In this document: in pieces, positions 1-52,012 of the stretch
How positions within the stretch are numbered: the stretch's first letter is position 1
Layout of the letters: every line of letters starts with the position of its first letter
Origin: Planctomycetia bacterium
GTDB lineage: Bacteria; Planctomycetota; Planctomycetia; Pirellulales; UBA1268
Direction: 5' to 3'
NCBI GenBank assembly: GCA_021414115.1
Contig: JAIOPD010000131.1
Coordinates: 1 to 52,012 of the forward strand
DNA: 52,012 nt
Made by a program: the position numbers and the translations under genes
Notes under the pieces: model-generated
Told to the model about the DNA's origin: nothing
The model's database searches: none
Seen by the model: the letters and a program-made list of their open reading frames with translations, nothing else

Positions 1-113
1 CCTGCGCTTCGGCATCCTGCCTGCGCTGGCCAGCAACGCCGGCTCTCGGGGCACGGGCAGCCCCTCGCGGGTACTCGAAGGCCGGGGAAGCCCGGAGCGC
101 GAGCGACGGGTAG
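1..113 (+). repeat. dispersed repeat module, inverted partner of 578-692
   Basis: Bases 1-72 are identical to the reverse complement of 621-692. After a short divergent stretch both copies continue into the core ggaagcccggagcgcgagcg followed by acgggta. The module may extend left beyond the window. Related sequence is seen at 43020-43148. Confidence 0.85.
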
Positions 114-251
114 ACGCTTTCCACCCCAACCCGCTCCGCGTTACGTCCACGAAGCGCCACCCGCTGTCCCCTCGCTGCTTCGATCACGTCTGAAATAGGC
201 CGATCGCCCCTGCGCAGGATGGGTAGCGTGGGCACCAGCAAGAAGGTGTCC

Positions 252-428
252 ATGAAGCCGTACTCAAAAGAGTTCCGCGGCGAGGTGCTGGCCGCCTGCG
301 ATCGCGGTCGTGAGACGCGCGAGGTTGCCACGCGCTTCAACGTTAGCGAGTCGTAGGTTCGCCTCGTCAAACAGGAGCGTCGCGAACTCAACAAGATTGT
401 GCCGTGTCTGACGCGACGGCGCACGCCC
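252..428 (+). pseudogene. IS630-family transposase N-terminal remnant
   Basis: The translation begins MKPYSKEFRGEVLAACDRG and continues with REVATRFNVSES. This is the helix-turn-helix start typical of IS630-type transposases, where the next residue is normally Trp. Here that codon is TAG at 354-356, which fits a tgg-to-tag change. The frame resumes as VRLVKQERREL up to RRRTP near 428, and recognisable similarity then stops. The DDE catalytic domain is absent, so this is a decayed fragment. It sits between two inverted copies of a dispersed repeat. The family call comes from memory of IS630 N-termini. Confidence 0.6.
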
Positions 429-577
429 TCGGGGGCGGCAAAAGTCGCCTCGCGGCGGCAACATCGCCGACGCTCCTCGAGCGTGCGCTGATCCCCTTCA
501 GGAAGCCCCAAGCGCCAACGCGGGGAATACGTCCTTTACGTCGAACGGCTCCCCGCCATCAACACGGTTGCGTCGCG

Positions 578-692
578 TTTACCCGTCGCTCGCGCTCCGG
601 GCTTCCCGAACGCAATCGACACCCGCGAGGGGCTGCCCGTGCCCCGAGAGCCGGCGTTGCTGGCCAGCGCAGGCAGGATGCCGAAGCGCAGG
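578..692 (-). repeat. dispersed repeat module, inverted copy of 1-113
   Basis: On the minus strand this reads like 1-113: 72 identical bases, about a dozen divergent bases, then the GGAAGCCCGGAGCGCGAGCG core. Together the two copies form an inverted pair of about 115 bp around the transposase remnant. Confidence 0.85.
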
Positions 693-910
693 CGTGCATC
701 GAGTGAGTGAAGCCCAGGATGGGCGGAACGAACGTCGGGCTCTCGGGGCACGGGCAGCACCGACCCACCACTCGGGCCCCCTTCAGGCGACACACCAAAA
801 TCGGATGCGCCCGAGATCGCGTGTTCCCCCCGCTGGCGCTTGGGGTTTTCATGCGGGAGACGCGGTTCGGCACGCCACCCCCGGTGGACGTGGCTTAGCT
901 CAGGCCGCGA

Positions 911-2233
911 TCAACCCTCAACCGGCTTCACGAAACCGGGCTCAGGAATCCAGCCGTCCGGCACGAGGGCGTCCTTCGGAACCACGGCCACACCGTCGCG
1001 GATCGTGAACCGGTCGCTGTCGGCGGTATTCTGCCAGCCGTGCTCGTTGACGATCCTCACCCGCTTGCCGATGCGGACGTTCTTGTCGACGATCGCACCG
1101 GCGATGATCGTGTCGTCGCCGATGCCGAGCGGCGGCAGCCCCCGGACGGCAGCGTCGGCGAGGACGCCATCCGTCTCGTAGAAGTCGTTGCCGAGGATCA
1201 CCGAGTCGCGGATCACCACGTTTTTGCCGATCCGGCACCGCAGCCCGATCACGCTATTCTCGATCACGGCCCCCGAGTCCACCACGCAGCCGTCCGACAC
1301 GAGACTGTTGCGGATGCTCGCGCCGGCGATCCGGGTCGGCGGCAGAAAGCGGCCCCGGGAATAGATCGGCGCCTCGGCGCTCACCAGGTCGAAGGGGGGC
1401 GCGATTCCGGCCAGGTCGAGGTTGCACTGGAAGTAGGACCGGATCGTGCCGATGTCCTCCCAGTAGCCGTCGAAGGGATGGAGTTGTACGTGCTTGGCTC
1501 GGATCGCGGTGGGAAACACCTCGCGGCCGAAGTCCTGGTAGTCGGTTTTCGTCAGCAGGTCGACCAGGCAGTCGCGGTTGAAGAGATAGATGCCCATGCT
1601 CGCCATGAGCGATCGGCCCTTGGCGGGGATTCCCTGCTTTTCGATCCACGCCGGGTCGGTCCGCACCATGTCGAGCTCGGCGGTCGTCTGCGGCTTCTCG
1701 AGAAAGCCCTCCACGCGACCGGAGCCGTCGAGTCGCATCACACCGAGCCCCGAGGCGGCGTCGTCCTGCACGGGGATGCCGGCGATCGTGACGTCGGCCT
1801 TGTGAGCCACGTGCGTCGCCAACATGTCGGCGTAGTTCATCCGATAGAGTTGGTCGCCCGAGAGAATCAGCACATGCTTGATGTCGGGTTGCTGGAGATA
1901 CCGGATGTTCTGCCGCACCGCATCGGCGGTGCCCTGGTACCAGCCGGAGTTGTCGAGCGTCTGCTGGGCCGCGAGGATCTCGACGAAGCCGCCGCTGAAC
2001 GGATCGAAGGTGTAGGTGCGGCGGATGTGGCGATGAAGGCTCACGGAGTTGAACTGCGTGAGCACGTAGATCCGTTGCACGCCGCTGTTGATGCAGTTCG
2101 ACAGCGGCACGTCGATGATGCGGTACTTGCCCGCCAGGGGCACCGCCGGCTTGGAGCGATCGCGGGTGAGCGGATAGAGCCGCGTGCCGCGGCCGCCGCC
2201 GAGCACCAGGGCGAGAACACGCTGCACGGGCAT
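911..2233 (-). CDS. glgC: glucose-1-phosphate adenylyltransferase
   Basis: The 440-aa protein makes ADP-glucose from ATP and glucose 1-phosphate, the committed step of bacterial glycogen synthesis in the cytoplasm. The nucleotidyltransferase signature LGGGRGTRLYPLT lies at residues 11-23, followed by KPAVP (28-32). SGDQLYRMNY and FLEKP appear further along the catalytic domain. The C-terminal third has the hexapeptide-rich left-handed beta-helix pattern (NSVIGLRCRIGKNVVIRDSV). Length and start match the family. The gene lies downstream of leuS on the same strand with a gap of 102 nt. No other glycogen gene is next to it. Confidence 0.96.
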   Translation of the reverse strand: MPVQRVLALVLGGGRGTRLYPLTRDRSKPAVPLAGKYRIIDVPLSNCINSGVQRIYVLTQFNSVSLHRHIRRTYTFDPFSGGFVEILAAQQTLDNSGWYQGTADAVRQNIRYLQQPDIKHVLILSGDQLYRMNYADMLATHVAHKADVTIAGIPVQDDAASGLGVMRLDGSGRVEGFLEKPQTTAELDMVRTDPAWIEKQGIPAKGRSLMASMGIYLFNRDCLVDLLTKTDYQDFGREVFPTAIRAKHVQLHPFDGYWEDIGTIRSYFQCNLDLAGIAPPFDLVSAEAPIYSRGRFLPPTRIAGASIRNSLVSDGCVVDSGAVIENSVIGLRCRIGKNVVIRDSVILGNDFYETDGVLADAAVRGLPPLGIGDDTIIAGAIVDKNVRIGKRVRIVNEHGWQNTADSDRFTIRDGVAVVPKDALVPDGWIPEPGFVKPVEG

Positions 2234-2311
2234 GGAATGCTCCTCTCGGGACCGACGAATGACGCGGGCCCCATGCTACGGAACCGCCGCCGGTCGGGAA
2301 AGCCGGCTATC

Positions 2312-2340
2312 CCCTGGGCTAACACTTGCCCTGGGCTAAC
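2312..2340. repeat. short tandem duplication at the leuS 3' end
   Basis: The 12-mer ccctgggctaac occurs at 2312-2323 and again at 2329-2340, a 17-bp period. The right copy contains the leuS stop codon (cta at 2336-2338 on this strand). Confidence 0.7.
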
Positions 2341-5143
2341 CCTTGACCACGAAGTTGACCAGGCGGCCGGGCACGGCGACGACTTTCACGATCTCCTTCC
2401 CGGCAAGCTGCTCGGCGATCCTCGGGTCGGCTGCCGCGGCGGCCTTCATCGCCTCGGCGTCGGCGTCGGCGGGCATCACCACGCGGCCACGGAGTTTGCC
2501 CTGAATCTGCACCGGGATCTCGACGGTGTCGTCCTTGAGCCACTTCTCCTCGACGCTCGGCCAGGCCGCGAGCGATACCGGTGCGGTCCTGCCGAGCAGT
2601 TCCCAGAGCTCCTCGGCGAGGTGGGGCGCAAACGGCGCGAGGATCGTCACGAACGGCTCCAGGATCGCCCGAGGCCGCCGCTCCAGTGGCGTGCAGAAGT
2701 TGACGAACTCCATCATGCGGGCGATTGCGGTATTGAACGACAGCGACTGGATGTCGCGGGTCACCTTGTCGATGGTGCGGTTGATTTCCCGAAGGTGCTC
2801 GTCGGTCGGCGGGTCGTCGCAGACCTGGGGAGCCAGGCAGAGGTCGTCGGCCCGCTCGTCGACCACCAGCCGCCAGCAGCGGTCGAGGAACCCGCGGACG
2901 CCGCTGACGCCGGCCGTGCTCCACGGCTTCGTGGCCTCGAGCGGCCCCATGAACATCTCGTAGAGTCGGAGCGAGTCGGCGCCGAAGTCGCGGACTACCT
3001 GATCGGGGTTGACCACGTTGCCCCGGCTCTTCGACATCTTGTAGGCCCGACTTTCGACGCGGATCTTCGGCGCGTCGCGGAGCACGAAATGCTCCCCCTG
3101 CTTCTCCACCTGATCGGCGGGAACCTTCGCGGACACGTCTTCGGCACCCCGCTGCTCGGCCGACACCCAGCCCCCCTTGCCGCTGCGGTAGCCGGTGAAC
3201 TCCATCTCCCCGAGGATCATCCCCTGATTGACGAGTTTGCCGAACGGCTCGGGGTGCGAGACGTGGCCGCGGTCAAAGAGCACCTTGTGCCAGAACCGGC
3301 TGTAGAGCAGGTGGAGCACGGCGTGCTCGGCGCCTCCGATGTAGAGATCGACCGGCATCCACGCCTGCTCGATCCCCGGATCGAGAAACCGATCCTCATT
3401 TTTCGGGTCGAGGAACCGCAGGTAATACCAGCACGAGCCCGCCCACTGGGGCATCGTGTTGGTCTCCCGCCGGTAGCGTCTGCCATCACGCTCGACATAC
3501 AGCCACTCGGGCCCCGACCGCGAGAGCGGCGGATCGGGGGTGTCACCAGGCCGGAAGTCGGTGAGCTCCGGAAGGTTGACGGGCAGCTCGCTCGCATCGA
3601 CCGCGCGGATCATGCCGGTCGGATTTCCGTCGGCGTCGATCTCGTGCAGGATCGGAAAGGGCTCGCCCCAGAACCGTTGACGGCTGAACAGCCAGTCGCG
3701 GAGTTTGTAGTTCACGGCCGGACGGCCCAGGCCCGCGGCCGCGAGATCGGCGGCGACCTGGACGATGAATTCGCGGGTCGTGAGGCCGGTGTAGGGCCCC
3801 GAGGCCACCGCACGGCCGTCCCCCGCGAAGAGTTCGCCGGCCGGGACCGCCGAGCCGTCCGCCGGCTCCACGACGGTGACCACTTCGAGTCCGAACGTGC
3901 GGGCGAACTCGTGATCGCGGTCGTCATGGGCAGGCACCGACATGATCGCGCCGGTGCCGTAGGTCGCCAGCACGTAGTCGGCCACCCAGACCGGAATCGG
4001 CCTGCCCGTCAAGGGATGAACAACGTGCGAGCCGGTGAACACGCCCGTTTTGCCGCGGGCGAGATCGGTGCGGTCGAGGTCGCTTTTCCGCGCGGCCAGG
4101 TCACGATAGGCCGTGATCTCGTTCCGCTGGGCCGGAGACGTAAGGATGTCGACGAGCGGATGCTCGGGCGCCACCACCATGCAGGTCACGCCGTAGAGCG
4201 TGTCGGGCCGCGTCGTGTAGACCCGGAGCACGTCGTCACCCGGTTTTTTTGGAAAGCCCGTTTCCGCCCGGTCGCGCTTCCACTGTTCGAAGGCGTTGCG
4301 GATGGTTTCGGCCGGGGCGCCGGCTGTCAGGATGAGGAAATCGACCTCGGCACCCGTGCTGCGGCCGATCCAGTCGCACTGGAGCTTCTTGATGCTGGCA
4401 GGCCAGTCGAGCCCCTCGAGTTCGCGCTCCAGCCGATCGGCATAGGCGGTAATCCGTAGCATCCACTGGCGAAGCGGCAGGCGGACCACCGGATGGCCCC
4501 CGCGCTCGCTCACGCCACCGATCACCTCCTCGTTGGCCAGCACGGTGCCCAGCGCCGGGCACCAGTTCACCGGAGCCTCCGACTGATAGGCGAGTCGGTG
4601 GGCATCGCGGTATCTCGCTACGGCCGGCTCACCTTCGCCGGCGACCTCCGGGGGAATCGGCAACTCCGCGATCGGGCGTCCCTTGCCCTGCACCGGATCG
4701 AACCAGGTGTCGAAGAGCACGAGGAAGATCCACTGCGTCCAGCGGACGTAGCCGGGGTCGGTGGTCGCCAGCACCCGATCCCAGTCGTAGCTGAAACCGA
4801 GCATCCTGAGTTGGCGGGTGAACGTGGCGATGTTCCGTTCGGTGCTCTCCCGCGGGGGCGTGCCGGTGCGGATCGCATATTCTTCGGCGGGCAGGCCGAA
4901 GGCGTCGAAGCCCATCGGGTGCATGACGCTCGTGCCCCGCATCCTCTCGAAGCGGGTCACGATGTCGGTGGCGGTGTAGCCCTCGGGGTGGCCGACGTGG
5001 AGCCCGTCGCCGCTCGGGTAGGGGAACATGTCGAGGATGTAGGCCTTGCGGCCCGTTGGCAGGCGAGCCGAGGCGAACGTGCCCCGGGCCGCCCACCAGT
5101 CCTGCCATTTCGGTTCGATCCGCGAGGGCTGGTACCTGGGCAT
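2336..5143 (-). CDS. leuS: leucyl-tRNA synthetase
   Basis: The 935-aa class I synthetase charges tRNA-Leu with leucine. From the start it reads [17 protein letters not shown], then the HIGH-type motif in [14 protein letters not shown] and the KMSKS motif in [17 protein letters not shown]. Between them is a long CP1 insertion with features of the editing domain, and WYYLRFLDP precedes the KMSKS region. The C-terminus ends NFVVKG. I chose the ATG at 5143 because family similarity begins exactly there; an upstream extension to 5566 has no such character and runs antisense to the next gene. The AMP ligase gene starts divergently 188 nt away. Confidence 0.97.
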
Positions 5144-5331
5144 CCTGCTCGAGTCCGAGGGCCGCCGGAGCGCCCGGACGGCGACCTGGCGTCCGAGTCG
5201 GGGAAGATGCCAAAGCGACCGTCGCTCGCGGGCCGTTTGGCTGTTCACACCGGCACGACGCGATTCTAATGGCCCGGTCAAAACGGGCAACGAGCCCCGG
5301 TGAAACCCGTCCCCGACGAGAGCGAGCGACC

Positions 5332-6957
5332 ATGGCAGACCACGGTACGGCCCCTGCGGGCACCCCGCTCGTCCTCCAGCGGCAGATGCTGCGGGCGTGC
5401 CGCAGCGCCGGCAAGCGGATGAAGATGGCCGACTCGCTCGGCACGCGCGTGACCGGAAGCGAGCTCCTCCTGCGGACGCTCGTCGCGAAGCGGGTTCTCG
5501 ATCGTGTCCTCGCCCCGGACGAAAAAATGGTCGGCGTGCTCCTGCCGCCCACCGTCGGGGCGGCAATTGTCAACGCGGCCCTCGCTCTCTCGGGCAGGGT
5601 GGCCGTGAACCTCAACTACACGTCGACGCAGTCGATTCTCGACGTGTGCATGGACCGGGCTCATCTGACGCACGTGATTTCGAGCCCCGCCTTTCTCTCC
5701 CGTGTGAAACTCGACGTGGGCTGCCGGATGCTCGACGCCGGTGAGCTCCGGAAGCAGGCCACCACGCTCGACAAGGCGATCGGCTTCGTGCAGGCGCAGC
5801 TGCTCCCCATCGGGATGCTCGAAAGGTCTCTGGGCCTCCACAGGCTCCGCCCCGACGATCCGCTCACCGTCATCTTCACGTCGGGCTCGACGGGCGATCC
5901 CAAGGGCGTCGTGCTCACGCAGGAGAACGTGGGATCCAACGTCCGCGCCATCGATCACCTGCTGCATCTCTCGCCCAGCGACGTCGCCCTGGGCGTGCTC
6001 CCCTTCTTTCATTCCTACGGCTACACCACCACGCTCTGGACGCCGCTCACGCTCGAGCCCGCCGTGGCCTACCATGCCGATCCCCGCGACGCGCAGGTCG
6101 TCGGCAAACTTGCGCGGGAACATCACGCCACGATTCTGATGGCGACGCCGACCTTCCTCCGCATCTATTCTCGACGGACGTCCGCCGAGGACTTCTCGTC
6201 GCTGGAGTGCGTCTTTGGCGCGGCCGAGAAGCTGCCGAAGGAGGTCTGCGACGCGTTCGAAAAGAAGTTCGGGATCCGGCCCAGCGAAGCCTACGGGGCT
6301 ACGGAACTGTCGCCTCTGGTGGCGGCGAACGTGCCGGTCTCGCGGCACGTGCCCCGACGCCCCGTCGATTCCCGCGAGGGCACCGTCGGCAAGCCGATTC
6401 TCGGCAGTCGGGCTCGCATCACCGATCGCGACGGCGCGCAGGAACTCCCCGTTGGTGAGGAGGGGCTCCTCTGGATCGCCGGGCCGAACGTCATGCAGGG
6501 GTATCTCGACCGCCCCGACCTCACTGACAAGGTCGTGAAGGACGGCTGGTACTGCACCGGCGACATCGCCAGGCTCGACGCCGACGGCTTCATCACAATC
6601 ACCGGCCGCGAGAGCCGCTTTTCGAAGATCGGCGGCGAGATGGTGCCGCACCTCTCGGTGGAGGAGGCCGTCAATGCCGAGCTCGGTGCAGCCGAAGGCG
6701 AGCTGCTCGCCGTCGTGACGGCCGTGCCCGATCGTGCGAAGGGAGAGCGGCTCATCGTCTTCCATCTGCCGACCACCCACGATCCCAGGGACGTGGTGCG
6801 TCGGCTCGCCGAGCATGGCCTGCCGAACCTCTGGGTGCCCGGGGCCGATGCCTTCAGTGAGATCGACGAGCTGCCGATGCTCGGCTCCGGCAAGCTCGAT
6901 CTGAAGCGGCTCTCCGACATGGCCAAGGAACGCTTTGCCGAGGCGAGGAACGCGTGA
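5332..6957 (+). CDS. AMP-dependent acyl-activating enzyme (acyl-CoA/acyl-ACP synthetase family)
   Basis: The 541-aa ANL-superfamily ligase activates a carboxylate as acyl-AMP before transfer to a thiol. The P-loop [17 protein letters not shown] is at about residues 179-195. The A5 motif YGATELSP follows, then the hinge region [20 protein letters not shown] and a FSKIGGEMV segment. The short N-terminus and the overall pattern resemble the synthetase half of Aas and plant-type acyl-ACP synthetases more than long-chain FadD. No acyltransferase domain is fused. The start is the ATG at 5332; upstream codons in frame are antisense to leuS. The stop overlaps the start of the next gene by a GTGA, so the two are translationally coupled. 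The substrate cannot be read from the sequence. Confidence 0.85.
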
Positions 6958-7916
6958 CCGCCACGGATGACGTTTCAGGCATCGCCGTGTCGCTTGGTCC
7001 CTGCGACGACATGCGGGCGGAGGTCTTCGTGCGGCTCTTGGCATCGGGAGCCTCGGTGGCTCGCGTCACCGGCACGCTCGTCGGTCCTCGACGTGGCCGG
7101 GACACGACGCTCCCGACGACGTCCCGGCTCGTACCGCTGCCGGGAGGCGCTGCGGACGCCGGCGCGGTCTCGCGGGCAATCCTCACCGAGCCGGCGTATT
7201 GGACGCCCGAGTTGCCGAATCGCTATCGCGTCGAAGTTGCGGCCGAGGACGCGGACGGAACGACCGTTGGCCATGCCGACACCCTCATCGGCCTGCGGCG
7301 GCTCGGCGTTCGTGGCCGGTCGCTGTGGCTCGACGGTCGGCGGTGGGTGCCGCGGGTTCTTGTTGCCGGCGGTCGTCCCGACCTCGATGCGGTGAAAGCC
7401 GCGTCGCTCGGATCCGTCCTTACGGGCGGCTGGGATGAAGACCTCGCACGTGCCGACGAGATGGGTGTCGCCCTCGTGCCGTTGCTGGGAGCCGACGATC
7501 TGACGACAGCACGAATCGCCGGCCTCGCCCAGCATCCCGCTGCGATGCTGGCGCTCGTGGCCACGGATGTTCCGACAGACGAAGTCTCCGGACGGCTGGC
7601 CGCAGTGCGACGCGTCAAAGGCACGATGCTGATCGGCCGGGCAGTTGATGGCAATCAGCCGCCTCCCGCGGCGACGCCCTTCGACTTCCTCGCCGTGAGG
7701 CTCGCCGCGGGCCACGTGCCCCACGAAGCCTGGCGGGCCGGTTCCGCGGTGCCGCTCATTGCGTGGCGGCAGGATGGTGCTGAACCGATGTCGGGTCGAT
7801 CGGCATGCGACGGCCTGCAGCGCGACCTCGCTGGCTGGGGGCTGGCGGCTGGGGACGGACGACTTCTCTGGGACTGGGCAGGCTATCTCGTGGGCGCGGC
7901 ACCTCGGTCGCCCTGA
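6954..7916 (+). CDS. hypothetical protein with a sugar-hydrolase-like beta-sandwich start
   Basis: This 320-aa protein is not assigned to a named family. It starts with GTG in a GTGA overlap with the AMP-ligase stop. The segment YWTPELPNRYRVEV, followed by GLRRLGVRGRSLWLDGRRW, resembles the Ig-like domain and barrel entry of glycoside hydrolase family 2 proteins (LWxPexPxLY and hxLNG). The remainder looks like a short alpha/beta barrel (GSVLTGGWDEDLARADEMG). The usual catalytic acid/base and nucleophile motifs of GH2 are not apparent, so it may be a degenerate or non-enzymatic relative. The tight coupling suggests a role linked to the preceding ligase, but that is inference. Confidence 0.6.
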   Translation: MTATDDVSGIAVSLGPCDDMRAEVFVRLLASGASVARVTGTLVGPRRGRDTTLPTTSRLVPLPGGAADAGAVSRAILTEPAYWTPELPNRYRVEVAAEDADGTTVGHADTLIGLRRLGVRGRSLWLDGRRWVPRVLVAGGRPDLDAVKAASLGSVLTGGWDEDLARADEMGVALVPLLGADDLTTARIAGLAQHPAAMLALVATDVPTDEVSGRLAAVRRVKGTMLIGRAVDGNQPPPAATPFDFLAVRLAAGHVPHEAWRAGSAVPLIAWRQDGAEPMSGRSACDGLQRDLAGWGLAAGDGRLLWDWAGYLVGAAPRSP

Positions 7917-7952
7917 CGAGTCTGATGGAGCGGGATGGGGTGGCGTGCGTCT

Positions 7953-8040
7953 TCCCCGCGCGCGTGGGGCTTCCTGGCGGGAGGCGGCGCATTTTGGTTT
8001 TGAGCGGCTTTAGGAAGCCCGGAGCGCGAGCGACGGGTAG
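7953..8040. repeat. dispersed repeat pair (companion then core)
   Basis: The companion module (ccccgcgcgcgtggggcttcc, about 7955-7975) is followed by the core ggaagcccggagcgcgagcg ending acgggtag at 8040. The two arms face each other in the opposite order to the pairs at 15048-15159 and 24637-24747. Confidence 0.75.
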
Positions 8041-8043
8041 GAT

Positions 8044-9068
8044 GTGAGGATGCGTGACTCCGAAGCCGACCGCTACTCCCGCCAGATCCGCTTCGCACCG
8101 CTGGGCCCGGACGGTCAGGTAAGACTCGCGGCCGCGCGTGTCGCCGTCGTCGGCTGCGGGGCGCTCGGGAGTGTCGTCGCCATGACGCTGGCCCGGGCCG
8201 GCGTCGGATTTCTACGGCTCATCGATCGGGATGTCCCGGAAACCTCGAACCTTCCTCGGCAGGTGCTCTTCGACGAGGCCGACGTCGCCGCGGGACTGCC
8301 GAAGGCGGTCGCCGCCGCCGGGCAACTCGGCAGGATCAACTCCGGAGTCTCGATCGAGCCGATCGTCGCCGATCTCACGGCGGCCAACGTCGGCGAACTG
8401 CTCGGCGGCGTCGACGTGATCGTCGATGGGACCGACAACTTCGAGGCCCGGTTTCTGGTGAACGAGTTTGCCTGCCGGCACGGCGTGCCCTGGGTGCACG
8501 GCGGCGCGATCGGCGCCGAAGGCCGGGTGATGACGATCGTGCCCGGCCGCACCGCCTGCCTGAGGTGCCTGATCCCGGAACCGCCGGCGCCGGGGGCACT
8601 GCCCACGTGTGACACCGCGGGGATCATCGGCCCGGCGGCGGTCGTGGTCGGCGCCGTCGAGGCGGCGGAGGCGATGAAGCTCATCGCGGGCGCCGCTGAG
8701 AAGACCGGCAATCGGCTGCTCGTCTGTGATCTCTGGGACAACGTCTGGCGGACGGTCGACGTGTCGTCGCTTGGGGCCACGGGCTGCCCCACGTGTCGGA
8801 GCGGCGACTATCCTTGGCTCGAGGGCCGGCTCGGCGCCCGGCCGACACCGCTTTGCGGTCGCGACGCCGTGCAGGTGCCGTCTTCCGGCGGCGCGGTCGA
8901 TCTGGCAGCGCTTGCCATGCGGCTCGCGGCCGTGGGGAGCGTCGTCGCGAACCGCTGGATCGTGCGGGCCGAGGTGGAGCAGGGGATCCAGCTGTCGGTG
9001 TTCGCCGATGGCCGCGCGATCGTGTCGGGCACGCGCGAGGAGGCCAGGGCCCGGGCGATCGTCTCCCG

Positions 9069-9084
<16 letters not shown>
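8044..9084 (+). CDS. ThiF/MoeB/HesA-family adenylyltransferase (E1-like)
   Basis: The 346-aa E1-like protein would adenylate the C-terminus of a ubiquitin-like sulfur carrier (ThiS or MoaD type). The ATP-binding glycine loop VGCGALGS is at residues 36-43, followed by LRLIDRDVPETSNLPRQ, the conserved Asp and Arg/Gln region. DGTDNFEARFL and the zinc-ligand pairs CLRC and CPTC are present. Residues after the second pair form an extra C-terminal domain of about 90 aa that resembles neither rhodanese nor MoaD. GTG at 8044 gives the longest form; ATG at 8050 is a plausible alternative. No thiS, moaD or thiG lies nearby, so the pathway is open. The 3' end overlaps the convergent ABC ATPase gene by 16 nt. 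Confidence 0.88.
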
Positions 9085-10585
<1,501 letters not shown>

Positions 10586-10589
<4 letters not shown>

Positions 10590-11824
10590 GACGCGCGGCG
10601 ACCTTCCACCCAGCGGATGGCGGACAGGAGCAGGAGAACACCGCCGCCGACCACGCCGCCGAAGAGCCCGGTGCGGCCCCGGAACGCCTCCACATTGGCC
10701 GCTCCCATCATCGCCAGCAGACCGGCGAACGTGGCGATCGTGGGAATGGCCGCGAGGCCGCGGCTGCCCGGAAACAGCGTGCGGCCGGCCTTTGCCAACT
10801 GGCCGAACTGCGTGAGCGTGACGGCGAGGGCGACGATGATGCCCACGATCATTCCTTCATAGACGTCGGCGCTGGCCTTGATCAGCTTCGACACGGCGTC
10901 GATCACGACGCGCAGGAAGAGGGCTCCGAGCACCGTGCCGGTGACGGTGCCGACGCCCCCCTGCAGGCTGCAGCCCCCGACCACGGCAGCCGCGATCGCA
11001 TTGAGTTCGTAGCCGCGGGCGAGATTGCCCGGCTGGGCCACGCTGCTGTCGGCCATCAGAAAGATACCGGCGAGGGCCGCCGTCAGGCTGCCATAGCAAT
11101 AGGCGAACCATTTCACGTTCTCGGTGCGGATGCCGCTCAGGCGGGCGGCCTGTTCGTTGCCGCCGAGGGCATAGAGGTGCCTGCCGAGCACCGTCCGCGA
11201 GAGGATCAGCCAGGTGACCAGCGCGAGCACGAGGAACGTGCCGGTCGAGATCCAGACGTTGTGCTCCTTGAGCCAGGCGAAAAAGGGCGTGTTGACGTTG
11301 ATCTGCTGTGACTCGCTCCCCCAGCGTTCCTTGGTCACGAACAGGCACATCGCCCGCGCAAAGCTCCGCAGGCCCACCAGCGTGGCGAGCGTCGCGACAA
11401 AGGGAGGCAGCCGGATCGACGTGATCAGCCACGTATGCAGCGTGCCGACAAGCAGGCCGGAGAGCATCGCGCCGCCGATCGCCGCAGCGATGCCGAGCGG
11501 CGGCACCGTGACGAGCCGCTTGTCATCGACGTCGGAAAACACGGCCAGGAGCAGGCCGCAGGTCGTGGCACTGAAGGCGACCATCGATCCGGCCGAGAGG
11601 TCGATGCCCCCCGCGATGATCACCACGGCCGCCCCGAGGGCGATGATGCCCAGAAGCGACGTGTTTCGCAGGATGATGTCGCGGCTCTCGGCCCAGTTCG
11701 CGAAGTAGGTGTGATTCGGGTCGAGCCATCCGGTGCCCACGAACACGAGCACGATCGCGCCGAGGAGGGCCAGTTCGTGCCGGGGCAGCCGCCAGCCGCC
11801 GTCCGTGGTGCGGGAGAGATTCAT
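10586..11824 (-). CDS. sugar ABC transporter permease (RbsC-like, BPD_transp_2)
   Basis: The 412-aa inner-membrane permease has about ten hydrophobic segments. The segment GAAVVIIAGGIDLSAGSMVA is the signature of the RbsC/XylH family, and ALGGNEQAARLSGI is the usual cytoplasmic coupling loop (family form GGN..AARLSGI). The ATG at 11824 was chosen because the protein then starts MNLSRTTDGGWRLPRHELAL, and the upstream SBP stop at 11827-11829 is 2 nt away. A long periplasmic insertion (about residues 150-200, FVTKERWGSESQQINVNT) resembles versions of this family with a larger outer loop. Confidence 0.92.
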
Positions 11825-11826
11825 GG

Positions 11827-12999
11827 TCAGGAACTGGTGAGGTTGTACTTCGTCAGCCACGCTTGGAAATCGGGCAGCGTCATGTACTCGACCACGTTCG
11901 GGTCGAAGAGCCCCGGCTTCACCGGCGACGACGCGTTCGGCACGACCACCCGCAGGCCGGTCGTGTGGATGTCGCCGTCGGGCTGGCCAGTCCGCGGATA
12001 CATCTCCTTGATCACCGCCTCGTCGTTCTCCACCAGCGCCTTGAGGAGCCGTACGGTCCGCACGCCCATCTCGAACGGATTCTGGACGACCATCACGTCG
12101 ATGTTCCCCTTCTCCATCTGTCCGATCGCGAGGTCGGCCGCGTCAAAGGTCGCGACGACGTACTTGTCGCGGGTGCCTGTCTCGGTGACGACGTCGGCAA
12201 TGGCCGGGGCGTTGTAGGCCCAGATGCCCACGAGCGCCGCAAGATCCTTGTGGTTCTGCGTGGCGTTGCGGACGTTGTCACGGGCCCGGGGCAGGTCCAT
12301 CTCGTCGGCCATCCGGTCCCGTTCCACGTAGTTCGCCCCCAGCGTCTCCTTGACGCCATCCATGCGGCTGCGGGCGTTGTCGTTGTCGGTGAAGCCGGCG
12401 AACTGGACATAGCCCCCCTTCTCGATCCCCTTGGCCTCGAGAATCGCCCGCGTGGCGGCGCCGAGCGTCCGCCCGCCGACGACGTTGTCGGTGCCGATGT
12501 AGAAGGGTCTGGCGTCACGAAACGTGCTGCGGTTCACGTCGCCGTCGACGGTGATCACCTTCACGCCCTTGGCTTGGAGCTTCTTCATCTCCTCGACGAT
12601 CGATTGGTTGTCGGCCTGGATCACGCTGATGGCGATTCCGGCGATGTCGTCCTGGGTGGCGTATTGCCGGAGCCGCTCGATCTGTCCCTCGGCCGACGCG
12701 TTGTTCACGTCGCGGGAGACGGTGATGCCCGCCGCGGCGCAGCCGAACCGTTGCTCGCCTTCTTTCAGCCCACTGAGCAGGGCGTCCCAGAACGGGTCGT
12801 CACCATTGGTGATGAAGACGAATCGTTTCGCTGAAGCCGTGCCGCCCACGGCGGTCGATCCGCCGTCTGCGACGGGAGCGGAGGTCGGCTTTCCGGCCGA
12901 ACAGCCGATCGCGAGGCCGACGACGCAGGCCCACGCGGCCACCCAGCCGGGAAGCGAGAGTCGATCAGGGCCGCTCGCCGGATTTGACTCGAGTCGCAT
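11827..12999 (-). CDS. sugar ABC transporter substrate-binding lipoprotein (periplasmic binding protein type 1)
   Basis: The 390-aa binding protein starts MRLESNP and has a signal peptide ending in the lipobox LAIGC with Cys33 as the predicted lipidated residue. The mature part reads RFVFITNGDDPFWDALLSGL, then GIAISVIQADNQSIVEEM and KGVKVITVDGDVNRS. This is the ribose/LacI-type periplasmic fold, where Asp and Trp/Phe residues line the sugar site. The ATG at 12999 was preferred over one at 13050 because it gives a proper signal peptide. It is first gene of the importer operon, with the permease and ATPase following without gaps. Confidence 0.92.
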   Translation of the reverse strand: MRLESNPASGPDRLSLPGWVAAWACVVGLAIGCSAGKPTSAPVADGGSTAVGGTASAKRFVFITNGDDPFWDALLSGLKEGEQRFGCAAAGITVSRDVNNASAEGQIERLRQYATQDDIAGIAISVIQADNQSIVEEMKKLQAKGVKVITVDGDVNRSTFRDARPFYIGTDNVVGGRTLGAATRAILEAKGIEKGGYVQFAGFTDNDNARSRMDGVKETLGANYVERDRMADEMDLPRARDNVRNATQNHKDLAALVGIWAYNAPAIADVVTETGTRDKYVVATFDAADLAIGQMEKGNIDVMVVQNPFEMGVRTVRLLKALVENDEAVIKEMYPRTGQPDGDIHTTGLRVVVPNASSPVKPGLFDPNVVEYMTLPDFQAWLTKYNLTSS

Positions 13000-13063
13000 C
13001 GCTTCACCATCTCCCCGCAGATGTCTGCCGCAAATGTCTTGGATACCCATAGCAGTCTTACTT

Positions 13064-13078
13064 TGTAAACCCGTTTCA
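13064..13078. promoter_or_regulatory. possible LacI-type operator upstream of the sugar importer
   Basis: TGTAAACCCGTTTCA is an imperfect palindrome of the TGTAAAC/GTTTACA type used by LacI-family repressors. It lies 65 nt upstream of the binding-protein start, and a TTGACT (minus strand, 13087-13082) lies next to it, though no good -10 follows. No regulator gene is adjacent. Confidence 0.3.
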
Positions 13079-13083
13079 GGAAG

Positions 13084-13584
13084 TCAATAGCGCAGCCCAT
13101 TTTTCCGCACATGTACCAGCGGTTGCAGGCTGTCGGCAGCGGCCGCGGAGACGACTTCGGCGAGCACGACGACATGGTCGCCATGAGCCGCCCGCGTGAC
13201 CGGCCGGCATTCCATCCAGGCGGCCGCGTCGGCCAACGCCGCCGAGCCGCCTGTCGTGCGGTGCACGGTGAGCCCGTCGAACGCGTTGGCCGCGGGCTTG
13301 CCGAATCGGGCGAGCAGCGACCGCTGCGATTCACCGAGCACGCTCACGACGAAGGGCGTGCCGCGATCAAGCGCGGTGAGGAGATCCCGAGACGCTGCCA
13401 CCGCGATGCTTACCACCGGCGGTGCGAAGCCCGCTTGCATCACCCAGCTTGCGAGCATGCAGCGGTCCGCGTCGCCTTCGCGCCAGGCGACGACGAACAG
13501 TCCGCTGGGGATGCGACCGAGGGCGGCGGCGATCGTCGGGGCCGTTTCCGGCTGTTTGGGCGAGGGAATGTCAGTCTGGGGCAT
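13084..13584 (-). CDS. flavin reductase-like domain protein
   Basis: The 166-aa protein has the flavin-reductase/FMN-binding split-barrel pattern. IPSGLFVVAWREGD opens the domain, MLASWVMQAGFAPPVVSIAV follows (family form T.sw...s..PP.v.i.v), then FVVSVLGESQRSLLARFGKP and a final HGDHVVVLAEVV. Such proteins bind FMN and reduce it with NAD(P)H, or act as diflavin accessory modules. The start gives MPQTDIPSPKQPE and a short Pro-rich leader. It lies upstream of the sugar importer on the same strand but need not be co-regulated with it, since the putative operator and promoter lie at its 3' end. Confidence 0.85.
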   Translation of the reverse strand: MPQTDIPSPKQPETAPTIAAALGRIPSGLFVVAWREGDADRCMLASWVMQAGFAPPVVSIAVAASRDLLTALDRGTPFVVSVLGESQRSLLARFGKPAANAFDGLTVHRTTGGSAALADAAAWMECRPVTRAAHGDHVVVLAEVVSAAAADSLQPLVHVRKNGLRY

Positions 13585-13610
13585 CGGCTTCCTGTGCGTG
13601 GTGGTGGCAG

Positions 13611-13654
13611 ATCGGGAAAACGTGGCAGGAGCGGCGATCCGCCGGCTTCCCGAT
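13611..13654. other. long hairpin between flavin reductase and DUF1207-like genes
   Basis: Outer arms ATCGGGAA and TTCCCGAT (8 bp) enclose an inner CGGCG-atc-CGCCG stem. It sits in the 264-nt divergent gap between the two start codons. There is no T-run, so a simple terminator is unlikely. Its function is unknown. Confidence 0.4.
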
Positions 13655-13848
13655 CCTGCGCCGCTTGCCGCGGCCGGAGCTTTTGTCGAAGCCGATCAAA
13701 GACGCCACTTTCGAAATCACCTCCTCCGTGCCGATCAGTCTGTGGAGGCCGTGACCACGGCGTCTAGAGTGTCGCCGCGGCCGCACGCGGCTGCAAGCCG
13801 TCGCCGTCCGCAGGTCGCGGCCTGCCAGTCATCGATCGAAGCCCGTTC

Positions 13849-15003
13849 ATGCCCACCATGCTCAGCTCCGAGTTGGACCAGCCGTCTCACGAACGCCGTT
13901 CGCGTCGCCCGCTGCCGTCCAGCCTCCGGGGGCTGCGGCTGGCGACGGTCGTGGCCGCGATCGGCGCCTGGGCCGTCGCGCAGGCCCAGGAGGGGCCTCC
14001 CGCCGCCTTGGAAACGCTGCCCCAACCCGGCCTGTCCGCCGATGGCTTCTACGAGTCCGGTGACGCGCCGGTCATCCATGACCTGCCGCCCACCAGGCCC
14101 AGGGGGCCGGTGCTGCTCGACGGCGACTACGATCCTGGTGAATGTTGCCCCGACGTCTGTGCTCCTGCGCATGCGGCGTATCCGGAGTGCTTCGACGACC
14201 TCTGGGCCGCGCGGCCGTGGTCGTGGCAGTTGCTTCCCAACAACCTCATCTACACGAGCTACCTTGCCGGACCGAAGGAATCCCGGATCGGTTCGAGTTG
14301 GTACAAGGATTCCGCACCCGATCCGCTCGATCCGAATGTCAGCAACGGCTGGCTCTGGGACACGACGCTCGGCGGGCGGGCCTCGGTCCTCCGCTACGGA
14401 TCCGACACCATCCTCCATCCCCAGGGCTTCGAGGTGCAGATCGAGGGGGCCGCCTTCGTGCGACTCGATCCGCAGGATGACCGCGATCTCCGTTCCGGCG
14501 ACTACCGGTTCGGCGTGCCCCTCGTCTACGGCGTGGGCCGGTGGCAGACGAAGCTCGCCTACTACCACAACAGCGCGCACCTTGGCGACGAGGCGATGCT
14601 CAAACACCCCGACTTCCCCCGGGTGAACTACGTCCGCGACGTACTCGTCTGGGGCAACTCCTACTATCTCTTCGATTGGATGCGACTCTATGGCGAAGTC
14701 GGCTGGGCCTTCTTCAACGCCGGTGGCTCCCAGCCGTGGGAGTTTCAGTTCGGCACGGAGCTCATCCAGGCCAGGCCGACGGGCGCCCGCGGCGCGCCGT
14801 TCTTCGCCATCAACGGCATGTCCCGGCAGGAACTCGACTGGGGCGGCAACGTCTGTGCCCAGGCCGGCTGGGCCTGGCGGGGACGGCGGAGCGAGAAGCT
14901 CTTTCGGATCGGTTTTGAATACCTCTACGGCTCCGACCCACAGTACCAGTTCGTGTATTACAACCAAAACCGAGCCGGCATCGGCATGTGGTACGACTTC
15001 TGA
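13849..15003 (+). CDS. DUF1207-like secreted/outer-membrane protein
   Basis: This 384-aa protein has a signal-type hydrophobic stretch at about residues 28-47 (LRLATVVAAIGAWAVAQAQ). The mature part is rich in Trp, Tyr and alternating aromatic strands (WSWQLLPNNLIYTSYLAGPK, LFDWMRLYGEVGWAFFN) and ends in NRAGIGMWYDF, a terminal Phe typical of outer-membrane beta-barrels. The pattern from PNNLIYTSYLAGPKESR to the end resembles the DUF1207 family, which is frequent in planctomycetes. Two Cys pairs near residue 100 (GECCPDVC) lie in the linker before the barrel. The function is unknown. It follows a divergent gap with a hairpin and precedes a dispersed-repeat pair. Confidence 0.75.
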   Translation: MPTMLSSELDQPSHERRSRRPLPSSLRGLRLATVVAAIGAWAVAQAQEGPPAALETLPQPGLSADGFYESGDAPVIHDLPPTRPRGPVLLDGDYDPGECCPDVCAPAHAAYPECFDDLWAARPWSWQLLPNNLIYTSYLAGPKESRIGSSWYKDSAPDPLDPNVSNGWLWDTTLGGRASVLRYGSDTILHPQGFEVQIEGAAFVRLDPQDDRDLRSGDYRFGVPLVYGVGRWQTKLAYYHNSAHLGDEAMLKHPDFPRVNYVRDVLVWGNSYYLFDWMRLYGEVGWAFFNAGGSQPWEFQFGTELIQARPTGARGAPFFAINGMSRQELDWGGNVCAQAGWAWRGRRSEKLFRIGFEYLYGSDPQYQFVYYNQNRAGIGMWYDF

Positions 15004-15047
15004 CCGCGGGTGACGCGGAGGTCAGCGTGCCGTGGCGTCGGGTATCC

Positions 15048-15159
15048 GGGAAGCCCGGAGCGCGAGCGACGGGTAAATGGGTAGCCGCCGGTAGCGGTTT
15101 CGCGGAGCGGTTTGGGGTGGAGTGCGTATACCCCGCGCTCGCGCTTGGGGCTTCCCGAG
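15048..15159. repeat. dispersed repeat pair forming a large inverted repeat
   Basis: The core ggaagcccggagcgcgagcg (from about 15049, then acgggta) and its companion ccccgcgctcgcgcttgggg plus cttcccgag (15131-15159) are inverted relative to each other, about 55 bp apart. Transcribed RNA could fold into a long hairpin between the DUF1207-like gene and tsaD. The pair at 24637-24747 has the same geometry. Confidence 0.85.
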
Positions 15160-15222
15160 CGGAGCGTCGGGCGATCTGCCGTCGATGAAAATCTCCTAGA
15201 GATGGGGTGGTATAAATCCATC

Positions 15223-16284
15223 ATGCCGCTGCTTGCCATCGAGACCACCTGCGACGAGACGGCGGCCGCGGTGATCACGCGGAGCCGCGAGGTGCTCTCG
15301 AGCGTCGTCGCCTCTCAGGAGCAGCTTCACGCACGCTGGCGCGGAGTCGTGCCGGAACTGGCCTCGCGGGCGCATGTCGAGCGGATCATTCCCGTGATCG
15401 ACGAGGCGGTGATGCGGGCCGGCGTCGCCACTCGCGACCTCGAGGCCGTCGCCGTGGCCGTCCGCCCCGGGCTCGTCGGATCGTTGCTCGTGGGGCTGTC
15501 GGCCGGAAAGGCGATCGCGGCGGCGCTCCGCATTCCGATCGTCGGCTACGATCACGTCCTCGCTCATCTCTACGCCTGCCGGATTGCCCACGGCGACGTG
15601 TTGACCTATCCGTATGTCGGCCTCGTCGCCAGCGGCGGCCACACGTCGTTGTTCCACGTCCGTGGGCCGCTCGATGCCGAGCGACTCGGCGGCACAATCG
15701 ACGATGCGGCCGGGGAAGCCTTCGACAAGGCCGCCAGTCTGCTCGGCCTCGGCTACCCGGGCGGCCCGGAGATCGAACGCGCTGCCGCGGGAGGCAATGC
15801 CAAGGCCCATCGTCTGCCGCGGCCACTGGCAAACGACCGCGAGCGGCTCGACATGAGTTTCAGCGGACTGAAGACGGCGCTGCGCTATCTGGTCAGGCCA
15901 CCCGGGGCTTCCGCCGACGTGCCGCCACCGCAGGGGCAAAAGCTCGCCGACCTCGCGGCATCGTTCCAGCAGGCGGTCGTCGACTCGATCCTCGCGAAGG
16001 TGGAACTCGCCGTGGAACGCACGGGATGCCGAGGGGTGATCGTGGGGGGCGGTGTCGCCGCCAACACCCTCCTGCGGGAATCGCTGGAGGCGCTCGGCCG
16101 CCGACGACGACTGCAGGTGCTCATTCCTCCCCGCTCGCTCTGCACCGACAACGCGGCGATGGGGGCGATCGCCTGGGAGCGGCTGGAACGTGGCGAGGAC
16201 GACGGCTTCGATCTCGACGTCAGGCCGGGCACCGACCGTGCCGCCGCCAACCGGCGGCCAGACGTCAGAAGCCCGACGAGTTGA
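15223..16284 (+). CDS. tsaD: tRNA N6-adenosine threonylcarbamoyltransferase
   Basis: The 353-aa TsaD transfers threonylcarbamoyl to A37 of ANN-decoding tRNAs. It starts MPLLAIETTCDETAAAVI. The motif VPELASRAHVERI and the metal-binding HVLAHLYA (His-x3-His) are present, as are VASGGHTSL, DDAAGEAFDKAASLL, GGGVAANTLLRE and CTDNAAMGA, the full ASKHA set. Length is normal. The ATG at 15223 follows a dispersed repeat, and the open frame upstream of it is repeat sequence. The 3' end overlaps dnaB (convergent) by 20 nt. Confidence 0.96.
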   Translation: MPLLAIETTCDETAAAVITRSREVLSSVVASQEQLHARWRGVVPELASRAHVERIIPVIDEAVMRAGVATRDLEAVAVAVRPGLVGSLLVGLSAGKAIAAALRIPIVGYDHVLAHLYACRIAHGDVLTYPYVGLVASGGHTSLFHVRGPLDAERLGGTIDDAAGEAFDKAASLLGLGYPGGPEIERAAAGGNAKAHRLPRPLANDRERLDMSFSGLKTALRYLVRPPGASADVPPPQGQKLADLAASFQQAVVDSILAKVELAVERTGCRGVIVGGGVAANTLLRESLEALGRRRRLQVLIPPRSLCTDNAAMGAIAWERLERGEDDGFDLDVRPGTDRAAANRRPDVRSPTS

Positions 16285-17728
16285 ACTGCTCGAACTCGTC
16301 GTAGGGACGATGTTCGAGGTTGACGAACCGCGTGAAGTCGTGCTGCCAGAGGAGCTTCACGTCGCCGATGGGGCCGTTTCGCTGCTTGGCGATGATGATT
16401 TCCGCCTGGCCGCGAACCCGCTCCCGGTCTTCGTCGTTGGTCTGGTAATACTCCTCACGGTGCACGAACATCACGAGGTCGGCATCCTGCTCGATGGCCC
16501 CCGACTCGCGGAGGTGATTGAGCCTTGGCCGGTTGTCGCGGGAGGCTTCGGCCTGGCGGTTGAGCTGGGCGAGGCAGAGCACGGGGATGTCGAGTTCACG
16601 CGACATTCCCTTCAGACGGCGTGCGATTCGCGCCACCTGCTCCTGTCGCGGATCGCGGGGATTGTCGGGCTCGATGAGCTGCAGGTAATCGATCACGATC
16701 AGTGCCAGACCCTGCTTTCGCTTGAGCCGGCGGGCGACGGCGGCGATCTCCGTGAGCGTGCGGCTCGGGGTGTCGTCGATATACAGCGGCGAGGTGCCGA
16801 TTTCAGACGATTTCTGCACCAGCCGGCGGCGATCTTCCTGGGAGATCGTGCCGTTGCGGAGCCGGTGACCGTTGACCTGGGCCGACGAGCAGAGCAGACG
16901 GTCGGCGAGTTCGAGGCTGGCCATTTCGAGGCTCACGAACAGCGCCGGCTGCTTGAGGTTGATCGCCACGTGCTCCGCGATGTTCATCGCAAAGGCGGTC
17001 TTTCCCATGCTGGGCCGGGCCGCCAGGATCACAAGTTCGGAGTTGTGCAGGCCCCCGCAGAGCGCGTCGAGGTCGGAGAAGCCGGTCTCCACGCCGCCGA
17101 TCGTGTGCTCCTGCTTCATGCGTGCGTCCATGCGCACCATGACCTCCTCGAGCACTGTCTGGATCGGCTGGGCTTCCGCCGAGCTTCGCCGCTCGAGAAT
17201 CGCGAAGATCTTCTCTTCGGCCCGGGACAGGAGCTGTCGTGGTTCGTCCGATGCGTCGTAGGCGTCGCGGAGGATGTCGGTGCCGGCGTCGATCAACGAC
17301 CGCAGCAGGGCCTTGTCACGGACGATCGTGGCGTAGTGCGTGGCATGGGCCGCGTGGGGCACCGCCTGCACGACGTCCGCCAGGGTCGCCGCACCGCCGA
17401 TTCTGTCGAAATCGCCCTGCGTGCGCAGCCGCTCCACCACGATCGTGGCGTCGATCCGCTTGCCCGAGTCGTGCAGATCGAGCAGGTGCCGGTAGAGCAG
17501 TTGATGGGATTCGTCGGAAAAATCCTCGGGTCGCAGCACGAGCGCGACGTCGTCGCAGACGTCGGGCTTCAGCAGGATGCTGCCGAGCACGGCCTTCTCG
17601 GCATCGACGTTGGCGGGCCGCTCACGGGTGTCGAGGAGCATGGTCGTGGACGGGGCGTCATGCTCGCGTCGCGGTCGGCGACGCTCGCGCGCCCCGGCAT
17701 CACGGCCTCCGTCACGGGATACAGCCAT
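16265..17728 (-). CDS. dnaB: replicative DNA helicase
   Basis: The 487-aa hexameric helicase unwinds DNA at the replication fork. The N-terminal domain begins ANVDAEKAVLGSILLKPD, preceded by a basic Arg-rich leader of about 35 residues longer than usual. The RecA-like domain has Walker A ARPSMGKTAFAMN, FVSLEMASLELADRLL, Walker B LIVIDYLQLI and the closing motif LRESGAIEQDADLVMFVHR. The C-terminus ends FEQFNSSGF. There is no intein. It is last in the rplY-pth-rpsF-ssb-rplI-dnaB run, 77 nt after rplI. A shorter start at the internal ATG before LLDTRERP would remove the leader. Confidence 0.97.
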   Translation of the reverse strand: MAVSRDGGRDAGARERRRPRREHDAPSTTMLLDTRERPANVDAEKAVLGSILLKPDVCDDVALVLRPEDFSDESHQLLYRHLLDLHDSGKRIDATIVVERLRTQGDFDRIGGAATLADVVQAVPHAAHATHYATIVRDKALLRSLIDAGTDILRDAYDASDEPRQLLSRAEEKIFAILERRSSAEAQPIQTVLEEVMVRMDARMKQEHTIGGVETGFSDLDALCGGLHNSELVILAARPSMGKTAFAMNIAEHVAINLKQPALFVSLEMASLELADRLLCSSAQVNGHRLRNGTISQEDRRRLVQKSSEIGTSPLYIDDTPSRTLTEIAAVARRLKRKQGLALIVIDYLQLIEPDNPRDPRQEQVARIARRLKGMSRELDIPVLCLAQLNRQAEASRDNRPRLNHLRESGAIEQDADLVMFVHREEYYQTNDEDRERVRGQAEIIIAKQRNGPIGDVKLLWQHDFTRFVNLEHRPYDEFEQFNSSGF

Positions 17729-17805
17729 CGTCGAGCCTCCGTGCCCAGCAAGCCCACGTCACCAACCACCCGCGAGCGAGGCCGGATCGGCCCGCCGCGT
17801 CGCCT

Positions 17806-18339
17806 CTACTTCGCGCCGGCTTCGCTGCTGCTCGGCACGACCCACACCTTGAGGTCGCCTTCGACCTCCGGGGCGAGTTTGACCTTCACGGTGTAGAGGC
17901 CGACCTCCTTGAGGGGCCCCTGCAGGATGACCTGCTCGGCCGAGACCATCAGATCCTGCTGCTTGAGCGACCGCGAAATCTCGGCGGCACCGACGGAGCC
18001 ATAGAGATGGCCCTCATCGTTGGCGTTGGCTTCGATCGTGACACTGGTGCGGATCAGTTCCTGCAGCACGCTTCGCAGGCCGGCGAGACGCTCCCGGGCG
18101 ATCTCCTCCAGCTTGGCGCGGTGCTTCTCCACCATCCGCTTGTGATGCTCGGTGGCGACGGTCGCGAGCCCCTGCGGCAGAAGATAGTTATAGGCATAAC
18201 CCCGCCTCACCTCGATGACCTCGCCCTGCTTGCCGAGGTGCTCGACATTGTGAACGAGGAGCAACTCGATGCCTCCCCGCTTGCCCTTGGGCAGGCGGCG
18301 GCCGGTCGCTTCGATGAGAGGGGCATCTTTCGTGGGCAT
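17806..18339 (-). CDS. rplI: 50S ribosomal protein bL9
   Basis: The 177-aa protein binds 23S rRNA in the large subunit. The L9 signature GEVIEVRRGYAYNYLLPQGL is present, followed by the long connecting helix and a C-terminal domain that includes LYGSVGAAEISRSL. The family is usually about 148 aa. The extra length here is an N-terminal extension of about 24 residues (MPTKDAPLIEATGRRLPKGK) before the IELLLVHNVEHLG strand, plus a short tail. It lies between ssb and dnaB. Confidence 0.95.
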   Translation of the reverse strand: MPTKDAPLIEATGRRLPKGKRGGIELLLVHNVEHLGKQGEVIEVRRGYAYNYLLPQGLATVATEHHKRMVEKHRAKLEEIARERLAGLRSVLQELIRTSVTIEANANDEGHLYGSVGAAEISRSLKQQDLMVSAEQVILQGPLKEVGLYTVKVKLAPEVEGDLKVWVVPSSSEAGAK

Positions 18340-18446
18340 GATTCAACTCCTGCTGCGGTCAGAGATTATTGGTTGCGATTATGGGAGGCGATTGTGGGAA
18401 GTTTGTGAACGATGACTCGCGCACGGGTCGGTGAGCGTCTGGTGGT

Positions 18447-18944
18447 TCAGAACGGAATATCGTCGTCGGCACCGACGCCTGAGGGGCCTGATGGAACCTG
18501 GGGAGCATCATAATCACCCTCGGGCTGGCCGTAGTCATCGCCGCCCTGAGGGGCCGCCCCGCGCCCGCCGCCGGTACGGGCCTTGGAAGGCCGGCCCTCG
18601 CCACGGGGACCATCCCCCTTGGACCCCAAAAGCTGCATCCGCTCGCCGACCACGCGGAGCTTCGAGTTCTTCTTGCCGTCCTTCTCCCAGGTGTCGAGTT
18701 TGAGTCGGCCTTCGATGAGCAGCGGCGATCCCTTGGTGACGTATTCGCCCGCTACTTCGGCCGTGCGACCCCACAGGGTGACGTCGACGAACGTCGTTTC
18801 CTCCACCCATTCGCCCGAGGGCGTTTTGCGGCGGTCGTTGACCGCCAGCCCGATATCGGTCACGGCCGTGCCGTTGGCGATGTAGCGGAGTTCCGGATCC
18901 CGGGTCACGTTGCCGAGCAGCACCACTCTGTTGAAACTGGCCAT
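18447..18944 (-). CDS. ssb: single-stranded DNA-binding protein
   Basis: The 165-aa SSB starts [20 protein letters not shown], with the OB-fold continuing through [19 protein letters not shown] and [15 protein letters not shown]. The tail is Gly/Arg-rich and ends DDDIPF, the acidic tip that recruits partner proteins. The ATG at 18944 is chosen by the conserved start; longer in-frame reading is intergenic. The typical neighbour rpsR is missing between this gene and rplI. Confidence 0.97.
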
Positions 18945-19059
18945 GGTTTTATCTCCTACCTGACTGCTGAACGCCTGTACAACTCCGAGCAGGATAGCCC
19001 CCCCGGTCGAAGGTTGCAAGCGGTCTGGCGAACGTCACTCCCGGATGCATTCCGGAACG

Positions 19060-19464
19060 TTATTCCGTGGGTACGGTGGCCGCGGCGGTTGAGGGCGTCG
19101 TCGGTGCCGGGGTGCGGCGGGGCGTCGCCTCGCCGGCGAGGGCATGCTGCACCAGGGCGTCGGCGATCCGATCGTCGATCTTCAGGACGAGTTTGCGAAC
19201 GATCTCGTCGGTGATCTCGCACTGCCGTTCGAACGCGATCAGATTGCCGCCGGGAACCGTGAAGTATGTCAGCCAGTAGATGCCCTTCTTGTGGCCCTTG
19301 ATCGGGTAGGCGAGTTTGCGCTCGTCCCACAGCCGCGCGGCGAGCACGGTACCGCCGTGCTGGGTGATCAGGTCCGCAATCTGTTGGGCCGCGGCGCCCG
19401 GATCACGGGCGAACTTCGTCGGGTCCAGAATAAACATGCCTTCGTACACCGCCATGACCGTCAT
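19060..19464 (-). CDS. rpsF: 30S ribosomal protein bS6
   Basis: The 134-aa S6 begins MTVMAVYEGMFILDPTKFA; the second Met (three codons in) is an equally possible start. Core segments are QHGGTVLAARLWDERKLAY, IKGHKKGIYWLTYF and DDRIADALVQH. The last 25 residues are a Thr/Pro/Ala tail (TPRRTPAPTTPSTAAA). It sits first in the rpsF-ssb-rplI block, 56 nt downstream of pth. A small CGGAA/TTCCG hairpin overlaps its stop codon. Confidence 0.94.
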   Translation of the reverse strand: MTVMAVYEGMFILDPTKFARDPGAAAQQIADLITQHGGTVLAARLWDERKLAYPIKGHKKGIYWLTYFTVPGGNLIAFERQCEITDEIVRKLVLKIDDRIADALVQHALAGEATPRRTPAPTTPSTAAATVPTE

Positions 19465-19520
19465 GCTCCTCTCAAGCGTCTCGTTTCGATGTCCAGTTTC
19501 ATCGAACGCCGGACCGGCGT

Positions 19521-20087
19521 TCAGTTGTATTTGTTCATGGCCGCCTGGATACCCAGCGCCACCCATTCCTCTGCGGCGTCTGCCGCCCGTTCCAACACCA
19601 CTCCGACCCGATCCCGATCCGTCTTCGGAAACTTGCCGAGAACGAAGTCGGCCGACTTCCAACCTGCGGGCACCGGTCCGATCCCGAGCCGCAGTCGCGG
19701 AATCGTCGTCGTCCCAAGCCGGGTCAGCACGTCGGCCAGCCCGTTTTGTCCACCGGCCGATCCCGCCGGGCGAAGCCGGATGGTGTCGAGCGGCAGGTTG
19801 AAGTCGTCGCAAACCACGATCATGTCAGAATCCGGGATCTTGTAGAAGTCCCTGGCCGCTAACACGGCGGAACCGCTGAGATTCATCCAAGTGAGGGGCC
19901 AGAGCAGGAGAACGGGGGTGCCTCGAATGGTCGCCTGGGCCGTTTCGGCCTGGAACCGCGGGCGTCTCGTCGGCGAGCCAGCCCGCTTCGCGAGCACTTC
20001 GAGCACATCGAAGCCGACATTGTGACGTGTGTCTTGGTAGACATGCCCGGGATTACCCAGCCCGACGAGGAGTTTCACGGTCGCCAC
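19521..20087 (-). CDS. pth: peptidyl-tRNA hydrolase
   Basis: The 188-aa enzyme recycles peptidyl-tRNA released from ribosomes. The N-terminal motif LVGLGNPGHVYQDTRHNVGF contains the catalytic His22. WPLTWMNLSGSAV and VVCDDFNLPLDTIRL carry the other active-site Asn and Asp, followed by GSAGGQNGL. Length is standard. It lies between rplY and rpsF in the same direction, the usual context. Confidence 0.96.
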   Translation of the reverse strand: MATVKLLVGLGNPGHVYQDTRHNVGFDVLEVLAKRAGSPTRRPRFQAETAQATIRGTPVLLLWPLTWMNLSGSAVLAARDFYKIPDSDMIVVCDDFNLPLDTIRLRPAGSAGGQNGLADVLTRLGTTTIPRLRLGIGPVPAGWKSADFVLGKFPKTDRDRVGVVLERAADAAEEWVALGIQAAMNKYN

Positions 20088-20168
20088 TCGGATTCCAGTT
20101 GCGGATTCCAGCGGCGGATTCCCAGAACTCGGACATCTCGCTCGGTGGCCACGTCACCCCCGGTCAGG

Positions 20169-20804
20169 TCACTCCTTGCCCGCTTCGGACTCTCCTTCCT
20201 CCCCAGCCTTGCGGCCGATGATCTCGGGCTCGGCGACGGCGCCCGCGGCTGCCTCCTCACCCTTCTTGATGGGCAGAGTGCAGCTCACGACCGTCTCGTC
20301 GGCTTCATCCACGGCCTTGGCGCCGTGAACGAGCTCCAGATCCTTGACCTTGATCGCATGGCCGAGTTCGAGGTGGCCGACGTTGACGTGGACCAGTTCC
20401 GGAACATGGTCGGCGGTGCACTCGAGTTCGATTTCATGGAGAACGACGTTCACCACGCCGCCAGCCCGCTGGCCGGGGCATTCGCCCTTGAGGTGGACCG
20501 GCACCTTGACGCGAATGCGGTCGGACGCACTGACGCGGAGAAAATCGACGTGGAGCGGTTCGACGCCGTAGGTGTCCCACTGGAGCTCCCGGACGAGGGC
20601 GGCTGTCTTCACCGCGCCGGTCAGGTTGACCACGCGACTGCCGTGACGCACCGCCGCCGTGATGGCTTCCCGCGTGGCGGCCAGGTCGACGCACTTCTCG
20701 CCGTGACCATAGAGGACGGCGGGCACGAGGCCTTCCCGGCGGAGCCGGCGGCTCTCGCGGGAACCAGTGCCTTTGCGGAGGGTGACTTCGAAAGTGTCGC
20801 TCAT
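20169..20804 (-). CDS. rplY: 50S ribosomal protein bL25 (CTC form)
   Basis: The 211-aa protein is the long, two-domain form of L25 that binds 5S rRNA. The start MSDTFEVTLRKGTGSRESRR matches the family, as do REGLVPAVLYGHGE and QWDTYGVEPLHVDFLRV in the first domain. The second domain follows (VPVHLKGECPGQRAGGVVN, LHEIELECTADHVPE). The tail is acidic. An ATG start at 20804 follows a TTTTTTC-rich leader. It precedes pth with an 81-nt gap. Confidence 0.95.
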   Translation of the reverse strand: MSDTFEVTLRKGTGSRESRRLRREGLVPAVLYGHGEKCVDLAATREAITAAVRHGSRVVNLTGAVKTAALVRELQWDTYGVEPLHVDFLRVSASDRIRVKVPVHLKGECPGQRAGGVVNVVLHEIELECTADHVPELVHVNVGHLELGHAIKVKDLELVHGAKAVDEADETVVSCTLPIKKGEEAAAGAVAEPEIIGRKAGEEGESEAGKE

Positions 20805-20910
20805 GAAAAAAACCTGATGGGGTCGGCGGGCGAAGCCCACAAGTGTGCCATCTGCCGCCGCTTCCGCAAGCCGGGCCGTTTCCGGCCGCAAACGCATGCG
20901 GGGTGCGGTC

Positions 20911-22206
20911 TCACGGCCCCTTCCAGGCCACCGGAGCACCGGCATGGGTCGCGGCCAGGATTTCCCGGATCGCCGTCCGGTCCGCGGCAGAGAGATGAGC
21001 GAACCTTTGGGCGGCGTCGGGCCCGGAAAGCACCGCATCCAATCGCCGCCAGAACCGGTCGCGGACCTCGGCCGGCAGTCGGGCAAAACTCGCGTCATAC
21101 ACGAGATAACTGCAGGGATGGCGGAAGAGTCGCGTGTTCAGGTCCAGGGCCCGCAGCGAGCGGCCGTCGGGGGCCGTTGGCCCGCGGCTGGAAAACTCCC
21201 GGGCGAAGTCGGTCGTGCCCCCGATGGCCGCCGCCAGTGGCGGCTCGTCGCACAACAGAAAACACTCGACGAGCGATTCGGCTGCCGCGTCGAGAACGGT
21301 CGTGGTGCTCGGCCACCGGTGGTCGGCCGCTTCGCCGAGTTCGCGATTCAGCGCCGCCTCGCGGTGGAGGGCCGCCCGGGACTCGAAGCCCGCCTTCGTG
21401 ATCGCATTGTGGGCGGCCGCCTGATGCGCGAACACCATCAGGGCGACCAGATCGCTGTGGCCGGAAGGATAGCCCGCCGTGCCGAACCGGTCGCTCACGT
21501 CGATCCGGTTGAGCCCGCTCATGTCATCGACGCCGTCGTGGTCCGGCCGCTTGCGGAAGGTGACGTTGCCCAGATGCTGCTGCGGGCCGTGTGTTCCCGT
21601 CACGTACCAGCCGCCAAAGCGATTGATCAGCGGCGTGGTGTGATCGACGCGATGGGAGCCTGCCGAAAAGATCGGCTGGCCGGACGCGTCGACATAGACG
21701 CTTCGCACCACGTGCCCGGGCACGCCGGCCGTCTGTGAGCCTCCGTGGCAGATCAGGCAGTCTTCCGTCTGCCGCACGAACGTGGCCCGCTCAGCCGGAT
21801 CCTGATCGAGCGTGTAAAAGACGGTGCCGAGCCGGGGGTCGGCGACCGACAGTTCCAAAACGGTTCCCCCTCGGACATAGCCCACGTAAACGTCGTCGTT
21901 GAAGTAGAGTGCCCGCGGGTTCTGCGGCGTGATCCGCTGCTGCTGGAGGCTCGTCTTGGAAAACACGAGCATTTGACTCGACACCGGCACGTCGAGTGCG
22001 TCGAGCAGGGCCGGCAGGTAGCCGAGCCGGTCGTCCCGGGGCAGGCTCGTCTTGCCGGCGTCGATGCGAGCCTGCAGTCGGGAGATCGCGTTGTCGGCCG
22101 CCGTCTCGCTGTACGCGATCGGCGGTCGCTCGAAGTCGTCGACCGCTCCGGCCGGCAGGCCGCCGGCGATCACGGCCGCGATGGTGAGTGCGAAGCGGAC
22201 GAGCAT
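20911..22206 (-). CDS. secreted protein with a single CxxCH haem-binding motif
   Basis: This 431-aa protein begins MLVRFALTIAAVIAGGLPAGA, a signal peptide for export. CLICHGG at residues 150-156 is a c-type haem attachment site, and the following text (VVRSVYVDASGQP, DHTTPLINRFGGWYVTG) resembles a planctomycete family of large cytochrome-like periplasmic proteins. A His-rich middle (HGPQQHLGN, HQAAAHNAI) may offer distal ligands. No enzyme family is recognised. It lies between prs and rplY, interrupting an otherwise translation-related gene run, with about 95-105 nt on each side. Confidence 0.7.
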   Translation of the reverse strand: MLVRFALTIAAVIAGGLPAGAVDDFERPPIAYSETAADNAISRLQARIDAGKTSLPRDDRLGYLPALLDALDVPVSSQMLVFSKTSLQQQRITPQNPRALYFNDDVYVGYVRGGTVLELSVADPRLGTVFYTLDQDPAERATFVRQTEDCLICHGGSQTAGVPGHVVRSVYVDASGQPIFSAGSHRVDHTTPLINRFGGWYVTGTHGPQQHLGNVTFRKRPDHDGVDDMSGLNRIDVSDRFGTAGYPSGHSDLVALMVFAHQAAAHNAITKAGFESRAALHREAALNRELGEAADHRWPSTTTVLDAAAESLVECFLLCDEPPLAAAIGGTTDFAREFSSRGPTAPDGRSLRALDLNTRLFRHPCSYLVYDASFARLPAEVRDRFWRRLDAVLSGPDAAQRFAHLSAADRTAIREILAATHAGAPVAWKGP

Positions 22207-22300
22207 GGCACGAATCCTCCGCCAGGAGAGTGCTCCACCGATTCTACAGCGCCGTGGCCGAGGGGGGCGCGGGTGTTTCGCCGGCGCGGAGCCGCCGCGG

Positions 22301-23245
22301 CTACTGAAACATCATGCTCACCGACTCGTTGCGGTGGATCCGCTTGATCGCCTGACCGAGCAGGCCGGCAACCGAGAGTACGGTGATGTTGGAGAGCATC
22401 TTGCCCGGCGTGAGCGGGATCGAGTCGGTGATGATGATCTTGTTGAAGGGGGCCTGCTTGAGCCGCTCGATCGCCGGGCCGACGAGCAGGCCGTGGGTCG
22501 CGGCGGCGTAGATCGCCTTGGCGCCGTGCTTGCTGACCACGTCGGCCGCGCCGCAGATCGAGCCGGCCGTGCTGATCATGTCGTCGAACAGGATCGCCGT
22601 CTTCCCCTCGACGCTCGCGCCGATGATGTTGGTGCTCTTCGTCGTGTCGGCCGAGAGCCGCCGTTTGTCGATGATCGCCAGCGGGGCGCCGATCCGGTTG
22701 GCATGGCCCACCGCCCGCTTGATGCCCCCCTCGTCGGCGCTCACGACGACGATGTCTTCCCGGGGGATCTCGAGCGACTGGAGATGGTTGTTGAGGACGG
22801 GCGCGGCGTAGAGGTGGTCCACCGGCACGTCGAAGAAGCCCTGGATCTGGGCGGCGTGCAGGTCCATCGCCAGCACCCGGTCGGCCCCGGCGCGGGTGAT
22901 CAGGTTGGCCACGAGTTTGGCCGTGATCGGCACGCGGCCGGCGTCCTTGCGGTCCTGACGTGCGTAGCCGAAGTAGGGGATCACCGCCGTGATGCGGAAT
23001 GAACTCGCCCGCTTGAAGCTGTCGATCATCACGAGCAACTCCATGATGTGCTCGTTGACCGGCGGGCAGGTGGGCTGGACGATGAACACGTCGCGGCCGC
23101 GGACGTCTTCGTCGATCTTGCAGGAGATCTCGCCGTCGGGAAACCGCCCGAGCGAGATCTTGCCCATCGGCAAGTTGAGGTAGCGGCAGATGTCCTGCGT
23201 GAGGGCGGGGTTGGCCGGCCCGCTGAAGATCTTCAGGTCGTTCAT
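22301..23245 (-). CDS. prs: ribose-phosphate pyrophosphokinase
   Basis: The 314-aa enzyme makes PRPP from ribose 5-phosphate and ATP. It starts MNDLKIFSGPANPALTQDI. The family signature is seen in VDRLYAMDLHAAQIQGFFD-like text (here VLAMDLHAAQIQGFFDVP), and the PRPP loop is DDMISTAGSI. The N-terminal DGEISCKIDEDVRGRDVFIV is also typical. It is the first gene of the minus-strand run that continues to dnaB. No ispE or glmU is adjacent in this window. Confidence 0.96.
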   Translation of the reverse strand: MNDLKIFSGPANPALTQDICRYLNLPMGKISLGRFPDGEISCKIDEDVRGRDVFIVQPTCPPVNEHIMELLVMIDSFKRASSFRITAVIPYFGYARQDRKDAGRVPITAKLVANLITRAGADRVLAMDLHAAQIQGFFDVPVDHLYAAPVLNNHLQSLEIPREDIVVVSADEGGIKRAVGHANRIGAPLAIIDKRRLSADTTKSTNIIGASVEGKTAILFDDMISTAGSICGAADVVSKHGAKAIYAAATHGLLVGPAIERLKQAPFNKIIITDSIPLTPGKMLSNITVLSVAGLLGQAIKRIHRNESVSMMFQ

Positions 23246-23447
23246 GGGATCGCTCGAGAGGCGACAGGGAGGCTGCGGCGAACCGCGGCCCGGAAGCGAT
23301 CACTGTGACCGCGCGGACGGGTAGCTTCAAGCCACCTGCATGGCTCTGGGGCCTGACGGTATCCTGACGCTGGCTGCGCCCGTGAGGCCCCCCTCGCGAC
23401 GTCCGCGACCGGCTCCCAGGCTTCGCTCACTTTCCGGAGAGATGATC

Positions 23448-24590
23448 ATGTCGTCGCAGACCCTGCAGCTCATCACCTCGCATCGTGCGGCGTCTTTTCC
23501 AGCTGCGGACCGGGTCGATTTCTCGCTGGGGCGGCTGGCGGTCCGCACGCGTCGTCTGTCGGGTGGGCTGCGGGAGGGCGTGTTGCTCGTGGAGCTCGTC
23601 GCGGGAGACACGAAGGTCTTCGTGCTGCCCGATCGCGGCCTCGGCATCTGGAAAATCATGGCGGGTGGAGTGGAACTCGGCTGGCAGTCGCCGGTGCACG
23701 GTCCCGTGCATCCGCGGTTCGTGCCGCTTGCCGATTCATCGGGGCTCGGCTGGCTCGACGGCTTCGACGAGCTCGTGGCTCGGTGCGGACTCGTGAGCAA
23801 CGGGGCTCCCGACCTCGATGGCTCGGGTCGTGTGCGGCACCCCCTGCACGGTCGGATCGCCAACCTCCCGGCGCACCACCTCGACGTCACCCTTGACGAG
23901 TCTGCCGGCACGATCACGCTCACCGGCGCGGTCGATGAGACGCGATTTCTCGTTCATTCACTGCGCATGACGACGTCGCTCACGCTCCACGCGGATCGTC
24001 ATCGCGTGAGCTGGACCGACAGCGTGAAGAATCTCTCCGATCGTCCTGCGACGATGCAGATGGTTTACCACGTGAACTTCGGGCCGCCGCTGCTGGGCCC
24101 CGGAGCCGAGGTCGTGGCGGCGGTCGAAGAACTGGCGCCGCGGGACTCGGCCGCGGCCGGCGACGCGGCCACGTGGAACCGCTACGTCGCCCCGCAGGGG
24201 GGCCGCGGCGAGCAGGTCCATTTTGCCCGCGTGAAGCCGGCGGCCGACGGCATCGCCACCGCGCTGCTCGTGGGGCCTGATGCCCGCAACGCGGCGAGTC
24301 TCTCGTGGCGGGCCGATACGCTTCCGTATTTCACGCTCTGGAAGAATCAGGGCGGCCTGGCCGACGGTTACGTCACCGGATTGGAACCGGGCACCAACTA
24401 TCCCAATCCGCGATCGTTCGAGGAGTCTCAGGGCCGCGTGGTGCCGCTCGCCCCCAATGCGAGCGTGCGGTTCGACCTCGCGATCGAGCATTTCACCGGG
24501 TCTGCGATCGACGCCGAGCGGCGGCGGATCACGGTCGCGGGCAAGCCGCTCATCCATCCGCAGCCCAAGCCGGGCTGGAGCAGTGGCTGA
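23448..24590 (+). CDS. DUF4432-like aldose-epimerase-fold protein
   Basis: The 380-aa protein has the galactose-mutarotase-like pattern. FVLPDRGLGIWKIMAGGVEL and FDELVARCGLVSNGAPD are early; LHGRIANLPAHHLDVTLDE carries a conserved His, and MVYHVNFGPPLLGPG and YVTGLEPGTNYPNPRSFEE are late signatures. This arrangement resembles DUF4432 proteins, which are cytosolic sugar-binding enzymes of uncertain reaction. The ATG at 23448 is preceded by GGAGAG at 6 nt spacing, a better Shine-Dalgarno than for the ATG at 23442. The gene lies divergent from prs. Confidence 0.75.
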   Translation: MSSQTLQLITSHRAASFPAADRVDFSLGRLAVRTRRLSGGLREGVLLVELVAGDTKVFVLPDRGLGIWKIMAGGVELGWQSPVHGPVHPRFVPLADSSGLGWLDGFDELVARCGLVSNGAPDLDGSGRVRHPLHGRIANLPAHHLDVTLDESAGTITLTGAVDETRFLVHSLRMTTSLTLHADRHRVSWTDSVKNLSDRPATMQMVYHVNFGPPLLGPGAEVVAAVEELAPRDSAAAGDAATWNRYVAPQGGRGEQVHFARVKPAADGIATALLVGPDARNAASLSWRADTLPYFTLWKNQGGLADGYVTGLEPGTNYPNPRSFEESQGRVVPLAPNASVRFDLAIEHFTGSAIDAERRRITVAGKPLIHPQPKPGWSSG

Positions 24591-24636
24591 CGATTTCGGG
24601 AAGAAGGGGGGCTCCTCGCGGTTCGCGTGGTTTGTC

Positions 24637-24747
24637 GGGAATCCCGGAGCGCGAGCGACGGGTAGAGGGGTGGCGATTCGAGGTGGTGGTGCGAAGCGAG
24701 TCGGGGTGGTGGACGTATTCCCCGCGCTGGCGCTTGGGGCTTCCCGA
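24637..24747. repeat. dispersed repeat pair forming a large inverted repeat
   Basis: The core here is gggaatcccggagcgcgagc (one base changed from the usual gggaagccc), then gacgggtaga. The companion ccccgcgctggcgcttgggg with cttcccgag ends at 24747. The spacing of about 50 bp and orientation match the pair at 15048-15159. Confidence 0.85.
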
Positions 24748-24750
24748 GCC

Positions 24751-24938
24751 CGGGATGGCGAGCTCCCACGATCAGCCCGCCGGGGCCACGAGGGCCCGGC
24801 GTCACGCAGGACTGCTCGCCGGGATGGCGAGCTCCCCCGATCAGCCCGCCGGGGCCACGAGGGCCCGGCGTCACGCAGGACTGCTCGCCGGGATGGCGAG
24901 CTCCCACGATCAGCCCGCCGGGGCCACGAGGGCCCGGC
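24751..24938. repeat. 69-bp tandem repeat, 2.7 copies, each with a GC-rich hairpin
   Basis: Units start with cgggatggcgagctccc at 24751, 24820 and 24889, a period of 69 bp (23 codons). Copies 1 and 2 differ at one base (ccacga versus ccccga); the third copy ends in ggcgggc instead of ggcgtcac. Each unit contains cgccggggcc and ggcccggcg arms around a short loop. The third forms a perfect 10-bp stem and sits where the pre-insertion terminator of ssrA would lie. Confidence 0.85.
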
Positions 24939-24948
24939 GGGCGTGAAG

Positions 24949-24968
24949 TGGAGGCGAGGGGAGTCGAA
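24949..24968. promoter_or_regulatory. attL: attL (duplicated ssrA 3' end)
   Basis: It is identical over 20 bp to 36930-36949 and differs immediately on both sides (g versus a before, g versus c after). It equals the T-arm and acceptor end of the tmRNA without the rest of the gene. Confidence 0.9.
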
Positions 24969-25892
24969 GTTCTACAGAATACCCCGAGAAAAACCCCGGT
25001 CCAGCATCAAGGCGGCGCAGAAAACGGCGCACTTCCGTTGGACGCCGCGGATCTCGCCCTCGTCATCAGACTTCTGAGCCGTCTGACGCGTGACCAGGCC
25101 CAAGCCCTCGTCACGCTCGCTCAGGCGATGAACTCGACCCACTCGGCGGGGTCGTGATTCTTTTCCATCGCACGGGCGAGCGCGATGGCCTCCGGCCGGG
25201 GCGGCACGACTCCAGCTCGTCGGGGACGGCTTCCGTCGTGCCGAGAAGACAAAAAGCGGAGGTCGGGCATCCTGCCCTCCCGCTGTTCTCTGACAGCGGC
25301 TAGCCCTCGATGGTGTTTTCTGCGGGGGGCTCATCAGGGGGAGGGGGGCTCATCTCCGCATCCGGCATCGTCTCGCCCCCCTCCCCCTCGCCGCCCCCCG
25401 CGATGCGGCATTCGCCGCGCCCCCGGCTTCCCCCTCCCCCATAGCGGAATCGAGGGCATCCCCGCCGCTGCAGGCCGCATCCTGCGGCTAGCGGAGCGGC
25501 CGCAAGCGGCCGCCAGAGGGCATCCTGCCCGCTTTCGCGGCGGCATCCTGCCGCCGAGCCTCCGCCGCCGTTGTGGGTGCAGTGATTGAGATAGAGGCCC
25601 GCGGCGGCGGCTTCATGTCGCGGCGCGAGTTGGCAGTGCTCCGCTCCCGCGGCGGCGGCTCTCAGGGGCTCATCCTCAGCCCCGTTCGCCGCGTGCCGCG
25701 TCCGCTCCCGTTGTGCTCAGCGAGGCTGCAAGCCCCGGATAGCGACCTCGAGCGTTCTCAGCGGAGCAGCCGGTTCCCGGCTGCGGCATGGCATCCTGCC
25801 GCTGTCAGCGGCGGCATCGTGCCGCCGCGGCAACGCTGCACGTTAACGTGCCCTCGTGTGTATCCTGAAATCAGTCCCCAGGCACCCACTAC
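24969..25892. other. island left end: possible integrase tail codons, then hairpin-rich non-coding stretch
   Basis: From 24969 to 25157 there is an open frame of 62 codons that continues the integrase frame if the element is circular (see findings). From about 25158 to 25892 I see no gene, but a series of short hairpins with a constant gcatcctgc centre and GC-rich spacers. The FRG gene begins at 25893. Confidence 0.6.
25265..25828. repeat. scattered short hairpins with constant gcatcctgc centre
   Basis: Copies: gggcatcctgccc (25265-25277), gccgcatcctgcggc (25474-25488), gggcatcctgccc (25518-25530), cggcggcatcctgccgccg (25538-25556), ggcatcctgcc (25790-25800) and a variant gcggcatcgtgccgc (about 25811-25825). 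The flanking bases change but stay complementary. The same centre appears in the ssrA terminator hairpin (36897-36907). Confidence 0.7.
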
Positions 25893-26774
25893 ATGCCGCA
25901 AGCGTGGCGCGATTTCTGCGAAAGCCCCAGCGACCTACAGTCGCTCCTAGCGACGCTTTCCGGCCTCCAGAGCCGATTTGAGGCTATCGGCGTTCGCAAC
26001 CGTTCTGCGGACTTGGCCTTCCGTGGCATGGCCAACGCCCAGCACGACCTCAAAACCTCCCTCCAATACAGAGCAGGCCTCGAAGTCCACGACCAACAGC
26101 GTTTGGACTCTGAACAACAACTCGTGGAGACATTCCGAGCACGCGCCGCGAGATTCCTTGGGAACTTGGATCGCGTCTATCTGCGAGTCCCGCCGGCCGG
26201 CAACTGCCAGTTTCATCTCGAACAAAATGCCCTTGTTTGGGACGATCCAACAATCTGGGGCGCGTTAGCCGTAGCGCGGCACTACGGGGTTCCAACCCGG
26301 CTCCTTGATTGGACTCGCAACATCTCTGTGGCAGCGTTCTTTGCCGCATGCCGTGAACCCGACGCAGACGGCGCGGTCTGGTGGTTTTCGCAGCCCGAGT
26401 TTCACAAGGCCGTGCATGAGCAGTGGGATGGCTGGGGCGTTCCACCAAACCCGGAGACTCAACAGCGGTCTATGGAACAAAAAGCCTTCGCTGTCGATGC
26501 AGCGCCGTGGATATCAAATATCTACTACCCGTTGCCATTTCCTCGTCTTGAAAAACAGGCGGGTTTTTTTACTGCGTGCGGTCGCCTCGACATGGTTCAC
26601 AACACCGCGATCGACGACCTAGCCGAAGTCCGCATTACCCGAGGGATCGTTATCGTTCGTCGCGAAATCAAAGAACAGCTTCTCGACCATCTTGAATCAA
26701 TCGGTTTACGGGCATCGACCATCGATTACCCTGGCGCCGATGTGGAAGCCGCCGCCGTTCTTGGGGAACGCTGA
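25893..26774 (+). CDS. FRG domain-containing protein
   Basis: The 293-aa protein carries the FRG domain, named for its Phe-Arg-Gly motif: LAFRGMANAQHDLKTSLQ at about residues 41-58. The second hallmark ALAVARHYGVPTRLLDWTRN is near residue 123-142, followed by ISVAAFFAA. The biochemical role of FRG is not established; such proteins are common in defence islands and near restriction systems. The start is an ATG at 25893 without a strong Shine-Dalgarno. The gene stands 147 nt upstream of the restriction-methyltransferase, on the same strand. Base composition is lower in GC than the flanking chromosome, consistent with transfer. Confidence 0.85.
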   Translation: MPQAWRDFCESPSDLQSLLATLSGLQSRFEAIGVRNRSADLAFRGMANAQHDLKTSLQYRAGLEVHDQQRLDSEQQLVETFRARAARFLGNLDRVYLRVPPAGNCQFHLEQNALVWDDPTIWGALAVARHYGVPTRLLDWTRNISVAAFFAACREPDADGAVWWFSQPEFHKAVHEQWDGWGVPPNPETQQRSMEQKAFAVDAAPWISNIYYPLPFPRLEKQAGFFTACGRLDMVHNTAIDDLAEVRITRGIVIVRREIKEQLLDHLESIGLRASTIDYPGADVEAAAVLGER

Positions 26775-26921
26775 AGACCCCGCGAACCGCTCCGTAGCAA
26801 CTGACAACGCCTGCCGTAGCCCTCTTACGGCCGTTACGTTGGACGCCACCGCCGCCTTTGCACCCGGCCGCCGGTTAGCGACATTGTCCCCACTCCGCCG
26901 GGGGGCGTACACTCAGCGGCC

Positions 26922-29806
26922 ATGACGCTATCCCTCAGCCCGCAAGCCTTCATCGCCAAGTGGAAGCCGGCCGACTTGTCGGAGCGGGCGGCCTGCCAGG
27001 AGCATTTCATCGACCTGTGCCGGATGCTCGGCCACCCAACGCCAGCAGAGGCCGACCCGACGGGCGAACAATACACATTTGAGCGCGGCGTCGAGAAGTC
27101 CGAGGGCGGCAACGGCTGGGCCGACGTGTGGAAACGCGGCTACTTCGGCTGGGAATACAAGGGCAAGCACAAGGACTTGAAGGCGGCCTATTCGCAGCTC
27201 CAGCTCTACCGCGAATCGCTTGAAAACCCGCCGCTCTTGGTCGTCTGCGACCTGAACCGCTTCGAGGTTCACACCAACTTTACGGGCTCCGCGAAGCGGG
27301 TCTACGCCTTCGATCTCGACTCTCTCGCCCATCCGGTCAATCTCGGCATTCTCCGCAAGCTGTTTCATGATCCGCAGGCGCTGCGGCCCGAGCAAACGAC
27401 AGAAGACATCACCGTCGAGGCGGCAAAGACCTTTGGCATCATGATCGACGGCTGGCGCGACCGCGGGATCGCCGGGCAGGCCGCGGCACACTTCGCGATG
27501 AAGCTGCTCTTCTGCATGTTTGCCGAAGACATTGACCTGCTCCCCGACCGTACTTTCCGCTCCACGATCGAGGGTGCGAAGAAAGACCCCACGCGGCTGG
27601 CCGGCCGTCTGAAATCGCTTTTCGACTGCATGTCGAGCGGTGGCGACTACGGCCCCGTATCAGTGCCCTGGTTCAACGGCGGGTTGTTCAAGCCGGACGA
27701 AGCTGTGCCCGCGCTGCTCAGCACCGACGTGGAGCGGCTCATCACGCTCAATGCCTACGATTGGGCGAGCGTCGAGCCGAGTATTTTCGGCACCTTGTTC
27801 GAGCGCACCCTCGACCCCGCGAAGCGCTCACAAATCGGCGCGCACTACACGAGCCGCGAAGACATCATCACGCTTCTCGAACCGGTGCTCATGGCTCCGC
27901 TGCGGCGGGAGTGGGAGGAGGTGCAAGACCGCGCCGCAGCCCTGTGGGCAAAGCTCGCCGACAAACGAACTGCCAAAAAGGCCCGAAAGGAACTCGACAC
28001 GCTGCTCCGGCATTTCGTGGAGCGCCTCGCCGCAGTCAAGATCCTCGATCCTGCCTGCGGCTCGGGGAACTTTCTGTATGTGGCCATCACGCTGCTCCTG
28101 GACCTCGAAAAGGAGGTAATCGCCAAGGCTGCGACGTACGGCACCACGCTCCTGCCGCAAGTCCGCCCGACCCAACTCTACGGGCTCGAGATCAATACCT
28201 ACGCCGCCGAACTGGCGCAGGTCGTCATCTGGATCGGATACCTGCAGTGGATGCACGCGAACGGGTTCAACGCGCCCCGCGACCCCATCCTCGAACCGTT
28301 GACAACGATTCGGAACACCGATGCAATCATCGACCTCAAGGATCCCGTCAACCCAAAGGACACCGAGTGGCCGAAGGCCGACGTTATTGTGGGAAACCCA
28401 CCGTTTTTGGGCGGGAAGCGACTACGGGCCGAACTCGGGGATCGCTACGTAGAGGCCCTTTTCTCGGTGTATCGCGACCGCGTGCCGCGAGAAGGCGACC
28501 TTGTCGCGTATTGGTTTGAGAAGGCGCGCGAGTGCATTGCGGGAGGCCAGGCTACAAAGGCCGGGCTTCTCGCGACTCAATCGATACGCATGAGTGCGAG
28601 CCGGCCTGTGCTGGATCGAATCAAAGCGTCCGGCGACATTTTTATGGCGTGGAGCGATCGGCCGTGGGTTTTAGACGGCGCCGATGTCCGCGTGTCGATA
28701 GTCGGTTTTGATGACGGCACAGAACGCCACCGAAGGCTCGATGGCCGTGAGGTATCTTCGATAAATGCGAACTTGACTACGGCTTCAGACGTTACGACGG
28801 CTCGTCCGCTGCCGCAGAATCGAAATCGGTGCTTCATGGGTGACACGAAGGGCGGGGCATTTGATATTTGCGAGGATGCCGCAAGACGCTTCCTCGAACA
28901 GGCCAATCCACACGGACGCCCGAATAGCGACGTTGTCGTTCCTTGGATGAACGCGATGGATGTGACGAGGCGAAACAGATGGATGTGGATCATCGATTTC
29001 GGTGTGGACCGAGTCGAGAATGATTCCGCAAAGTACGAAGCTCCATTCGAGCAACTTCGCCGCGATGTTTACCCGATTCGCAAGGACAACAAGCGTGCAG
29101 TTTATCGGGATCGCTGGTGGATTCACGTTGAGCCACGGCGTCAGCTTCGCGGTGCTCTGGCCGGCTAGAGCGATTCATTGTCGTTCCCTATGTCGCGAAA
29201 CATCGGCTCATCTCGTGGCTGCGTCCTCCCGTCCTTCCGGACCACAAGCTTTTTGTCGTGGCCACTTCAAGTGACGTTGATTTTGGAGTCCTCCACTCTC
29301 GCAGCCATGAAGTCTGGGCTCTTGCTACTTCATCACGGCACGGCGTTGGAAACGACCCGACGTACAATTCCACCACGTGCTTTGAGCCATTTCCATTTCC
29401 AAGCCCGAACGATGCTCAACGTAATGCGATAGCAGCGGCGGCCAAGGAACTCGACACGCTCCGCACTAATTGGCTGAACCCGCCTGAGTGGACGCAGGAG
29501 GAAGTGCTGACGTTCCCCGGTTCCGCCGATGGCCCGTGGTCACGATACGTGTCGGAGGCTAACGCGGATGGCATAGGGACCGTCCGCTATCCGCGCACCA
29601 TTCCGGCCGACGCCACGGCCGCAAAAAAGCTCGCAAAGCGGACGCTCACGAACCTCTACAACGAACGACCGACCTGGCTCGACCTCGCCCACAAGCGGCT
29701 CGACGAAGCCGTCTTCGCGGCCTACGGCTGGCCGACCACCCTCTCCGACGAAGATCTCCTCTCCCGCCTCCTGGTCCTGAACCTGGAGCGGGCCGCGGCG
29801 AAGTGA
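26922..29806 (+). pseudogene. Type IIL (MmeI-like) restriction-methyltransferase, frameshifted
   Basis: A single polypeptide of about 960 aa would combine cleavage, methylation and target recognition. The N-terminal nuclease has Asp68, Glu78 and Lys80 (GWADVWKRG then GWEYK), the D-x9-E-x-K spacing of MmeI-type enzymes. The helical linker precedes the N6-adenine methyltransferase with SAM motif LDPACGSGNFLYVA (about residue 376) and catalytic NPPF (about 491). The first frame stops at 29166-29168 after RRQLRGALAG. In the -1 frame the sequence continues from 29165 as LERFIVVPYVAKHRL and runs without a stop to 29806, ending LLVLNLERAAAK. A single lost C in ggccta restores the whole. The break lies in the C-terminal recognition region. 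It may be inactivation, phase variation or a sequencing error. Confidence 0.85.
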
Positions 29807-30021
29807 CGAACTACCCTGGGCGACGGCCTCGTCGCCTTGAGGCTTTGCAAAAACGGGCAGAGAAGACCGGCAAGCAGGCCGTATCCGGGGCATCGCCCCA
29901 GCCGCGTTGCCGCGTTCCGCCCAAACCGGTATCGTCCGATGTGGATTGTGGTTTCCCCGCAGTGGCTCGCACGCATGTGTGGCTCCAAACCGGTCCACCA
30001 AGTGCTGACTAGAGAAGTTCC

Positions 30022-30855
30022 GTGAGCGGCTATTCCGACACAACACTCCCGACCTACGCCCGCCCGCCTGTAGCAGAGGTGGTGGTCGGAATGCAGTTCG
30101 ATCGCCTACCTCCGCTAAGCAATGCACTGCTGGGGGGCTTTTGGAAGTCACTGCCACAGACCGATTGGCCCGCGGCGTACGACGCCCCGTTTGTTCCTGC
30201 TCAGTTTGAGGTCTTTACGAGAAGCACTCGCTGGCTGGAAGGCCCAAGACTTCAGCTGTCATCGAGCCCGCAGTGCCGGATTCAGATCCGACACGCCACG
30301 CAGGATCGTATGATTCAGGTCCAAAATGGCCGACTGTATTTCAACTGGCAGAAGAAGCCAGGCCAGGAGTATCCGCGGTTCGAGGAGGTGATCGACGGTT
30401 TTGTTTACGCTTCATCGGCGTTTGCAGACTTCCTTGCCACGGCGAACGTAGGGCCAGTGAAGCCGAACCATTGGGAAGTGACGTACGTGAATCGCATTCC
30501 CAGGAATACGGTTTGGGCAACGCCTGCCGACTGGGATTTTTTTTCTTTGCTCCCGCGCATCCCGTCGATCGAAAACGTGGTCATGGGCGAGAGCTTCTCT
30601 GGTGAATGGACTTTTGAGATCCCCAGGAACCTGGGGCGTCTGCATGTTCGCTGGGACACGCTCTCCCAAGCGAGGCCCGACGATAGTTCCGACGCAATAC
30701 GCCTTACGTTGTCCGCGCGTGGCCCCCTCCGAAAAGATACCGATGGGATCGCCGCAGTACTCGAGGGAGCGCAATTGGGCAGGAAAGCGATTGTGATCAC
30801 ATTTAGGAATCTTATGAGCGATAAAGCGAACACTTTTTGGGGGTTAGAGCAATGA
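30022..30855 (+). CDS. TIGR04255-like protein, first gene of an unknown three-gene cassette
   Basis: The 277-aa protein starts with GTG and soon shows YARPPVAEVVVGMQF, the N-terminal hallmark of TIGR04255, a sporadically distributed bacterial family of unknown function. Later segments include PNHWEVTYVNRI and LGRLHVRWDT. There is no signal peptide or membrane segment. It ends in ATGA with the next gene, so the two are translationally coupled. It lies 215 nt after the restriction-methyltransferase. The family assignment rests on the N-terminal motif and length. Confidence 0.72.
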   Translation: MSGYSDTTLPTYARPPVAEVVVGMQFDRLPPLSNALLGGFWKSLPQTDWPAAYDAPFVPAQFEVFTRSTRWLEGPRLQLSSSPQCRIQIRHATQDRMIQVQNGRLYFNWQKKPGQEYPRFEEVIDGFVYASSAFADFLATANVGPVKPNHWEVTYVNRIPRNTVWATPADWDFFSLLPRIPSIENVVMGESFSGEWTFEIPRNLGRLHVRWDTLSQARPDDSSDAIRLTLSARGPLRKDTDGIAAVLEGAQLGRKAIVITFRNLMSDKANTFWGLEQ

Positions 30856-31268
30856 GTCCAAACGCCATCGCCGCTCGGATTCAGGCGGAAAACGCAGAGT
30901 ATTTCCCGACTGACAACGACATTGAGGTGCAACCATCATTCGGCGATCAGCCCGAGTGGAAGCAGACCTGGAACGAATACATTTCACGGCTCTTGTCTTG
31001 GAATCAGGCCTCGCTTCAGCAAGAGCCCGATGACGAGGAGTGCGCCCGGCCTACTGGACTTGTTATTCGTCTTGCGCTAGACGAAGCAGAGCGTCTCCGT
31101 GACGCGGGGTTGCCCCCGCCAACGGGTCTAATTCAAGACGCCAATGGAGGCGTCATTCTCGAACGAAAAGACGGCACCGAAACCGAGCGACTGCACATCT
31201 GGGACGATGGCGAAATCGACTATCGCTATTACGAGCACGGTCGAGTTGTTCACAGACACGCGATTTGA
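30852..31268 (+). CDS. hypothetical protein, second gene of the cassette
   Basis: This 138-aa acidic protein has no family I recognise. It starts with the ATG in the ATGA overlap with the TIGR04255-like gene (MSPNAIAARIQAENAEYF). The C-terminal part is a run of beta-strand-like segments, GGVILERKDGTETERLHIWD followed by DGEIDYRYYEHGRVVHR. A conserved LDEAERLRDAGLPPPTG helix precedes it. The coupling implies equimolar production with its partner. Its small size and acidity would suit an antitoxin or an adaptor, but that is inference. Confidence 0.7.
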   Translation: MSPNAIAARIQAENAEYFPTDNDIEVQPSFGDQPEWKQTWNEYISRLLSWNQASLQQEPDDEECARPTGLVIRLALDEAERLRDAGLPPPTGLIQDANGGVILERKDGTETERLHIWDDGEIDYRYYEHGRVVHRHAI

Positions 31269-31288
31269 TTTAAATCAGGGTCGGAATC

Positions 31289-31765
31289 GTGTTCGTAGTC
31301 GAGAGTAACTCTGCTGATGCCGAGAAGCCATTTGGCATCGAGGAAATCACCGATGATGAGAAAATCTATCGGCGAATACCCGTATCGCGGAGATGGGTTG
31401 ATGCGACAACTCGGTGCATCGACCCGCAGGCCTTCGCGCCCGATCGAAAGCGGGATATTACCGGGTTGTCTGTAGTTCGGGCGGCTCACGCAACCCCGGA
31501 ACAGGCAGCAAAGGGAGCCTCCCGACAAGGCTACTATGTAGCTGAACTAGACGTTGGAGCGGTACGCGCAGCTGAAATCAGCGTCGTACACAGGCCGCAA
31601 ACGTCGGAGGGCTACGACCGAGCGCACGCGGAACTCCCAGACTTAAATGCTGCCAACTACAAGGACGAACTTACAGACGAACGGCAGAATAAGCTTGCGC
31701 AGCTAGTGAATGCCGATTCATCCGCACGAGTGCTCGGCCCATTCCATACGTCTGCGACGCTGTGA
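31289..31765 (+). CDS. hypothetical protein, third gene of the cassette
   Basis: The 158-aa protein starts with GTG at 31289, 20 nt after the preceding stop. Conserved-looking segments are EKIYRRIPVSRRWVDATT, PQAFAPDRKRDITGLSVVRA, SRQGYYVAELDV and HAELPDLNAANY. The combination of a YRR start, a GLSV(x)RA strand and late HAELPD residues looks like a compact enzyme-like fold, but I cannot name the family. It could be the effector of the cassette. No transmembrane segment is seen. Confidence 0.65.
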   Translation: MFVVESNSADAEKPFGIEEITDDEKIYRRIPVSRRWVDATTRCIDPQAFAPDRKRDITGLSVVRAAHATPEQAAKGASRQGYYVAELDVGAVRAAEISVVHRPQTSEGYDRAHAELPDLNAANYKDELTDERQNKLAQLVNADSSARVLGPFHTSATL

Positions 31766-31946
31766 CCTTCGTTGACTCGGGCATGGAGAACGTGCCGTTG
31801 TCGTGGCGGGTTCAAATCCCGATGGCGACGCGAGAGGGTGCCGATCAATCGGGGTATCATTTGATAGCATTCGCAGGTTAAATGCCGCTGAACGAAATTT
31901 GGCCTCGCAGCGAAGCGGCGACCCCAGAGAGACACGGATCTTTCAG

Positions 31947-33137
31947 ATGGGCGAGCGCTATTGGTGGCAGGACGAAAATGACCGGCCGATCCGCGCCATC
32001 GACAGCCGATCCCACGAAGGGATTGCGTATATGAACTGGTGCCTCCGGCAAAAGCCTGTGAATCCGCAGCCCAATGCCGTCGAGCGATTGCTGGCGCGGG
32101 CGGAGGAGGTTGTCGGTCTCTTCGAAGCCATATTCGGGCGACTAGCCGGCGACGCTAATCCGCTCGAAGCCGAGAGCCTCTCAAAGCTGGTTGCGACGTA
32201 TGCGTTTGCCGACTTCTTTGCGCCGAATGAACGAGAGGACGGCCCTTCTCAATATCGCGAAGTGTTGACCGATGACCGCCTTCAGCTGATGGAGCGGTGG
32301 GAAAGCGACGGCGCTCTACACCTTGCAGTCGAGCGGACGCTCGCAGAGAACGCGACCAAGGGGAAGCACCACGGCCGCGGGATCGACCTCACCCCGGATG
32401 CGATCGTGGCGTACTGCGACATCCTTTCCGCCCGGGAGTCGTTGCTTGATGGAGATCAGTGGGTATCGCTCGTCCAGAACGTGATTCAGGACTCCGCTGC
32501 ATGGGGGCACCACGAGGGCCGCATCGGTGAACTGGCTCGCGCCGTCCGGGCTGCCGTGCAGCCCCTTGGTGGGTTCGCCCCCAAGCCAGCCGCCCGCCAC
32601 ATAACCAGATCCGAATGCCGCGACGGATGGGAGGGCTTGAAGGCGCCTTTGCGGGCTGCGATCGATGAACTCCGGCTTTACGCAAAGCCACCCCGGCCAG
32701 CCGAGGCGGCCGGAACCGTTGTCGCTCTCCCACGGGAGCCTGCGGCTGCGGAAGTGTCCGCGACCATCACGGCGCCCTCCGACCAGGGCCTCCCGCCGGA
32801 CAGCAGGGCCGCGCGCCGGAAACGCAGCAAACCGAAGGGTGCCGCACGACACCTGCTTGTGGCCAAACTCAACGAGCACCATCACTACGACGATGGACGC
32901 TCTTTGAACTTGGAGCCGATCGGCAACAACGCAATCGCGAGTCTGGTCCGTATCGACAAATCAACAGCCTCCGATTTCTTCACGAAAGAGTTTGGGAGTT
33001 ACGACAATTACTGCCGGACCTGCGCGGACCCCGCGGCGCTGACGGCGGCTCTCCGGCTCCTGAACGGGGAAGTGAAACCCCGCGATCTTTACGGCCGTTC
33101 CCCGCCGGGCGAGGGTGTCCGGCCCGACGACGCGTAG
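31947..33137 (+). CDS. hypothetical protein with C-terminal HTH-like region
   Basis: This 396-aa protein begins MGERYWWQDENDRPIRAID. The middle is mostly helical with no recognised domain; a Pro/Ala-rich linker (about residues 262-310) follows. The C-terminal part contains NNAIASLVRIDKSTASDFFT and FGSYDNYCRTC, which resembles a helix-turn-helix of the kind that ends several planctomycete island proteins. I chose 31947 because in-frame codons further upstream cross a tRNA-like fragment near 31801-31830. The position just before the excisionase and primase genes suggests a role in element control or replication. Confidence 0.6.
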   Translation: MGERYWWQDENDRPIRAIDSRSHEGIAYMNWCLRQKPVNPQPNAVERLLARAEEVVGLFEAIFGRLAGDANPLEAESLSKLVATYAFADFFAPNEREDGPSQYREVLTDDRLQLMERWESDGALHLAVERTLAENATKGKHHGRGIDLTPDAIVAYCDILSARESLLDGDQWVSLVQNVIQDSAAWGHHEGRIGELARAVRAAVQPLGGFAPKPAARHITRSECRDGWEGLKAPLRAAIDELRLYAKPPRPAEAAGTVVALPREPAAAEVSATITAPSDQGLPPDSRAARRKRSKPKGAARHLLVAKLNEHHHYDDGRSLNLEPIGNNAIASLVRIDKSTASDFFTKEFGSYDNYCRTCADPAALTAALRLLNGEVKPRDLYGRSPPGEGVRPDDA

Positions 33138-33158
33138 AGGCCCGCCGACTGTTGGATT

Positions 33159-33307
33159 GTTGGGCATCAGATACCCAACACCCCTGCGGCCTGCCGCTTG
33201 TTGCGAGCCGCTGTTTTTCCGTGCGTTTTGCTGCCGTTGGGCAACTGTTGGGCAAAAAAAGCCCAACGCCACCGCCACTTGTAGGGCCGCATAGGAGCGG
33301 CTCGCAA
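33159..33307. promoter_or_regulatory. nest of inverted repeats upstream of the HTH and primase genes (possible origin/operator)
   Basis: Three structures fall in 150 bp. A gttgggc arm pairs with acccaac at 33159-33179. A hairpin GTTGGGC-A7-GCCCAAC lies at 33247-33267, with another gttgggca direct copy at 33236-33243. A perfect 12-bp inverted repeat TTGCGAGCCGCT (33201-33212) and AGCGGCTCGCAA (33296-33307) encloses them. The density and the position before a primase-helicase fit an origin or an operator. Confidence 0.5.
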
Positions 33308-33323
33308 CGCGGAGGCAAACGCA

Positions 33324-33524
33324 ATGACGACGAAGTTATCTCTCCGGCCGCGTGAAGCGGCCCGCGCCCTCGGGGTCTCCGAGCGGTGGCTTTGGGAAAA
33401 GACGAAGACAGGGGAGATCCCCTGCCTGAAGGCAGGCCGATGCACGCTCTACCCCGTCGCCATGCTCGAGGAGTGGCTGCGCAGCCGAGCGGCCCGCCAG
33501 CAGGAAGGCGGTGAGCAGTCATGA
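33324..33524 (+). CDS. small helix-turn-helix protein, excisionase/AlpA-like
   Basis: The 66-aa protein reads MTTKLSLRPREAARALGVSE, then RWLWEKTKTGEIPCLKAG and TLYPVAMLEEWLRSRAA. This is the MerR-like winged HTH found in excisionases and AlpA regulators (sequence pattern REAA..LGVS...l......g.IP....g....y....l..wl). Such proteins bend DNA at attachment sites and favour excision. It is coupled to the primase gene through an ATGA at 33521. Confidence 0.82.
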   Translation: MTTKLSLRPREAARALGVSERWLWEKTKTGEIPCLKAGRCTLYPVAMLEEWLRSRAARQQEGGEQS

Positions 33525-35557
33525 GCCACGACCCCGTCAACCTCGTGCTGACGCGCCTGCGGGAGCGGGGCCACGAGCCCCGCCAGGCCGGCAGCGGCTG
33601 GACCTCGACATGCCCTGCCCACGCGGACACCAGCCCGTCCCTATCGGTCGGCGTCGGCGACAACGGCAACGCGGTGATCCACTGCCATGCCGGCTGCGAC
33701 CTCGGCTCCATCGTGGCCGCCTTGCGGCTCGAAAAGAGAGAGTTGTTCGCCGACGGAACCACCCCGCCCGCGCCGCGCCAGAGGATCCGACGGCCGCCGC
33801 GGGCGTTTCCAACCTGGGAGACGGCCGCGGAGTCGGTTTCCCAGGGCCGTGGCCGACCAGCCATGACGTGGGAATACCGTGACGCCCACGACACCGCGGT
33901 GGCCATCGTCTGCCGCTGGAACCTTCCGGACGGAAAGAAGGACATCCGGCCCGTGTCGCGCCAACCGGACGGCACCTGGGCCGCTGTGGGCATGCAGGAG
34001 CCCCGCCCGCTGTATCGCCTTCCGGAACTTGCCCGCGCCGAAACGGTCTACGTCTGCGAAGGCGAGAAGGCTGCCGACGCGCTCCGGAGCCTGGGGCTTA
34101 CGGCGACCACGAGCAGTTTCGGTGCGAAAAGCGCCCGCAAGACCGACTGGGCGGCGCTGGCCGGCAAGAGCGTCGTGATCGTTCCTGACCACGACGACGA
34201 GGGCGCGGTCTACGCCGCCGACGTGCTCCGGCTCGCCACCGACGCCGGTGCCAAGAGCGTGGTGATCGTGCGGCTCGCCGACATCTGGCACGGGATCGAG
34301 CCGGGCGACGACGCGTATGACTGGATCGAGGGCCACGACGCCGCCGACCCCGCGGATCTCGTGTCGATGCTCCAACAGCTTGCCGTCAACCCTCGCCAGG
34401 CCGCCCCGACGGAAGGTCCGGTGCTCGTGTGCATGGCATCTGTCCTGCCGCGGGACGTTCGCTGGCTGTGGCCAGGCCGGGTGCCGCTGGGGCGGCTAAC
34501 GCTACTCGTGGGCCGGCCGAAGGAAGGCAAGTCGTTCTTGACCACCGACATGGCCTCGCGGGTAACGACCGGCACGCCGTGGCCAGATGGAACTGACTGC
34601 CCCAAAGGTGCGGTGATTTTCATCTCCGCAGAGGACGACCCAGCCGACACGATTCGGCCGCGGCTGGACGCCCACTATGCAGATCCCTCGCGTGTTCACC
34701 TGCTGAGCGCCGTCAGGCTCGTCAACGACAAAGGCAAGCCCGAGGAAGTGATGTTTACGCTCGCGGATGCCGCCGCCCTGGAGGCGGCAATCGCTGCGGT
34801 CCCGGATTGCAGGCTCGTGGTGATCGACCCTGTCGGCAGCTTCCTCGGCGGCCGGACGGATGCCCATCGAGACAACGAGGTCCGGGCGGTACTGGCTCCC
34901 GTGGCGCGGCTGGCCGAGAAATACGACACGGCCGTCCTGGTCGTGTGTCACACGCGGAAAGCGGCCGGTACGAACGCCGACGAGCAGACTCTTGGTTCCC
35001 GCGGGTTTGTCGGCATCGCCCGCGCCGTGTGGCACATGAGTCGTGATCGCGAGAATAAGTCGCGACGGCTCCTCCTGCCCGGCGGGCAAAATCTGGCGGG
35101 TGAGCCGACGGGCCTGGCGTTCACGATCAGCGGCGAGCCCGCGCGACTTTCCTGGGAGCGGGAGCCCGTGGCGATGACGGCCGACGATGCCTTGACCGGC
35201 GAGCGCCGCGCCGGCGGAAAGGCTTCTCGCTCGAAACCCGGCCCTGCGCCCCAGCGGCGCGACGAGGCCGCGGTCTGGCTATCCGGCATTCTCGCTACCG
35301 GCCCCCGGCCGGCCGCCGACCTCATCGAATCGTGGACGAACGGCGAGGGCGGCTCCAAGAAAACGCTGGTGCGTGCGAAGCAGAGCCTCGGGGTCGAGGC
35401 GTATCGCCCCAACAACCCCGGCCCGTGGTGGTGGAAGCTCCCGCCCGAAGGCGACGCGACTGAGATTCAGGAGCCCACCGAGCCGGGAGCAACGCGGCAC
35501 GGCCCTCTGGACTTCCTGGGCAAAACTCCGGGGTTGTACGCGTTTCCGGAATCCTGA
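33521..35557 (+). CDS. primase-helicase (CHC2-like zinc, Toprim and RepA-like ATPase)
   Basis: The 678-aa protein combines priming and unwinding functions for autonomous replication of the element. The N-terminal zinc region holds CPAH and HCHAGC. The Toprim domain has YVCEGEKAADAL (about residues 182-193) and the metal site VIVPDHDDEGAVY. The RecA/AAA_25 ATPase follows, with Walker A LLVGRPKEGKSFL (about residue 327) and Walker B RLVVIDPVGSFLGG, plus VLVVCHTRKAA. A basic C-terminal region ends LYAFPES. It shares a 4-nt overlap with the HTH gene. This domain set is typical of satellite-like elements and phages. Confidence 0.87.
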   Translation: MSHDPVNLVLTRLRERGHEPRQAGSGWTSTCPAHADTSPSLSVGVGDNGNAVIHCHAGCDLGSIVAALRLEKRELFADGTTPPAPRQRIRRPPRAFPTWETAAESVSQGRGRPAMTWEYRDAHDTAVAIVCRWNLPDGKKDIRPVSRQPDGTWAAVGMQEPRPLYRLPELARAETVYVCEGEKAADALRSLGLTATTSSFGAKSARKTDWAALAGKSVVIVPDHDDEGAVYAADVLRLATDAGAKSVVIVRLADIWHGIEPGDDAYDWIEGHDAADPADLVSMLQQLAVNPRQAAPTEGPVLVCMASVLPRDVRWLWPGRVPLGRLTLLVGRPKEGKSFLTTDMASRVTTGTPWPDGTDCPKGAVIFISAEDDPADTIRPRLDAHYADPSRVHLLSAVRLVNDKGKPEEVMFTLADAAALEAAIAAVPDCRLVVIDPVGSFLGGRTDAHRDNEVRAVLAPVARLAEKYDTAVLVVCHTRKAAGTNADEQTLGSRGFVGIARAVWHMSRDRENKSRRLLLPGGQNLAGEPTGLAFTISGEPARLSWEREPVAMTADDALTGERRAGGKASRSKPGPAPQRRDEAAVWLSGILATGPRPAADLIESWTNGEGGSKKTLVRAKQSLGVEAYRPNNPGPWWWKLPPEGDATEIQEPTEPGATRHGPLDFLGKTPGLYAFPES

Positions 35558-35647
35558 GGCCCCACATGACCACGTTCTTGAAACCCGGCCACCTGCAATG
35601 GCCGCTCCGCCGGTAGAGTGGCGAATCAAATCCGCGAGGACACACGC

Positions 35648-37066
35648 ATGGCATCACTCATCAAAGACCCCAACGGCTCGTTTCGCATCGAGGTTGTAGT
35701 CCCCGACGGCAGCCGCAAACGCATCCGGCTCGGCAAGCTGCCGGTGAAGACCGCCGAATCGTGGCACCGCCGCGTCGAGGCCCTGGTGAGCGATCTCGCG
35801 GCCGGGGAGCCTCATGGCCGTGACCTCGCGTCCTGGCTGGCAGAACTCCCCCTCAAGCTCCACGAGCGGCTGGTGAAGGCCGGTCTCGCAGATCGGCGCG
35901 CGGCAACCACAACCGTGACCGTGAGGCCGTTCCTGGCGGCGTGGCTTGAAGCGAGGAAACCGGAATACAAGGTGGCGAGCGTCCGGGCCTGGCAGCAGGT
36001 CGTTGACGGACTGACGGAGTTTCTGGGAACCGCCTATCCGATCGCCGAGGTGACTCCCGAAAAAGCCGAGGAGTTTCGGCAACGCATGATCGGCGATGGT
36101 CTGCGGGCCACCACGATCCACAAGCGGCTCCAGCACGCGCGGCTGATGTTTGACCACGCCAAGCGAAAGAAACTCCTGGCCGAGAACCCCTTTGAATACG
36201 TCCGCCATCGGCCCGGGGACGCCTCCGAGCGACGGGCCTACGTCGAGGCAGCGGACGTGCGCCGGGTGATCGACCACGCCCCGAATCAAGACTGGCGGCT
36301 TTTGATCGCCCTCTCGCGTTTCGCGGGCTTGCGCGTGCCGAGCGAGGCCATGAGCCTGCGGTGGCAGGACATCGACTGGGATCGCGGCCGAATCACGGTT
36401 CCCTGCCCGAAACTCGAGCACCTGGCCGGCAGGGGCTACCGCGTGATCCCGCTCTTTGCCGACGTGCGGCCGTATCTCGAGGAGGCATGGGATCAAGCGC
36501 CGGAGGGTGCGGAGTACGTCTTCGCCGAGGAGTACCGTCGTCGCGCCCACGGCAAGCACGGGTGGGCCGGCTGCAACCTGCGCTCGACGCTCGAAAAGAT
36601 CATCAAGCGGGCCAAGGTGTCGCAGTGGACGCGGCTCTGGCATTCAATGCGGGCCAGCTGCGAAACCGACCTGGCCCGCGAGTACCCGCTCGCCGTGGTC
36701 GCCAAGTGGCTGGGCAACACGGCCGCCGTCGCGATGAGGCACTACGTGGATGTCACCGATGCCGACTTCGAGCGTGCCGCTGTCGCCGGCAGCAAACAGG
36801 CGCACAAAGCGGCGCAGCAAGTTCCCGCGAGTCGGTGTTTTGACTCGCAGGCCGAATCGTCCGCGCATGAAAAAGCCCCGGCTGTGCGGGGTCTCGCAGC
36901 ATCCTGCGATCCCCTGCACAACCGGGGCATGGAGGCGAGGGGAGTCGAACCCCTGTCCCGTGATGTTTCAGCACGAACGTCTACGTGTGTGTCCGGTCAA
37001 CTTGAGTCTCGCCCGCGCGTCCCCGGCCGACAGGGTGCGTCACGGGCCAGCCCGGAACTTTTTTAG
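35648..37066 (+). CDS. int: tyrosine site-specific integrase, reading across attR into antisense ssrA
   Basis: The 472-aa recombinase integrates the element into ssrA. An N-terminal arm-binding part is followed by a SAM-like core-binding domain (PEYKVASVRAWQQVVDGLTE). Catalytic residues visible are Arg in RFAGLRVPSEAMSLRW, Lys near PCPKLEH, His-x2-Arg in LWHSMRASCETDL, and the Tyr nucleophile in AVAMRHYVDV; the second His position appears as Asn (WLGNTAAV), a tolerated variant. The ATG at 35648 follows GAGGACACACGC. The last 39 codons, from MEARGVE at 36929, lie on attR and antisense tmRNA. In the excised circle the tail would be different (62 codons from 24969, total 496 aa). The tail before att encodes the ssrA terminator hairpin on the other strand. 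Confidence 0.9.
   Translation: MASLIKDPNGSFRIEVVVPDGSRKRIRLGKLPVKTAESWHRRVEALVSDLAAGEPHGRDLASWLAELPLKLHERLVKAGLADRRAATTTVTVRPFLAAWLEARKPEYKVASVRAWQQVVDGLTEFLGTAYPIAEVTPEKAEEFRQRMIGDGLRATTIHKRLQHARLMFDHAKRKKLLAENPFEYVRHRPGDASERRAYVEAADVRRVIDHAPNQDWRLLIALSRFAGLRVPSEAMSLRWQDIDWDRGRITVPCPKLEHLAGRGYRVIPLFADVRPYLEEAWDQAPEGAEYVFAEEYRRRAHGKHGWAGCNLRSTLEKIIKRAKVSQWTRLWHSMRASCETDLAREYPLAVVAKWLGNTAAVAMRHYVDVTDADFERAAVAGSKQAHKAAQQVPASRCFDSQAESSAHEKAPAVRGLAASCDPLHNRGMEARGVEPLSRDVSARTSTCVSGQLESRPRVPGRQGASRASPELF
36870..36928 (-). terminator. Rho-independent terminator of ssrA, supplied by the island
   Basis: Read on minus, GCCCCGG..TGTGC.GGGG is followed by a GCAGGATGCTGC centre and the returning CCCC.GCACA.CCGGGGC arm, then TTTTT. 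The stem is very long and starts 1 nt after the tmRNA 3' end. All of it lies on the island side of attR, within the integrase C-terminal codons. Confidence 0.85.
36930..36949. promoter_or_regulatory. attR: attR (ssrA 3' end)
   Basis: The 20 bp here complete the T-arm and acceptor of tmRNA and match attL at 24949-24968 exactly. The mature tmRNA 3' end (discriminator A) is at 36930. Confidence 0.9.
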
Positions 37067-37267
37067 CCCCGCCTGTACCAGGCGGTGAGACGGGGCGAGT
37101 CGGATTTGGCGACCGATTGGGAGGCCCTTCCGACTGGGGCCATCGCTCGGGGTTGCTTAGTTAAGCAGCCAGAGAAAACTGAGCTTCGGCAATTGAAGCT
37201 TGGTCGACTTTTAACGTGGCCAGCCGACCAACCACGACACGCAATCCGGTTCCGCTGAAAAACCCCC
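36930..37267 (-). ncRNA. ssrA: transfer-messenger RNA (tmRNA)
   Basis: tmRNA rescues stalled ribosomes and tags the nascent protein. On minus the 3' end reads GGGACAGGGGTTCGACTCCC then CTCGCCTCCA, a tRNA T-arm and acceptor. The tag reading frame ends AEAQFSLAA followed by TAA (stop at 37163-37161). Resumption could be at GCC (tag AEAQFSLAA, from 37190), or further up at the GAC following AAAAGTC, which would give DQASIAEAQFSLAA (from 37205). The 5' end is placed at the GGGGG near 37267, which can pair with the acceptor in six of seven positions; this boundary is approximate. No CCA is encoded after the discriminator A. Confidence 0.85.
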
Positions 37268-37371
37268 TTTCCAGGGTGAACAGACACTGTCGAGGATCCA
37301 TACTGAAGAAGAGTCCGGCCACCGGCAACCGCCGGGGCAACCCGCCACGCCAGCATTCCCTTTCCCAAACG

Positions 37372-37401
37372 TTGACGCTCATCCCATGTCACTCGTAGTC
37401 T
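37372..37401 (+). promoter_or_regulatory. possible promoter of the DUF1573 gene
   Basis: TTGACG (37372-37377), an 18-bp spacer and TAGTCT (37396-37401) form a sigma70-like pair. Transcription would start near 37408, downstream of the ATG at 37386, which supports the ATG at 37461 as the true start. Confidence 0.45.
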
Positions 37402-37460
37402 TTTCCCGGGCGAAGTGGGCCGGTTTCTCGGCCGCCGCCTTCTCTTGCGTGGGCACCGCC

Positions 37461-38507
37461 ATGTTCCGCTCACCGGTTGGTTTTCGTCGCACGGTGTCTT
37501 GTGTCGCGGCGTGCGTGTTCTTCGCGAGCGCCGAGCCGCTCCTGGCACAGGAATGGGCCAAGAAGATGTTTCCGGTGACGAGCCACAACTTCGGCACTGT
37601 CGCCAAGGGCTCGAAGACCGAATATCGCTTCGTCTTCCGCAACATGTACAAGGAGGATCTGCACGTCGTCGGCGTGCGGACGAGCTGCGGCTGCACGTCG
37701 CCAGAGGTCACGAAAAACGACCTCAAGACGCACGAGACGGCGGAGATCGTCGCGAAGTTCAACACGCGGACGTTTCTCGGTCAGCACGGCGCCACGCTCA
37801 CGGTGACCTTCGACAAGCCGTTCTACGCGGAGGTTCAGTTGCGGGTGGCGGGCAACATCCGCGGCGACGTCACGTTTGAACCGCCCTTCGTCGATCTCGG
37901 CAACGTCGATCTCGGGGCGGGGGCGGAGCGTTCGGTCCGCGTGACCCGCGTGGGCAGCGCCCCGTGGGATATCACCGATGTCCGCAGTGCCAATCCCAAC
38001 TTCGAGGTCAGCCTCTCGAAGCCGACTCGAACGCCCACGCAGACGGCCTACGATTTGACGATGCGGCTGAAGGCCGACGCCCCGGCCGGCTATATGAAGG
38101 GCCAGCTCATTCTCGTCACGAGCGATCCGCGAGCCACGCAGATTCCGATGGACGTCGAGGGCCGCGTGGTGGCGGCCGTCACCGTCAGCCCGCAACTGCT
38201 CTCGCTCGGCGCGGTGAAGTGCGGAGGCACGGTGACCAAAAATGTCGTCGTGCGTGCCAATCGCGACTTCTGCATCACGGGCGTGGCCTGCGAAGATGGC
38301 TGCCTGACGTGTGAGCCGCGGACCACGCCGGCCAAGGTTCACATCCTGCCGGTCACGTTCCAGGCCGGCGATATCGCCGGACGGGTTGAGCAACAACTCA
38401 AGATTTCGACCGACCTTGGCGAAGGCGCCGTGCCGGTGGTGACGGTGCAGGCGGAAGTCGAGCCGCTGGCGGCGGCGGCAGCACAGGCTGCGAGCCTGCC
38501 CCGCTGA
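37461..38507 (+). CDS. DUF1573 domain-containing secreted protein
   Basis: The 348-aa protein starts MFRSPVGFRRTVSCVAACVF, a signal peptide with the likely cleavage after LLA before QEW. The DUF1573 core follows: VTSHNFGTVAKGSKTEYRFV, FRNMYKEDLHVVGVRTSCGC with the family Cys pair, and KTHETAEIVAKFNTR. Two further Ig-like repeats follow, of the form FVDLGNVDLGAGAERSVRV and LSLGAVKCGGTVTKNVVV. It is exported, perhaps to the periplasm, and has no known enzyme function. A longer form from 37386 would place a weak extra leader before the signal. It is divergent from ssrA. Confidence 0.85.
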   Translation: MFRSPVGFRRTVSCVAACVFFASAEPLLAQEWAKKMFPVTSHNFGTVAKGSKTEYRFVFRNMYKEDLHVVGVRTSCGCTSPEVTKNDLKTHETAEIVAKFNTRTFLGQHGATLTVTFDKPFYAEVQLRVAGNIRGDVTFEPPFVDLGNVDLGAGAERSVRVTRVGSAPWDITDVRSANPNFEVSLSKPTRTPTQTAYDLTMRLKADAPAGYMKGQLILVTSDPRATQIPMDVEGRVVAAVTVSPQLLSLGAVKCGGTVTKNVVVRANRDFCITGVACEDGCLTCEPRTTPAKVHILPVTFQAGDIAGRVEQQLKISTDLGEGAVPVVTVQAEVEPLAAAAAQAASLPR

Positions 38508-38614
38508 TCGCCCCCGGGTACACCGCCACGCTCGAGGAGCGTTGGGCCGCCACGGCCCTCCGCGAAGAGACTTTTGCCGCCCGCGAGCCGACGTTCCACG
38601 GAAACCAGATCGCC

Positions 38615-39763
38615 CTACCCGCGCGCTGCGAAGGGCGCGTAGTCGCGGGCCGGCGGGCCCGAGTAGATCGAGAGCGGCCGGATGATCCGGTTGTCGGCGA
38701 TCTGCTCGACGACGTGGGCGGTCCAGCCGCTCATGCGGGCGACGACGAAGATCGGCGTGAACACCTTCACCGGCAGTCCGAGCGCGTGATAGACGCGGGC
38801 GGCCGGCCAGTCGAGGTTGGGCTTCAGCGACTTCTTGTCGAGCATGATCCGCTCGACCCTTTCGGCCAGTTCCTCGAGTTTCTCGCCGGGGGTGCCGCGA
38901 ACCATGTCTCGGCACATGCGACCGAGCAGTTTGGCCCGCACGTCGCCGTCCTTGTAGACGCGGTGGCCGAAGCCCATCACCACCCGCTTGGCGGCAAACT
39001 GCTCGTGTACCCAGGCGTCGGCCCGGTCGGCCGAGCCGATCTCACCCAACACCTCGAGCACCTTCTCGTTGGCGCCGCCGTGCAGCGGTCCCTTGAGGGC
39101 GCCGATCGCCGCCGTGATGCAGGAATGCATGTCGGAGCCGGTGGAGGCGACCGTGCGGGCCGCGAACGTGGAGGCGTTGAACTCGTGCTCCGCATAGAGC
39201 ACGAGCGTGGTGCCGAAGAGGGCCGCGTGTTCAGGGGAAGGCACGCGGCCCGTGAGCCGCTCGAGCAGACCGTTGGCGATGGAGCCCGTCGGCCAGGGCT
39301 CTGGTGTGCGGCCGCTCGTGAGATCGATCCAGGCGGCGAGAATCGCGGGCGTTTGGCCGAGGAGTCGCTCGGCCTGGGCGAGCAGCGCGGCCCGGGGGCC
39401 GGGCGTATCGTCCCGCTCGAGGAGGCCGAGCATGCTGACCCCGGTTCGCAGCGCGTCCATCACCGACGCCTGCGGTGAGTTCGCGGCGAGCCGGGCGAGG
39501 GCGTCGAGCACCGGGGCGTCGACCGAGCGTGCGGCGGTGGAGATGCGGTCGCAGAAGGCCGCGTGTTCGGCGCGGGTGGGCAGTTCGCCGTGCAGAAGCA
39601 GGTAGGCCACCTCTTCAAAGTCCCCGGCAGCCGCCAACGGGTCGATGTCGTAGCCGCGGTAGCGGAGCGTGCCGTCGAGCGAACAGATGCTGGTCTGACC
39701 GGCGATCACGCCGGCCAGACCCTTGGCGAAGTCGGCGGTGGGCTGGGACTGCGGGGCGGTCAT
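38615..39763 (-). CDS. prpC: citrate synthase family enzyme, probably 2-methylcitrate synthase
   Basis: The 382-aa enzyme condenses acetyl- or propionyl-CoA with oxaloacetate. It starts MTAPQSQPTADFAKGLAGVI. Signature LDGTLRYRGYDIDPLAAAG is early; catalytic His residues lie in KGPLHGGANEKV and MGFGHRVYKDGD. The C-terminal SGWTAHVVEQ with the following NRIIRP is conserved. It lies immediately downstream of a methylisocitrate lyase gene, with a 4-nt ATGA overlap, which favours the propionate pathway over the TCA cycle. Citrate synthase activity cannot be excluded. Confidence 0.87.
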   Translation of the reverse strand: MTAPQSQPTADFAKGLAGVIAGQTSICSLDGTLRYRGYDIDPLAAAGDFEEVAYLLLHGELPTRAEHAAFCDRISTAARSVDAPVLDALARLAANSPQASVMDALRTGVSMLGLLERDDTPGPRAALLAQAERLLGQTPAILAAWIDLTSGRTPEPWPTGSIANGLLERLTGRVPSPEHAALFGTTLVLYAEHEFNASTFAARTVASTGSDMHSCITAAIGALKGPLHGGANEKVLEVLGEIGSADRADAWVHEQFAAKRVVMGFGHRVYKDGDVRAKLLGRMCRDMVRGTPGEKLEELAERVERIMLDKKSLKPNLDWPAARVYHALGLPVKVFTPIFVVARMSGWTAHVVEQIADNRIIRPLSIYSGPPARDYAPFAARG

Positions 39764-40710
39764 GGAGTGGGCTCCGGCGACGACGCGGGGCGTGCGAAGC
39801 GATGGAGTTCGGGGTGTTTGGGATCGTAGTCGAGGAGCGCATAGAGCTCCTCTCGCGTCTGCATCAGGTCGAGCAGGCTCTCCTGGGAGCCCTCCGCGAT
39901 GATCATTGCGAGGCCCGCCTCCATCGCCTTCATTGCCAGCCGCATGAGCGTCACGGGATAGAGCACGGCCTTGAATCCCAGATCGGCGAGGTCGGGGATC
40001 GAGATCAGCGGGCTCGTGCCAAACTCCGTCATGTTGGCCAGCAGAGGGACGGAACCGGCGAACCGGTCACCGACGCGGGCGAACTCGCCTCGCGACGCGA
40101 GGGCTTCGGGAAAGAGCCAGTCGGCGCCGGCATCGCGGTAGGCCAGAAGTCGCGACAAGCAGTCGTCGAATCCATGCACGCTCCGCGAGTCGCAGCGGCC
40201 GATGATCACGGTGTCGGGATCACGACGACCGGTCACGGCGGCGGCGATCTTCCCGCACATCTCGGAAGGTTCGATCACCTGCTTGCCGGCGAGATGACCA
40301 CACCGCTTGTCGGCCCCCCGCTGGTCCTCGAGCTGGATCGCGGCGGCGCCGGCCTCCTCGAGCAGCCGCACCGTCGCGGCCACCTCGTCCGGGCCGCCGA
40401 AGCCGGTGTCGGCATCGACGACGATCGGGATCGTGACGGCCCGGGCAAGGATGCGTGTCTGCTCGACGAGTTGATCCCGCGTGAACAGACCGATGTCGGG
40501 CACGCCCAGCGTGCCGGCGGAGAAGGCGGCTCCCGAGAGATAGATCGCGTCGAAGCCGGCCGACTCGACGAGTTTCGCGGCGAGCGCGAAGGGGGCCCCG
40601 ACGATGCCGAGCGTCTCGGCCTCGATGCCACGCCTGAGCGCCGCGCCGGTGGCGGCCGTCGCCGCGCCATCGGGTGCGGGGCGGGGCTCGGCGGAGGATC
40701 GGGCAGCCAT
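39760..40710 (-). CDS. prpB: methylisocitrate lyase
   Basis: The 316-aa ICL/PEPM-superfamily lyase splits 2-methylisocitrate into succinate and pyruvate. The start MAARSSAEPRPAPDG at 40710 precedes a GIVGAPFALAAKLVESAGFD segment. Mg-binding PIVVDADTGFGGPDEV and the catalytic KRCGH (here DKRCGHLAGKQVIEP) are intact. The Cys of KRCGH is the active-site residue. It is the first gene of a two-gene operon with prpC; prpD and acnD are not in the window. Confidence 0.9.
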   Translation of the reverse strand: MAARSSAEPRPAPDGAATAATGAALRRGIEAETLGIVGAPFALAAKLVESAGFDAIYLSGAAFSAGTLGVPDIGLFTRDQLVEQTRILARAVTIPIVVDADTGFGGPDEVAATVRLLEEAGAAAIQLEDQRGADKRCGHLAGKQVIEPSEMCGKIAAAVTGRRDPDTVIIGRCDSRSVHGFDDCLSRLLAYRDAGADWLFPEALASRGEFARVGDRFAGSVPLLANMTEFGTSPLISIPDLADLGFKAVLYPVTLMRLAMKAMEAGLAMIIAEGSQESLLDLMQTREELYALLDYDPKHPELHRFARPASSPEPTP

Positions 40711-40795
40711 CGGTATCGTGTATCCTGCGGTCGGCGATCGAGAGGCTGGCATGCGGCCCGAGCGTTGACCGGCCCGAGCGGTGACGAGGTTATAG

Positions 40796-42385
40796 ATGCG
40801 GACGCGGCGCGGTGAAAGTGACGGCGGTGAACCGGCGGCTCGGCTCGGCGGCAGCGTCGAGTGGCTGCTGATCCTGTTCGTCTTCGCGGCGAGCGGGGCG
40901 TGGCCCGTGCCCGACCTCAATGAAACGGTTTATCTGACGAAAGCCCGCCACGCGGCCGATCCAACCTGGGCGCAGGGCGACTTCTTCCTCGAAACGCCCG
41001 ATGCCCACGGCGTCTTCTATCTCCTCATGGGGCCGATCGCGGCGGCCATGCCGCTGGAACAGACGGCGTGGATCGGGCGGATCATCGGCTGGGCCTCGTT
41101 GGCACTCGGCTTTCGCCACGCGATCGTTCCACTGCTGTGCTCGAGCTGGGCCCGCGTCGTGGCCGCAGCGGTCTTCGCGCTAGCGCTGCGCAACACGACC
41201 GCGGCCGGGGAGTGGGTGATCGGTGGCTGCGAGGCGAAGGTGGATGCGTGGGCGTTCGTGCTCGGGGGGCTCGGCGAGGTCGCCCGCGGCCGATTCGCAT
41301 GGGCCGTGTGCCTCTGCGGCGCGGCGACGGCGTTTCATCCGATCGTCGGTGGATGGGCGCTCGTGGCCACCGCCGCGTCATGGCTGGCGACAGGGCGGCC
41401 GGCTGCGTCCGAAGGCCGCGGCCTCGCCGCGGTCCTGGTGATCATGGGGCTGCTGCTGGCGGGAGCGGGAGTCGTGCCCGCGCTCGGGTTGACGGCCGGG
41501 GTCGGTGCCGAGGTGCGGGCGGAAGCGACGCGGATCTATGTGGTCGAGCGGCTTTCCCATCACCTGCTGCCGCGGACCTTCGCCGATGGCATGCTGGCCA
41601 GGCATGTGCTCGCGATCGCGGCGTGGTGGCTGCTGCACAGGCTTGTGCCCGCGTCGGCCGCACGCGGCAGGATTGCCGCGTTCACGCTGGCGGCGATCGG
41701 CCTGTCGCTCACGGGCTGCGTAATTGCCGTGGCCGAACCGTGGGCGCCGGCCGCGGTGTATGGGTTGCTGCGTTATTACTGGTTCCGGCTTGGCGACGTG
41801 GCGGTGCCCTTCGCGCTGGCGACGACCGTCGCCGCGCTGCTCGAAGACGAGATGCTGTGCAGTCGCGTGGTCGGCGTCAGACCCGTCCTCGTCCGTGGTT
41901 TCGCGGTGGCGGTCCTGCTCCTCGATCTCGCCGTGCAGAGCCTCCACTGGCCGCTGCCGGGCCGCACAGGGCTCGCGCCGCGGAGCGACTCGAAGGTCGC
42001 GGCGGCGGCCTGGGCCGAGATCTGCGACTGGACTCGAGACCACACGCCCGCGAACGCCTGTTTTCTGACGCCGCGGGCGACCACGAGTTTCACGTGGCGA
42101 ACGGGGCGGCGCGAGGTCGTGTCGTGGAAGAACAGTCCCCAGGACGCGGCCTCGCTGATCGAGTGGCGGCGGCGGATCGTCGACTGCTTCTCGCGAAATG
42201 GCAGCCTTGTCGAGATGGAGCGGTCAACTGCGTCGCTCGGTGCGGATCGCTTGCAGACGGTCGCCTCGCGGTATGGAGCGGATCATGCGATCGTGCCGCT
42301 CGATGCGCCGCTCGTCGACGCGATCCGGGGCGAGCGGCTGCACGCCAACGGCGTCTACGCCGTCTACCGGCTGACGCAGCCGTAA
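40796..42385 (+). CDS. polytopic membrane protein (DUF6798-like)
   Basis: The 529-aa protein has about ten hydrophobic segments spread over the first 400 residues (VEWLLILFVFAASGAWPVPD, AVLVIMGLLLAGAGVVPALG and others). The start includes LNETVYLTKARHAADPTWAQ, a loop resembling planctomycete DUF6798 proteins and other large glycosyltransferase-like membrane families. The soluble tail (about 390-529) has FLTPRATTSFTWRTGRR and SWKNSPQDAASLIEWRRR. No catalytic motif is clear. It lies divergently 85 nt from prpB. The DUF assignment is from memory. Confidence 0.65.
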   Translation: MRTRRGESDGGEPAARLGGSVEWLLILFVFAASGAWPVPDLNETVYLTKARHAADPTWAQGDFFLETPDAHGVFYLLMGPIAAAMPLEQTAWIGRIIGWASLALGFRHAIVPLLCSSWARVVAAAVFALALRNTTAAGEWVIGGCEAKVDAWAFVLGGLGEVARGRFAWAVCLCGAATAFHPIVGGWALVATAASWLATGRPAASEGRGLAAVLVIMGLLLAGAGVVPALGLTAGVGAEVRAEATRIYVVERLSHHLLPRTFADGMLARHVLAIAAWWLLHRLVPASAARGRIAAFTLAAIGLSLTGCVIAVAEPWAPAAVYGLLRYYWFRLGDVAVPFALATTVAALLEDEMLCSRVVGVRPVLVRGFAVAVLLLDLAVQSLHWPLPGRTGLAPRSDSKVAAAAWAEICDWTRDHTPANACFLTPRATTSFTWRTGRREVVSWKNSPQDAASLIEWRRRIVDCFSRNGSLVEMERSTASLGADRLQTVASRYGADHAIVPLDAPLVDAIRGERLHANGVYAVYRLTQP

Positions 42386-42404
42386 CGATCCCAGACGAGC
42401 GGTC

Positions 42405-42722
42405 TCACAGGGGCACGGCCAGCTTTTCGGCCTGGAGCCGGATCACGTGCTCGAAGGCGGGGAAGGGATACTTCTTGCCGCGACTGACTGCCCAGAGATA
42501 GGTCGAGTCGACGAGTTTTTCCGGCAGCCGGCCCTCGCGGACGCGCGCGGTGACGGTCTGGATGAATTTCACGTCACGCGGGGCTTGGACACGCAGGCCG
42601 GACTTCAAGCGATCCTCGAGCCCCGCCACGCCGCCGGGGACGGTCTCGGGTGCTTCGGCCCGCACGATGTGGGGCAGCGCGAGGATGACGAGTGCCGCAA
42701 GAATGAACGCGTGGCGACGCAT
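42405..42722 (-). CDS. small secreted hypothetical protein
   Basis: The 105-aa protein has a signal peptide (MRRHAFILAALVILALPHIV ending RAEAPE). The mature part of about 80 residues reads GLEDRLKSGLRVQAPRDVKF and EKLVDSTYLWAVSRGKKYPF. No family is recognised. It is convergent with the membrane protein gene, with a gap of 19 nt, and its upstream side opens on a dispersed-repeat cluster. Confidence 0.7.
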   Translation of the reverse strand: MRRHAFILAALVILALPHIVRAEAPETVPGGVAGLEDRLKSGLRVQAPRDVKFIQTVTARVREGRLPEKLVDSTYLWAVSRGKKYPFPAFEHVIRLQAEKLAVPL

Positions 42723-43247
42723 GGCCGGACTCCTCGGGGGCCGGAAGAGTGGCAGGGGGGCCGCGGCCGGTCAATGCCGGCCGGAACGTGTAAAAGGGCG
42801 TCTTCTCCGCGCTCGCGCTGGGGCTTCCCGGAGCGCATCCGACTGTGGTGGATCGCCTGACGGGGGCCCGAGTGGTGGGTCGGGGCTGTCCGTGCCCCGC
42901 GAGCCGGACGTTCGCTGCGCCCATACGGCTGTCGCGCCGTCGCTGCCGTCGGCTCGGGGCTGCCCGTGCCTCGCGAGCCGGACGTTCGCCTCGGCCCTCC
43001 AGGCCTCGGCTCTCTGCATGTCCGCTGCGCTTCGGCATCCTGCCTTCGCTTGCTCCCATAGCCCGGCTCTTGGGGCACGGGCAGCCCCTCGCGGGTTCTC
43101 GATGGTGTCCGTTGCCGGGGAAGCCCGGAGCGCGAGCGACGGGTAGACGGGTGGCGACGTGTGCCAGCGGCGGGGAGCCGGTTGAGGTTGAGGACGGGGT
43201 TCCCGTGCTCGCGCTGGAGAGCGCGTCCGAGTGAGAGGCCGCCTGCG
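42723..43247. other. intergenic stretch with dispersed-repeat cluster
   Basis: No gene is seen over these 525 bp. Most of the stretch is repeat: a companion arm at 42806-42830, a block at about 42855-42910 matching the reverse complement of about 725-795, a block at 43020-43095 related to 1-72, and the core at 43117-43148. A degenerate companion appears near 43190-43212. Confidence 0.7.
42806..43148. repeat. long composite dispersed repeat (companion to core)
   Basis: This is the most complete copy seen: the companion arm gcgctcgcgctggggcttcc opens the element and the core ggaagcccggagcgcgagcg closes it in inverted orientation. Between them are blocks that occur elsewhere in the window as separate pieces. 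The inverted ends make it look like a MITE or BIME. Confidence 0.75.
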
Positions 43248-44525
43248 TTATACGAATCGGGCGACGGCGTACGATTTCTTGCCGGAGCGGAGCACGAGCG
43301 TGGCGGCGCCGGCGAGATCGCGGGACGTGAGCCGGTGGGCGGCATCGGTGATCCGACGGTTGTTGACATAGGCTCCGCCCTGCTCGATCGTGCGTCGTGC
43401 GGCGCTCGCGCTCGCCGCGAGGCCAGTGGCCTTGAGCGCGTCCACGAGCGGCAGGCCGTCGCCGTCCAACGCCGTCCGCGCAAACTCATGGCTCGGCACG
43501 TCGGCAAATATTTCACCAAGCGCCCGGTCGTCGAGGCTCGTGATCTCGGCCCCGAAGAAGATCTCGGTCGCCTGCCGGGCCGCGGCGAGGCCCGCGTCGC
43601 CATGCACGAGCCGGGTGAGTTCCTCCGCGAGCCGCTTTTGAGTGTCGCGGGCTGCGGGGATGGCCGCCCGCTTCGCATCGAATGCCGCCACTTCGTCCAC
43701 CGTCAGGTCGGTCAGTCGCAGCAGGCAGCGGCCCGCGTCGTCGTCGTCGAGATTGATCCAATACTGGTAGAAGCGATACGGGCTCGTCCGCCGCGGATCG
43801 AGCCAGATGGCGCCCGAGGCCGTCTTGCCCATCTTGGTGCCGTCGGCCTTGGTGAGCAGCGGGCAGGTGATGCCGTGCAGATCGCGGGACCGCAGTCGGC
43901 GGCCGAGTTCGATGCCGGCGGTGATGTTGCCCCACTGGTCGCTGCCGCCGATCTGCACGCGGCAGTCGAGCGTGTCGCCGAGATGCACGAAATCCCAGGA
44001 TTGGAGCAGCATGTAGCTGAACTCGGTGTAGGAGAGGCCGCCATCGCGGTCGAGCCGGCTCTTCACGGAATCCTTGGCGAGCATCTGGGAGAGCGGCACA
44101 TGCTTGCCGACATCGCGGAGAAACTCGAGGTAGCCCACGCCCCGCATCCAGTCGGCGTTGTTGACGACGTGCACGCGGTCGCCCGCCGTGGCGAGGACGG
44201 CACGGATCTGCCGCTCGACGCCGGCGATGTTGGCGGCGAGTTCCTCGGGCGAGAGCAGGTTTCGCTCCTCGCTGCGGCCGCTCGGATCGCCGATCATGCC
44301 GGTCGCACCGCCGACGAGGGCGACCGGTTCGTGCCCGGCGCGGGCCACGCGACGGAGCAGCACGAGGGCCACGAGATGGCCCACGTGGAGGCTGTCGGCC
44401 GTGGGATCAAAACCCGCATAAACGCGGCGGCCGGGCGTGGCGAGCCAGTCGCGGAGGGCCGTGGCGTCGGTGGACTGGTGAACGAGGCCGCGGGCCTCGA
44501 ATTCCGTGAGCAGGTCGTGGGGCAT
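43248..44525 (-). CDS. tyrS: tyrosyl-tRNA synthetase
   Basis: The 425-aa class I synthetase charges tRNA-Tyr. The HIGH-type motif is HVGH in ADSLHVGHLVALVLLRR, the KMSKS-type motif is KMGKT in GTKMGKTASGAIWLD. GGATGMIGDPSGRSEERNLL and SYTEFSYMLLQSWDFVHL are family hallmarks. The C-terminal S4-like RNA-binding region is present (GLAASASAARRTIEQGGAYV then NNRRI). Start codon at 44525, 4 nt after ispD. Confidence 0.96.
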   Translation of the reverse strand: MPHDLLTEFEARGLVHQSTDATALRDWLATPGRRVYAGFDPTADSLHVGHLVALVLLRRVARAGHEPVALVGGATGMIGDPSGRSEERNLLSPEELAANIAGVERQIRAVLATAGDRVHVVNNADWMRGVGYLEFLRDVGKHVPLSQMLAKDSVKSRLDRDGGLSYTEFSYMLLQSWDFVHLGDTLDCRVQIGGSDQWGNITAGIELGRRLRSRDLHGITCPLLTKADGTKMGKTASGAIWLDPRRTSPYRFYQYWINLDDDDAGRCLLRLTDLTVDEVAAFDAKRAAIPAARDTQKRLAEELTRLVHGDAGLAAARQATEIFFGAEITSLDDRALGEIFADVPSHEFARTALDGDGLPLVDALKATGLAASASAARRTIEQGGAYVNNRRITDAAHRLTSRDLAGAATLVLRSGKKSYAVARFV

Positions 44526-44529
44526 GTCG

Positions 44530-45270
44530 CTAGCGCCAGAGGTCGCCGTCGGCGAAGGGATGGGCGGGGCCGCCGAGTTTGGGAGCGGGCAGCGCCTTGA
44601 GGGCCTGCTCGGCGAGCTTGAGGTCTTCGCGGCAGGTGATCTTGAGGTTGATGGGCGAGCCCTGGACGACGGTCACCGGGTGGCCGAGCGCTTCGACGAC
44701 GCTGGCCTCGTCGGTGGCCTGTCCCTCGCGATGCGATGCAAAGGCGCGAGTGAGCAGATCACGGGCGAAGACCTGAGGCGTCTGCGCCTCCCAGAGGCCC
44801 GTGCGGTCAACGGTCTCCGTGATCGTGTGGTCGGCGGCCACACGCTTGAGCGTGCCGACCACGGGGATCGCCAGGATCGCGGCGCCGGTGCGAACGCCCG
44901 CCGCGAACACCCGGTCGATCCAGGCCGTCGCCAAGCAGGGGCGGGCGGCGTCGTGAATGGCCACCATGTCGATGTCATCATTGAGCTTCTCGAGGCCATG
45001 GCGGACGGAGTCAGCCCGCTGCGTGCCGCCTTCGGCGAGCGTGATGCCCATGAAGGCGAGGCTCGCGCCGAATTTCTCGACGAACGACTGGCGGTCCTCG
45101 GGCGAGACCACGACCACGACCTGCTTCACGTCGTCGCGGTCGATGAACTTCTCGGCCGAGTGCAGCCAGACGGGCCGGCCTGCCAGCGGTGCGAACGGCT
45201 TCTTGTAGTTGGCGTCCTGGAAACGGCTGCTCTGTCCCGCAGCCGCCAGGATCACTCCGAAACGGGGCAT
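44530..45270 (-). CDS. ispD: 2-C-methyl-D-erythritol 4-phosphate cytidylyltransferase
   Basis: The 246-aa enzyme transfers CMP to MEP in the MEP isoprenoid pathway. The start MPRFGVILAAAGQSSRFQ has the CTP-binding loop, followed by KPFAPLAGRPVWLHS. AIHDAARPCL is the second signature, and ITCREDLKLAEQAL closes the fold. Its start lies 19 nt within the 3' end of the large VWA gene, and tyrS follows after 4 nt, so all three are probably co-translated. Confidence 0.95.
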   Translation of the reverse strand: MPRFGVILAAAGQSSRFQDANYKKPFAPLAGRPVWLHSAEKFIDRDDVKQVVVVVSPEDRQSFVEKFGASLAFMGITLAEGGTQRADSVRHGLEKLNDDIDMVAIHDAARPCLATAWIDRVFAAGVRTGAAILAIPVVGTLKRVAADHTITETVDRTGLWEAQTPQVFARDLLTRAFASHREGQATDEASVVEALGHPVTVVQGSPINLKITCREDLKLAEQALKALPAPKLGGPAHPFADGDLWR

Positions 45271-48200
45271 GGCATCGTCGCCTGGGCGATGACCTGATCC
45301 ATCAACATCCGGACCGCCGTCCTCACGATCGGCTTGTCACGGATCCAGCCGGCAAAATCCTCGCCATGGGCGGCGTAGGCATCATAGAGCCAGCTTGGAG
45401 CATCCGTGGTGAGCCAGTCTCGAAACAGCAGCCACTTCGGGTTGGTCTCGCCATAGACCTCGCGGGCAACCCAGCAGAAGCCACCCTGACCACCGCCTTG
45501 GCCGAGACCGCCCTGTCCGCCACCCTGCCCGAGACCGCCCTGACCGCCTCCCTGGCCGAGACCACCCTGACCGCCACCTTGGCCGCCGCCCTGACCGAGA
45601 CCGCCCTGACCGCCGCCCTGGCCACCGGTGTTCGATGCTCCTGTTCCGCCAGCTCCCGCACCGGAGAAGTTGAACTGCGTGACCTGCCCGACACCGGAGA
45701 AGAGTGGCACGCAGGTGATGCGGACATACCGCCGATCGGCCGACACGACGGCCCGCGCATAGAGGTTCACGCCCTCGGGGAGGGTCGTGATGATCGGCTG
45801 ATAGCCCACGGCGCCGCGGCCGAAAAAGGGAAGGCCGGGTGCTCCGGGCGTCGTCGTGGTGCCGCCGCGGCTCTGCGACATGGCCTCGGTTGCCGATGGA
45901 TCGGCGAGTGCCGCCAGCTGCTGAGCCAGAACGGCTCTCCCGAGCGTCCGCTGAGCGGCCACGTCCTGCGAGACCTGGGCATCGAGCAGCGGCTGCTTGC
46001 GACGGCCTTCCGGCACGTTCACCGACAGCAACTGATCGTCGGCTCCGATCCGAACCTGACGCCGCATCGTCTGCTCACGATCCGTTCCGCGATGAATCGT
46101 CATTTCAGCGGTGATGGTGTCGGCGGCTACCTTGCCCCACACACGTCGGACCAGGATCCGATACTCCCCCGGAAAAGCCTGCGTGGCCACGTACCGTTCC
46201 CGGTGGATCGCGTTGTCGGCGTCTGCCACCGCGTCCATGTCGCCGAGGAGCGTGCCCCCTGAGGTCGACCGCGGCGACGCCGGCGAGCAGACGGTGCCGG
46301 GCGGCTCTTCGACAAGCACGTCGATGTCGGCATCACCGGTCCAGGAGAGATCGATGACCACGTCGCGGACGAGCGCCGCATCGACGGCGTTCCGAAAGGC
46401 GACCGCGTCGGCCGTTCGGCCGCTCTTCTCGAGGGAGTCGATCGTCGCCTTGGCGAGCCGGCCCGCCCGGGTCACGACCTCCTGCTGGCCGGCCGGCCAT
46501 TCATGCGCGAGCACTCCAGGGCAGGCCCAGAGCAGGGCTGCGGTGTCGTCGGTTCGGGCAGCCACCGCCATCGCGAGCGCGAACGCCTCGCGGTTGGCAG
46601 GATCGATCCGAATCACCTGCCGGCAGACCCGGATGGCCTGCTTGTCGGATCCAAATCTGGCGAGGTAGTTGGCGAGTTGGAGCAACTCGACCGGGCCCGA
46701 TGCGAAGTCGGCGGCGGAGAGCAGCGCCCGCTCGACGTCATCGCGAGGCTGTCCGGCAGCCTCCATCGCCACGGCCAGCGACTCGTACATCCAAGACTCA
46801 CCATGGCCGCAGGCGATGGCCGCCGAGATCAGTTCCGCAGCCTTGTCAAACCGGCCTTCGCGGCCGAGTTCGGCGGCCGACACCCGCAGCCTGGCCAGTC
46901 TCATCGCGGCATCCCGTTCATCGACAGGGGCGTCCGGTGTTTTTCCGGTCGCCTTTCCGGAGGGGAGATAGGCCTCGAGCGACGCCCGCAGGTCGTCAGC
47001 GTTCAGAACCGATTCCGGCAGCCCGACCCGCTCCATGACCGCCGGGTTCGCCGCAGGTTGCTCGGCGCCAGACGTGGCGGCGGTCGGCACGACCGTGCCG
47101 TTCGAGCCGCTCGCGAGCTTCGATTTTGCACTCGATATTTGAAACGGCCCGCCCGGCGTGGCCTGCCGTGCGTCAATGACGCGGTCCATCAGCATTCGCA
47201 GCACCGTCTTCACGGCAGGCTTGTCGTGAATCCAGACCGCGAACGATTCGCCCCGCGCGGCATAGAGATCGTGGAGCCAGGCCGGGGCATCGCTGGTGAT
47301 CCATTCGCGAAAGGCGAGCCAGCGGGGGTCGTGCACGCCATACACCTCTCGAGCCACCCAACAAAAGCCTCCCATGCCACCGCCGCCCATGCCGCCCATG
47401 CCGCCTCCCATGCCACCGCCACCACCGCCCATGTTCATGCCGCTGTTGACGCTGTTTTGGCCACCGAGGCCACCGCCCGACTGGAAGGGATTCAAACCCG
47501 AGCCGGGGTCCACGGGGAGCACGAGGTCGGCGACGGGATATACCTTGACCACGAGGTTCTCTTGTGCCTTCTCGGTGGTCGTGATCAACAGGACTTCGTT
47601 CTTCACGAGGTATGTCAGATCGATGTTGCCCAGCAGCAGTCGCAGGGCGGATCGCAGCGTGATTCCAGACAGGTTCTGCGTGATCGGCGTGTCGAGATCG
47701 ATACCGCCGTCCTCCAGGGCTTTGACGTCGAGCTGAACCGGAATGTTGTTGGAGTCACGAATCTGGGCGATCACGTCCCGCAGCGGCGTCTCGTTGAACT
47801 CGAACTGCGAGACGGGCTCGTCGAGGGCCGCGTAGATTTTCTGCTCCTGGCTTCCCGGATTGGCCAGATCGACAGACTTGTATTTCTCGCGGAGCCGCGT
47901 GATCTCCTTCCACCGCTCGGCGCTCGGGTAGAGGATGGGCGGCTCATCCGAGAAGGGGATCGCTGCGGCATCGGCGAGATGCATCACATCCATGAAGCCT
48001 CGCTCCTGGTCCCGCCTCACGCGGGTGTTCTCGGCGTCGTAGTCGAGGATGCGGGCCACGAGCGGCGCTGTCCTGCCGACGACCCGGGCCGTCATGGGGA
48101 TCGGGTGGTTGGCGTAGAGCGGCGGAGCCTCCTCGGCGATCACCTCCGCAACCTCCCGCTCCGCCTGCACGAACGCGGAGGTGGGCCGCTGGTAGCCGAC

Positions 48201-49859
48201 TCGGATCCCCTCCTCGACGAGGGCGTTGTAGCGCTCGGTGAGTTGCTTGATCTTTTCCTCGCGCCGCTGGAGCTCGCCGTTGAGCCGCTGCCGCTCGCGT
48301 CCGATGGCCGCCCGCCGCTCGGCGGCCAGGTCGCGTTCCAGCTTCTCCCGTGACCGCACGATCGACTCACGAATACGCATCTCAACCTGGGCCAGAAGTC
48401 GCTCGCGGGTGCCGGCGTCGAGATCATCGTCCTCTTTGATCGTCTGCTGCAGTTGCTTGAGCTGATCGCGGGCAAGGTCGGGATCGGTGGCCAGCAGGTT
48501 CCGTGATTCGCGGAGTCGCACGGCCGTGTCCTGTTCGAGGTTCTGGGCCCGCACACGCCGCATCTGCTCGAGTTCGGCGAGTTCGGATTCGTCTTCGGCA
48601 CCCAGGCCTGGTCGTCCGGGGCGATCGACCGATGGGCTCGGCGGGGGCAGGCCGTCCGCGTCGCCCGCCAGCCCGCGCTGCGCCACTTCACGGATCAGCG
48701 ATGCGTCGGTGTTGTCGGGGTCGCGACGGAGGGAGGCTTCGGCGAGCCGCACGGCGGACGCATGAGAACCGGAGGCCTCGGCCTGTCGGGAAAGCGCCGC
48801 GAGCGTGGCGGCCTCGCCACGGATCACGTTCCGGGCGAGATCGACCCCTTCCCGACCGAGAAGGGGCAGGAAGACGCCATCGCTGTCGCGGGCATTGCGG
48901 GCCAGTTCGGCGAGGTAGGCGTTTTCAGCCCGGGGCAGGGCTGCCGGGATCGCGAGCGTCGTGGCATCTCCGCCGTTGAGCGCGAGATCAAGACGACCGG
49001 CCTCGAGGGTTCCTTCGATCAGCACCACCGAGTCGCGGTCAGCCCGGAGGGGCGGCAAACGACCGGGGAGCATGCGGAGACCGGCGTTCGGGGCATCGCT
49101 CGCGATCGCCACATCGGTGGGCCACGCGACCGACTGCACGGCGAGCTTGCCGATGGTCGCCCCGGCCGCCTTCGCATCGGCATCGTCTTCCGGCACCGTC
49201 AGCATCCCCCCGGTGGCGCTGGCGAGCGCCGCGAGACAGGGCCAGTTGATTTGCGGGCCCACGCCGAGACTTGAGACGGAAATCTGTTCGGACCGCAGCA
49301 GATCGATCACCCGCGAAAAGTCGCTCGCGTCGATCCCGCTGAGTGCCGGCCCGTCGCCGATGTAGATGATCGCGCGAGGTCCTTTGACTCGAGCCAGCTG
49401 CGTCGCGGCTTCTTCGAGTGCGGCGATTAGGTCGGTCGAGCCGAGCGGCGTGCGGCCGTCCAGCGCGAGCCGTGCCTCGCGGAGGGAGTCGCTCTTCCCC
49501 GCGTGGAATCCATCGGCCAGTGGTGAACTCGAGACATCGACCACGGACGCGGCGAACCGGTCGTCGGGCCGCGACTCCTCGAGCAGGCCGGTGAGCGACT
49601 CGATCGCCCGCTGTCGGTAGACGCCGGTCTGGCTCGCCGATGTGTCGATGAGCACGACCACGTGGGATGGGCCGGTGGCCGCTTTTGAGACGGCCGCCCG
49701 AAGGCCCATCGCGGTCACGGGCTGTTGGCCATCCGCAGCGACGCATGCGTCGACGAAGGTCACCGACGCCACCGGTTCGGCCGCGGGGGCCGGCTGGATT
49801 TGGACCGCGAGGGCGAGAGCGATCGCGGCTGTGAAAGAGGATAACCGGGGGCGGTACAT
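45252..49859 (-). CDS. giant secreted VWA/TPR/DUF2135-like protein with two CWVAREVYG domains
   Basis: The 1535-aa protein starts MYRPRLSSFTAAIALALAVQ, a signal peptide. A VWA domain with MIDAS DTSAS (residues 72-76) lies near the start. A long coiled coil follows (about 430-600, rich in E, R and Q), then an STN-like segment (EFNETPLRDVIAQIRDSNNI). A Gly/Met-rich linker leads to the first CWVAREVYG module (about 845-915). TPR-like helices follow, then a DUF2135-like segment (DIDVLVEEPPGTVC ... GEYRILVRRVWG), a strand ADRRYVRITCVPLFS and a Gly/Gln-rich repeat. A second CWVAREVYG module ends the protein. Such proteins are probably surface or periplasmic. An upstream extension in frame has no family character. 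Confidence 0.75.
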   Translation of the reverse strand: MYRPRLSSFTAAIALALAVQIQPAPAAEPVASVTFVDACVAADGQQPVTAMGLRAAVSKAATGPSHVVVLIDTSASQTGVYRQRAIESLTGLLEESRPDDRFAASVVDVSSSPLADGFHAGKSDSLREARLALDGRTPLGSTDLIAALEEAATQLARVKGPRAIIYIGDGPALSGIDASDFSRVIDLLRSEQISVSSLGVGPQINWPCLAALASATGGMLTVPEDDADAKAAGATIGKLAVQSVAWPTDVAIASDAPNAGLRMLPGRLPPLRADRDSVVLIEGTLEAGRLDLALNGGDATTLAIPAALPRAENAYLAELARNARDSDGVFLPLLGREGVDLARNVIRGEAATLAALSRQAEASGSHASAVRLAEASLRRDPDNTDASLIREVAQRGLAGDADGLPPPSPSVDRPGRPGLGAEDESELAELEQMRRVRAQNLEQDTAVRLRESRNLLATDPDLARDQLKQLQQTIKEDDDLDAGTRERLLAQVEMRIRESIVRSREKLERDLAAERRAAIGRERQRLNGELQRREEKIKQLTERYNALVEEGIRVGYQRPTSAFVQAEREVAEVIAEEAPPLYANHPIPMTARVVGRTAPLVARILDYDAENTRVRRDQERGFMDVMHLADAAAIPFSDEPPILYPSAERWKEITRLREKYKSVDLANPGSQEQKIYAALDEPVSQFEFNETPLRDVIAQIRDSNNIPVQLDVKALEDGGIDLDTPITQNLSGITLRSALRLLLGNIDLTYLVKNEVLLITTTEKAQENLVVKVYPVADLVLPVDPGSGLNPFQSGGGLGGQNSVNSGMNMGGGGGGMGGGMGGMGGGGMGGFCWVAREVYGVHDPRWLAFREWITSDAPAWLHDLYAARGESFAVWIHDKPAVKTVLRMLMDRVIDARQATPGGPFQISSAKSKLASGSNGTVVPTAATSGAEQPAANPAVMERVGLPESVLNADDLRASLEAYLPSGKATGKTPDAPVDERDAAMRLARLRVSAAELGREGRFDKAAELISAAIACGHGESWMYESLAVAMEAAGQPRDDVERALLSAADFASGPVELLQLANYLARFGSDKQAIRVCRQVIRIDPANREAFALAMAVAARTDDTAALLWACPGVLAHEWPAGQQEVVTRAGRLAKATIDSLEKSGRTADAVAFRNAVDAALVRDVVIDLSWTGDADIDVLVEEPPGTVCSPASPRSTSGGTLLGDMDAVADADNAIHRERYVATQAFPGEYRILVRRVWGKVAADTITAEMTIHRGTDREQTMRRQVRIGADDQLLSVNVPEGRRKQPLLDAQVSQDVAAQRTLGRAVLAQQLAALADPSATEAMSQSRGGTTTTPGAPGLPFFGRGAVGYQPIITTLPEGVNLYARAVVSADRRYVRITCVPLFSGVGQVTQFNFSGAGAGGTGASNTGGQGGGQGGLGQGGGQGGGQGGLGQGGGQGGLGQGGGQGGLGQGGGQGGFCWVAREVYGETNPKWLLFRDWLTTDAPSWLYDAYAAHGEDFAGWIRDKPIVRTAVRMLMDQVIAQATMPCPVSE
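45479..45634. repeat. 30-bp-class tandem repeats encoding Gly/Gln-rich linker
   Basis: In the gene the repeat encodes units of GGLGQGGGQG just before the C-terminal module. On plus it is seen as degenerate ccgaccaccgc-like units. It is within the VWA gene and not a CRISPR array. Confidence 0.75.
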
Positions 49860-50112
49860 GACAGACGCTCCGAAGCCTGGTGATGGTCGGTGCCGGCAAG
49901 GGTCCGCCTGAGAGCATATTTGTCCGGCAGAAACCCGCCAACGTCGTTCTGGGCGGACACGACGGTATTTTTCGCCTTTTTGGCAGGCAGGGGTCGTCTT
50001 CGTGGACGCTGATTCGCCATTGGAGCATCGCGTCCGACTCCCGATAATCGAGGTTGTCGCTCGCGTGACGGTGCGGCGACTCGCGCCCATGTCTCCTGGA
50101 AAAGGCCGCCTC

Positions 50113-51231
50113 ATGACCCTGCGCCGAGCTTCCGCAACAAGGGATTTCCCTGGTTGCGTTGCGATTCTCTACGGCTTTTTGGCTGCGGCAGCGGCGACCG
50201 GCCAACCCCCCGTCGGGCCCGAGGCAAAGGCGGCCGACCGGGCGTTTACGTCTGAGGAGAGGACCAACATCGGCGTCTACGAGACGGTCAACCGGGGCGT
50301 GGTCAACATCAACACCAAGGCCACCGTAGCCACCGGACTCTTTCTCCTTGAGGTGCCTTCGGAGGGCGCCGGATCGGGCATCGTTCTCGATCGGCAGGGG
50401 CATGTGCTGACGAACTTCCACGTCGTGGAGGGAGCACGCGAGATCCAGGCGATGCTGTACGACGGTTCTTCTCACGCCGCCCGCGTGGTCGGCATCGATC
50501 CCGCAACCGACGTGGCGGTGATCAAGGTCGACGCCCCGGAAGAGATCCTGCATCCCGTGGCGTTCGGCACGTCGAACGACCTGCGGGTGGGCCAGCGTGT
50601 GTTTGCTATCGGCAATCCGTTTGGGCTCGAGCGGACCCTCACGACGGGCATCATCTCGAGCCTCAATCGCTCGCTGCCGACCAAGACGGGCCGCACGATC
50701 AAGTCGATCATTCAGACCGATGCCGCGATCAACCCGGGCAATTCCGGCGGCCCGCTCGTGGATAGCGGCAGCCGGCTGATCGGCATGACCACAGCCATCG
50801 CCAGCCGCACTGGCCAGAGCGCGGGAGTGGGGTTTGCGATCCCCGTGGGCACATTGACGCGGATCGTGCCCCAACTCATCAAGCAGGGGAAAGTGGTGCG
50901 GCCAGATGCGGGAATCGCCCGTGTTTACCAGTCGGATGCCGGCTTGGTGGTGGCCGAACTCAGTCCCGAGGGACCCGCCGAACGGGCGGGCCTTCGCGGC
51001 TTCAAAATTATTCGCGAACGGCGGCGCCAGGGACCGTTCACGGTGGAAACTTCGCGGGTGGATCGTTCCGGCGCGGATTTGATCGTCGCCGTGGCTGGGC
51101 AAGCGGTGCGGACTGCGGACGATTTTCTGTCGGCCGTGGAGTCGCGAAATCCAGGCGAGCAGGTGCTGATTCGGGTGCAGCGGGAAGGCCACGAGCTCGA
51201 CGTGCCGGTCGTGTTGGATGCTGAAAAATAG
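50113..51231 (+). CDS. HtrA/DegP-type serine protease with one PDZ domain
   Basis: The 372-aa protease starts MTLRRASATRDFPGCVAIL and has a signal-type segment (ILYGFLAAAAATGQ). The catalytic triad is visible: His in VLTNFHVVEGAR, Asp in ATDVAVIKVD, Ser in NPGNSGGPLVDSG. The C-terminal PDZ domain (about residues 265-372) contains LSPEGPAERAGLRGFKI and LIVAVAGQAVRTADDFLSAV. The ATG at 50113 has AAGG about 9 nt upstream; an ATG at 50089 is the next alternative. It is divergent from the VWA gene, with a gap of 253 nt. Confidence 0.9.
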   Translation: MTLRRASATRDFPGCVAILYGFLAAAAATGQPPVGPEAKAADRAFTSEERTNIGVYETVNRGVVNINTKATVATGLFLLEVPSEGAGSGIVLDRQGHVLTNFHVVEGAREIQAMLYDGSSHAARVVGIDPATDVAVIKVDAPEEILHPVAFGTSNDLRVGQRVFAIGNPFGLERTLTTGIISSLNRSLPTKTGRTIKSIIQTDAAINPGNSGGPLVDSGSRLIGMTTAIASRTGQSAGVGFAIPVGTLTRIVPQLIKQGKVVRPDAGIARVYQSDAGLVVAELSPEGPAERAGLRGFKIIRERRRQGPFTVETSRVDRSGADLIVAVAGQAVRTADDFLSAVESRNPGEQVLIRVQREGHELDVPVVLDAEK

Positions 51232-51356
51232 GCCGTTTTGCCTTTTTTCGGGCAACGGCGAACAACTGACGGGCCGGCGACGTATCAACTGATCCCCCGC
51301 CGCTGAGTTGCCGATGAACGTCGGCAAGAAAATTTTTGCGGCCGCAAAGCAGCCTG

Positions 51357-51384
51357 TTGACCACGTGTCCGACGCTGCTATGCT
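51357..51384 (+). promoter_or_regulatory. rrn promoter
   Basis: TTGACC (51357-51362), a 16-bp spacer and TATGCT (51379-51384) form a strong sigma70-type promoter. The transcript would start near 51391, about 230 nt before mature 16S. Confidence 0.7.
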
Positions 51385-51430
51385 TGGGGGCTCGCCGCGA
51401 GGAATCGCAAGGTTGTTCGCGGCGGACTGA

Positions 51431-51442
51431 TCTTTGACAATT
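51431..51442 (+). promoter_or_regulatory. boxA-like rrn leader antitermination site
   Basis: The segment tctttgacaatt resembles the boxA region found in rRNA leaders (family form TGCTCTTTGACAA). It lies downstream of the promoter and about 178 nt before 16S. Confidence 0.5.
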
Positions 51443-51619
51443 CGGCAGTCGATCTTTTTTGGTTTCGGCCGGCACGCGATCGTGTACCGGCAAGTGACCG
51501 AGCGTCGGGCAACCGGCATTCGGTCGCGAACCATTTTTTCAACAGTTAGGTCGAATCTCTTCGAGATTCAGGCGAATCAACGTCGCATCTGCTTCGGCAG
51601 GTGCGGCATGAAGAACCAA

Positions 51620-52012
<393 letters not shown>

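Follow-up and report, generated by a model that had tools for sequence, protein, structure and literature searches.

The window, i.e. the whole stretch of 52,012 nucleotides from a Planctomycetia contig that was analyzed here, raises the question of why a group of short palindromes should share one centre while their flanks differ, and what keeps them in this form. According to the original prediction, at least five hairpins hold GCATCCTGC constant between covarying flanks, the covariation points to selection for the folded form (as RNA or as single-stranded DNA), and the centre is perhaps a site recognized by a protein. Such palindromes with a common centre are indeed present, with GCATCCTGC at 25267, 25477, 25520, 25543, and 25791, the cluster even has a sixth one, GCATCGTGC, within 25808–25828, and the stems are as claimed (GGG/CCC at 25265 and 25518, GCC/GGC at 25474, and CGGCG/CGCCG at 25538–25556). 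The centre was also recovered in the ssrA terminator (as a 9-mer at 36899–36907) and in the dispersed repeats (12, 673–681 on the minus strand, and 43035). Its frequency, proposed as a check, lies beyond chance: the window has 12 GCATCCTGC sites where 0.85 are expected and the highest number among 100 shuffles was three, while the 4.35-Mb genome has 217 vs. 13 for the reversed pattern, and GGCATCCTGCC occurs 100 times genome-wide vs. once for its reversed control. When the central letter was replaced (GGCATC[AGT]TGCC, three letters pooled), 62 sites were counted vs. seven in the control. GGCATCCTGCC is present in all 72 family genomes, with 1–194 sites per genome (control 0–4), the count in some of them barely exceeding the control.

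The GCATCCTGC sites have three sources: coding sequence, mostly in the form of ATC CTG codons, and two repeats designated here as repeat A and element B. About 312 kb of the genome's own DNA, picked around the motif and excluding L010 and L011, were examined, and the 163 of 217 GCATCCTGC sites covered in this way were assigned, with gene calls based on a simple composition score, to A (79), B (6), the ssrA terminator (1), coding-like ORFs (76, two terminator-like hairpins of L012 included), and elsewhere (1). For 40 of the 76 coding-like sites, the reading frame of the gene divides the motif as xGC ATC CTG Cxx, which encodes Ile-Leu. The GGCATCCTGCC sites (n = 100) are distributed over A (78), B (5), coding-like ORFs (16), and elsewhere (1). 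Many of the motif sites, notably in the coding-like share, are hence not hairpins. The two hairpins of L012 (2118 and 2212, minus strand) are neighbours with A/T-flanked stems, the second directly past a stop codon. Another small repeat is found at L015 and L041, two similar loci with inverted GCATCCTGC sites 71 bp apart (1201/1272 in both). Beyond the original prediction, the cluster proved to be a single island element (B), the dispersed copies form a separate family (A), and the ssrA terminator shares the island of B.

Repeat A is a dispersed palindromic element of ~ 190 bp, in which a terminal stem of 26 bp is combined with two arms that form hairpins. Three copies lie in the window, at 2–83 (plus strand, E 5.8e−24, clipped by the window edge), 607–782 (minus strand, E 9.4e−49), and 42950–43123 (plus strand, E 5.8e−44). 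For arm 1, 79 anchored segments (a few of them unrelated) were collected, 14 of other lengths were removed, and the 65 kept were reduced to 40 distinct 20-mers. Two covarying stem pairs, formed in 39/40 and 40/40 sequences and using GC, CG, and TA (in one of them also AT), flank a nearly fixed CATCCTG, in which C, T, C, and G at positions 1, 3, 4, and 7 are each found in 40/40, the second loop C in 37/40, the A in 34/40, and the remaining T in 32/40. A fixed centre does exist, but its nearly constant part is CATCCTG and not GCATCCTGC. When the four stem pairs of the arm were pooled, 158 of 160 cells were paired (mean 117 and maximum 132 in 2000 shuffles, a statistic that ignores the relatedness of the copies). 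The next pair outward is present in just 10/40, and the pair closing the triloop in 33/40. Covariation of the flanks, for which the window itself offers a handful of hairpins, was confirmed with homologues, strongly in A and weakly in B, and in the case of repeat A there is good support for selection of the folded form around a nearly fixed centre.

Whether the fold acts as RNA or as DNA can be narrowed down from the terminal inverted repeats, whose 26-bp stem has at most seven mismatches across 71 copies. G.T mismatches (39) and A.C mismatches (38) are equally common there, next to 118 of other kinds, in a table where part of the swapped pairs could reflect shifts in register. As a selected one-strand RNA should tolerate one of the two types more, this equality favours folding at the DNA level. 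The orientation of A relative to genes likewise lacks the sign of a selected one-strand RNA: 45 copies are flanked by called genes on either side, and of these 25 have convergent neighbours, 12 are TCC-sense, six GGA-sense, and two have divergent neighbours, while the gene pairs of these stretches are convergent in 35 of 135 cases. Of the 79 copies, 37 fell within ORF calls that are probably spurious, given the simple composition score. At one A site, six loci of relatives carry a homologue of the adjacent gene (71–88% DNA identity) and no A, and no nearly identical empty site was found among the relative loci compared. In contigs C30, C36, C40, C58, C67, and C68, a motif site is located ~ 50–310 bases from the contig start, and repeat A thus probably breaks the assembly.

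By its compensatory stem changes A is REPIN-like and by its terminal inverted repeats MITE-like, yet it was not filed as a REP since two further tests failed. Y1 transposases (PF01797), the one transposase family searched, had no match in its own genome (95% complete), while 5/14 control genomes were positive, so that a RAYT/Y1-driven REP was rejected, and a conserved foot tag was not seen in arm 1, where CGTC precedes the stem in five of 40 distinct 20-mers (8/65 copies) and GTAG in none.

Element B is a non-coding hairpin array of ~ 642 bp (25187–25828, minus strand), whose loops read GGA or CGA on the minus strand. In the window it comprises h11 (GGGCATCCTGCCC, 25265–25277; with TTTTT behind it when read on the minus strand, outer pair GC in eight and CG in two of 10 copies), h9 (GCCGCATCCTGCGGC, 25474–25488; one pair CG in eight and GC in two of 10), h7 (again GGGCATCCTGCCC, 25518–25530; outer pair retained in just 3/11), h6 (CGGCGGCATCCTGCCGCCG, 25538–25556), h4 (GGGGCTCATCCTCAGCCCC, 25665–25683; stem identical in 7/7), h2 (GGCATCCTGCC, 25790–25800; innermost pair missing in 5/7), and h1 (GCGGCGGCATCGTGCCGCCGC, 25808–25828), which forms the right end of B. 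A GGA loop is found in h2 (7/7), h7 (10/11), and h11 (9/10), and GGA or TGGA in h6 (9/10); h1 has CGA in six copies and GGA in one, and h9 has CGA in eight of 10, GGA in the window copy, and another loop in the last. Hairpin h3 has no motif, and its loop varies freely (GAA, CCG, GCA) beneath an unchanged stem.

We found B at 13 loci in 9/72 family genomes and 4/12 genera, with a second copy in the own genome (88% identity to the window copy). At the order level 10/396 genomes had matches, the additional one spanning 52 bases, and an exact pattern taken from B matched six records, five from Planctomycetota/Planctomycetaceae and one from Candidatus Kuenenia. Similarity among eight full copies ends at identical points, and their flanks are unrelated, except for L125/L131 on one side and L124/L127 on the other. 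Several shortened copies cover only h6 to h11, and no target duplication was evident by eye in the full and shortened copies compared. An Rfam search of the window at the gathering score retrieved only the 16S rRNA and the tmRNA and nothing on B; none of the seven sub-threshold matches belongs to a Csr/Rsm family, and as these look like chance matches a known RNA family was rejected for B. A phage origin was also rejected, one exact 26-letter pattern with one letter free having no match in IMG/VR. The shortened B copy of L154 adjoins a protein (8091–9116) that matches the small subunit of phage terminases (PF05119).

B folds better than its shuffles (20 each), with z-scores of −6.2 as RNA and −6.5 as DNA. 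In the alignment of 11 of the 13 loci (L127 and L131 were omitted because of runs of N), 94.9% of the named cells pair vs. 27–58% when the alignment is slid. Three pairs changed on both sides, a number matched by 46/500 shuffles, and one of them is the outer pair of h7, unpaired in 8/11 copies; the two-sided changes occupy five cells (4/500 shuffles reach that) and the covariation score is 0.020 vs. 0.005 (reached by 1/500). Covariation is not strong here because the copies are too alike, and the case for selection on the fold is weaker for B than for A.

The window copy of B lies in an island integrated at ssrA, between a 20-bp exact direct repeat at 24949–24968 (the distal att site, plus strand) and its counterpart at 36930–36949 (plus strand) in the 3′ end of the tmRNA gene (36927–37267, minus strand). 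All on the plus strand, this island encodes an FRG-domain protein (25893–26771; PDC-S15, a candidate defence protein), an MmeI-like type IIG restriction-modification frame (26922–29165), an AAA_25 protein (33521–35554, E 8.7e−39), and a tyrosine integrase (35618–36841; Phage_integrase, E 1e−12). The MmeI-like frame stops at 29168 without a match to a target-recognition domain and a further frame follows at 29258–29806; the type IIG gene in 26922–29806 looks split or broken. Just outside the distal att site, a 69-bp unit is present in three head-to-tail copies (24750–24956, the third 81% alike).

Of the 13 B loci, 12 have a tRNA gene or an att-like repeat close by, L150 having neither. Att-like sites with at most three mismatches were seen at L144, L145, L147, and L148, repeated pieces of a tRNA gene at L143 (Gln, at least 40 bp), L154 (Phe, at least 40 bp), and L152 (Glu, 19 bp), and tRNA genes at L146, L149, and L153 (Gln) and at L151 and L152 (Glu). 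An integrase and a direct repeat occur together in the window (20 bp) and at L143 (at least 40 bp); L154 has the repeat (at least 40 bp), and other loci are partial. Scans of 36 distinct chosen proteins from selected neighbouring ORFs (30 vs. Pfam, 20 vs. PADLOC) placed restriction or other defence genes at 9/13 B loci, i.e. the window, L143, L145, L146, L148, L149, L150, L152, and L154; among 10 control proteins beside repeat A only one had a PADLOC match, an RtcR-like regulator. The B copy of L143 has 96.9% identity to the one at L146 and 91.5% to the one at L149 (424 bases), while the type IIG protein of L146 has an identity of 63% to its counterpart at L143 and of 59% to that at L149. Shared ancestry accounts for some of this, since L143 and L146 have a further 3.5 kb in common at 91%, and L146 and L149 have 1.8 kb in common at 83%, a stretch that covers part of B.

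The ssrA terminator (36875–36928, minus strand), with GCAGGATGC in its head, is a GC-rich hairpin followed by a T-run, as expected of an intrinsic terminator. Among 20 tmRNA loci, two of which (L214 and L222) yielded no usable terminator, the GCAGGATGC form was found at six, and these are exactly the ones with the island integrase (94–100% identical). The motif form is hence island sequence, and a conserved host ssrA terminator was rejected as its source. Several of the other tmRNA terminators have CATCC on the sense strand. TCC-type loops were seen in only 6/40 hairpins of 30 loci from the tmRNA search, and a clade-wide loop preference was rejected on this basis. One genome bin (G053) has a pair of tmRNA genes, L209 and L226, each with the island terminator and the island integrase.

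Taken together, we consider the chances about even that A and B are palindromic mobile elements that are retained because they fold as DNA. In this reading A is a REPIN/MITE-like element, and B a compound hairpin array on islands integrated at tRNA genes or ssrA, often with defence genes. The paired cells of arm 1, the equal mismatches, the convergent neighbours, and the six relative loci lacking A speak for it, as do the patchy spread of B, its mostly unrelated flanks, its att or tRNA neighbours, and its h6-to-h11 forms. The negative Y1 search and the lack of a visible target duplication at B speak against it, together with the likeness of the B copies. Their hairpins would form in extruded or single-stranded DNA, where a putative protein would read the centre, moving A or processing the B-bearing islands (by recombination, transfer, or replication). 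That the hairpin centre is a protein-recognition site, as originally suggested, is possible. For B we infer that the hairpins serve as a DNA handle of the islands; the narrower proposal, that B is a common cis-acting site of otherwise different defence islands, an array of single-strand hairpins with loops recognized by some protein of the host or a helper, is tentative and rather unlikely. If true, islands that differ in integrase, integration site, and restriction system would use one handle for their transfer, replication, or exchange of modules. For A, a nearly fixed centre and matched stems in a genome without a Y1 gene would point to another route to recognize and move hairpins. For B, an element common to islands at ssrA and at three different tRNA genes would offer a concrete handle on how defence islands move and swap their content. 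Neither A nor B was seen described in the literature listings that were searched.

Other explanations have to be weighed against this one. The strongest of them, doubtful as it is, sees A and B as two-way terminators or 3′-end stabilizers and the centre as a by-product: most A copies with called neighbours do lie between convergent genes (25/45), B often follows closely behind a gene end (e.g., by 11–27 bp at L143, L146, L149, and L154), the ssrA terminator contains the centre, and h11 of the window runs into TTTTT on the minus strand. A terminator scan, however, flagged no hairpin of B, h11 included, the A consensus has no T-run past its stem, and the nearly fixed centre would be left unexplained, given the few TCC-type loops (6/40) at the 30 other loci. 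It is less probable that the repeats simply spread and that template switching within palindromes matched their arms without selection. Quasi-palindrome correction is a known process, and A and B are both copied repeats, but neutral copying would hardly hold the loop T and C at 40/40 in copies where as many as four pair types occur at two stem positions, nor does it fit the way B follows islands with different payloads across four genera.

The least probable of the three is an RNA function, in which B would titrate CsrA in the manner of a CsrB/Rsm RNA. It arises since the minus-strand centre, CAGGATG, equals the repeated element of CsrB, whose CAGGA(U/A/C)G repeats sit in hairpin loops (PMC7652899, PMC5027483). 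The genome has four csrA matches above the cut-off, three of which are canonical short proteins, and the GGA loops of h2, h6, h7, and h11 are retained in nearly all copies of B. One csrA match (G000:C52:56713–56868, L120) lies within a 610-aa open frame. The CGA loops of h1 (6/7 copies) and h9 (8/10) speak against such an RNA, as do the lack of a detectable sigma-70-like promoter in 24900–26000 and the long GC stems of B, which are unlike CsrA SELEX sites (reported to have mostly at most four contiguous pairs and six-base loops). Co-directional copies of A are GGA-sense in six cases and TCC-sense in 12, the mismatches of its terminal stem are symmetric, and in several of the remaining tmRNA terminators it is the sense strand that reads CATCC. 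A replication origin of the island linked to AAA_25 is not favoured, the gene having been seen only in the window, L145, and L148 in a survey of the 13 B loci, where several stretches end at contig ends.

Among known systems, A comes closest to REPINs and MITEs. Like REP sequences it consists of short extragenic palindromes in many copies per genome, and REPINs are described as commonly having compensatory changes in the two sides of their hairpins (PMC3116915, PMC3733652); in these papers tagged palindromic repeats are also defined by their foot (GTAG/CGTC), the best studied ones being tied to a Y1 transposase. A differs in that its genome lacks a Y1 gene, arm 1 has no conserved foot tag, and the nearly fixed part is the centre and not the foot. 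With MITEs it shares the size (~ 190 bp), the long terminal inverted repeats, and the dispersed occurrence, but it has in addition a pair of inner arms whose centre is nearly fixed. B resembles CsrB/RsmZ in its several GGA-loop hairpins and in having CAGGATG on one strand, in a genome with csrA, whereas two of its hairpins are mostly CGA and the element is longer, with more stable stems. In its setting it resembles the islands integrated at tRNA or tmRNA genes, with a tyrosine integrase, att repeats, and a restriction-modification payload, and it differs from them in that the B islands share a conserved non-coding array despite their different att sites and payloads.
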